Virus record (IMG/VR): IMGVR_UViG_3300007512_001326
Coordinates: 1-35,654 of that record
Length of the DNA: 35,654 bases
Direction: 5' to 3' (one strand)
Source: a virus
Shown: positions 1 to 35,654 of the stretch, in pieces
How the letters are laid out: the number at the start of each line of letters is the position of its first letter
How positions within the stretch are numbered: position 1 is the stretch's first letter
Notes under the pieces: generated by a model
What the model saw: the letters and a program-made list of their open reading frames with translations, nothing else
The model's database searches: none
What the model was told of the DNA's origin: nothing
Translations under genes and position numbers: made by a program

Positions 1-474
1 ACAGGTGTTTATTTTCACGACATTCCGCATGATCCTACAACAAATTTATCTACGATTAACTATAAGGAAGCCGAAGAATTAGGTTATTTTAAACTCGATT
101 TACTCAATGTAAACATCTATGAACATGTCAAAGACGAAACCCACCTAACTAGATTATTAGAACGAATCCCAGATTGGTCTTTGTTATTGCATAAAGAAAT
201 TGTTCAGCAATTATTTCACATACATGATCATTATGATATAGTTTCTCAAATGAAACCAAGGTCTGTTGAACAGCTTGCTATGGTATTAGCTATAATACGA
301 CCTGCCAAAAGGTACTTATTAGGACAGCCATGGATAGTAATAGAAGAACAAGTATGGCAAAAGCCTCAAGATGGTTCATATTACTTTAAAAAATCTCATG
401 CTATAAGTTATGCATATGCAATAACAGTCCAGCTCAATTCTCTTTGCGAATTAGCTGAATCTGCCTACGTTTGA
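1..474 (+). CDS. dnaE: DNA polymerase III alpha-type (family C) polymerase, C-terminal piece, 5' end outside window
   Basis: The frame is open from the first base and ends at TGA 472-474, so the start lies to the left. About 157 residues are visible. GYFKLDLLNV near residue 30 matches the DnaE segment that carries the third catalytic aspartate (GLVKFDFLGL in bacteria). SVEQLAMVLAIIRP and the KKSHAISYAYAITVQ segment match the fingers region of DnaE. The protein stops about 15 residues later, so the beta-clamp-binding, OB-fold and tau-binding regions of bacterial DnaE are absent. A separate N-terminal piece of the same family lies at 33243-33767. Family assignment is from recognised motifs; that the two pieces work together is inference. 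Confidence 0.85.
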   Translation, partial: TGVYFHDIPHDPTTNLSTINYKEAEELGYFKLDLLNVNIYEHVKDETHLTRLLERIPDWSLLLHKEIVQQLFHIHDHYDIVSQMKPRSVEQLAMVLAIIRPAKRYLLGQPWIVIEEQVWQKPQDGSYYFKKSHAISYAYAITVQLNSLCELAESAYV

Positions 475-814
475 CTCTTTTTTGTATTACATCTTGTAAA
501 GATATAGAAGGCCCGTACAATATTTCGAAATTTTTAATAGAAAAACTAGTTAATATATATCGAAAATCTTGAAATCTTTTTCCTAATATTATGTTAATAG
601 GAATCATTCTATTAGATTCCCACCACCATTCTTCTCCAAGCTCTAAAAATAATTTTTTCTTTTCTTTTTCTTTTAATTTATTGAATACATAAACAGATGC
701 TAAATTATTGCTTATATTTTGCACAATACCTATATATTCTTCATCTCCTTGTTTACATAAACTTAAAAAAGGAAATTTATCTAAAAATTCTTTTATTTCT
801 GATTCTAGTTCCAT
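434..814 (-). CDS. Conserved hypothetical protein of marine T4-like phage type
   Basis: This 126-residue minus-strand gene fills the gap between the polymerase piece and the next plus-strand gene, overlapping the polymerase 3' end by 41 nt. I chose the ATG at 814, giving an N-terminus MELESEIKEF, because it matches related proteins I recall from marine T4-like phages, which also carry a KKLFLELGEEWWWESN-type segment and a basic C-terminus (KRVKRRQIQLIRK). An in-frame ATG at 865 would add 17 residues that overlap the divergent gene. No catalytic motif is visible and the function is unknown. The tryptophan-rich centre and the lysine/arginine tail suggest a small folded protein that may contact nucleic acid or a virion partner. 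Confidence 0.7.
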   Translation of the reverse strand: MELESEIKEFLDKFPFLSLCKQGDEEYIGIVQNISNNLASVYVFNKLKEKEKKKLFLELGEEWWWESNRMIPINIILGKRFQDFRYILTSFSIKNFEILYGPSISLQDVIQKRVKRRQIQLIRKEN

Positions 815-852
815 AAGTAAATTACGATAAATATATTTAAGTGAGATATAAT

Positions 853-1647
853 ATGGCTGAAACAATTTATTTATATAAGTACGATATCAATATACATCTC
901 ATGTTAGCAAATGATAATAATAAAACGGTGAATCCTCCTATGAATAATAAAATAATAAAAGTTTACAAAGGTGTTAGTACTGTATTAAATTTTTTCATTA
1001 AAGATAACGACCGAAAACCTGTTAATTTAAATTCTGGTACACTTACAGCATATTTAGTAGACCATACAACCAAAAGTTTACTATTTTCTAGAGAATTAGT
1101 AGAAATAGAAAATGTTACAGGGAAAGCCACTTTAACAATATCTGATGTTGATTTAACTGTTATAAAATCAGGATTTTATGAATTAGCAGTGACATTAACA
1201 AATAATGACGGACAATCATTGCCTTTATTTGTAGATAGATCAGATAATACAAAAGTAACTATTGAACTTAAAGATGGGCCTATACCTGGATTTGAAGATT
1301 CGATAACTACTACTTTTTCTATTCCTGGAGGAATAGGCGATAAAACATATAGTTCGGCAATATCTGTTAGTGATACAAATAATGTTCTTCATACATTAGC
1401 AATTTATCATACCAATTATACAGGAAACATTTATGTAGAAGGATCAATAGAATCAACATCTGCTGCTTCTGGGTTTTTCCCTATATCAATTGGTTCAGGT
1501 GCGGATTATAAATCTTATACCGCATCAACATCAGGTCAATTAATTGATTCTGTTAATTTTACATCTAATTTAACATGGATTAGATTTGCCCATGATCCAG
1601 ATGCTGCTAATGTAGGAACGGTTGACAAAATCTTATATAGAAGTTAA
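853..1647 (+). CDS. Probable virion protein, baseplate or fibre type with Ig-like N-terminal domain
   Basis: The protein has 264 residues from ATG 853; a GTG at 841 in the same frame would add four residues. The first 130 residues are rich in beta-strand patterns (KIIKVYKGVSTVLNFFIKD, then GTLTAYLVD), which resembles the Ig-like N-terminal domain of phage baseplate upper proteins. The rest is Ser/Thr/Gly/Asn-rich beta sequence typical of tail or fibre proteins. No enzymatic motif is seen. A CGATAAATA late-promoter-like motif lies about 20 nt upstream (825-833), consistent with late expression. The structural role is inferred from composition and pattern only. Confidence 0.55.
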   Translation: MAETIYLYKYDINIHLMLANDNNKTVNPPMNNKIIKVYKGVSTVLNFFIKDNDRKPVNLNSGTLTAYLVDHTTKSLLFSRELVEIENVTGKATLTISDVDLTVIKSGFYELAVTLTNNDGQSLPLFVDRSDNTKVTIELKDGPIPGFEDSITTTFSIPGGIGDKTYSSAISVSDTNNVLHTLAIYHTNYTGNIYVEGSIESTSAASGFFPISIGSGADYKSYTASTSGQLIDSVNFTSNLTWIRFAHDPDAANVGTVDKILYRS

Positions 1648-1656
1648 ACTATATGC

Positions 1657-2652
1657 ATGAGTATAGTTCTGGATGTTGTTAAAGCAAATCTTCCAATAAA
1701 CGCAAAACAGACTCCATCTGGTTGGACCACTATAAATTGTCCATGTTGTATTCATTACGGCCAATCTAGACCCGACACAAGACATAGAGGCGGTTTTATT
1801 TTTACACCTGAAGAAGGTATAATATATCATTGTTTTAATTGTAATTACAAAACGGGTTGGAAGCCAACAGATAGATTTACTGATAGATTTAAAAAACTAT
1901 TAAGATATTTAGGCGTACCTAAATCGGATATACAACGTCTTCAACTGGAGACGATGCGAGAAGCAGATTTAGTTCAACCAGTAAAAGAAGAAACATCTGA
2001 ATATAAAATAAATTGGCCAGAAATAACTTTACCTAAAGGCTCTAAGCAATTAGATAAATGGGAGTTTAGTCCGTTATTTAATAGAGCATTAGAATATATT
2101 AGTAATAGAAAATTACTTGAATTAGCAGATTGGTATTATAGCGATGCAGTTATAGGTCAAATGCAAAACAGAATTATACTGCCGTATAAGTATAAAAATA
2201 AGGTAGTAGGTTTTACTGCAAGATGGACGGGAGAAAAACAAAACAAATATCCTAAGTATTATCAACAACAACCTAAGGACTTTGTGTTTAATTTAGATGC
2301 ACAAAAAAATAATAGAAAATATGTTTTAGTTACTGAAGGCCCGTTTGATGCATTAGCAATAGATGGTGTAGCAATAGGCGGTAGTAACATAAATTATCAA
2401 CAAGCACAAATAATAAATCAATTAGGTAAAGAAGTTATATTTGTTCCAGACCAAGACAAAGCAGGTATTGATGTAATACGGCAAGCAATTTATTATAACT
2501 GGCCTGTAAGTTTTCCTCCTTGGGAAGAAGCAAAAGATTGTGCAGATGCAGTGATTAAATATGGTAGACCATTTACTTTAAAAAGTATATTAGATTTTGT
2601 TGAAACAAATAAAACAAAAATAATAGTAAAAAGTAAGGTTATGAATGGCTGA
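1657..2652 (+). CDS. DNA primase, DnaG/T4 gp61 type
   Basis: A 331-residue primase that would lay down RNA primers with the helicase encoded just downstream. An N-terminal zinc-binding module is visible (cysteines 28, 30, 31, then HCFNC at 58-62). A TOPRIM domain follows, with the EGPFDAL motif whose glutamate is at residue 227, and VPDQDKAG with aspartates at 265 and 267. The length fits T4 gp61 rather than full-length DnaG, which has an extra C-terminal helicase-binding domain. The start ATG 1657 gives MSIVLDVVK; an ATG at 1653 is in another frame. The stop overlaps the helicase start by 8 nt, which suggests coupled translation of the primosome pair. Confidence 0.88.
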   Translation: MSIVLDVVKANLPINAKQTPSGWTTINCPCCIHYGQSRPDTRHRGGFIFTPEEGIIYHCFNCNYKTGWKPTDRFTDRFKKLLRYLGVPKSDIQRLQLETMREADLVQPVKEETSEYKINWPEITLPKGSKQLDKWEFSPLFNRALEYISNRKLLELADWYYSDAVIGQMQNRIILPYKYKNKVVGFTARWTGEKQNKYPKYYQQQPKDFVFNLDAQKNNRKYVLVTEGPFDALAIDGVAIGGSNINYQQAQIINQLGKEVIFVPDQDKAGIDVIRQAIYYNWPVSFPPWEEAKDCADAVIKYGRPFTLKSILDFVETNKTKIIVKSKVMNG

Positions 2653-4039
2653 AGAAGCAAAAGAATATACAGAAGATATGCAAAAACTTTATGTAGAGTT
2701 TTTGTTATCGGATTCTGAGTTGTATGGTAGGTGTCAAGCAATTATAGACTCAGAATATTTTGATAGAAAATTTAGAAAGAGTGTAAAGTTTATACAAGAA
2801 CATGTAGACAAATACACAACGGTTCCTACTATAGATCAGTTGAAGGCAAATACAGGTGTTGAATTTACATTAGTTAAAGATGTAGATGAACGACACCAAG
2901 AATGGTTCTTAGACGACTTTGAACAATTTTGTAAACACAAAGCATTAGCAAATGCAATTTTAGGTTCGACAGATTTATTAGAAGAGAATCAATTTGGTGC
3001 AGTAGAAAAAATAATTAAGGATGCAGTACAAGTTAGTTTAGCAAAAAACTTAGGTACAGATTACTACAACGAACCTGCAGATAGATTGCGTAATTTAAAA
3101 TCTAAGAATGGCGGTACTAGCACAGGTTGGACTTCTATTGATGCTAAGTTATTTGGAGGATTTAACAAAGGCGAACTTAATATATTTGCAGGTGGTAGTG
3201 GTGCAGGTAAGAGTATATTCCTGCAGAATCTTGCATTAAACTGGTCGCTAATGGGTTTAAATGTTATCTATTTAAGTTTAGAACTTAGTGAACATCTAAC
3301 TGCAATGCGAATGGATGCAATGGGTACAGGATATTCAACTAAGGATTTGTTTAAAAATTTAGATGATGTAGACCTGCGTGTTAAAATGCAACGTAAAAAA
3401 GCAGGAGCAATACAGATAGTACAGTTAGTAAATGGTTGTACAGTAAATGATATACGTGCATATCTAAAGGAATATACAGTACAAACAGGTATACGACCGG
3501 ATTGCATATTAGTAGATTATTTAGACTTAATGATGCCAGCACAACGTAAAGTACCGCCAAGTGATTTGTTTATTAAAGATAAATTTGTTAGCGAAGAATT
3601 AAGAAACTTATCTGTAGAATTAGATTTATTATTTGCAACAGCATCTCAATTAAACAGAGGTGCAGTAGACGAAATAGAATTTGATCATTCGCATATTGCA
3701 GGTGGTCTTAGTAAGATACAAACCGCTGATAATGTTATTGGTATATTCAGTTCCCGTGCAATGCGAGAACGTGGCAGAGTGCAAATACAATTTATGAAAA
3801 CTAGATCTAGTAGTGGTGTAGGACAGAAACTTGACTTAGAGTTTGATTTAAACACTTTGCGTATATCAGATTTACCAGATGATGAACAAGAAAATAGTCC
3901 TGCAGGAGATATATATGCAACTCTTAAAAAGAAATCTACATTATCAAAAGTAAAAGCAGGATTAGTAGAGAATCAAGTTGTAGAAGATAATGTTAATCAT
4001 AGTGATAAATTAAGAAGTATGTTGAAAGGAATGGATTAA
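2645..4039 (+). CDS. Replicative DNA helicase, DnaB/T4 gp41 type
   Basis: A 464-residue hexameric-type helicase that would unwind the fork 5' to 3'. An N-terminal all-helical region of about 150 residues is followed by a RecA-like core: Walker A GGSGAGKS at 183-190, the LSLELSE segment after it, Walker B-like CILVDYLDLM around residue 291, the ASQLNRG sensor motif, and an arginine-rich segment (FMKTRSSSGVG) expected to hold the arginine finger. This order and length fit DnaB and T4 gp41. Its gene overlaps that of the primase. The last 50 residues are acidic and low in complexity. Confidence 0.92.
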   Translation: MAEEAKEYTEDMQKLYVEFLLSDSELYGRCQAIIDSEYFDRKFRKSVKFIQEHVDKYTTVPTIDQLKANTGVEFTLVKDVDERHQEWFLDDFEQFCKHKALANAILGSTDLLEENQFGAVEKIIKDAVQVSLAKNLGTDYYNEPADRLRNLKSKNGGTSTGWTSIDAKLFGGFNKGELNIFAGGSGAGKSIFLQNLALNWSLMGLNVIYLSLELSEHLTAMRMDAMGTGYSTKDLFKNLDDVDLRVKMQRKKAGAIQIVQLVNGCTVNDIRAYLKEYTVQTGIRPDCILVDYLDLMMPAQRKVPPSDLFIKDKFVSEELRNLSVELDLLFATASQLNRGAVDEIEFDHSHIAGGLSKIQTADNVIGIFSSRAMRERGRVQIQFMKTRSSSGVGQKLDLEFDLNTLRISDLPDDEQENSPAGDIYATLKKKSTLSKVKAGLVENQVVEDNVNHSDKLRSMLKGMD

Positions 4040-4311
4040 CCGAGTATCAGTTGAAGAACTTTTAATAAAGCATGACTTTGGGTAGGCCTAACATCTCTAT
4101 TACTGGCCATCAAATTAACCGCAGCCATGGCATTATCTATCATCATTGCTCCGGTTTGAGGATCAGGATGTAACATACCAGGATCGATGTTTTGAATATT
4201 ATTAAGTAACCCTGTAGGATCAGCAGGTTCTTCGGCTTGATCTATAGCCTCTTCGCTAGGAATAGGTTGCCAATCTGCTTGATAATCTTCGCCTATATCA
4301 AATGCTTTCAT
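4036..4311 (-). CDS. Small hypothetical protein, minus strand
   Basis: A 91-residue ORF convergent with the helicase gene (stops overlap by 4 nt) and divergent from the gene at 4352. It starts MKAFDIGEDYQADWQPIP, has an acidic proline-containing first half, and ends in a short hydrophobic helix. I do not recognise the family. Support for it being real comes from its natural composition, from filling an otherwise empty 300-nt gap, and from a CTAAATAT motif on the minus strand about 8 nt before the start. The ribosome-binding site is weak. The neighbouring minus-strand gene at 434-814 shows that isolated minus-strand genes occur here. Confidence 0.55.
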   Translation of the reverse strand: MKAFDIGEDYQADWQPIPSEEAIDQAEEPADPTGLLNNIQNIDPGMLHPDPQTGAMMIDNAMAAVNLMASNRDVRPTQSHALLKVLQLILG

Positions 4312-4318
4312 AACAACA

Positions 4319-4334
4319 ATATTTAGCTAAATAT
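4319..4334. promoter_or_regulatory. 16-bp palindrome with back-to-back late-promoter-like motifs
   Basis: ATATTTAGCTAAATAT is a perfect palindrome between divergent genes. Each strand reads GCTAAATAT, resembling the T4-type late promoter core (TATAAATA) and variants in marine relatives. On the + strand it sits 17 nt before ATG 4352; on the minus strand 7 nt before the ATG at 4311. It could be a shared divergent late promoter, or an operator or hairpin. Confidence 0.45.
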
Positions 4335-4351
4335 ATACATAAGGATCACAT

Positions 4352-4609
4352 ATGACATCCACAAAGAGTCTTTTTGAAGAAATTAGTACAATAGCAACTA
4401 AACGAGATAATTCTTTATTAGTTGAATCTAGAGCTGAACATATTATTGCAAGTGTAATTAATTTAGTACATTTAATCCAGGAATCGTATACTTCTGAACA
4501 AGCAGCCGATTTAAATAAAAGGTTAATTAATGCAATACGAACAGAAGATGTAAGAAAGTTTTCAAGGGGAATGCGAAAAATTAAGGAATTTCAAGAAAAT
4601 GAAAATTGA
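4352..4609 (+). CDS. Small hypothetical helical protein
   Basis: An 85-residue protein (MTSTKSLFEEIST...) predicted to be nearly all helical, with charged residues on heptad-like spacing (AEHIIASVINLVHLIQ, then DLNKRLINAIRTEDVRKFSRGMRKI). The ribosome-binding site AAGGAT lies 6 nt before the ATG, and a CTAAATAT motif lies upstream. I do not recognise the family. It overlaps the next small ORF by 11 nt, so the two are probably translated together. Confidence 0.65.
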   Translation: MTSTKSLFEEISTIATKRDNSLLVESRAEHIIASVINLVHLIQESYTSEQAADLNKRLINAIRTEDVRKFSRGMRKIKEFQENEN

Positions 4610-4766
4610 AGAAATTATAAATTTACATGATATTAGTCCTCGTAAATTAGCGGCAAAAAATTTAGCTACTAAAAGGATTAAAAGGAAAAAGCAAAAAAAC
4701 TTTCATATTTCAAATATTATAAAAAGAATTAAAGGTAAATTGTGCGATGATGTTAACCACGATTAA
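4599..4766 (+). CDS. 55-residue basic small ORF
   Basis: The ATG at 4599 lies inside the end of the preceding gene and the TAA at 4764-4766 lies inside the start of the following gene. The product begins MKIEEIINLHDISPRKLAAK and is highly basic, with the cluster TKRIKRKKQKN in the middle. It fills an otherwise empty 137-nt gap between overlapping neighbours, the usual style of this genome. Its charge suggests RNA, DNA or ribosome binding, but no family is recognised. A lysine-rich ORF can arise by chance in A-rich sequence, so support is moderate. Confidence 0.5.
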   Translation: MKIEEIINLHDISPRKLAAKNLATKRIKRKKQKNFHISNIIKRIKGKLCDDVNHD

Positions 4767-5292
4767 TACGTTAACCGAAAGCAAATTGTTTAGACATAAA
4801 CAAACATTAAAAAATTTAGGCGAACAAGGGCTAAAAGATCTAACTTTTTTATATATGTTAATGTTATATGTTATGTATAATGAACCCGAAACCCACACAA
4901 AAGCCACACATTACGCAAAAAGAACTAAATCATATAGAGATTTCAAAGAATTTTATATAGGCGGAACAGATTTATATCTATTAATTAATGCAAATTTAGG
5001 CTCGATCAATAAGCCTCTGTTCCTCATGTTTCTTGATCGTTTGGCAAGTGCAGACATAAAAAGAGAATTTATTCATAGATTTTTATTAAATATGCAAACA
5101 ACTTTGAATATTCAAAATAGTTCTATAAGAACTATGCGAAGATATATACAAGATTGGCATTTGCAACATCATGCACGAAAAAATCAAATAATGACATCAA
5201 TAATGTCTTTTATTAAAACTAAAGCACGACATATAGAAATATATGATGAAATGGCAGATATACGAACAAAATATATGTTAAGAGATAAATAA
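4747..5292 (+). CDS. Hypothetical protein, 181 residues
   Basis: The protein starts MMLTTINTLTESKLF (a second ATG directly follows) with an AAAGG ribosome-binding site about 11 nt upstream. It is mostly helical and basic, rich in Arg, Lys, His and aromatic residues, with a hydrophobic stretch (LTFLYMLMLYVMYNEPET) near residues 32-49 that is probably a buried helix, since nothing else looks membrane-bound. The C-terminal third (RRYIQDWHLQHHARKNQIM) is strongly basic. No known motif is recognised. A GATAAATAAATAA motif starts right at its stop and may drive the next gene. Confidence 0.7.
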   Translation: MMLTTINTLTESKLFRHKQTLKNLGEQGLKDLTFLYMLMLYVMYNEPETHTKATHYAKRTKSYRDFKEFYIGGTDLYLLINANLGSINKPLFLMFLDRLASADIKREFIHRFLLNMQTTLNIQNSSIRTMRRYIQDWHLQHHARKNQIMTSIMSFIKTKARHIEIYDEMADIRTKYMLRDK

Positions 5293-5322
5293 ATAAAATA
5301 ACAGCTATTTAGGAGAATAAAA

Positions 5323-5592
5323 ATGGCAGCAGGAAATGTAGCAACAGGCACGCATGGCGGCAAACAAATGATGTTGGTGAAATTTGCTAAAACTCCCATC
5401 TCAGCCGAGGAGATAAACGCAGCAATTCAGCAATGTGCATACAACGGTAATACAATAGTAGCAACAAAAGTAGATACAAACGATGTTCAATGTATCATCG
5501 AAGGTGCTGGAATCCCTTCCACCGAAGTCGGCTCCAATTATGGTGAGGGTAATACAGGCGTTACCTCATCAGTTGAAATTACTTTTGGGTAA
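5323..5592 (+). CDS. Small probable virion protein with its own terminator
   Basis: An 89-residue protein starting MAAGNVATGTHGGKQMML with a good ribosome-binding site (AGGAG, 8 nt before ATG). It is rich in Gly, Ala, Thr and Val, with no signal peptide or enzymatic motif, and ends in the beta-like VTSSVEITFG. Its base composition is less AT-biased than its neighbours. It stands as a single transcription unit, with a late-promoter-like GATAAATAA motif about 35 nt upstream and the strongest terminator of the window right after it. That arrangement fits an abundant small structural or decoration protein. This role is inference. Confidence 0.65.
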   Translation: MAAGNVATGTHGGKQMMLVKFAKTPISAEEINAAIQQCAYNGNTIVATKVDTNDVQCIIEGAGIPSTEVGSNYGEGNTGVTSSVEITFG

Positions 5593-5608
5593 TATAAAAT
5601 AAAAAAAT

Positions 5609-5641
5609 AAAAAGGCGTCTATTATTTAGACGTCTTTTTTT
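5609..5641 (+). terminator. Strong rho-independent terminator
   Basis: GGCGTCT (5614-5620) pairs with AGACGTC (5628-5634), one G-U pair, around the 7-nt loop ATTATTT. A-run upstream and T-run downstream extend the stem and provide the U-tract. It ends the 5323-5592 unit. Confidence 0.9.
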
Positions 5642-5669
5642 ATGACCAATAAATATTAATAAAGGTTAT

Positions 5670-6188
5670 ATGTCTACATTTCATAATGCCGGGGAATTCG
5701 TCGGCGCCAATATAGAATTTTTCTCAATATTCAGTTTAATAGATTTTTCTGATTCAGATATGGGAGCAAATCCTTCTTTATACGATTCTAATGGTAACAA
5801 CTTAGATTTAACATCTGCAGATTCTAAACCTTATCATCAGGCACAAAATTTAAATATTTTACTTCAAAGTATAGGTATGAGATGTCAGCCAGCTATAGTA
5901 TCGGTTAATTCTCAGAATACAAACATAACTAATTTTAATGGTGCTCATAGTGTAAGTTTGGGTTCTGAATATAGTGGTACTTTAACTATATGGACTATTA
6001 AAATCGCCACTTCTAGTCCGGGAGCTTGGTCAGTAGAATTATTACAAAATGAATTACATAGTATACCTATAGAAGGTTCTAGTAATTTAACTGATACAAC
6101 AACAGACATTGTTGGAAATATAATAAATACTAATGTTAGTGATAATGTTAATAGAAACACTATCATTGAAATGGCTGAAATACTTTAG
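5670..6188 (+). CDS. Probable virion protein, 172 residues
   Basis: The start MSTFHNAGEFVG is preceded by AAAGG and by an AATAAATATT late-promoter-like motif (5648-5657). The sequence is rich in Asn, Ser, Thr and Gly with alternating hydrophobics (HSVSLGSEYSGTLTIWTIKI), the pattern of beta-sandwich phage structural proteins. No cysteine motif, membrane segment or enzyme signature is seen. It follows the terminator at 5609-5641 and so probably begins a new late unit. Family not recognised. Confidence 0.65.
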   Translation: MSTFHNAGEFVGANIEFFSIFSLIDFSDSDMGANPSLYDSNGNNLDLTSADSKPYHQAQNLNILLQSIGMRCQPAIVSVNSQNTNITNFNGAHSVSLGSEYSGTLTIWTIKIATSSPGAWSVELLQNELHSIPIEGSSNLTDTTTDIVGNIINTNVSDNVNRNTIIEMAEIL

Positions 6189-6261
6189 GCAAATACTGGC
6201 TCCAAATCGATATTACTATATCGTGTAATTAAAAACACAAGTAAAAGGATTTGGTTAAAAC

Positions 6262-6573
6262 ATGTCAATAGAAAAACAGAGCTTAGAAGCTCATGTTGAG
6301 CTATGTGCAGAACGGTATGATAATTTAGAAGATAGATTAGAAGACATAGTTAGACGAATTGAGAGAAGTTATGTTCGTTTTGACAAAATGGAACAGTCTA
6401 TAGACAAAGTACAAGATTTTGTAACCAATCATCATACCGATAGATTTCAAGCACTAGAATCTCGACAAGGATCGCTAGAAGATAAAATTTCTAGTACAAT
6501 GAAAATTATGTACGGTACCCTAGTCACTCTATTAGTCGCTGTTATCGGTAGCCTCTTTCATATGATAAATTAA
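6262..6573 (+). CDS. Coiled-coil protein with C-terminal membrane anchor
   Basis: A 103-residue protein. Residues 1-75 form a charged amphipathic helix or coiled coil (ERYDNLEDRLEDIVRRIERS). Residues 80-101 form one hydrophobic segment (MYGTLVTLLVAVIGSLFHMI) at the very C-terminus. This layout is that of XhlA/hemolysin-type phage proteins and other tail-anchored phage proteins. It may oligomerise at the inner membrane, for example as a lysis accessory or superinfection factor. No lysis gene is adjacent, so the role is open. The start is preceded by AAAAGGA about 15 nt upstream, which is a long spacing. Confidence 0.65.
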   Translation: MSIEKQSLEAHVELCAERYDNLEDRLEDIVRRIERSYVRFDKMEQSIDKVQDFVTNHHTDRFQALESRQGSLEDKISSTMKIMYGTLVTLLVAVIGSLFHMIN

Positions 6574-6599
6574 TAAATACAATAATAGGAATTCTATTT

Positions 6600-6878
6600 A
6601 TGCAGATATGTGACGTTACTGAGCCTCTTATTGAAACAAAAATTGTTTGGGCAAAAAAAGGTAAAGATAAGATTGTTAAAAAATATCGCTGTACTTTTGG
6701 AAAACGAAAAGGTAGAGCAGTATCAAATCCTTCTCAATGTGCTGCACCAATCGATATTAAAAAGAAATTTCAGCTTAAAAAAACAAAAGCTCGACTAGGC
6801 AAAAAAATGACTAGAAAAGCATTGAGAACAAAAAAATTTAATCCTGTAAGCAAACGAATAAGGTCGATGAATAAATGA
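6600..6878 (+). CDS. Small very basic protein, marine T4-like phage family
   Basis: A 92-residue, strongly basic protein (K/R near 30 percent) starting MQICDVTEPLIETKIVWAKK. The KYRCTFGKRKGRAVSNPSQC segment followed by APIDIKKKFQLKKTKARLGKK matches a small basic family I recall from marine T4-like phages. Two cysteines 17 residues apart may be structural. The charge suggests nucleic acid binding or a head-interior or scaffold role; this is inference. The stop overlaps the next start (ATGA). A TAATAAATAC motif lies 20 nt upstream. Confidence 0.72.
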   Translation: MQICDVTEPLIETKIVWAKKGKDKIVKKYRCTFGKRKGRAVSNPSQCAAPIDIKKKFQLKKTKARLGKKMTRKALRTKKFNPVSKRIRSMNK

Positions 6879-7342
6879 AAGCATTATTATCGTTAAATGA
6901 AAGTACTGTTGAAGAAATTATCGTCGATCTAATCGGAGTACCTGAAGATCATGCAGCATATATGGCAAAAAATATGCGTCTAAGTGAAATATTAGATATG
7001 ATTCATGAACTTAAAGGTAATAATGTAGACGAAGCAACTAATATTTTAGAACCATATTTAGCAGAATTACATTCAGGCTCAGCAACAAAAACTGCTGCAC
7101 AAAATCAATCACAATCAACAATAAAACCTACTAGACCAACAGTAAAAGGCCAAAATGCAGATGCAGACGAAGAGATGCGTACAGGTGAACCTGCAGGAGA
7201 TGTTAATATCTCTATGACAGACCAAAATGGCAATGAACTATATTCTAAAAATGTTAAAAAATCAGGTGCTATGCGAGCAGCAAGACAATTACCTAAGTCT
7301 GCCAAAGGCTCGGCAATACGAAATATAGCAGGTATACAATGA
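6875..7342 (+). CDS. Hypothetical protein, possibly head-assembly related
   Basis: A 155-residue protein, coupled to both neighbours by ATGA overlaps. The first 70 residues are helical (STVEEIIVDLIGVPEDHAAY). A low-complexity linker rich in Gln, Thr, Ala and Pro follows, then a C-terminal basic region (KKSGAMRAARQLPKSAKGSA). A helical start, flexible middle and basic tail is common among small head-assembly and scaffold proteins, but no family is recognised. Its position in a tight run of late-type genes (6600-8763) supports a virion-assembly context. Confidence 0.65.
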   Translation: MKALLSLNESTVEEIIVDLIGVPEDHAAYMAKNMRLSEILDMIHELKGNNVDEATNILEPYLAELHSGSATKTAAQNQSQSTIKPTRPTVKGQNADADEEMRTGEPAGDVNISMTDQNGNELYSKNVKKSGAMRAARQLPKSAKGSAIRNIAGIQ

Positions 7343-7536
7343 AAGTTGTAGAAGTAGCAGGACCTTGTCCTGTAATGATTTCAAATAAAGAAGCAACTGT
7401 TTATGAAAAGATTTGTAGTAAGGAAGGATGTTCTAAAGATGATTTATCGGAAAGAGAAAGTTCCATTGTAAAACAACTTACTACCAAAGGAGTCATTGAT
7501 AGAATTAACGGTCGCTTTTATCCTAGTTTTCGATAA
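7339..7536 (+). CDS. Small winged-helix-like protein
   Basis: A 65-residue protein starting MKVVEVAGPCPVMIS. The central part (EATVYEKICSKEGCSKDDLSERESSIVKQLTTKGVIDRINGRFY) has the helix-turn-helix then hairpin pattern of a short winged-helix domain, in which KQLTTKGVIDRINGRFY would be recognition helix and wing. That is a by-eye pattern match; DNA binding is not demonstrated. Its translation is coupled to the upstream gene by a 4-nt overlap. Confidence 0.6.
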   Translation: MKVVEVAGPCPVMISNKEATVYEKICSKEGCSKDDLSERESSIVKQLTTKGVIDRINGRFYPSFR

Positions 7537-7566
7537 ATAATATAAATGAGTATGGGGATTTAAAAA

Positions 7567-8763
7567 ATGAATATTTCAGACTTTGATCATGGTAAAACTA
7601 AATTAGATAAAATTAATAATTATCTGCAAGAAACATTTGGTTTTTCGCTTAAAAAAGACGACGTCACACCTGAAGCAATACAAAACATATTGTATAAAGT
7701 GCGAGACAAACAATCAGAAATTGTCAATGAATCTAATATTAATGATTTTCATAAGCATCCAGATTATGCTAAGACAATTATGGTAGCAGAGGCTTTGGCT
7801 ATTATGCTAAAAGAAGTTTCCCCGACACAACGAAAAACAACACGAAAAGTCAAGGAATCTAAAATGACTAAAAAAGTTGCAGAGCATAAAGAAAAAGGTA
7901 TGAAAAAACATTCCCATCCAGGTAAAAAAATGGAAGCAAAACAAGAAGATACTAAAAAGGAAAAAGTGGAAGAAGTAAAAAAAGTAAAAGAAGATGGTGG
8001 TAAACGAATAGGGTCACGCTCATTTGGATCGATAAAAGATCCTAAAACAGGAGAATGGTCTTATACACAACGAATATCAACTCCTGGCATGAATGATTAT
8101 GTGGCTAAAGGTAAATTTAAAAAAGGAACAGATATAGAAAAAGTATCGAACGCCCAAGCAAAACACCAAACTAAACAATTTCATAGGGATCATAACTTAT
8201 CAGATTCGGTAAATCCCCGTTCTGTTACTTTAGAAAATCTTCGTCCGTTAATGGAACAAGATTTAGATCAAGCAGAACTTGTTCTTGCAGCCAAAGACAT
8301 GGTTGATAATATTCAAAAAATGGCAGAAGATTTAGCATCTATGCAAGTTGAAGATCTTATGCCTTTAACAGATGCAATGCGAGAATCTTTTGGAACAGAA
8401 CAAGCCGAAATCTTTAATCAATCTGTCGATACAATATTAGGTTCTGCATTAGATGCCATAAAAACAACTCGTGAAGGTGTAGATCAAGCAATTATGGTAC
8501 TTACCGGGGAAGCAGTACCTATGAATGATATGATGGGAGACGAAATGCCACCGGCAGGTGACATGGGAGACGAAATGGAAATTCCTGCTGAAGACGAATT
8601 TGCAGGCGACGAAGCAGAAGCAGGGAATGAAGGAGAACCATTAGGGCGTATCCCTAAAGAATCTATAGAAAATGCAAAAAAACTTTTGCTTCAACATGCA
8701 AAAAATGGTAAATTAACAAAAGCATCCATTCAAGAAGCCGCAAAAGTGATGGCCGGCAAGTGA
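7567..8763 (+). CDS. Large hypothetical protein, possible scaffold or head-associated protein
   Basis: A 398-residue protein with an N-terminal helical region (residues 1-95), a highly basic lysine-rich linker (about 96-145), a central part with GSRSFGSIKDPKTGEWSYTQ and a helical region, and an acidic low-complexity C-terminal segment with two GDEM repeats (around residues 325-340) before a final basic helix. Charge-segregated, partly disordered proteins are typical of phage scaffolding. Similar N-terminal MNIS-type proteins occur in marine T4-like phages as far as I recall. A CGATAAATAA motif precedes it (7531-7540), with GGGGA 9 nt before the start. No enzymatic motif is seen. Confidence 0.65.
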   Translation: MNISDFDHGKTKLDKINNYLQETFGFSLKKDDVTPEAIQNILYKVRDKQSEIVNESNINDFHKHPDYAKTIMVAEALAIMLKEVSPTQRKTTRKVKESKMTKKVAEHKEKGMKKHSHPGKKMEAKQEDTKKEKVEEVKKVKEDGGKRIGSRSFGSIKDPKTGEWSYTQRISTPGMNDYVAKGKFKKGTDIEKVSNAQAKHQTKQFHRDHNLSDSVNPRSVTLENLRPLMEQDLDQAELVLAAKDMVDNIQKMAEDLASMQVEDLMPLTDAMRESFGTEQAEIFNQSVDTILGSALDAIKTTREGVDQAIMVLTGEAVPMNDMMGDEMPPAGDMGDEMEIPAEDEFAGDEAEAGNEGEPLGRIPKESIENAKKLLLQHAKNGKLTKASIQEAAKVMAGK

Positions 8764-8770
8764 GGCCAAT

Positions 8771-9112
8771 ATGCGAGTTTGTGAAATAATACTTCAGGAA
8801 AATAAATGGAATCCTGATAACATGAAACATGAGGTGCTGACATTATTAACATCAGCGGCAGCCGAAGGTATAACTCAAATATCTCCAGTCAATTTATTAC
8901 AAGATTTAAAAGCAATGGGTTATCCTATGACCATGTCAGGATTATATGATTTATTACAAGGGGAAGAACTTATTAAAAATATGAATAATAATGTAATCGA
9001 ACTTGCAATTACAGATGCTACTATGTTTACTAATCCTGAAAAAAGTAAAAAAGATGCTAATAAAATTCATAATACAGCAGTAAAACAAGTAAATAAGAAA
9101 ATAGGTATATAA
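8771..9112 (+). CDS. Hypothetical protein, 113 residues
   Basis: The protein starts MRVCEIILQENKWNPDN, 7 nt after the previous stop, with GTGAGG as likely ribosome-binding site. It appears mainly helical (HEVLTLLTSAAAEGITQISP, then LLQDLKAMGYPMTMSGLYDLL), with a basic tail. The central segment could form a helix-turn-helix-like bundle, but no family is recognised. The AVKQVNKKIGI end and the spacing to neighbours suggest co-transcription with 7567-8763. Confidence 0.62.
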   Translation: MRVCEIILQENKWNPDNMKHEVLTLLTSAAAEGITQISPVNLLQDLKAMGYPMTMSGLYDLLQGEELIKNMNNNVIELAITDATMFTNPEKSKKDANKIHNTAVKQVNKKIGI

Positions 9113-9126
9113 AAGGAGTATTTTTA

Positions 9127-9480
9127 ATGTCAAATTTTATTACTGCAACAGATGCAAGAAAACGTGGACAAAATATAGTAGTCATACATGGCGAACAAAC
9201 TACTCTAGAAAAAAATATATTAACCACAATGACCAGTACTTCAGGTAATGTTCTTACTGTATCTATTACAGATAATTCAACTATGACCGAATCAACTGAT
9301 CCCACTGGTAAAGCTGTAGCAGAATCTTATTATAATGTTTGGCAAGGTTCCTCTGTTGATGCAGCAAAATCTTACCAAATGGCAGAAGTTATAAAACATT
9401 TTACTGATTTAGGTTATTCTATTCATAGAGAACTAAACACATCAACAAATACAACATTTAAATGGGTTGTATCCTGGTAG
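9127..9480 (+). CDS. Probable virion protein of marine T4-like phage family
   Basis: A 117-residue protein with a strong ribosome-binding site (AAAAGGAG, 7 nt before ATG). The order TATDARKRGQNI, then a Thr/Ser-rich strand region, then YYNVWQGSSVDAAKSYQM, VIKHFTDLGYSIHRE and a final FKWVVSW matches a small family I recall in marine T4-like cyanophages, annotated there as structural or conserved hypothetical. Internal pattern: N-terminal helix, beta-rich centre, amphipathic helix, C-terminal beta hairpin. Its stop overlaps the -35 element of the next promoter. Confidence 0.7.
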   Translation: MSNFITATDARKRGQNIVVIHGEQTTLEKNILTTMTSTSGNVLTVSITDNSTMTESTDPTGKAVAESYYNVWQGSSVDAAKSYQMAEVIKHFTDLGYSIHRELNTSTNTTFKWVVSW

Positions 9481-9506
9481 ACATCAATATATAATTATGT
9501 TATAAT
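9478..9506 (+). promoter_or_regulatory. Sigma70-type promoter producing a leaderless mRNA
   Basis: TAGACA (9478-9483), a 17-bp spacer and TATAAT (9501-9506). The ATG of the nuclease gene begins 7 nt after the last base of the -10 box, at the expected transcription start, so the transcript would have essentially no 5' leader; no Shine-Dalgarno sequence is present. Confidence 0.8.
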
Positions 9507-9512
9507 TGTTAC

Positions 9513-10175
9513 ATGAATATTGTAGAGAAGTATGACTATCCATCTTTAAAAAGAGATGATAGCGGAAAAAGTAGATTATATAAAACACCTGATGGTGATT
9601 TTCCTTCTGTTACAACAATCCTAGATAAAACAAAAGACAAAACTTTTCTTTTTGAATGGCGCAAAAGAGTAGGCGAAGAAGAAGCCAACCGCATATCAAA
9701 AGAAGCCGCAGGATTGGGTACTGTATTTCATAAGCACTTAGAAAATTATATAGACAACGAAGAACGTCCAAATGGTTCTAATTTTGTTTATAAATTAGCA
9801 AAGGACATGTCTGATATAATTATAGAAAAAGGATTGTCTAATGTAGATGAAGTATGGGGTTCAGAAATAGGATTATATTATCCGGGATTATATGCAGGAA
9901 CAACAGACTTAGTAGGCACACATAAAGGTGATCCTGCAATTATAGATTATAAAAGTACAAAAAATCCTAAAAAAGAAGAGTGGGTAGAAGATTATTATTT
10001 ACAATGTTGTGCATATGCAATGGCACACAATGAATTGTTTGAAACCACAATTAACAAAGCAGTAATATTAATGTGTTCACGTAATTTGCAGTATCAAGAA
10101 TTTATTATTGAAGGAAAGAAATTTGAAGATCATTGTCAAAAGTGGACTGCAAGATTAGACGAGTTTTATAAATAA
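9513..10175 (+). CDS. PD-(D/E)XK nuclease, RecB/Cas4-like exonuclease
   Basis: A 220-residue nuclease. GLGTVFHKHLENYI near residue 70 is the N-terminal helix motif of RecB-type nucleases. GTTDLVG (about 130-136) supplies the first catalytic Asp, PAIIDYKSTK (about 142-151) is the D-x-K motif, and QCCAYAMAHN is the conserved Q-containing helix. The usual four-cysteine Fe-S cluster of Cas4/AddB is not evident. Related phage enzymes process DNA ends in replication or recombination, or degrade host DNA. The promoter directly upstream yields a leaderless message beginning at this ATG. Confidence 0.82.
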   Translation: MNIVEKYDYPSLKRDDSGKSRLYKTPDGDFPSVTTILDKTKDKTFLFEWRKRVGEEEANRISKEAAGLGTVFHKHLENYIDNEERPNGSNFVYKLAKDMSDIIIEKGLSNVDEVWGSEIGLYYPGLYAGTTDLVGTHKGDPAIIDYKSTKNPKKEEWVEDYYLQCCAYAMAHNELFETTINKAVILMCSRNLQYQEFIIEGKKFEDHCQKWTARLDEFYK

Positions 10176-10210
10176 AAAACATGCCGCAATACGAAATCAA
10201 GGAGAAAAAT

Positions 10211-12544
10211 ATGCAACAAATCTTTTACCCTAATGTCAGGTCATTCCATCCTGGCATGGGGCAAGCTGTAGCCGAACGAACTGTATTAAGAAAGAAACCA
10301 AACGGTGAATGGGAAACATGGCACGATGTCGCTAGTAGAGTGGCAATGGGTAATAGTTTGTTATGCCCTAAAGAAGAAGATAAAGATAGAGAATTTAGAT
10401 TATTAAAAAAACATATAGCAAAAGCAAGTCTATTGATGAGCGGTAGGCATTTACAACATGGTGATGAAAAACAGCCAGAAAGAAATATGGAAGTGTTTAC
10501 AAATTGTGCTACATCTAGCACAAGTTTTTTATTGTTTTATTTACTATTAAACGGGTCAGGTGTAGGAAGATGTTATGACGATGATATGATGTTAGTTAAT
10601 TGGAACAATGCCCCTCAATTGCGGTGTGTATTAGAAGAAAGTCATCCAGACTTTGATTATTCTGCTCATACGTCTGTGCGAGACGGAAAACACAAATACG
10701 GCCAAGGAGAAAATACACTTTGGTATGATATTCCGGATAGTAGAGAAGGCTGGGCAAAAGCATTAGAAATATGGGAAAATTCTGCTTTTGAGAAAATACA
10801 TAAAGATAAAATGCTTGTACTAGATTTTAGTAAAGTAAGAGCAAAAGGCACACCTATTGGTGGTATGCAAAATAGACCAGCAAGTGGACCTGTTTCTTTA
10901 ATGAATGCATTTGAGAAATGTGCAACTATTAAAGACGCCGGGATGGAACCATGGCGCCAAGCAATGTATATTGATCATTACATGGCTGAATGTGTATTAG
11001 TAGGCGGTGCAAGACGAGCAGCTAGAATGAGTACTAAATCATGGAAAGATAAAACGGTACTTGATTTTATTACAGTTAAACGACCTATAGAATACGCAGG
11101 ATTAAGCATGGATGATATTGTACAGTATAATAAAGATTCTGCGTATCCTCCTATGGGATTTTTATGGTCTAGTAATAACTCAGTAACTACTGATAAAGAA
11201 TTTTGGGACAAACTTAATGTAAAACGAGGCGATGAAAAATATAATGATGACTTGACAAAACATGCTAGAGCGGTATTTAAACTACTCACAGAGGCCGCTT
11301 ATGCTGATGGTACAGGAGAACCTGGTATATTAAATAGCGATATGTTAGTCCAAAATGATGAAGGATGGGACGATTTAAATCGCGGAGATTATGTAGGTAG
11401 TGCAAAATATCAACTACGTGATGACACACAAATATTAATGAGCAGGCTTGCTAAAAAAGCAAAACGTAAAAAATATCATACTATTACAAACCCATGTGGA
11501 GAAATTGCATTAAATGTATTAGGTGGGTTTTGTGTTATTGCAGACGTAGTACCTTATCATGCAGATACATTAGATGAAGCAGAGGAAGCCTTCCGTGTTG
11601 CTACAAGGTCGTTATTACGTGTAAACCTTATGTCTAGCGTGTATGATAAAGAAGTGAAACGTACAAATAGAATTGGTGTAGGTTTAACAGGTGTTCAAGA
11701 GTTTGCTTGGAAGTTTTTTAAATTAGGTTTTAGAGATTTAATTGATGAAGAAAAGTCTCAAGAATTTTGGCAAGCAATGGCTCGTTTTAATAGAGCAGTT
11801 AAAGAAGAAGCAAAAGAATATTCTGCTTACTTAGGTCAAAGTGTACCACACACAATGACAACAATTAAACCTGCCGGAACTACAAGTAAATTATTCGGAC
11901 TTACTGAAGGTTGGCATTTGCCTGCATTAGCATGGTATATGCGATGGGTACAATTTAGAAACGATGATCCGTTGGTTGAGCAATATAAAAACAATAGATA
12001 TCCTACTAGAGAATTAGTGCAGTATAGTGGAACAACTATTGTTGGCTTTCCTACTGAGCCCGTTATTGCAGGATTAGGATTAGAAGATAAGTTAGTTACT
12101 GCTGGTGAAGCAACACCGCAAGAACAATATCAATGGTTAAAACTTGGAGAAAAATATTGGATTCAAGGAGTTGATGAAGACGGAACTCTTGCCGAAGATT
12201 TAGGTAATCAAATTAGTTATACCCTTAAATATGTTCCTGAAGTAGTCGAATATAAACATTTCAAAGACATGATTAAGAAACATCAGTCTAAAGTAAGAGC
12301 ATGTTCAGTTATGCCTCAAGCAGATATTTCTGCATACGAATATCAACCAGAAGAAGCAGTTTCTAAGGCAAAGTATGAAGAAATTAGTAGAGCAATAGCA
12401 TACGCAATGTCTGAAGATATAGGACGTGAGCATGTAGATTGCGGAACACCTGGCGGATGTCCTATAGATTTTGACGAAGAACAAAAGCAATGGGAATTAG
12501 AAGCTGAAGAAGAAACTCAACCTCTTCTTAAAGAAGTTGCATGA
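10211..12544 (+). CDS. nrdJ: Adenosylcobalamin-dependent ribonucleotide reductase, class II
   Basis: Makes deoxyribonucleotides for phage DNA synthesis using coenzyme B12 instead of a radical-generating small subunit. I chose ATG 10211 (777 residues) because AAGGAG lies 6 nt upstream; ATG 10181 has no such site. Motifs in order: FTNCATSSTS with a substrate-site cysteine, NPCGEIALNVLGGFC with the radical and second active-site cysteines, TTIKPAGTTSKLFG, and a C-terminal DCGTPGGCPID pair matching the redox-shuttle cysteines of monomeric Lactobacillus-type enzymes. The length fits that monomeric type. The glutaredoxin gene overlaps its stop, a likely reductant. Class II enzymes are common in B12-requiring marine alphaproteobacteria (established knowledge). 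Confidence 0.93.
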   Translation: MQQIFYPNVRSFHPGMGQAVAERTVLRKKPNGEWETWHDVASRVAMGNSLLCPKEEDKDREFRLLKKHIAKASLLMSGRHLQHGDEKQPERNMEVFTNCATSSTSFLLFYLLLNGSGVGRCYDDDMMLVNWNNAPQLRCVLEESHPDFDYSAHTSVRDGKHKYGQGENTLWYDIPDSREGWAKALEIWENSAFEKIHKDKMLVLDFSKVRAKGTPIGGMQNRPASGPVSLMNAFEKCATIKDAGMEPWRQAMYIDHYMAECVLVGGARRAARMSTKSWKDKTVLDFITVKRPIEYAGLSMDDIVQYNKDSAYPPMGFLWSSNNSVTTDKEFWDKLNVKRGDEKYNDDLTKHARAVFKLLTEAAYADGTGEPGILNSDMLVQNDEGWDDLNRGDYVGSAKYQLRDDTQILMSRLAKKAKRKKYHTITNPCGEIALNVLGGFCVIADVVPYHADTLDEAEEAFRVATRSLLRVNLMSSVYDKEVKRTNRIGVGLTGVQEFAWKFFKLGFRDLIDEEKSQEFWQAMARFNRAVKEEAKEYSAYLGQSVPHTMTTIKPAGTTSKLFGLTEGWHLPALAWYMRWVQFRNDDPLVEQYKNNRYPTRELVQYSGTTIVGFPTEPVIAGLGLEDKLVTAGEATPQEQYQWLKLGEKYWIQGVDEDGTLAEDLGNQISYTLKYVPEVVEYKHFKDMIKKHQSKVRACSVMPQADISAYEYQPEEAVSKAKYEEISRAIAYAMSEDIGREHVDCGTPGGCPIDFDEEQKQWELEAEEETQPLLKEVA

Positions 12545-12825
12545 ATGTAATTTATACGTTAAACAATTGCTTTCATTGCGATCAAGCAAAAGAATTAATG
12601 GAGCAACGAGGCATTGAATTTGAAGAAAAAATTATAGGTAAAGATATAGAACCTAAAGTTTTTAAAGAAAAATTTAATGTTGAGAAAGCTCCGTTAATTT
12701 TTATCGAAGGCAAACAAATAGGCGGGTTTGGAGATTTATGGAATGGTATCTATAAAACACAAACAATCGCAGTTAAAAAAACTGCCCTCGAATTAATGAA
12801 CGAGAATATAAAGAAATCAAAATAA
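12541..12825 (+). CDS. Glutaredoxin
   Basis: A 94-residue thioredoxin-fold thiol oxidoreductase. The active-site motif CFHC is at residues 10-13 after the strand VIYTLNN. KAPLIFIEGKQIGGFGDL gives the cis-proline and the GG glutathione-binding segment. The ATG overlaps the stop of the ribonucleotide reductase gene (ATGA), so it is probably the electron donor that re-reduces the reductase C-terminal cysteine pair. A second glutaredoxin is encoded at 34913-35164. Confidence 0.9.
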   Translation: MNVIYTLNNCFHCDQAKELMEQRGIEFEEKIIGKDIEPKVFKEKFNVEKAPLIFIEGKQIGGFGDLWNGIYKTQTIAVKKTALELMNENIKKSK

Positions 12826-12827
12826 AT

Positions 12828-13121
12828 ATGTTAGTAGAAACAAAAAAGAAAGGTGATGTTGTTACAGTTAAATTAACAACATCAGAAGAATTAATTTGTT
12901 CGTTTGAAGACGAAGATGATACTCATTATATGGTTGATAGACCGTTTATGATCGGATTAACACAACAAGGTGTTGCATTAATGCCTTGGTTACAAGCAGT
13001 AGATGTTCAATCAAGCAGAACTGTAAAAATTAGTAAAAAACATATTGTAGCTATTGCAGAACCAGTAGAAGCCATTGCAAAACAATATAGTTCGCAAATG
13101 AGTGGAATAACTTTAGCATAA
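12828..13121 (+). CDS. Sm/Hfq-like small beta-barrel protein
   Basis: A 97-residue protein starting MLVETKKKGDVVTVKLTT, where strand pairs VVTVKLTTSEELICSFED and YMVDRPFMIGL resemble the bent-strand Sm fold, followed by a second strand pair (RTVKISKKHIVAIAE) and a helical tail. Marine T4-like phages carry a similar small family, as I recall. The canonical Hfq Sm2 motif (YKHA) is not present, so RNA binding is only a suggestion. It lies 2 nt after the glutaredoxin stop and is probably in the reductase operon. Confidence 0.55.
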   Translation: MLVETKKKGDVVTVKLTTSEELICSFEDEDDTHYMVDRPFMIGLTQQGVALMPWLQAVDVQSSRTVKISKKHIVAIAEPVEAIAKQYSSQMSGITLA

Positions 13122-13131
13122 GGAAATATAA

Positions 13132-13722
13132 ATGCCTGCGGCAATGAATCAAATAACAATACCTAAACCAAAACCAGGTAGTGTTAAAGGTCAAACAATG
13201 GATCATAGTAAAATTCATTGGATTAATAATCCTAATGTTAGATGTAATGATAAGTTTATATCATTACATAATTTAAAACCTAGTAATTCATATCAATTTG
13301 CAGTAAAAACAAAAAATCATCCTAAAAATACGCAAAGTGTTATGACACCTAAAAATGTTAGAATAAATGATAAAAGTGCAGGAAATGAAAATGATTTTCC
13401 GATGTGGTTAAATTTACGACAGAAATATGGTACTGCTTCGTCAACACCCCCAAGTAATACTGGTGCCCCATTAGGTGCTGGTAATACGCCCAATGGTGTG
13501 CCTGCACAGTATCAATATTATTTGCCTTCTATTATATCAAGTTTAGGAGATTATGAATGGGATAGATTAGATAAAACAAAACTAGATTTAGTTAGCACTG
13601 GTAATAATTATTTTCAACCACCTTCTAATCCTAATCCTGTTCAAAGTTATTATGGTATATACGATAGTGCAGTAAAGAAAAAGATAGAAGCAATGAAATC
13701 ACCTAATATGAATATAGGATAA
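13132..13722 (+). CDS. Probable virion protein, 196 residues
   Basis: The ATG at 13132 (MPAAMNQITIP) is preceded by AAGGAAA; an ATG 12 nt later is an alternative. The sequence is rich in Pro, Asn, Ser, Lys and Tyr, with a Gly/Pro/Ser/Asn linker near residues 100-125 and strand-like stretches (SYQFAVKTKNH). No enzyme motif or membrane segment is visible. Together with the 872-residue gene 5 nt downstream it forms a unit of probable tail or baseplate proteins. Family not recognised. Confidence 0.6.
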   Translation: MPAAMNQITIPKPKPGSVKGQTMDHSKIHWINNPNVRCNDKFISLHNLKPSNSYQFAVKTKNHPKNTQSVMTPKNVRINDKSAGNENDFPMWLNLRQKYGTASSTPPSNTGAPLGAGNTPNGVPAQYQYYLPSIISSLGDYEWDRLDKTKLDLVSTGNNYFQPPSNPNPVQSYYGIYDSAVKKKIEAMKSPNMNIG

Positions 13723-13727
13723 TATGA

Positions 13728-16346
13728 ATGAGCTATTCTGATTTTAAAAATGGTTTAACAACTTTTCACGAATACATAGCACCTGAAAATCAAAACATTC
13801 CGATTGCTACGCCGTTTGACGGTTCGGTAGTTAGAGTAGAATTAGGTGTAAATCCTAAACAAATGTTATGTGATTTACTTGCTGGTAAATTCCCCCCAAA
13901 ACTTCCACAAATTCAATTATGTTTAGATATGAATTTAGGAGCGTTAGAATCTGTAGCTTCTGCAAATGCCGCCTTAGTAGGTGCTATTCAGGGTTGTAGA
14001 GCAGCATTACAAGGGTTCAATGAACATACAGGCCTTCCATCGACATTAGCAAGGGTAAATGCAGTTATCGGCGAAGCTGCTGCCGTTGCTAGTATGATAG
14101 CATTTTGTTCCGATCCAATTAATCCTAAACCTATTCCTAATTTATTAGAAACTATTATGGGATCTTTTTTAGGTGCAGGCGAAGCAATTATGAATAAGTT
14201 AGGAAAAGTTATGGGAGGCGGCCAAACTGTTTGCATGGATTTTTCTACTAATCCTCCATCTATAAATCATAACATTTATATACCAGGCGGGTTGTTAGAC
14301 GATATTTGGAAAGCAATAGAATCAGGAATGAGTTGGGGACCGTTAGTAGACGATTGGATAAATCAATTTAATGCAATAAGAGATGAATTTTATTCATTAA
14401 TAGAAAAAGAAAATGCTATTGCAGAAGCGGCAATAGAAGCTGGCGGAGTAGGAGGATCTAACGAAATACCTACACTTGCAGATGCTAATCCGGTTGTTCA
14501 AACATCAACACCAGTTAAAGAAGGCGAAGCAACACCAATAGTAACAAGTGTTAAAAATCCATACGGAGGATGTTTTATTGGCGGCATTGTATATCCTGAC
14601 AACCATGATCCTAGATTCCAAAGCAAGTCGGATTGTGAAAATACAAATGTAGGAGGTACTTGGATTAAAAGTGGTGATACAAATCCTCAGTTTTTGGCAG
14701 GTGGTTATACCGGTAATGTATATACATTAGATGTTGCATTAAAATTTACAGAAAAAATGAATCCTAATACTATTGTTGTTAGAAAGAAAACGGATCATTC
14801 AGGTACTGTAGGAAATAATTTAGGAACAGGTTTTTGGGGTTCTGTTAGGTTACTATCACCTAACGGAAAAGAATGTTTATGGGCAGGACAAATGCAACGA
14901 CAAGATAGTCAATACACTACATTTCAAGGAACAGTTTATATACCTAAAGATGAAATTACTGCAAACTCTACATATACATTACAGGTTGGAAGTAATGCAA
15001 GAGGTGTAAATACAAATCCATCAAAAATATTGCCAACATCTGAAGCAGGTAAAGTAAAATTAACAACGTATGAAGCAAAATTTCAAATTAATGCTCCTGT
15101 TGCTCCTACTGCCGCAACTGATCCGATTGGTACTGCTAGAGATGAGAATGACTTAGATAGCGAAGATAGAGATACTCCTAAAATAATAGATAAGACAAGT
15201 AATAATAACTTATTAACACAAGGTATGAATGATGTTGTTACTTTATTTTCATTATGGAAACAATTAAGTGGTTATCCTCTTCAAAAAACAGATGGCACTA
15301 GTTTGGAAACAATTTTTCATGCAATATTTAGTGACGAAACTGTTAGCACACTAAACAATGGCGAAAATTATACAGCACCTGTTTTTACTACAACACCTGA
15401 ATATGATTATTGTGGTAATGTAATAGGATATAAAACCGAATTTGTTCAAGGATCAATTGAGACATCGGACACTACAAAAGCAACGCAATTAGATTCTCTT
15501 GTAAGTATACCGCCGACAGTTAAATCGGTAACACCGGCAGTAAGTGCAACAGGTGTTTTTACGGACGTAACCATAAAAATTATATTCTCGCAAGATATGG
15601 ATTCAGTATCTTTTACCACTCGAGATATCAAGACAACATGGAAACCAACAAAAATATATGATGCATTTACTGGAGGTAGTTGGCCTACAGGTGCTACAGC
15701 CACAAATACAGTAGAATACGAAGGTGCTGAGTATAGTTCAAATGCTAATAATAATACAAATAATTTGCCTACTGATACTACATATTGGACTAAAAGACAA
15801 GATGCTCATCCCACTAGTGGTAATTCTATAGATCATAATTTAGGACCGACTGGCCCTGGAACAGGTACAGTTCGATTATATAATAATACCACAAGTAAAT
15901 ATTTACTTGATATATCTATCGCGTATAATGCAAATAACAGAACATTAAATATTGCACCTAAAACAGCTTTATTAGCAAGTAATCAATATACAGTAGTTAT
16001 TATTGGAACATCAGGATCAGTAACCGCAAAATGCGATCCTGTAGAGAACAATTCCGGCGTGCCTTTAGAAAGTAATTTTTCATCTTCATTTACAATCAAT
16101 GCAGGAGGCAATACCGAAGCATCGGCTGTATTTTCTCAATCAGCAGGCGGAGCTATTAAATTTCCTAATTACACATACTCTGGTTTAGGTTCGTTGGCTA
16201 ACGGGTTAACCGCAACCGATTCAGGTGCTACTGCCTTTTGTCTAGATTGTACAAACGGATCAGGGGTTCCTAAGGAAGAAATTGTTTACTGGACAGGAAC
16301 ACAATGGAAACATGTTTCTGATGGTCAAGTAATTTCTAACCAATAA
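13728..16346 (+). CDS. Large probable tail or baseplate protein with Ig-like domains
   Basis: The largest gene of the window (872 residues). Residues 1-250 mix helical Ala/Gly-rich and loop sequence. A cysteine-containing GGCFIGGIVYPDNHDPRF block sits near residues 281-298 with a matching SDCENTNVGGTW downstream. Two regions look like SbsA-type Ig domains: TGNVYTLDVALKFTEKMNPN (about 325-345) and PPTVKSVTPAVSATG followed by FSQDMD (about 595-625). These domains are common in surface-exposed phage structural proteins. No enzymatic motif is recognised. The start could alternatively be read one codon-shift away (ATG 13724), but only 13728 is in frame. The tmRNA promoter begins 2 nt after its stop. 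Confidence 0.68.
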   Translation: MSYSDFKNGLTTFHEYIAPENQNIPIATPFDGSVVRVELGVNPKQMLCDLLAGKFPPKLPQIQLCLDMNLGALESVASANAALVGAIQGCRAALQGFNEHTGLPSTLARVNAVIGEAAAVASMIAFCSDPINPKPIPNLLETIMGSFLGAGEAIMNKLGKVMGGGQTVCMDFSTNPPSINHNIYIPGGLLDDIWKAIESGMSWGPLVDDWINQFNAIRDEFYSLIEKENAIAEAAIEAGGVGGSNEIPTLADANPVVQTSTPVKEGEATPIVTSVKNPYGGCFIGGIVYPDNHDPRFQSKSDCENTNVGGTWIKSGDTNPQFLAGGYTGNVYTLDVALKFTEKMNPNTIVVRKKTDHSGTVGNNLGTGFWGSVRLLSPNGKECLWAGQMQRQDSQYTTFQGTVYIPKDEITANSTYTLQVGSNARGVNTNPSKILPTSEAGKVKLTTYEAKFQINAPVAPTAATDPIGTARDENDLDSEDRDTPKIIDKTSNNNLLTQGMNDVVTLFSLWKQLSGYPLQKTDGTSLETIFHAIFSDETVSTLNNGENYTAPVFTTTPEYDYCGNVIGYKTEFVQGSIETSDTTKATQLDSLVSIPPTVKSVTPAVSATGVFTDVTIKIIFSQDMDSVSFTTRDIKTTWKPTKIYDAFTGGSWPTGATATNTVEYEGAEYSSNANNNTNNLPTDTTYWTKRQDAHPTSGNSIDHNLGPTGPGTGTVRLYNNTTSKYLLDISIAYNANNRTLNIAPKTALLASNQYTVVIIGTSGSVTAKCDPVENNSGVPLESNFSSSFTINAGGNTEASAVFSQSAGGAIKFPNYTYSGLGSLANGLTATDSGATAFCLDCTNGSGVPKEEIVYWTGTQWKHVSDGQVISNQ

Positions 16347-16347
16347 G

Positions 16348-16376
16348 TTGACACACCATTTTAAATATGTTATAAT
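16348..16376 (+). promoter_or_regulatory. Consensus sigma70 promoter of the tmRNA gene
   Basis: TTGACA (16348-16353), exact 17-bp spacer, TATAAT (16371-16376): a perfect consensus match. Transcription should start near 16383, just before the tmRNA acceptor piece, and could be served by host RNA polymerase at any stage of infection. Confidence 0.93.
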
Positions 16377-16382
16377 AAATAT

Positions 16383-16448
16383 TAATGTTGTTAAGGACTC
16401 TTTGTTGAAAACGACTGGACGAGGGTGCGAATCCCTCCACCTCCACCA
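16383..16448 (+). ncRNA. ssrA: Permuted two-piece tmRNA, acceptor piece
   Basis: The tRNA-like 3' part comes first in the gene, as in alphaproteobacterial permuted tmRNAs. The T arm is GAGGG (16421-16425), 7-nt loop TGCGAAT, CCCTC (16433-16437). CACCTCC (16438-16444) is the 3' acceptor strand, followed by discriminator A and an encoded CCA (16446-16448). The acceptor strand pairs over 7 bp with GGGGGTG at 16551-16557 in the coding piece, with a G-U at the third pair, the alanyl-tRNA synthetase identity element. The T loop has TG instead of the usual TT. The exact 5' end is not determined; 16383 is the predicted transcription start. Confidence 0.9.
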
Positions 16449-16462
16449 AAGGAACATACTTT

Positions 16463-16549
16463 ATGGACGGTCGAGATATTATCTTAACAATTATCTTAAT
16501 GGGCGGAGCAGGCACGCTGGTATTAATTTTAGATGCTATGTTTCGTTGA
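16463..16549 (+). CDS. 28-residue membrane micropeptide ORF inside the tmRNA spacer
   Basis: The segment between CCA of the acceptor piece and the first base of the coding piece holds an ORF with AAAGGA (16448-16453) 9 nt before ATG and a TGA one base before the tmRNA coding piece starts. The product MDGRDIILTIILMGGAGTLV continues LILDAMFR: a short charged head, one hydrophobic span of about 18 residues, and a charged tail. It occupies the spacer almost exactly. Codon choice resembles neighbouring genes. It could be a small membrane or toxin-like peptide translated from the unprocessed precursor or the excised spacer. No family recognised; a chance ORF of this size cannot be excluded. Confidence 0.5.
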   Translation: MDGRDIILTIILMGGAGTLVLILDAMFR

Positions 16550-16550
16550 T

Positions 16551-16702
16551 GGGGGTGTAATAGAATTCGACACCGTGGGATATAAAGACGAGACGACAAA
16601 AACCATAATCGCAAACAATAACGATTATACATCAGCAGGACTTGCCTTAGCGGCATAATTGCTACGGGCTTTTCGGGTTGGGCCTGGGAACAGAATCAAC
16701 CC
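16551..16702 (+). ncRNA. ssrA: Permuted two-piece tmRNA, coding piece with tag ANNNDYTSAGLALAA
   Basis: Begins GGGGGTG (5' acceptor strand), followed by the D-like region TAATAGAATTCGACACCG, close to the conserved tmRNA 5' end. The resume codon is GCA at 16611 and the tag frame runs to TAA 16656-16658, encoding ANNNDYTSAGLALAA after addition of the tRNA alanine. Downstream an H-type pseudoknot is visible: GGGCT (16666-16670) with GGCCT (16681-16685), interleaved with GGGTTG (16675-16680) and CAACCC (16697-16702). tmRNA rescues stalled ribosomes and tags the product for proteolysis; the LALAA end suits ClpX, which this phage also encodes. The 3' end is approximate. Confidence 0.92.
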
Positions 16703-16788
16703 ATTATTATAGTATTACTTAACCACCAAAAACCTTTAAAATATGCCAAAAATAACTAAAAATGCCAAAAAACCAGGTAAATATACTA

Positions 16789-16806
16789 GTGATTCTTTAG
16801 AATCAC
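16789..16806 (+). repeat. Hairpin just upstream of the holin-like gene
   Basis: GTGATTC, loop TTTA, GAATCAC: a perfect 7-bp stem ending 5 nt before the AAAGGAG ribosome-binding site of the gene at 16824. There is no U-run, so it is more likely a leader structure affecting translation or RNA processing than a terminator. Confidence 0.6.
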
Positions 16807-16823
16807 CGAAAAAGGAGAATATC

Positions 16824-17051
16824 ATGGATATTATCAAAAATATATCAGCATGGATCAGAGGGCTCACAGAGATAGGACTTTCTGTATTAATGTTAGGCGT
16901 TGTATTCCAAATCATTTTTGGTGCAAACGTAGTATTCCTTCCAATCGACATCCTAGGTAATGTAATCAGTTTCGTGAAAGCATTAGGAGGCGAAGGACTT
17001 GTAGGCTTAATTGCTCTGTGGATTCTATGGGGAATCTACGACAAAAAGTAA
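16824..17051 (+). CDS. Small two-span membrane protein, candidate holin
   Basis: I chose ATG 16824 (75 residues, MDIIKNISAWIRGLTEIG) because AAAGGAG lies 6 nt upstream. The same frame is open back to an ATG at 16743, which would add a basic 27-residue extension without a good ribosome-binding site. Two hydrophobic spans (about 17-45 and 52-72) and a charged DKK end fit a small holin-like topology. The cell-wall hydrolase gene follows 125 nt downstream, which supports a lysis role, although a terminator separates them. A similar protein family exists in marine T4-like phages as far as I recall. The possible dual start recalls holin/antiholin pairs, but that is speculation. Confidence 0.65.
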   Translation: MDIIKNISAWIRGLTEIGLSVLMLGVVFQIIFGANVVFLPIDILGNVISFVKALGGEGLVGLIALWILWGIYDKK

Positions 17052-17068
17052 CGAGGAATTCTGAACTC

Positions 17069-17110
17069 ATCCCTGTCTTATTTCACGATGATCCTAGGCA
17101 GGGATTTTTT
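17069..17110 (+). terminator. Rho-independent terminator
   Basis: ATCCCTG (17069-17075) pairs with CAGGGAT (17099-17105), followed by TTTTT (17106-17110). The loop is 23 nt. It ends the tmRNA/holin-like unit before the hydrolase gene. Confidence 0.82.
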
Positions 17111-17175
17111 CTATGCTCACACTCGCGGAAATTATTATGAGAAAACCAATTTAAAAATTAAGAGGAAATATTTGT

Positions 17176-17805
17176 ATGAAAAAACTTATACTTATAGTCT
17201 TCTCTTGTATCTTTTTTGTAGGGATGATACATGGAAGTAAAAATGACAATGCAGGCGTTATCGGAGTCATGCCTGTTCACGAATCACATTACAGGAACTC
17301 TAAAAAATCTATTTCTAAACACACTGAACCTAAGTTTAGAAATACATTCATGTTCTTTACACCTGAGGAAATTCAATGCCTTGCTATGAACGTATATCAT
17401 GAAGCAAGAAACGAAAGTTTAGCAGGCAAAGTAGCAGTTATTTTAGTTACAGTGAATAGAGTAGCAGATAAAAGATTTCCTAAAAGTATTTGTGAAGTAG
17501 TTCATGAAGGAAAACATTATTATCATAAAAGATTAAATAGAAAATTTCCAATAAAAAACCGGTGTCAATTTAGTTGGTATTGTGACGGTAAAAAAGATAC
17601 CCCTGCCAACACTAGAGCCTATGCATATTCAGTTGCATTAGCAAAATACTTTTTACAAAGGTCAATGTCATTTATAGACTTTACCGAAGGTGCTACACAT
17701 TATCATGCAGATTATGTTAAGCCGTGGTGGTCAAAACATAAGAGATTTACTAAAACGGTTAGGATAGATTCTCACTTGTTTTATCGTTGGTCTCATAAGC
17801 AATAA
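17176..17805 (+). CDS. Cell-wall hydrolase, SleB family, with signal sequence
   Basis: A 209-residue peptidoglycan hydrolase, likely the endolysin. Residues 1-20 (MKKLILIVFSCIFFVGMIHG) form a signal peptide or signal-anchor, so it may be Sec-exported or act as a signal-arrest-release endolysin. The hydrolase core starts at the ETP-like FTPEEIQCLAMNVYHEARNE stretch with the catalytic glutamate in HEAR, then CQFSWYCDG, and ATHYHADYVKPWW ending in DSHLFYRW, all hallmark motifs of the family. AGAGGAAA lies upstream of the start. A holin-like gene precedes it. Confidence 0.87.
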   Translation: MKKLILIVFSCIFFVGMIHGSKNDNAGVIGVMPVHESHYRNSKKSISKHTEPKFRNTFMFFTPEEIQCLAMNVYHEARNESLAGKVAVILVTVNRVADKRFPKSICEVVHEGKHYYHKRLNRKFPIKNRCQFSWYCDGKKDTPANTRAYAYSVALAKYFLQRSMSFIDFTEGATHYHADYVKPWWSKHKRFTKTVRIDSHLFYRWSHKQ

Positions 17806-17830
17806 CTATGGATTTTACATAAATATTTGT

Positions 17831-18508
17831 ATGTTTATATGTGAAGTAACAAAACCTTATGCACATAAAAAATTACTGGCTTCATTAAAAAGTATGGAGC
17901 CAGAAATTGTCGGGCAAAGACTTGACAAATATAAATTAACTAGTATAATACAAGATACGTTAGATCAGTTTAAAGTAGAAGTAGAATTTCAAAATACTCC
18001 TAACGTACCTAAAGATGAAATAAATATGAACGCTGGTTATTCGCAAGGAATAGATGCTTGGAATGATCCAGATATATATGCAACAAATTTAGATTTGTTG
18101 TTTAATGATAAACAAAGAACATATAGTTTTTCAAAAGAAGGTTTTGATGAATTAGTTGTTAGAATAAATGATGCGATTGGGCATGAACGAATTCATCAAC
18201 GACAAGCAAGAAAAAGGAAATTAAAAGTCCAAGGTACACCTTATAAGGGGCCTGGTAAAGACAAAGCAGAAAGAGATTATTTAGGACAACCCGACGAAGT
18301 AGAAGCTTTTTCGTACAATATAGCCAGTGAGTTATTACGTCGGCATGATAAAGAAACTATCATAAATGCATTTAGAACGGGTGATTTAAGTATTCTTAAG
18401 GATAGCGTAAATTTTGTTGCATATCTTTCTAGTTTTGAAGATACAGATAACAAGACTATGCGAAACTTAATTAATAAGATATTAAAGTATTTAGAAAATT
18501 TAGATTAA
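17831..18508 (+). CDS. HExxH-containing protein, putative metallopeptidase
   Basis: A 225-residue protein. HERIH at residues 118-122 (in IGHERIHQRQ) is an HExxH zincin motif, and the downstream DEVEAFSYNIASE helix (around 157-170) offers a glutamate that could be the third zinc ligand, in the arrangement of gluzincin-like enzymes. No signal peptide, so a cytoplasmic or virion role is likely. No close family recognised; I recall similarly sized hypothetical proteins in marine T4-like phages. A peptidase function is inferred from the motif alone. An ACATAAATATTT late-promoter-like motif is directly upstream. Confidence 0.6.
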   Translation: MFICEVTKPYAHKKLLASLKSMEPEIVGQRLDKYKLTSIIQDTLDQFKVEVEFQNTPNVPKDEINMNAGYSQGIDAWNDPDIYATNLDLLFNDKQRTYSFSKEGFDELVVRINDAIGHERIHQRQARKRKLKVQGTPYKGPGKDKAERDYLGQPDEVEAFSYNIASELLRRHDKETIINAFRTGDLSILKDSVNFVAYLSSFEDTDNKTMRNLINKILKYLENLD

Positions 18509-18520
18509 GAGGAAACATGC

Positions 18521-18880
18521 ATGTACGAATACAAAGCTCGACTCGTAAGAGTCATTGACGGAGGTACTATTGATGCTGATATAGATATGGGATTTCAAGT
18601 CCACATTGATCAACGTATTAAACTTTTTGGAGTTAATGCGCCTGATCCAAAATCCCATGATACAGAAGAACGTGAGCGAGGATTAGCATCAAAAAATAGA
18701 TTAATAGAAATTTTACCAAAAGAAATTATTGTACAAACAATGTTAAACAAACGAGGTAAGTTTGGTAGAATATTAGGTATAGTCATGTACAAAGAAGAAC
18801 ATGGCGAAATAATAAATGTAAATGATTTAATTATCAGTGAGGGTTTTGCAACAAGATATCCCTCAAATGATGATAAATAA
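18521..18880 (+). CDS. Staphylococcal-nuclease-like (SNase) domain protein, altered active site
   Basis: A 119-residue single SNase domain. The order of strands fits: YKARLVRVIDGGTIDADI, RIKLFGVNAPD, a helix EERERGLASKNRLIE, the KRGKFGRILGIV strand pair and a C-terminal helix (VNDLIISEGFATRY). Compared with the classical enzyme, the metal-binding Asp of the DGDT motif is Gly (residue 15), the Asp-Thr-Pro-Glu loop is NAPD, and the first catalytic Arg appears as Lys, while the second Arg (GKFGR) remains. It may be a weak nuclease or a binding domain. Phage members of this family are common near structural genes. No signal peptide is seen. Confidence 0.82.
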   Translation: MYEYKARLVRVIDGGTIDADIDMGFQVHIDQRIKLFGVNAPDPKSHDTEERERGLASKNRLIEILPKEIIVQTMLNKRGKFGRILGIVMYKEEHGEIINVNDLIISEGFATRYPSNDDK

Positions 18881-18903
18881 ACTTAATAGTATAGGAGTTT
18901 TTA

Positions 18904-19629
18904 ATGGAAGCAGGATATATACAACCTCAAGTAAGGGCTTTTGCAGGTGACGGCATACCTCAACATACAACAAATGCATCTGGCGGTCAAACTGCTGGAA
19001 GTAATGTTGGTACAACTGATGGTGTTGCAATACCAGGTGTATTTAAATATGAGGTAACTATTTCAGGGTTAGCAGTACCGGCAGCAAATGAAGGAACTAT
19101 TAATAATCAAACTGTTAGTAACTCTTCCTATACTGTTGCTTCAGATGATCAAGCAAAACAAATTGTACGAGGTAATATGCGATTTAATAGTATGGTTTCA
19201 AGATTAGGTTCATCAAACCAAATTCATGAACTAACTGTTGAAGCAGTTACTGGAGGTACTAATGGAGCTACTGTCGGAGTTAATACAGAGATAAAATTTC
19301 ATGTATCATATTTAGACGAACCTATTTATCAAGTAGATCCTACTGTTACTGGTGCCAATGCAGTAAAACTATTAGCAGCCCAAGGTGCAGGCGGATACGA
19401 TTTTAATGGACTAAACCCTGCAACTTTATCATCTAGACAATCATTTGGGTGGGATACATCTAATAATAGCGTAATAAATGAAAAAATAGATGCGGTCACT
19501 TTAAATGCAACTCTATCAACCGTTCAGGGCTTGATTACAGTAACAGATATTTCCGCTAGTGATGCTGATGTTGCTACTAAAGTAGAACCTTCTGGCACAA
19601 ATCGCGAAACTGCAACTTCGTTGCCTTAA
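18904..19629 (+). CDS. Probable virion protein, 241 residues
   Basis: The start MEAGYIQPQVRAFAGDGIPQ has AGGAG upstream and a GATAAATAAA late-type motif 30 nt before. The sequence is rich in Thr, Ser, Gly, Ala, Val and Asn, with long alternating strand patterns (VFKYEVTISGLAVPAA, NQIHELTVEAVTGG). There is no cysteine, no membrane span and no enzyme motif. That profile is typical for head decoration, tail or fibre proteins. Family not recognised. Confidence 0.65.
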   Translation: MEAGYIQPQVRAFAGDGIPQHTTNASGGQTAGSNVGTTDGVAIPGVFKYEVTISGLAVPAANEGTINNQTVSNSSYTVASDDQAKQIVRGNMRFNSMVSRLGSSNQIHELTVEAVTGGTNGATVGVNTEIKFHVSYLDEPIYQVDPTVTGANAVKLLAAQGAGGYDFNGLNPATLSSRQSFGWDTSNNSVINEKIDAVTLNATLSTVQGLITVTDISASDADVATKVEPSGTNRETATSLP

Positions 19630-19632
19630 TAT

Positions 19633-21177
19633 ATGTTTTTTGGATTTCTAGTTTTATTCACAGCATTATTAATTTCGGGTGTAGCCGCTTGGTATTCTAT
19701 TGTAGGGCTCATGGCAATTTTTAGTGGCGCCGCTTTAGCCATTGCAATTATGGGCGGTGTATTAGAAGTAGGTAAATTAGTTACCGCAAGTTGGCTTTAT
19801 AATTATTGGAAAAAAATCCCCGCATTTCTTAAAGTATATCTTACTGCCGCAGTTATAGGTTTAATGTTTATAACGTCTATGGGTATCTTTGGATTTTTAT
19901 CTAAAGCACACTTAGAACAAACTGCAATGTCAGACGAACAAGTAGCACAAATATCTGTACTAGAAGGTAAAATTATAAGAAGTAGTGCAAAAGTTTCGCG
20001 ATGGACAGATGAAATAGATAGATTAAATCGCGGAGAAAATGTTAGAGTTGATAATATTATTCAGGGTGAAGAGGCCCAATTACAACGATTATATGATCGT
20101 ATAGATGATGAAAAACAAACCATACGACTTACTGCCGAATCTGCTACTCAAGTATTGCTTGATAAAATAGAAGAATCAAAACGTAGAACAAAAGATGATA
20201 TTGAATTAGTTAAAAATAGAGAAGATAATCAAAAAGAAATAGATGAAATACGAAAACGAGATAGAGGTACTCAATGGGTTGCTCGTAGAGATATAGGTGT
20301 TCTAAACAATCAATTAAAAATAGATTTATTAGCAGTAGATAATCGTTATGCAGATAATATAGATAAAATCAATCAACGCATTAATAAACTTAAAGAAAAG
20401 TCTAATTTAAAAACTGAAGATATAGATAAACGTGTAAATGAATTAGAAGGATTCATAGAAACCGAGCAAGTAAAAGTAGATCAAGTACGGGAAGATAAGT
20501 TAGTATTAGAAAAAACGTACAGAGCATTAGAAGTAGAAGTAGGTCCAGTAAAATATATTGCAGAATTTATATATGGCGATCAAGCATTAGGTATGTTAGA
20601 TAGTGCAGTAAGGGCAGTTATTTTACTTTTAATATTTGTTTTTGATCCGTTAGCAGTATTGCTTATCATAGCAGGTAACATGACTATACGTGAAGCAATG
20701 GTCGCTCCTCCTAAACTTAAACCTAGAAAAAAAGAAAAAGAACCGGAAATAGATTTAGAAGTAGCAAAAAATGTAGGATTGTCAAAGGAGAACAAAGATG
20801 ATGCTAGAACTGAACCAGAAGTTGTACAAGAAAGATCGACTCCTGAGCCAGAACCCGAACACAAGTCGGAACCGCCTGCTCCTGAGCGAGAAACTAGAAT
20901 TGTTGAAGATGTTGTTGAGCATAAAGAGGAAGAAAAGATTAAAGCAACAATCGACGAAGAAATAAAAGAAGTATTAGAAAAAGCAGATCCGGAAGTAAGA
21001 GAAGAAGTAGTAAAAGAATTACAAAAAGAAGAACAACCAGAAGTGCAAACAGTATTAGTTGATAAAACAAATACACCGGTAGTACAACCATTACTTAACA
21101 AAGGGAGGTCATTATTAAAATCTTTAGCATCTGGCAAACCAGCAAAAAAAAGCTGGATAGATAATTCACATGAGTAA
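19633..21177 (+). CDS. Large membrane and coiled-coil protein
   Basis: A 514-residue protein 3 nt after the previous stop. Three hydrophobic segments occupy residues 1-95 (FFGFLVLFTALLISGVAAW, MAIFSGAALAIAIMGGVLE, VYLTAAVIGLMFITSMGIFG). A long charged coiled coil runs from about 110 to 300. A fourth hydrophobic span lies near 325-345 (AVRAVILLLIFVFDPLAVLL), then an acidic tail with repeated Pro-Glu (PEPEPEHKSEPPAPE) and a basic end. The layout matches a membrane protein family I recall in marine T4-like phages; function is unknown. Possible roles are membrane remodelling or anchoring of phage assemblies. It overlaps clpX by 8 nt. Confidence 0.72.
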   Translation: MFFGFLVLFTALLISGVAAWYSIVGLMAIFSGAALAIAIMGGVLEVGKLVTASWLYNYWKKIPAFLKVYLTAAVIGLMFITSMGIFGFLSKAHLEQTAMSDEQVAQISVLEGKIIRSSAKVSRWTDEIDRLNRGENVRVDNIIQGEEAQLQRLYDRIDDEKQTIRLTAESATQVLLDKIEESKRRTKDDIELVKNREDNQKEIDEIRKRDRGTQWVARRDIGVLNNQLKIDLLAVDNRYADNIDKINQRINKLKEKSNLKTEDIDKRVNELEGFIETEQVKVDQVREDKLVLEKTYRALEVEVGPVKYIAEFIYGDQALGMLDSAVRAVILLLIFVFDPLAVLLIIAGNMTIREAMVAPPKLKPRKKEKEPEIDLEVAKNVGLSKENKDDARTEPEVVQERSTPEPEPEHKSEPPAPERETRIVEDVVEHKEEEKIKATIDEEIKEVLEKADPEVREEVVKELQKEEQPEVQTVLVDKTNTPVVQPLLNKGRSLLKSLASGKPAKKSWIDNSHE

Positions 21178-22402
21178 AGATAAAAGTAAAAGTTTTATTT
21201 GTAGTTTTTGTGCTAAAAGCAGAGACGAAGTAAAAAAGTTAATACAAGGTCCAGATGACGGTGTGTTCATTTGTGACGAATGTATTACATTGTCCTTTAA
21301 TATTGTTCACGAAGAACAAAATGAAATAAACGAACATTATGTTTATACCCCGCAAGCAATCTATGATCATTTAAATGATTACGTAATTGGTCAGGAAGAA
21401 GCAAAAAAAGTCTTATCAGTAGCAGTATATAATCATTATAAAAGAATTAATCATATAGCAACAGACATAGAATTAGATAAGTCTAATGTATTGTTATTAG
21501 GTCCTTCTGGGTCAGGTAAAACATTATTAGCAAGTACAGTAGCAAAAATATTAGATGTACCATTTGCTATTGCTGATGCAACTACTGTAACAGAGTCTGG
21601 TTACGTAGGAGATGATGTAGAAAATCTAATAACTAAACTTTTGCTTAATTCGGAATATGATATTGACCGTGCAGAAAAAGGTATAATTTATATAGACGAA
21701 ATAGATAAAAAAAGTAGAAAGTCCGAATCAGCAAGCATCACAAGAGATGTAAGTGGCGAAGGTGTTCAGCAAGCATTGTTAAAAATGATTGAAGGCACTG
21801 AAGTACGTGTACCGCCAGGCGGAGGGCGTAAGCATCCTGGTCAGGAAATGTTAACTGTAAACACAAAAGATATATTGTTTATACTAGGTGGTGCATTTGT
21901 TGATTTAGAAAAGCACATTAAAAAACGATTAAACAAAACAAAGTCTATAGGGTTTGGATCTAATTTAGATGAATTTAAAGAAGAAAATTATTTAAATCAT
22001 ATAGAACCAGATGACTTAGTAGAGTTTGGCCTAATACCAGAATTAATTGGTAGAATACCGGTACGTGTAGGATTAGAAGAACTTACAAAAGAACAACTAA
22101 TACAAGTATTAACACAACCGAAAAACAGTATAGTTAAACAGTTTCAGCGACTATTTGAAATGGACAATGTAAAGTTAGAATTTACAAATGGTGCATGTGA
22201 AGAAATTGTTAAAGTTTGTAATGATACAAAAGTCGGCGCAAGAGGATTGCGATCAGTTATAGAAAATGTACTATTAAATGTACAATTTAACTTACCAACA
22301 TATCAAAAGAAAGGAATAATAAAGGTAGTTATAAATGAAAAAACGATCAAAAAACAACAAGACCCGTTTCTCGTTTACGGAAAGAAACAACAGACGAAGT
22401 AA
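21170..22402 (+). CDS. clpX: ClpX, ATPase subunit of the ClpXP protease
   Basis: A 410-residue full-length ClpX unfoldase. Zinc-binding domain with CSFC (11-14) and CDEC (35-38); Walker A GPSGSGKT (111-118); GYVG pore loop (144-147); Walker B with DE at 176-177; RKH loop (220-222); the IGF tripeptide (260-262) that docks on ClpP; and the sensor-2 segment VGARGLRS near the C-terminus. All functional elements are therefore kept. No ClpP gene is in the window, so the phage ATPase would use host ClpP. The phage tmRNA tag ends in LALAA, a ClpX-type degron. Next genes encode IF-3 and bS21. Confidence 0.95.
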   Translation: MSKDKSKSFICSFCAKSRDEVKKLIQGPDDGVFICDECITLSFNIVHEEQNEINEHYVYTPQAIYDHLNDYVIGQEEAKKVLSVAVYNHYKRINHIATDIELDKSNVLLLGPSGSGKTLLASTVAKILDVPFAIADATTVTESGYVGDDVENLITKLLLNSEYDIDRAEKGIIYIDEIDKKSRKSESASITRDVSGEGVQQALLKMIEGTEVRVPPGGGRKHPGQEMLTVNTKDILFILGGAFVDLEKHIKKRLNKTKSIGFGSNLDEFKEENYLNHIEPDDLVEFGLIPELIGRIPVRVGLEELTKEQLIQVLTQPKNSIVKQFQRLFEMDNVKLEFTNGACEEIVKVCNDTKVGARGLRSVIENVLLNVQFNLPTYQKKGIIKVVINEKTIKKQQDPFLVYGKKQQTK

Positions 22403-22880
22403 TTATATTCATCATCCTATGTTAAGGTTAATAGGAGAAGATGGAGAACAATTAGGAGTCATGGAAACTAGAAAAGCCATAACCATAGCTTGTGAACGGG
22501 AATTAGAGGTAGTAATTGTTTCTGAGAAGGCCGATCCTCCAGTGGCAAAAATTACTGATTATAATAAATACGTATATAAAGAACAACAAAAAAAGAAGGC
22601 ACAAGCAAAGCAAGCTCGAGCAAATCGTGTAGATTTAAAAGAGATGCAGTTTAGACCCAAAATCGACGAACATGATTTTATTGTAAAAACAGATAAAATT
22701 AGAAAATTCTTAGAAAAAGGTGACCAGGTTAAAGTTGTTGTTAGATTCAGAGGCAGAGAAAAATATATGTACAAAGAATCTGGCATGGAACTTGTTGAGC
22801 GTATTTCGACAAGTTTAGAAAAAGAGTTTGTGTCTACGCCAAAATTTGTCGGTTCCAGTATCGTAGCAATAATAAAATGA
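22335..22880 (+). CDS. infC: Translation initiation factor IF-3
   Basis: A 181-residue, full-length IF-3. N-terminal domain: LRLIGEDGEQLGVMETRKAI and the PPVAKITDYNKYVYKEQQK segment; basic helical linker; C-terminal domain: LKEMQFRPKIDEHDFIVKTD and VKVVVRFRGREKYM with the final VGSSIVAIIK strand. IF-3 binds the 30S subunit, prevents premature 50S joining and proofs start codons. ATG 22335 has AAAGG upstream but overlaps the clpX 3' end by 68 nt; the later ATG 22419 would begin right at the conserved domain and lacks a ribosome-binding site. The gene is followed by bS21 through a 4-nt overlap. Confidence 0.94.
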   Translation: MKKRSKNNKTRFSFTERNNRRSNYIHHPMLRLIGEDGEQLGVMETRKAITIACERELEVVIVSEKADPPVAKITDYNKYVYKEQQKKKAQAKQARANRVDLKEMQFRPKIDEHDFIVKTDKIRKFLEKGDQVKVVVRFRGREKYMYKESGMELVERISTSLEKEFVSTPKFVGSSIVAIIK

Positions 22881-23089
22881 TTAGAATAGAAGTAAGAAAT
22901 AATAATGTTGATAAAGCAATTAAATTATTAAAAAAGAAAGTTAACGAAGAAGGCACTATAAAAGAATGTAGGGATAGACAATCCTACGAACAACCGTCAA
23001 AGAAACGGCGAAGGCTTAAAGCACAAGCCATTAGACGTATAGAAAGAAATTTAGAAAAACTATACGAAGGTAAAATAAAAAATTATTGA
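22877..23089 (+). CDS. rpsU: Ribosomal protein bS21
   Basis: A 70-residue protein. The core pattern NNVDKAIKLLKKKVNEEG, then RQSYEQPSKKRRRLKAQAIRR is the bS21 signature with its strongly basic second half. bS21 sits on the 30S platform beside the 16S 3' end and helps mRNA binding at initiation. Phage-encoded bS21 is known in marine phages, including pelagiphages, and may replace or supplement the host protein on ribosomes. Its ATG overlaps the IF-3 stop (ATGA), and its TGA stop is embedded in the -35 box of the next promoter. Confidence 0.93.
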   Translation: MIRIEVRNNNVDKAIKLLKKKVNEEGTIKECRDRQSYEQPSKKRRRLKAQAIRRIERNLEKLYEGKIKNY

Positions 23090-23114
23090 CATTTCTATTA
23101 TAGTTTGTTATAAT
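23086..23114 (+). promoter_or_regulatory. Consensus sigma70 promoter of the Hsp20 gene
   Basis: TTGACA (23086-23091), 17-bp spacer, TATAAT (23109-23114). The -35 box contains the bS21 stop codon. Transcription should start near 23121, leaving a leader of about 75 nt before the Hsp20 ATG. Confidence 0.92.
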
Positions 23115-23132
23115 AGAGATAAATAATATGAG

Positions 23133-23168
23133 GAGAAGATTAATGCCATAATAGGGTTAATCTTGCTC
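23133..23168 (+). promoter_or_regulatory. Leader hairpin upstream of Hsp20 gene
   Basis: AAGATTAA (23136-23143) pairs perfectly with TTAATCTT (23157-23164), loop 13 nt; GAG and CTC outside extend it across one bulged G. It contains a second AGGAG that lies before ATG-CCA-TAA, a minimal two-codon frame. The true Hsp20 ribosome-binding site (23186-23190) is outside, so a simple RNA thermometer is not indicated. Confidence 0.6.
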
Positions 23169-23196
23169 TGTCTTGCTTATAAAAAAGGAGAATATT

Positions 23197-23652
23197 ATGA
23201 CACATAGACACCTCACAACCGCTAATCTTAGCGACTTTATCACTTCATTAACACCATTTACAGTTGGTATGGACCGTATGTTTAGAGACTTAGAGCAGTT
23301 TTCTAATTCATATGTGGCGTCCTCTACAGGGTATCCGCCCTATAACATCGAGCAAGTTGATGACGGTAAATGGGTAATTTCTATGGCCATTGCCGGCTTT
23401 GGTGAAGAAGATATTGAAGTTTCGCAAAAAGAACGCAATCTTACAGTTAAAGGTAAGATTAAAAACAAAGACGACGATAATGATTTTGTTCATCGTGGTA
23501 TTGCAAATCGTTCTTTTGAAAGAACATTTCGCTTAGGCGAACATGTGCTTGTTAAGAATGCAACTCTTAAAAATGGCATGTTAGCAATAGATTTAGAACA
23601 GGAAATACCTGAGGAAGAAAAACCTAAAGTAATTCCTATCTCGGTTAACTAA
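23197..23652 (+). CDS. Small heat-shock protein, Hsp20/IbpA type
   Basis: A 151-residue holdase chaperone. I chose ATG 23197 because AAAGGAG lies 6 nt upstream; the frame extends eight codons further to an ATA-region start without a site. The alpha-crystallin domain is clear: PPYNIEQVDDGKWVISMAIA, GFGEEDIEVSQKERNLTVKG, the HRGIANRSFERTFRLGEHV segment and NGMLAIDLEQEIPEEEKPKV with the final IPI-like VIPIS tail motif. Hsp20 genes are characteristic of T4-like cyanophages and their relatives. It has its own consensus promoter and leader hairpin. Confidence 0.92.
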   Translation: MTHRHLTTANLSDFITSLTPFTVGMDRMFRDLEQFSNSYVASSTGYPPYNIEQVDDGKWVISMAIAGFGEEDIEVSQKERNLTVKGKIKNKDDDNDFVHRGIANRSFERTFRLGEHVLVKNATLKNGMLAIDLEQEIPEEEKPKVIPISVN

Positions 23653-23664
23653 GCAATTTTATAT

Positions 23665-23707
23665 GCGGCACTATGTATTAGCGCCTTGAGCCCAAATCGA
23701 GTGCCGC
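23665..23707 (+). terminator. 8-bp hairpin after the Hsp20 gene
   Basis: GCGGCACT (23665-23672) pairs with AGTGCCGC (23700-23707) around a 27-nt loop that itself contains GC-rich sequence. No T-run follows, so it may be a processing or stability element, or a weak terminator, between Hsp20 and clpS. Confidence 0.55.
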
Positions 23708-23739
23708 CTCTAGTCAAATAAATATAAAAAAGAGGTAGT

Positions 23740-24048
23740 ATGTCTGATGTAGAAACTGTAGTTGAAAAAAAAGTTACAGAAAATTTAAATATAAAAGAAC
23801 CTGAAAAATATCAAGTAATATTTGTTAATGATAACTTTACACCGATGGAATTTGTTGTAAAAGTTTTAATGTCGGTATTTCATCATACACTACAAGATGC
23901 GGAAAAAATAATGATAGATATACACGAAAAAGGTAAAGGTACAGCAGGTATATTTTTTTATGAAATAGCCGAGCAAAAGGCAATAGAAACTACCAATCTG
24001 GCCAGAAGTAATGGCCATCCATTAAACGTAGAAGTTGAAACAGCGTAA
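23740..24048 (+). CDS. clpS: ClpS, Clp protease adaptor
   Basis: A 102-residue ClpS. A flexible N-terminal tail of about 25 residues is followed by the core YQVIFVNDNFTPMEFVVKVL with the Asn-Asp pair and Met gatekeeper of the N-degron pocket, then DIHEKGKGTAGIFFYEIAEQ with the pocket His, and NGHPLNVEVE at the end. In bacteria ClpS hands N-degron substrates to ClpA and blocks ClpA from degrading SsrA-tagged proteins. Here it coexists with phage ClpX and tmRNA but no ClpA. A CAAATAAATATA motif and AGAGG precede it. Confidence 0.93.
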   Translation: MSDVETVVEKKVTENLNIKEPEKYQVIFVNDNFTPMEFVVKVLMSVFHHTLQDAEKIMIDIHEKGKGTAGIFFYEIAEQKAIETTNLARSNGHPLNVEVETA

Positions 24049-24595
24049 CATAGTTGTTGTAGGAAATGGTATTAGTAGAAAAAATTTAGATTTATGGCAA
24101 CTTAAAAAACAATATACAGTATACGGATGTAATGCAATATATAGAGAATTTCATCCAGATATTTTATTTTGTGTAGATGATAGAATGTGCAATGAACTCC
24201 ATGTAAGTGGATACTCGAAAGCACATAATGTAATCACAACTAATAAATATAGTTGTCCGTCAGCGACACATATCAATATAAAAAGCCAATGGAAAAAATG
24301 GAATTGTGGTGCGTTAGCATGTTTGTATGCAGCCTCTCAAAATCCAGATATTGTATATCTAGTAGGATTCGACATTGTCCAAGAAAAATACAGAAACATC
24401 TATGAAGGGACTCTCCACTATCCCGGAAAGAACAGTAAAGCAGATATCAGAGTGGGACTTGCTACCAAAGAGCAACTTTGCTGGACCTTTCATTCCTTTC
24501 CCTATATCGAATTTAGAAGAGTTGGTGGAATGGCAATTAGAGAATTCGGAAGATTTAGAAATTATAGAAGAATAAAAAAATTTAATGCTAAATAA
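24035..24595 (+). CDS. Glycosyltransferase-like protein (GT42/DUF115-type fold)
   Basis: A 186-residue protein starting at TTG 24035, overlapping clpS by 14 nt; no ATG is available before the conserved region. RNIVVVGNGISRKNLDLWQL, then YGCNAIYREFHPDILFCVDD, NCGALACLYAASQNP, and IVYLVGFDI followed by NIYEGTLHY resemble the nucleotide-sugar-binding order of family 42 sialyltransferases and DUF115-type proteins. It could glycosylate virion or host surface components. The assignment is by eye; enzymatic activity is inferred. Confidence 0.6.
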   Translation: MKQRNIVVVGNGISRKNLDLWQLKKQYTVYGCNAIYREFHPDILFCVDDRMCNELHVSGYSKAHNVITTNKYSCPSATHINIKSQWKKWNCGALACLYAASQNPDIVYLVGFDIVQEKYRNIYEGTLHYPGKNSKADIRVGLATKEQLCWTFHSFPYIEFRRVGGMAIREFGRFRNYRRIKKFNAK

Positions 24596-24599
24596 TTTT

Positions 24600-24926
24600 A
24601 GGCGGATAAATGACGTCTTAAAAACAGGAAGAGCTGATCTAATCAATTACGTTACTGAAAAGTAATAAACTTGGTCGAGATGTGTTTTTTAAAGACAGTA
24701 AAGTCCGCCTTACACAGAATTACAGGATGTGGTAAAGCTCGGTCCGCACTAGACCACCTCTGCTTTAATTAGCATGTTTGGAATTGTCTATCGAGACCGG
24801 CATAGTAACTAGAGACTTACAAAAGTTAGCCTAATCCGGATAAGGGTTATAACAAAATAGTTTCTGTTTGTTCATAATCGAGTATATGGTAATAATACCT
24901 CTGAACACATGTTTATTTTTTAATAT
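24600..24926 (+). ncRNA. Candidate structured non-coding RNA, unknown class
   Basis: A gene-free block of 346 nt (24596-24941) with stops in all frames and GC content above its neighbours. Visible helices: AGGCGGA (24600-24606) with TCCGCCT (24704-24710), enclosing GTCTTAAAAAC (24615-24625) with GTTTTTTAAAGAC (24684-24696) and a GAAA-tetraloop hairpin; a possible H-type pseudoknot of GTGGT (24729-24733) with ACCAC (24753-24757) and AAAGC (24734-24738) with GCTTT (24762-24766); GGC+TAACT with AGTTA+GCC (24799-24831); and nested GGTA/TACC inside TGTTC/GAACA (24869-24907) followed by a T-run. A CTAAATAATT motif lies just upstream. No known RNA family recognised; ends are approximate. Confidence 0.6.
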
Positions 24927-24941
24927 ACTACAGGACACGGT

Positions 24942-25187
24942 ATGCAAAATTTAAGGAGAAGCATAGCTCATAGGGTAGACAAAGAAGAACTGTCGCCGTG
25001 TCAACTGAACATACGGGATAAAGACCACTTTTATGCTGTTGTTCATTATCTTAATAGAACGTTAGGAAGGCAGGGTTGGAGGGCCCAAAAGAATACACTT
25101 AAAAAATTTAAACAAGGTCGTTCAAATGTTAAGCGTATTTTTTGGTTAACTGACCCTTCCGTTTCTGTAATGCTAAAACTTTTATGA
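24942..25187 (+). CDS. Small hypothetical basic protein
   Basis: An 81-residue protein starting MQNLRRSIAHRVDKEELSP, with AGGA 6 nt before ATG. An AAGGAG sits inside the gene but leads only to ATA, so it is not used as the start signal. The RLG-type middle (YLNRTLGRQGWRAQKNTLKKFKQGR) is strongly basic, suggesting nucleic acid contact, and the end is hydrophobic (SVSVMLKLL). No family recognised. Its stop overlaps the next start (ATGA). Confidence 0.6.
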   Translation: MQNLRRSIAHRVDKEELSPCQLNIRDKDHFYAVVHYLNRTLGRQGWRAQKNTLKKFKQGRSNVKRIFWLTDPSVSVMLKLL

Positions 25188-25465
25188 ATGATGTCCTTGA
25201 AGAATTATTCAAAGTAATTGATTCCTTTCAAACAAATATAGACGATGATCCTAATATGGAAACTTTTGTAAAAGAAGGACATATTGAAGTGCTTACTCAT
25301 GATAATGTTTTGTTTGAATTAGATGTAAAGAAAAATAATAACGGAACTTTAGAAAAATCAATAGCAGTTTCTAAAGTAGACGACGACGGGGAAGTCGTAG
25401 AAGTCTTTGAAGGTAAAGAGGATGATATATCTGAACTTATGCCAAATTCAAAATTATTAAATTGA
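25184..25465 (+). CDS. Small hypothetical acidic protein
   Basis: A 93-residue, strongly acidic protein starting MNDVLEELFKVIDSFQTN. A helical N-terminus is followed by strand-like segments (HIEVLTHDNVLFELDVKKN, KSIAVSKVDDDGEVVEVFEG), which give a small beta-sheet domain of unknown type. It is translationally coupled to the basic gene upstream, so an acidic/basic pair is possible. Its TGA stop lies inside the -35 box of the next promoter. Confidence 0.6.
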   Translation: MNDVLEELFKVIDSFQTNIDDDPNMETFVKEGHIEVLTHDNVLFELDVKKNNNGTLEKSIAVSKVDDDGEVVEVFEGKEDDISELMPNSKLLN

Positions 25466-25490
25466 CATAATTTTTTGTATATGCTATAAT
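25462..25490 (+). promoter_or_regulatory. Consensus sigma70 promoter producing a leaderless mRNA
   Basis: TTGACA (25462-25467), 17-bp spacer, TATAAT (25485-25490). The ATG of the exonuclease begins 6 nt after the -10 box, at the expected transcription start, and there is no Shine-Dalgarno sequence. Confidence 0.92.
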
Positions 25491-25495
25491 AATAC

Positions 25496-26035
25496 ATGAA
25501 AAATCATTTGATGGTAGATCTCGAGTCGCTTAGTACTCGACCTGATGCAGTTTTATTAACTTTTGGAGCAATGCGATTTCGTCCAACAGACAATGATGTA
25601 GGCAAAGATGCATTTGAAATGGAGCATTTTTACAGACGTATTGATCCAGAGTCTTGCACAAAACTAGGCTTACAAATAGATGAACCTACTATGGAATGGT
25701 GGGCCAAACAAGATGACGAGGTAAAAGAAGAAGCATTTGCGGGAGAGGATAGATGCGATATAGCAGATGTGCTAAAAGACTTTTACATGTTTTGTAAAGG
25801 ATGCGATCAGTTTTGGGCCCATGGTTCTATATTCGATATCATGATTATCGAAACCATAAATAGAATACTACAACGTGGCAATCCTTGGAAGTATTGGCAA
25901 ATACGAGACACAAGAACTTTGTATAGCCTTGTAAACATGCAACTTCCTAAGACTGCTAAACACCACAGTTTGTACGACTGCTATAATCAAATATTAGGAG
26001 TACAGGCTGCATTTGCACAACTTAATTTAACATAA
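25496..26035 (+). CDS. 3'-5' exonuclease, DEDD type (Rv2179c/DexA-like)
   Basis: A 179-residue exonuclease. The first motif is MVDLES (Asp 8, Glu 10), the second is WAHGSIFDIMII near residue 110, and the third is HHSLYDCYNQ near 160, the DEDDh arrangement. The PTMEWWAKQDDEV segment is typical of the Rv2179c-like subgroup, which degrades RNA or single-stranded DNA; T4 DexA is similar. As the gene follows a consensus promoter directly, its message should be leaderless. It may recycle host nucleic acids or proofread. Confidence 0.85.
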   Translation: MKNHLMVDLESLSTRPDAVLLTFGAMRFRPTDNDVGKDAFEMEHFYRRIDPESCTKLGLQIDEPTMEWWAKQDDEVKEEAFAGEDRCDIADVLKDFYMFCKGCDQFWAHGSIFDIMIIETINRILQRGNPWKYWQIRDTRTLYSLVNMQLPKTAKHHSLYDCYNQILGVQAAFAQLNLT

Positions 26036-26054
26036 TAAAATAAAGGAGAAAACT

Positions 26055-26291
26055 ATGGTAAATTGTATGCAAGTAACCGTTCCAGAATGTCTTACAGAAT
26101 GTCCGGAAACATATTGTACTGTTAGAGATTTAAGATTTGCAGTTCGTAATACAGATTATGTAGATTTAGTAGAACAGGCATTAGATGATCATTGGATGAC
26201 CGCGTACGATCATGGTGTAGCAGATACACTAGATGATATTAAAGACGGTGTGAAAGATTTTACAATATTATCTTATAAAGGCAATATATGA
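26055..26291 (+). CDS. Cysteine-rich small protein, paralog of 27080-27313
   Basis: A 78-residue protein with AAAGGAG 7 nt before ATG. The pattern C-x5-(x)-EC-x3-CP-x3-C-x-VR-x-LR, then LVEQALDDHW, is shared with the protein at 27080-27313. The four cysteines lie within 18 residues and could bind zinc or iron, or form disulfides. The second half is acidic. Both copies flank queD and the zinc-ribbon gene. The stop overlaps the queD start by 4 nt. Family not recognised. Confidence 0.7.
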   Translation: MVNCMQVTVPECLTECPETYCTVRDLRFAVRNTDYVDLVEQALDDHWMTAYDHGVADTLDDIKDGVKDFTILSYKGNI

Positions 26292-26815
26292 GTGACACAA
26301 TAACTTTAGAAAATAGATCACCGAGAACATACAAATATAATAGTACAAAAGAATACGTAGATAAATTTCCATGTGCATATAGACAATGGAAGGCAGACAG
26401 TCATTGTAATATTATTCATGGTTATAGTTTTAGTATGCGATTCTTTTTTGGTACAGATCATTTAGATGTTAGAAACTGGGTAGCAGATTATGGTGGCTTA
26501 GGAGAACTCAAACAATTTCTTGATGAACAGTTTGACCATACTCTATTAGTTGCCGAAGATGAACCGGAGATGGAACTTTACAAACAACTAGAAAAAGCAG
26601 GATTAGCAAAACTTACTATATTACCAAAACTTGGATGCGAAGGTCTTGCTGATCAATTATATAAGTATGTAAATGGAGTATTCATTCCAGATATGTGGGG
26701 TCCTGGAGAAGCAGAACGACTTTGGTGTTTCAGAGTAGAAGTAAGAGAAACTCAAACTAATATGGCTTACAGAGAAGGTCATAGAGAATGGAATGAAGAT
26801 TTATTTGAGATGTAA
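26288..26815 (+). CDS. queD: QueD-like 6-carboxytetrahydropterin synthase family protein
   Basis: A 175-residue protein of the 6-pyruvoyl/6-carboxytetrahydropterin synthase fold. SHCNIIHGYSF (residues 38-48) carries the catalytic cysteine and one zinc histidine, DYGGLGELKQFLDEQFDHTLL (67-100 region) carries the Asp-His pair, and VEVRETQTNMAY the C-terminal glutamate. QueD makes the precursor of queuosine and 7-deazaguanine, used by some phages to modify DNA. Where the family has an AHR histidine and a HGH motif, this protein reads AYR and HGY, so zinc ligands seem replaced. The remaining pathway genes (queE, queC, folE) are not in this window. Confidence 0.8.
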   Translation: MSDTITLENRSPRTYKYNSTKEYVDKFPCAYRQWKADSHCNIIHGYSFSMRFFFGTDHLDVRNWVADYGGLGELKQFLDEQFDHTLLVAEDEPEMELYKQLEKAGLAKLTILPKLGCEGLADQLYKYVNGVFIPDMWGPGEAERLWCFRVEVRETQTNMAYREGHREWNEDLFEM

Positions 26816-26821
26816 TTAACC

Positions 26822-27040
26822 ATGCCTATATATGAATATAGATGTGATGATTGTAAACAAGAATTTGAACAAATATTAGATTGGCCTGAAAGATCTATAC
26901 CTACCGACACTCCTTGTTCTAAATGTGGAGGGAAAGTTAATTTAAAAATGAGTTTAGGTAATTTTAAATTAATGGGAAGCGGTTGGTATAAAGATGGTTA
27001 TCAATCAAAATCAAATGTAGAAAATGAAGATGTAACATAA
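26822..27040 (+). CDS. FmdB-type zinc-ribbon protein
   Basis: A 72-residue protein. MPIYEYRCDDCKQEFEQ at the N-terminus and PCSKCGGKVNL supply two CxxC knuckles, the classic FmdB/CxxC_CXXC zinc ribbon. The remainder (LGNFKLMGSGWYKDGYQ) is the typical tail of this family. Proteins of this type are annotated as putative regulators, but no target is known. Several marine T4-like phages carry one. It lies between queD and the second cysteine-rich protein. Confidence 0.82.
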   Translation: MPIYEYRCDDCKQEFEQILDWPERSIPTDTPCSKCGGKVNLKMSLGNFKLMGSGWYKDGYQSKSNVENEDVT

Positions 27041-27079
27041 CTATAATAGGAGGCTTTTTACTATTTAAAGGAGATATGT

Positions 27080-27313
27080 ATGGAAAATGATAAAACGTGT
27101 TTTGATGTATCAGTACAAGAATGTGTTGAAAATTGCCCTCATGAAGTAATTCATTGTAGTGTAAGATTGTTGCGTGAAACTGTAATGGGTAATGAGCCTT
27201 TAGCAGAATTAGTTGAACACGCCTTAGATGAGCATTGGAGAGATGCATTTCAGACAGGATTTAATTATAAATCTGAATCTTATGGAATTAGTTCGGAACA
27301 GAGGACGATATGA
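27080..27313 (+). CDS. Cysteine-rich small protein, paralog of 26055-26291
   Basis: A 77-residue protein with AAAGGAG about 8 nt before ATG. It shares the C-x5-(x)-EC-x3-CP-x5-C-x-VR-x-LR block and the LVEHALDEHW segment with the protein at 26055-26291, so the two arose by duplication; the later parts diverge. Cysteine spacing suggests a small metal site. The stop overlaps the next gene by 4 nt (ATGA). Confidence 0.7.
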   Translation: MENDKTCFDVSVQECVENCPHEVIHCSVRLLRETVMGNEPLAELVEHALDEHWRDAFQTGFNYKSESYGISSEQRTI

Positions 27314-27501
27314 AACACAAAAAAGATTATGTGTCTTTCGGTTCTAATTATGTTACAAGTCAAGTACGACATATGAAACAAAAGATGCTTAAAATTATGA
27401 ATCGTGTTCTAGAATCTCAAAAAAAGTATCATGATAGTTCAATTTGTAACAACTGTTTGAATCATATGCGATATGAATGTGAAAGACTAAGTAATTCATA
27501 A
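27310..27501 (+). CDS. Small hypothetical protein with CxxC
   Basis: A 63-residue basic protein beginning MKHKKDYVSFGSNYVTSQV. A helical centre (RHMKQKMLKIMNRVLESQKK) is followed by ICNNCLNHMRYEC, with a CxxC and a third cysteine, which might bind zinc. It is coupled to the cysteine-rich gene upstream. Family not recognised. Confidence 0.6.
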   Translation: MKHKKDYVSFGSNYVTSQVRHMKQKMLKIMNRVLESQKKYHDSSICNNCLNHMRYECERLSNS

Positions 27502-27538
27502 TATGATAAAATAAAGATTTATTTGATGTAGACAACTA

Positions 27539-28231
27539 ATGATAGTACAACCTACCTTACCAAAAATATTAGATCCTGCCGTATTGGAAGTTGATCTTGA
27601 CAAAGAACGAAATATAAAAGTAACAACTATAGGTAAAGATCATTTTCCTTTAAAAATAATTGAAGTGCCTGATGTATATAAAGATTATATATCTGTTCGA
27701 CAATTAGCATTAGAAATACCTTCGATATATGCTCATAATATAGATAAAGAATCTGCTTTCCCAGGGTGGAGGGGAATTATGATCTTAGATCAAACTCCGT
27801 TATGGTTGCTAATTAATAAAGTATTATTAGAACATCTAGATGAGGAATGGGGCGGACCTTTTACCCAAGAATTAGACTTTCCGTTTACAACTGGTATAGT
27901 TAATACAAAAAGTATAATTAGAAGAGTAGATGACGGGAATCCATTAGGTCCAATATTACCTCACCGAGACAAAGCACCTCCTTCTCCGGGGAAAATAGCA
28001 GGCGCAATTTATTTAAATTTACCTGATGAATGTGTAGGAGGTACTTCTTTCTATGATCATACAGCAGAATTGCACGAAAAAAAATTACTATACCAGGCAG
28101 AAATGGTTCCAAATACTATGGTGCTATACCAACAACGAATACCTCATTCTATAACACAAGAATCTATGGATGATTACAGAGAACATTTTCGAATAGTTCA
28201 AAATTTTTTTATTGGCGATAGATTTTTATAA
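27539..28231 (+). CDS. 2OG-Fe(II) oxygenase-like protein (DUF6445-like)
   Basis: A 230-residue protein. LPHRDKAPPSPG supplies an HxD pair, GAIYLNLPDECVGGTSFY the central double-stranded beta-helix strands, and PNTMVLYQQRIPHSIT the distal histidine, followed by an arginine-containing strand (HFRIVQNFFI) suited to bind the 2-oxoglutarate. This order fits 2OG-Fe(II) oxygenases of the DUF6445 kind. Substrate unknown; marine phages often carry such proteins. The first ~100 residues are family-specific. It precedes iscU, whose Fe-S chemistry is unrelated mechanistically but also needs iron. Confidence 0.7.
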   Translation: MIVQPTLPKILDPAVLEVDLDKERNIKVTTIGKDHFPLKIIEVPDVYKDYISVRQLALEIPSIYAHNIDKESAFPGWRGIMILDQTPLWLLINKVLLEHLDEEWGGPFTQELDFPFTTGIVNTKSIIRRVDDGNPLGPILPHRDKAPPSPGKIAGAIYLNLPDECVGGTSFYDHTAELHEKKLLYQAEMVPNTMVLYQQRIPHSITQESMDDYREHFRIVQNFFIGDRFL

Positions 28232-28234
28232 ATA
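28227..28234 (+). promoter_or_regulatory. T4-type late promoter core TATAAATA
   Basis: An exact TATAAATA lies across the stop of the oxygenase-like gene, 19 nt before the iscU start, with AAGGAG between. It matches the T4 late promoter core. Related motifs precede several other genes (see findings). Confidence 0.6.
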
Positions 28235-28252
28235 TAATGAAGGAGAATTATT

Positions 28253-28630
28253 TTGGCTTATAGCGAACAAGTAGTTGATCATTATAATAATCCTAGAAAT
28301 GTCGGAAGTCTTGACAAAGATTTACCTAATGTAGGTACAGGTCTTGTTGGTGCTCCTGAATGTGGTGATGTAATGAAATTACAAATACAAGTAAGTAACG
28401 ATGGAAAAATTGAAGACGCTAAGTTTAAGACTTTTGGTTGTGGTAGTGCAATCGCTGCTTCTTCCCTTGCTACTGATTGGGTTACTGGTAAATCTATATC
28501 AGAGGCGGAAACAGTCAGTAATGTGGAAATCGTTGAAGAACTTTCATTACCGCCTGTCAAAATTCATTGCTCCGTTCTTGCAGAGGATGCGATTAAGGCG
28601 GCAATAGCAGATTATAAAAGTAAACAATAA
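28253..28630 (+). CDS. iscU: IscU, Fe-S cluster scaffold protein
   Basis: A 125-residue IscU on which iron-sulfur clusters are assembled. It starts at TTG 28253 behind AAGGAG. All functional residues keep bacterial numbering: Cys37 and Asp39 (APECGD), Cys63 (FGCGSA), His105 and Cys106 (KIHCS), and the LPPVK chaperone-recognition motif at 99-103. The sequence is close to bacterial IscU, suggesting relatively recent acquisition and that host IscS and HscA/HscB could serve it. Two A-type carrier genes follow downstream. A TATAAATA late-type promoter precedes it. Confidence 0.95.
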   Translation: MAYSEQVVDHYNNPRNVGSLDKDLPNVGTGLVGAPECGDVMKLQIQVSNDGKIEDAKFKTFGCGSAIAASSLATDWVTGKSISEAETVSNVEIVEELSLPPVKIHCSVLAEDAIKAAIADYKSKQ

Positions 28631-28637
28631 AGGTATT

Positions 28638-28964
28638 ATGAGTATAATAGAACGAATTATGTCTTTTCTTGGTGCAAAAGGAACTCCTATTCCTGTTGCA
28701 AATACAATAGAGGAGGCAATGGTAGGAAAACCTGTTCCAAATTATGAGCCAGAGGAAGTGCCGCCAAAAAAAGAAAAGGCACCTGCTCCAAAGGCTAAAG
28801 CAAAGAAAGCAGGGCCTAAACATACAAAAACTTCGTTAATGAAAAAAACGAAAAATCAATTAGAAGCGTTAGGTAGAAAAGAATTCAATATTGAGTTGGA
28901 TAAACGCAAAACAAAAGCAACTCTAGTAAAGGAACTTTTGGGCACCATTAAGAAAGCGGGGTGA
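28638..28964 (+). CDS. Lysine-rich protein with SAP/Rho-N-like C-terminal motif
   Basis: A 108-residue protein. Residues 1-35 are a short amphipathic region, 36-65 are a Pro/Ala/Lys-rich linker (PPKKEKAPAPKAKAKKAGPK), and the end (KTKNQLEALGRKEFNIEL followed by DKRKTKATLVKEL) has the helix-turn-helix signature of SAP or Rho N-terminal-like DNA/RNA-binding motifs. It may bind nucleic acid. It lies between iscU and the A-type carriers but its composition does not suggest Fe-S work. Confidence 0.65.
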   Translation: MSIIERIMSFLGAKGTPIPVANTIEEAMVGKPVPNYEPEEVPPKKEKAPAPKAKAKKAGPKHTKTSLMKKTKNQLEALGRKEFNIELDKRKTKATLVKELLGTIKKAG

Positions 28965-28986
28965 TATTCTATGCCTCTCATGAAAA

Positions 28987-29355
28987 ATGATCACATTTAC
29001 GGAAAAAGCCGCTAACGTGGTATTAAATATTATGAAAGAACAAGACGTCTCTAATGATACTTGTGTTAGAGTAGGTGTCAAAGGAGGCGGTTGTTCGGGA
29101 TTAACTTATACAGTTGATTTTGATGGTAGAAAAGGCAAATTTGATTTAGAATTCGAGTCGCACGGACTCAGCATTTTAGTAGATAAAAAAAGCCACTTGT
29201 ATATTAAAAATACAGAAATAGACTGGTCAAATAGTTTAAATGATCGTGGTCTAAAATTTAACAACCCTTCAGCAAAAGGATCCTGTGGATGCAGGACTTC
29301 CTTTATGTACGAACACAAGGAACAACCAGATGACTACAAACCAAGTTGGATGTGA
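28987..29355 (+). CDS. A-type Fe-S carrier (IscA/SufA/ErpA family), first copy
   Basis: A 122-residue A-type carrier. MITFTEKAANVVLNIMKEQD is the family N-terminus; the three cluster cysteines are in GGGCSGLTY (near residue 36) and SCGCRTSF (near 100). These proteins accept Fe-S clusters from IscU and pass them on. Length is slightly above the usual 107-115. The start has no strong ribosome-binding site. It overlaps the next A-type gene by 26 nt. Confidence 0.9.
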   Translation: MITFTEKAANVVLNIMKEQDVSNDTCVRVGVKGGGCSGLTYTVDFDGRKGKFDLEFESHGLSILVDKKSHLYIKNTEIDWSNSLNDRGLKFNNPSAKGSCGCRTSFMYEHKEQPDDYKPSWM

Positions 29356-29734
29356 ACTTAGGATAACACCTAGAGCTGCAAAAGAATTTGTAGATATGTG
29401 TACCGAAGAAGAAAAAGATATAGAACAATCGTATCTTAGAGTTGGAGCAAATTCAGGAGGATGTTCAGGATGGAAGTACAGTTTAGATTATGACGATACT
29501 GCTGATCCGACAGATTTGATCTTTGAGCAATTTGGTGTTAAACTAATAGTAAATGAATACATACTTACTGACATCATAGGTGATGTAGAAGTCGATTATA
29601 GAGTTGGCAATTTAGTAGAACAAGGGTTTATATTTAAACGACTTAAATATGAACACGTTTGCGGATGCGGTGAGAGCTTTACACCAGTAAAAGATTTACC
29701 TGCAGACGGTAAACAAAAATTAGGATGGTCATAA
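29330..29734 (+). CDS. A-type Fe-S carrier, second copy
   Basis: A 134-residue A-type carrier. I chose ATG 29330 (MTTNQVGCELRITPRAAKEF) because AAGGAA is 8 nt upstream and this gives the family N-terminus; an earlier in-frame start at 29285 adds 15 unlikely residues. The cluster cysteines are in GGCSGWKYSLD and VCGCGESF. It is clearly diverged from the first copy, so the two may serve different targets. Having IscU plus two carriers makes a minimal transfer chain, with the sulfur donor presumably from the host. Confidence 0.88.
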   Translation: MTTNQVGCELRITPRAAKEFVDMCTEEEKDIEQSYLRVGANSGGCSGWKYSLDYDDTADPTDLIFEQFGVKLIVNEYILTDIIGDVEVDYRVGNLVEQGFIFKRLKYEHVCGCGESFTPVKDLPADGKQKLGWS

Positions 29735-29775
29735 AAAAATTAACTTTAAAAGAAATATATATATAATGGAGGAGA

Positions 29776-30192
29776 ATGCAATTAGATGAATATCGAAAAT
29801 TTGTAGATACTATTACAAGTGATGAATCAAAAGTATATACTGCTTTTTTGCATAGACTAGCAGAATTAGAAATGTCAGATGCACATATACAAGGTAATAT
29901 TAATATACCAAGACTATTAACAGCCGCATTTGGTTTGGTATCAGAGGGTGGTGAGTTCACTGAGGTAGTGAAAAAGGTTTTGTTCCAAGGAAAAACTTTA
30001 GATAAGGAAATCCGCACAAGATTAATAAAAGAATTAGGTGATGTAGCATGGTATTGGGCCAATGCTTGTACAGCATTAAATGTAGATCCTAATGAAGTAT
30101 TAGAAATTAATGCGAATAAACTTAAAGCAAGGTTTCCTGAAGGACATTTTACCGCCGAACGTAGCGAAAATAGATTAGATGATGACGTATGA
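29776..30192 (+). CDS. MazG-like nucleotide pyrophosphohydrolase
   Basis: A 138-residue all-helical protein. SEGGEFTEVVKK with the E-x2-E motif and KELGDVAWYWANACTALN with the second E-x-x-D motif form the Mg site of the MazG family. The INANKLKARFPEGHF end is typical of the phage subgroup. MazG hydrolyses nucleoside triphosphates, and in phages has been linked to nucleotide pools or ppGpp-related physiology. The start ATG 29776 has an unusually close GGAGG (29768-29772). Confidence 0.85.
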   Translation: MQLDEYRKFVDTITSDESKVYTAFLHRLAELEMSDAHIQGNINIPRLLTAAFGLVSEGGEFTEVVKKVLFQGKTLDKEIRTRLIKELGDVAWYWANACTALNVDPNEVLEINANKLKARFPEGHFTAERSENRLDDDV

Positions 30193-30362
30193 ATAAACGT
30201 ATTCAGTTTAAACACGATAAACAAAAAATCCAAAAACTAGAACAACGTATCGATGATTTAATAGGAATGAATAATGAGTTAGAAGAACTTATTAAGCGAT
30301 ACGAATACGAAGATAAAAACTTTAATGCAAAGTTTCATCATTATGATTTTGATCAATTCTAA
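30189..30362 (+). CDS. 57-residue coiled-coil small protein
   Basis: The ATG overlaps the mazG stop (ATGA) and the TAA is 8 nt before the next gene. The product MNKRIQFKHDKQKIQKLEQR continues with leucine/isoleucine heptads (IDDLIGMNNELEELIKRY) and an aromatic-rich tail (FHHYDFDQF). It forms a plausible short coiled coil with no recognised family. Its tight overlaps, natural composition and lack of any alternative in this 170-nt gap support it. Confidence 0.62.
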   Translation: MNKRIQFKHDKQKIQKLEQRIDDLIGMNNELEELIKRYEYEDKNFNAKFHHYDFDQF

Positions 30363-30370
30363 AGGAATAT

Positions 30371-31081
30371 ATGACTGAAGAAAAAAAGAATACAGCAAGA
30401 ATTTATGTCAATGGATATGGAGGCGAATTTGTAATGGGCTCCATAACACCCGAACAACATGATTATTGGATGACTCTAGGGCAAGACGCATTAGAAGAAT
30501 ATGCTTGGGATGCCTGTGAATATGTAGAAGAAAATCGTATTCCAGAAGATATGGATTTTCTAAGAAGTGAAGGATGGTATGAGTGCGACGACATAGAACA
30601 TACTAATGGTTGTGGTTTAGATTCTGCATATATCGAAATTGATTTGCCTAATGGTAAAACACATACAATAGGTAACGTGTATGATATGCGAGATAAATAT
30701 GAAGAAGTTTCTTGCGATGATATAGGGACAGACTATTGTCATGAAGACGAATTTATGCGAGAAACTGGTGAAATCTACACACAAGCCGGTGATAATTACT
30801 GCTATGAAAAAGGCCACTACTTTACTGCATTTAGCAGTGAAAAGGGAGGCTTCTATGATGCCGAAATTGAACTTCCCGAAGGGCATGAATTTGACGAAAG
30901 AAGGTTAGTATTTTTTACTACTGACTTCGATGGTGAAGATTGGTTAGATGATATTGGATACATCTTTCCTGAAGATAGCCCAAATGAACCTACTATGTTA
31001 GACAATATGGGCGGAGATACAAATGGTAAAGGTTGGGACTGCTCTATGGTTGAAATAACCCGACCAAACGATAATGAATAA
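30371..31081 (+). CDS. Acidic hypothetical protein, 236 residues
   Basis: A very acidic protein (Asp+Glu near one quarter) starting MTEEKKNTARIYVNGYGGEF, with AAAGGA 6 nt before ATG. It contains strand pairs ending in YGGEF-like and DSAYIEIDLPNGKTHTIG segments and several conserved-looking Trp, Cys and Tyr residues, so it is folded rather than disordered. Similarly acidic proteins with the YGGEF-type start occur in marine T4-like phages as I recall. Such acidity could mimic DNA or bind cations; that is speculation. No enzyme motif recognised. Confidence 0.65.
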   Translation: MTEEKKNTARIYVNGYGGEFVMGSITPEQHDYWMTLGQDALEEYAWDACEYVEENRIPEDMDFLRSEGWYECDDIEHTNGCGLDSAYIEIDLPNGKTHTIGNVYDMRDKYEEVSCDDIGTDYCHEDEFMRETGEIYTQAGDNYCYEKGHYFTAFSSEKGGFYDAEIELPEGHEFDERRLVFFTTDFDGEDWLDDIGYIFPEDSPNEPTMLDNMGGDTNGKGWDCSMVEITRPNDNE

Positions 31082-31087
31082 GAAAAA

Positions 31088-31756
31088 ATGGTAATAGATC
31101 CAACTATAAAAAAAGCCAGAATTGATACACCGCTCGGCCCTTATATTTTCGGAATGCAAGTTCCAGAGAATGTGTTTCAACAATTAATAAAACTTGCCGA
31201 CAATGTATGGGAAAGAAAAGATCATATAAGCTGGAATCATGAACTTGTAGGGCATATGAAATATCAATATTATGTTCCTCATTCTCAATTAAAAGAATAT
31301 GGATTATATGATTTTTTTTATCAATGTTTTTATTGGTATTTAATAAATTCTTCAGAAGAAGTTGAAAGAAATAAAAACAATCTTATAATTGAATTGGAAG
31401 CATTTTGGATCAATTATCAAGAAAATGGAGAATATAATCCTATTCATAATCATGGTAAATCTACCATATCTGGAGCAATACATTTAAAAGAACCAGAATA
31501 TATACATTCAAACGATAGAAAATTTGATAAGGATGGCCAACTTATAATCATAAATCATTCGCCTATACTGCATAATTTAGATAAGTATTCGATGGATGTT
31601 AAACCAACACCAAGAGGAATGTATATTTGGCCAGCATCATTATTACATCTTGTAAATCCATTTAGAGGAAAAGGTCAGAGAGTAAGTATAGCGTACAATG
31701 CTGTTCATTATTATTCAGATAATGCAGGAAATCGACATAATGCCAAAGAATATTAA
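31088..31756 (+). CDS. 2OG-Fe(II) oxygenase-like protein (PF13759 type)
   Basis: A 222-residue protein. The core reads IELEAFWINYQENGEYNPIH followed by NHGKSTISGAIHLKEPEY, giving the HxH-type iron ligands and jelly-roll strands, then MYIWPASLLHLVNPFRGK with the distal histidine and GQRVSIAYNA with the arginine. This matches the putative 2OG-Fe(II) oxygenase family common in marine T4-like cyanophages. Substrate unknown. The start ATG 31088 has only a weak ribosome-binding site (TAAGAAA). Confidence 0.78.
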   Translation: MVIDPTIKKARIDTPLGPYIFGMQVPENVFQQLIKLADNVWERKDHISWNHELVGHMKYQYYVPHSQLKEYGLYDFFYQCFYWYLINSSEEVERNKNNLIIELEAFWINYQENGEYNPIHNHGKSTISGAIHLKEPEYIHSNDRKFDKDGQLIIINHSPILHNLDKYSMDVKPTPRGMYIWPASLLHLVNPFRGKGQRVSIAYNAVHYYSDNAGNRHNAKEY

Positions 31757-31763
31757 ATCCTAG

Positions 31764-32045
31764 ATGGGTATTAATTATACAATAAATAGATATTGGAAAG
31801 ACTGGGCAGGTTTAGTTTACCTTTTTATCTGCCTAATCGATTTCTTTTTTGCTCCATTAGTATGGAATCTTAAAATGGAATCATTCTGCCAAGAAGAACA
31901 GAAACAAAATCGAATATGTAATGTTACTCGATGGGAACCTCATACATTGCAAATGGGCGGAATGTTTCATATTGCTTTTGCCGGTATATTAGGTGTAGCA
32001 ACATGGAAGAAGAAAGAGGAGAACGAATCTAACTGGAAAGATTAA
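31764..32045 (+). CDS. Small membrane protein, holin-like
   Basis: A 93-residue protein with two hydrophobic segments: WAGLVYLFICLIDFFFAPLV (about residues 13-33) and GGMFHIAFAGILGVATW (about 64-81), and a charged C-terminal tail (KKKEENESNWKD). The EPHTLQMGGMFHIAFAGILG segment resembles phage holin-like families I recall that have a GGLFHLAFGAILGAAAW-type second span. With the candidate at 16824-17051 this would be the second holin-like gene; here no endolysin gene is adjacent. Confidence 0.6.
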   Translation: MGINYTINRYWKDWAGLVYLFICLIDFFFAPLVWNLKMESFCQEEQKQNRICNVTRWEPHTLQMGGMFHIAFAGILGVATWKKKEENESNWKD

Positions 32046-32057
32046 AAAACATAATAT

Positions 32058-33026
32058 ATGTCAAATACCGTAACAATTTCTTTTGCTTCTCATTCACTTG
32101 GAGACAATATATCATGGGTTCCGTATTGTGAAGAATATAAAAGAAAACATAACTTAGAAAAAGTATTTGTAGTTACCCAATTTAATCATTTATTTCAACC
32201 TGTTTACCCAGAATTAACATTTATACCTCGAAAAACAAAAATTCAAGGTAAACATATAGTTATAAATGGTAGACATTTAATGGAAGCCACTAATTTTTGG
32301 GCAGATACTCCTAAAGATATTCCTCATGTTAATCAATTAAGTGTTCAAGGTATAGCCGCTGCGTGTCTAGGATTAGATTTAAATTTAGATTTAAAACCTA
32401 GAATTGCAATACCAGATGAACCAAGACGACTCCAATCTAAATATGTTTGTATTGCGATTCAATCTACTACTCAAGCAAAATATTGGAATAGAAAAAATGG
32501 TTGGGAACAAGTAATAAAATATTTAAAAAGAAAAAAATATAAAGTTATTTGTTTAGACAAATATAAAATTTTCGGACACAAACCAAAATGGAATGTAATG
32601 CCAAAAGGTGCAATAAATAAAACCGGCGATATTCCACTAGAAGATAGAATTATAGATTTAAAATATGCAGATTTTTTTATAGGTTTAACATCAGGGTTAA
32701 CATGGCTTGCTCATGCAGTAAATACTCCTATAATTCAAATTGTAGGAGTATCTACTCCAGATTATCAATTTAATACAAATGGTATAGGTTTTAATCATAT
32801 TGGTAATAATATTTGGAAATGCAATGATTCTGAAAATAATAAAAACATACAAGTAATATATAATGACGATGATAATGTATGTAGGAATTGCCATGCTAGC
32901 CATATATTAAATCCTAAAGATTGGTTTTGGTGTCCTGAAAATAAAAATTTTGAATGTACTAACTCTATTAAACAAGAAAGTATTTTTAGAGCAATAGATA
33001 ATATAATCAAAGAAAAAAATGTTTAA
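32058..33026 (+). CDS. TibC-like (GT9/BAHT) glycosyltransferase
   Basis: A 322-residue heptosyltransferase-type enzyme. The N-terminal Rossmann-like half starts SFASHSLGDNISWVPYCEEY, a family hallmark, and the C-terminal half has ADFFIGLTSGLTWLAHAVNT with the sugar-nucleotide site. Near the end CRNC, then LNPKDWFWCP and FECTNSI match the cysteines that bind iron in TibC and related autotransporter heptosyltransferases. These enzymes O-glycosylate bacterial autotransporters; here the target might be a virion protein or a host surface protein (inference). A basic patch of lysines occurs in the middle. Confidence 0.8.
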   Translation: MSNTVTISFASHSLGDNISWVPYCEEYKRKHNLEKVFVVTQFNHLFQPVYPELTFIPRKTKIQGKHIVINGRHLMEATNFWADTPKDIPHVNQLSVQGIAAACLGLDLNLDLKPRIAIPDEPRRLQSKYVCIAIQSTTQAKYWNRKNGWEQVIKYLKRKKYKVICLDKYKIFGHKPKWNVMPKGAINKTGDIPLEDRIIDLKYADFFIGLTSGLTWLAHAVNTPIIQIVGVSTPDYQFNTNGIGFNHIGNNIWKCNDSENNKNIQVIYNDDDNVCRNCHASHILNPKDWFWCPENKNFECTNSIKQESIFRAIDNIIKEKNV

Positions 33027-33243
33027 TCCGTTTATAAACCTAACCAATCTATCAGATGAAGAGTTATTAGAAAAACGACAAGTTTTTTTAAAAAAACTGA
33101 ATTTAATACAAAATAGAAATGTGCAGAATCAAATAATTATGATGATAAATCAAATAGAACAAGAAATACAAGAAAGACGCGAAATTGAAAAATTTAAAAA
33201 TGACGACGAAGACGAATTTGACGATTCTCTATCTATTGGCTAA
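33019..33243 (+). CDS. Small hypothetical coiled-coil protein
   Basis: A 74-residue protein starting MFNPFINLTNLSDEELLEKR, overlapping the glycosyltransferase by 8 nt and the polymerase piece by 1 nt (TAATG). A central heptad-rich helix (NQIIMMINQIEQEIQERREI) is followed by an acidic tail (NDDEDEFDDSL). The LSDEELLEKR start resembles a family in marine T4-like phages. No function known; its coupling to the polymerase piece is notable. Confidence 0.65.
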   Translation: MFNPFINLTNLSDEELLEKRQVFLKKLNLIQNRNVQNQIIMMINQIEQEIQERREIEKFKNDDEDEFDDSLSIG

Positions 33244-33767
33244 TGTGGTACGATAATTATATAGACAACAACGGCGAAATAATACTTGACGATAAAGCAG
33301 TATTTGATTTATTGTATCAAGGCGCTGACCTAACAAATGTAAAGTGTAAACGCTCAGAAGATTTAGAGATATATAATAGTATAATAGATGATTATGATTT
33401 GGTCATGCCTAAATTGCAATTTACAAGCAGTACCGAAGATAAAAAAGCATATATACAAAAGTGTTTAGACAACTGGTTCATACCGGACAAATATAAAAAT
33501 ATAAATCCTTATAATTACATACGTGAATTAGCAAAAACACAAGAAGAAATAGATAGAGTAGAATTAGAAATACAAATGTTTGAAGAACGTAATATGAAAA
33601 ATGTGTTACGTTTTATGATATTTTTTGTAGACTTTATGCGAGAAAATAATATTGTATGGGGTGTAGGTAGAGGTAGTTCTGTTGCTAGTTATTGCTTATA
33701 TTTGCTAGGTGTGCATAAAGTAAATAGTTTAACACATAATTTAAATATAAATGAGTTTTTGAAGTGA
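33243..33767 (+). CDS. dnaE: DNA polymerase III alpha-type polymerase, N-terminal/middle piece
   Basis: A 174-residue protein ending at TGA 33765-33767. YNYIRELAKTQEEIDRVELE, then a helical RFMIFFVDFMRENNIVWGV and GRGSSVASYCLYLLGV match the DnaE palm segment with the GRGS motif. The protein ends NLNINEFLK, exactly where bacterial DnaE continues NPERVSMPDFD with the first two catalytic aspartates. No PHP domain is visible, and the first ~60 residues look family-specific. The matching C-terminal piece (with the third Asp region) lies at 1-474. The PDFD part must lie left of the window or be missing. Confidence 0.83.
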   Translation: MWYDNYIDNNGEIILDDKAVFDLLYQGADLTNVKCKRSEDLEIYNSIIDDYDLVMPKLQFTSSTEDKKAYIQKCLDNWFIPDKYKNINPYNYIRELAKTQEEIDRVELEIQMFEERNMKNVLRFMIFFVDFMRENNIVWGVGRGSSVASYCLYLLGVHKVNSLTHNLNINEFLK

Positions 33768-34135
33768 TTTATGGTATAGGTGTAGATATATGTGATGTTA
33801 ATCGAATAAAAGAGAAAATAAACAATAATGGTAATAAACTCGTAAAAAAAATTTTAACTAAAGAAGAATTAAATAATTATTATAAACATAATATAAAAAA
33901 AGCAGAATATGTAGCAAAATGTTGGGCAACCAAAGAAGCATTTGTAAAGGCTTTAGGTACAGGTTTTACAGAAAAATATAATCATAAAAATATTAGTTAC
34001 ATACCTGTAAAAAATAAGAAACCAAAAATTAAATTAGATAATAAATTAGATTATTTACAAAATATACACCTAAGTATAAGTGACGAATTAAATCATGTTG
34101 TTGCTATGGTAATAATCGAAAAGGAGATACAATGA
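33764..34135 (+). CDS. acpS: Holo-[acyl-carrier-protein] synthase
   Basis: A 123-residue AcpS that transfers 4'-phosphopantetheine from CoA to acyl-carrier proteins. It starts at GTG 33764, overlapping the previous stop, giving the family N-terminus MIYGIGVDI. Asp8 (GVDI) and Glu58 in WATKEAFVKALGTGF are the Mg-binding residues, in bacterial numbering; LSISDELNHVVAMVII is the closing motif. No ACP gene is visible in the window. Phage-encoded AcpS is unusual; it may act on host ACP or on an unknown phage carrier protein. The stop overlaps the next gene. Confidence 0.9.
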   Translation: MIYGIGVDICDVNRIKEKINNNGNKLVKKILTKEELNNYYKHNIKKAEYVAKCWATKEAFVKALGTGFTEKYNHKNISYIPVKNKKPKIKLDNKLDYLQNIHLSISDELNHVVAMVIIEKEIQ

Positions 34136-34503
34136 CAAAAACTGTAAAAGGCAAAGAAATAGATATGGCATCATTAATTGCCTCTAATGATAGAGTTACT
34201 GCTGTCGGCAATATCAAAATGAATGCCAGAGGCGATTTGTTAGGTCCAGGCGGAACAATTAATGTACCTAGCGAACAGGTACAATCGGATTATTATAAAA
34301 AAGAATTATCTTCAACAAAAGAAGTACAAACTGCTAAAGAATTGGCAGAAAAAGTTTCTAATACTAGAGCTGTTGAAGATAATATTGATTTTGATGAAGG
34401 TGCTAGTTCAAGAATTGTTGCTGAACGTAAATTTAAAAGAAATAAAAAAGAATTTATAGAAATAGAATACGCAGATGGTTCTATAGAAGAAAAGGAGGTT
34501 TAA
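34132..34503 (+). CDS. Conserved hypothetical protein of marine T4-like phage type
   Basis: A 123-residue protein beginning MTKTVKGKEIDMASLIASND. The KGKEIDMASL, then GNIKMNARGDLLGPGGTI order matches a small family I recall in marine T4-like phages, of unknown function. The middle is helical and charged (ELAEKVSNTRAVEDN) and the end is a strand-rich KEFIEIEYADGSIEEKEV. It is coupled by ATGA overlap to acpS and by a 1-nt overlap to the GroES-like gene. Confidence 0.72.
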   Translation: MTKTVKGKEIDMASLIASNDRVTAVGNIKMNARGDLLGPGGTINVPSEQVQSDYYKKELSSTKEVQTAKELAEKVSNTRAVEDNIDFDEGASSRIVAERKFKRNKKEFIEIEYADGSIEEKEV

Positions 34504-34904
34504 TGAGTGCAACCGAAATGCTCGGCGCAGGCGGAAAAACGTCTTATAAAATAAAACAAGAAAAAACAGTAAAACCGATTAAAAAGCGAATATTAGGAAC
34601 ACTTTGTGAATATGGTCCTAGAAGATCTAAAAGTGGCATTTTGCTTTTAGATGATAACGGAAAAGAACATGGTATTAGACCTAGATGGTTTCGTGTAAAG
34701 GCAATAGGGCCAGATCAAGAAGACGTATCAATTGGTGATTATATTTTAGTAGAACATGGTCGTTGGACATGGGCAATTGATGTAGTCGATGATAAAGGTA
34801 ATATAACGGAAAAAATTCGAATGCTCGACGAAAATGGAGTTATAGGTATATCAGATGGCAGACCTCATGAGTTAAATTTGTACGATAACCCATATAAAGA
34901 ATAG
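34503..34904 (+). CDS. GroES/gp31-like beta-barrel protein
   Basis: A 133-residue protein. Residues 20-105 show the strand order of a GroES-type barrel: KPIKKRILGTLCEYG, then SKSGILLLDDNGKEHGIRPR, FRVKAIGPDQEDVSIGDYIL and VEHGRWTWAID. Marine T4-like phages carry a comparable protein, annotated as gp31/co-chaperonin-like. Mobile-loop features of a true co-chaperonin cannot be judged by eye. If functional it would assist folding of the capsid protein with host GroEL. AAGGAGG lies before its ATG. Confidence 0.55.
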   Translation: MSATEMLGAGGKTSYKIKQEKTVKPIKKRILGTLCEYGPRRSKSGILLLDDNGKEHGIRPRWFRVKAIGPDQEDVSIGDYILVEHGRWTWAIDVVDDKGNITEKIRMLDENGVIGISDGRPHELNLYDNPYKE

Positions 34905-34912
34905 GAGAAATA

Positions 34913-35164
34913 ATGTCAAACACAATAATATATACTCATATAAAATTACCAGATTGTGAGTATTGTCATAAAGCAAAAGATTTACTAGAAAAATACAATA
35001 AAGAATATATAGTACAGGAAGTAGGTACAGATTTAGCTCCAAGGGATTTATATAAAAAAATAGGCGGATATCGAGTATTTCCTCAAATTATATTCGAAGG
35101 TAATCATTTAAAAAATGGTTATCCGGATTTAGAGGAAATTTTAGGTGAGAAAAAAATTAGTTAG
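34913..35164 (+). CDS. Glutaredoxin, second copy
   Basis: An 83-residue glutaredoxin with a CEYC active site near residues 15-18 after the IIYTHIKLP strand, the GGYRVFPQIIFEGNHL segment holding the cis-proline, and a C-terminal helix. AGGAGAAA is 7 nt upstream. It is distinct from the copy next to nrdJ (active site CFHC). Which reductase it serves is unknown. It overlaps the next gene by 20 nt. Confidence 0.9.
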   Translation: MSNTIIYTHIKLPDCEYCHKAKDLLEKYNKEYIVQEVGTDLAPRDLYKKIGGYRVFPQIIFEGNHLKNGYPDLEEILGEKKIS

Positions 35165-35399
35165 TTTTGCTTGCTCAGATAATGCAGATGATGAACCTTG
35201 GCATCAACAACGTGCAACCGAATTAATGGAAGAATATAACGACTGGTTTGAAGCTACAGAATTTATATATGATAAAGATTATAGATATATACAAGCATAT
35301 TCAAAAACTAAAAAAGATTATATACCTACAAAATTTTATGTATATGCAGATATAGTAAATCCTGAACTGCAAGTGTTATTTAAATTAAAATGGGCATAA
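35145..35399 (+). CDS. Small hypothetical protein, GTG start
   Basis: An 84-residue protein starting at GTG 35145, inside the glutaredoxin gene, with AGGAA about 10 nt upstream. The sequence (MRKKLVSFACSDNADDEPWH, then YIQAYSKTKKDYIPTKFYVY) has an N-terminal strand with a Cys, a charged helix and a C-terminal strand region rich in Tyr and Lys. No family recognised. Confidence 0.6.
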   Translation: MRKKLVSFACSDNADDEPWHQQRATELMEEYNDWFEATEFIYDKDYRYIQAYSKTKKDYIPTKFYVYADIVNPELQVLFKLKWA

Positions 35400-35402
35400 C
35401 AA

Positions 35403-35540
35403 ATGGTAAATTTTCCTATAACAAAAAACCAAATTATAGTTTTAAGTGACAAAAAGTTACGTGAAGTTTTAGAACTCTGCCAGCAAGAACATTCCCGTAG
35501 ACAAAAACAGTATTTAGAAAAACTAAAAGAGAAGATGTAG
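35403..35540 (+). CDS. 45-residue small ORF
   Basis: ATG 35403 lies 3 nt after the previous stop and the frame ends TAG 35538-35540. The product MVNFPITKNQIIVLSDKKLR continues as a charged helix (EVLELCQQEHSRRQKQYLEK) ending in LKEKM. Ribosome-binding site weak. A tight junction and natural composition favour it; no family recognised. Confidence 0.5.
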   Translation: MVNFPITKNQIIVLSDKKLREVLELCQQEHSRRQKQYLEKLKEKM

Positions 35541-35563
35541 ACTAAGACTCTAGTTAGTTTTTA
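35541..35563 (+). terminator. Weak hairpin terminator between convergent genes
   Basis: ACTAA (35541-35545) pairs with TTAGT (35554-35558), 8-nt loop, then a short T-run. The last bases overlap the stop of the minus-strand gene. Five A/T-rich pairs make it weak. Confidence 0.35.
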
Positions 35564-35654
35564 CTCTCCGTAGATACTCAAAACATCCTTAACAGCAGGA
35601 TGCCGCTCCACGTGTACTTTCTCAAAAGTTACCGCATCAATATAACTAGATTTA
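35561..35654 (-). CDS. Partial minus-strand gene, 3' end
   Basis: Reading the minus strand, the frame is open from the right edge to TAA (35561-35563), giving 30 residues ending HPAVKDVLSIYGE. The rest of the gene lies right of the window. The composition looks like real protein, and convergent placement after the weak terminator supports it. Too little is visible to name it. Confidence 0.6.
   Translation of the reverse strand, partial: KSSYIDAVTFEKVHVERHPAVKDVLSIYGE

Follow-up and report, generated by a model that had tools for sequence, protein, structure and literature searches.

The window analysed here, the whole 35,654-base stretch that makes up this virus record, encodes a DnaB helicase, a primase, a ribonucleotide reductase, and Hsp20-like and ClpS-like proteins. 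It also harbors a permuted (two-piece) tmRNA, matched by Rfam at 16387-16658, where ARAGORN reported none. The Hsp20-like and ClpS-like genes are adjacent (23173-24048, + strand), and together with the tmRNA they possibly form a phage protein-quality-control set. As permuted tmRNAs occur in marine phages (PMC9004378), this tmRNA and the gene content suggest that the phage is probably of marine origin. Four 12-of-12 matches to sigma-70 promoters, likely early promoters, were found on the + strand at 16348, 17922, 23086 and 25462; the first, a perfect TTGACA-17-TATAAT at 16348-16376, precedes the permuted tmRNA, and the last lies ahead of an exonuclease gene. The region of interest is a gap of 346 nt (24596-24941) between ORF 24035-24595 and an ORF of 81 codons (24942-25187). 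A sequence-only reading had described this gap as a block without ORFs that is richer in G + C than its surroundings and whose many complementary segments suggest a functional RNA. Indeed, no real ORF was found in the gap, the longest M-initiated frame inside it having 30 codons; the direction of the G + C difference was also confirmed, but its size is only slight (35.8% vs 34.0% in the flanks). A further gap, at 23653-23739 (+), carries a strong stem (gcggcact...gagtgccgcc) just ahead of an ATAAATA motif. The features of the locus are collected in Table 1.

Table 1. Positions of the predicted RNA elements, their flanking signals and the permuted tmRNA region in the window
Feature	Position	Strand	Basis or remark
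T4-type late-promoter motif CTAAATAAT (putative)	24588-24596 (TAAATA 24589-24594)	+	overlaps stop codon of ORF 24035-24595
Domain I, rod-like arm	24601-24709	+	fold z -3.9; compensatory pairs in P2 and P3; model R1
P1, closing helix, 7 bp	24601-24607/24703-24709	+	domain I
P2	24615-24619/24692-24696	+	domain I; compensatory pairs
P3	24622-24626/24683-24687	+	domain I; compensatory pairs
PK1 5' strand, GAGCU	24631-24635	+	pairs with 24736-24740; GAACU in relatives
P4, bulged helix	24637-24646/24671-24681	+	domain I
P5, apical hairpin, variable	24651-24666	+	domain I
PK1 3' strand, AGCUC	24736-24740	+	pairs with 24631-24635; AGUUC or GGUUC in relatives
Domain IIa, branched helix P6-P7	24741-24798	+	alignment, covariation
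P6a	24741-24746/24792-24798	+	domain IIa
P6b	24750-24754/24786-24790	+	domain IIa
P7	24761-24763/24772-24774	+	domain IIa
Domain IIb, stem-loop P8-P9	24810-24866	+	double changes in 4 P8 pairs and 3 P9 pairs
P8	24810-24817/24859-24866	+	4 pairs changed on both sides
P9	24827-24831/24845-24849	+	3 pairs changed on both sides
P9 apical loop AUCCGGAU, palindromic	24834-24841	+	UCGCGA in relatives
3' tract ending in U-rich run	24867-24929	+	segment identity 0.86-0.88
Putative Shine-Dalgarno AGGA of 81-aa ORF	24932-24935	+	read by eye; purine-rich equivalents in relatives
81-aa ORF	24942-25187	+	behind the long RNA in 7/7 homologues
Permuted tmRNA region	16330-16705	+	Rfam; none reported by ARAGORN

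Three IMG/VR queries, namely the 81-aa protein, the exonuclease encoded downstream and a conserved 20-mer, recovered the same locus in further contigs. Once reduced to distinct RNAs, these add six sequences (L003, L004, L008, L014, L015 and L017) with 72-75% nucleotide identity to the window over the region. The window and these six relatives constitute the comparative set of seven distinct sequences. Among GenBank phages, neither the block region nor the 81-aa protein had a match in nucleotide and protein searches. The junction itself is open to gene gain, as about 1.9 kb of extra genes is inserted ahead of the RNA in L003 (1760-3640).

The alignment was built with MAFFT without structural information, and 58 named pairs in 11 helices were counted on it. 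In 14 of the 58 pairs both partners have changed (21 cells), and 97.5% of the cells pair among the seven sequences, with the caveat that some helices were named after the alignment had been read, which favours the percentage paired more than it favours the double changes. The observed pairing and compensation values were not attained in any of 500 shuffles, and sliding the partners by one to three columns left at most two double-change pairs; because the shuffles take no account of relatedness and a number of the changes are one-time events setting the window apart from the other sequences, the slid controls and the spread of the double changes over seven helices, pseudoknot included, weigh more. 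In addition, the arm, P8 and P9 were recovered by RNAalifold without guidance. The absence of covariation had been named beforehand as grounds for abandoning a structured RNA; the covariation found is strong. The energy of folding, proposed as a second check, gave a divided answer: domain I is exceptionally stable in the window (none of 200 shuffles was as good) and has z of -1.5 to -2.6 in the relatives, but the block as a whole reaches only z -1.46, with 6 of 100 shuffles as good, and domain II (z -0.7) is unremarkable against shuffles, so that the case for domain II as a structure is a comparative one. Taken together, these data leave almost no doubt that the block is a real conserved structured RNA, its predicted length being about 330 bases.

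At the 5' side, a TAAATA box lies just upstream of the predicted 5' end of the RNA, as would be expected of a T4-type late transcription unit. The late-type motif that had been noticed just ahead of the first helix is present as CTAAATAAT in the window, and its counterpart in all six other sequences is GATAAATAAT; the version common to all seven homologues is TAAATAATTTTA (segment identity 0.98), and it stands 6 nt upstream of the closing helix in every one of them. The six relatives also share TAAATAATTTTAGGCGGA at the 5' side of the RNA. Within the window, 12 of the 22 occurrences of ATAAATA fall within 50 nt ahead of ORF starts, compared with 1.8 expected by area, and this enrichment was the best among 21 permuted motifs. 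Domain I follows as a rod-like arm. Its closing helix of 7 bp spanning more than 100 nt and the bulged helix inside it, both anticipated from the single sequence, correspond to P1 and P4. The GAAA-tetraloop hairpin at the tip (P5), while present in the window, is not conserved, the relatives having other loops.

The possible pseudoknot in the initial description was borne out as PK1, which, as the alignment supports, links a bulge in the domain I arm with the domain II entrance. Its one compensatory exchange, at column pair 38-159 (G-C in the window, A-U in the six others), is the sole double change supporting it. An alternative long-range pairing, AAGAAC/GUUCUU, has one mismatch in the window, and PK1 was preferred. 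In domain IIa, P6b reads TAGAC/GTCTA, TAAGT/ACTTA, TTATT/AATAA or TAAAT/ATTTA in five of the seven sequences and contains one mismatch in L004 and L008. The heptamer ACCUCUG occurs twice, at 24756-24762 in the P6-P7 region, where it is invariant in the alignment, and at 24897-24903 in the 3' tract, where it is nearly so. In domain IIb, the palindrome of the P9 loop survives a double change (UCGCGA, UCCGGA), although 15% of shuffled loops contain a 6-nt palindrome by chance.

Behind the last helix, the identity of the 3' tract exceeds that of the helices, and conservation continues to the start codon. No consistent helix was found in this tract among the seven sequences: the GGUA/UACC and GUAAU/AUUAC hairpins were judged by inspection to be broken in several relatives, and the pairing of AGGAUGU with a 3' ACAUG is broken in L014 and L015. 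A terminator scan at the T-run found none, and no G+C-rich hairpin directly ahead of the U-run is kept in the alignment, where the candidate hairpins seen in individual sequences are lost. Of the further nested helices ending in a T-run in the initial description, the run itself is conserved, but no consistent hairpin was found directly ahead of it. A weak sigma-70-like site (TGAACA-16-TATACT) is located at 24902-24929, and the ribosome-binding site of the 81-aa ORF lies outside all conserved helices. The 81-aa protein is 68-74% identical in the six other lineages. As its family is also present in distant relatives (L070-L084) that do not carry the RNA, the protein does not generally depend on the RNA. 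Its AlphaFold model (pLDDT 82) is a small beta-alpha-beta-alpha-beta-alpha fold, for which fold comparison gave no confident match, including to RNA binders.

No Rfam 15 family (GOLLD, ROOL, group I/II introns, RNase P and riboswitches included) matched the block at gathering threshold in the window or the six relatives, in agreement with the initial impression that no family was recognisable, and a permissive search of 24500-25050 returned only a snoRNA family at E 8.5. Neither ARAGORN nor Rfam detected a tmRNA or tRNA-like domain at the block. In the window, no tRNA was found, and no exact antisense target longer than 12 nt was seen for the RNA. With 14 of 58 pairs changing on both sides and no Rfam 15 match, the suggestion of a functional structured RNA of unknown class is supported, and we conclude that the block represents a previously uncatalogued phage RNA family, its status as a structured RNA being near certain. 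The covariance model of domain I (R1) has one match per available record, and no convincing second copy was found in the records of the window and its relatives with models of both domains. Antisense-strand matches of R1 reflect the self-complementarity of the rod-like hairpin, and a single match in a Parcubacteria MAG from the genome collection was attributed to chance.

A shorter version of the RNA was found at the same junction in L018-L025, in which the exonuclease is 82-83% identical to that of the window and both the 81-aa gene and domain II are absent at this locus. Here the sequence TAAATA-G-GGCGGGC...GTCCGCC repeats the motif and follows it with an almost identical P1, and the arm measures 111 nt from GGCGG to CCGCC, compared with 105-112 nt in the long form, with z of -3.0 to -3.9 for its folding energy. 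About 20 nt separate the end of the short arm from the start codon of the following gene, which differs from the 81-aa ORF; no homologue of the latter was found elsewhere in the available, possibly incomplete, short-form records. A palindromic loop is present in the short form too (TTCCGGAA), to be read against the 15% chance occurrence given above. The short-form loci had no match in Rfam. When model R1, built on the long arm, was run on L019, its best place was the short arm, with P1 and P2 aligned, but at E 0.14. A two-gap pattern of motif plus P1, drawn from both forms and so a test of specificity rather than of descent, hit 21 stretches in all of IMG/VR (2.9 million viral contigs), 19 of which were this locus; the other two looked unrelated. 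A common origin of the two arms is likely, resting mainly on position, motif and P1. In L025, a gene resembling glycerophosphodiester phosphodiesterase (by eye; 2940-3680) is inserted right behind the short arm, which stays in place.

As to function, we tentatively propose, at slightly less than an even chance, that this new family of phage RNAs serves as a leader at the 5' end of a late message; the role in cis is the less certain part of this reading. By analogy with T4 late promoters, the motif ahead of P1 would start a transcript whose 5' end is the closing helix, and which would run on past the U-rich tract to include the 81-aa gene and the one after it, giving a late mRNA with a structured leader. 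In cis, such a leader might shield the message from 5' decay or gate translation of the 81-aa protein, and, like the leader of T4 gene 32, it could be bound by a phage protein. The leader reading draws on the fixed place of the late motif before P1, the conservation running beyond the last helix toward the start codon, the 81-aa gene behind the long RNA in all seven homologues, the closeness of the short form to its next gene, the specificity of the motif + P1 pattern to the locus, and the arm of L025 keeping its place despite the insertion. The lack of a terminator-like hairpin ahead of the U-run also argues for it, although the U-run could still be the 3' end of the RNA. Other points tell against a leader: the weak sigma-70-like site could start the 81-aa gene separately, direct gating is not visible because no conserved helix contains the ribosome-binding site, the structure is bigger than a simple leader requires, the late motif is recognised from sequence only, and the link between the short and the long arm consists of position, motif and P1, with model R1 scoring the short arm at only E 0.14 in L019.

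The main rival, a substantial possibility though less probable than the leader, is a stand-alone RNA acting in trans. It would have its own late promoter, end at the U-run and function as an RNA or RNA-protein particle, a concept like that of GOLLD or ROOL with unrelated sequence. Its size, pseudoknot and multi-domain fold, the U-run kept at its 3' end, the ribosome-binding site outside the conserved helices, the single copy per available record and the palindromic apical loop retained in both sequence versions all accord with this; however, the 3' end has no terminator-like hairpin, the long RNA is strictly coupled to the 81-aa gene, and the short form lies directly ahead of a different gene. 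The palindromic loops of both forms would allow homodimerisation, and a homodimer or larger RNA-only particle formed late in infection by kissing loops, possibly with the 81-aa protein as partner, is conceivable but unlikely. We also consider improbable a timing switch of the T4 gene e type, in which folding would silence the 81-aa gene on early read-through mRNA and late transcripts would be translated. Such mRNA could come from the perfect sigma-70 promoter at 23086, which is on the same strand 1.5 kb upstream, and leaders that combine structure with late promoters have a precedent in T4 (PMC3014915), but the late motif here precedes P1, so that late transcripts would keep the structure, opposite to gene e, and no conserved helix covers the start site. 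That a DNA element or decayed coding region explains the conservation, with no acting RNA, would fit the late motif and the 3' tract being the best conserved parts; the compensatory changes in seven helices, the indels that are not multiples of three and the lack of a long ORF make this very improbable.

The leader reading finds a close parallel in the gene 32 mRNA leader of T4 and RB69, the autogenous operator of gp32, in which a pseudoknot is followed by an A+U-rich stretch ahead of the start codon (PMC3014915). The block shows a comparable layout, with PK1 and then a 3' tract without consistent helix upstream of the start codon, as in a leader of the gene 32 type. However, in T4 a distance of 67 nt separates the pseudoknot from the start codon downstream, whereas here there is a structure of about 270 nt with 11 helices in two domains, and the downstream 81-aa gene has no known relation to gp32. 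RNA structure also adjoins a T4-type late promoter in the leaders of gene e and I-TevI of T4. In the former, the promoter sits inside the 5' strand, and the structure is lost from late transcripts (PMC3014915); in contrast, late transcripts of this locus would contain it. Like the permuted tmRNA of marine phages in the same window, the block is a structured phage RNA, but it occupies a separate locus and has no tmRNA or tRNA match. Like GOLLD and ROOL, it is a large pseudoknotted phage RNA of unassigned function; unlike GOLLD, which is often longer than 800 nt, it is far shorter, has no Rfam match and lies in a window without detected tRNAs. GOLLD becomes more abundant at lysis, and kissing loops between molecules have been described for GOLLD and ROOL (PMC12286853); here, similar oligomers are hinted at by the palindromic loops, and an RNA that did form such particles would be a compact counterpart of both. 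Few large structured phage RNAs are known, with functions mostly open. The one described here is pseudoknotted, stands behind a clear promoter motif of the late type, keeps a fixed neighbouring protein gene and has a shorter sister at the same locus, offering small concrete constructs for probing, binding and deletion tests as well as an alignment from which a new RNA family can be seeded.
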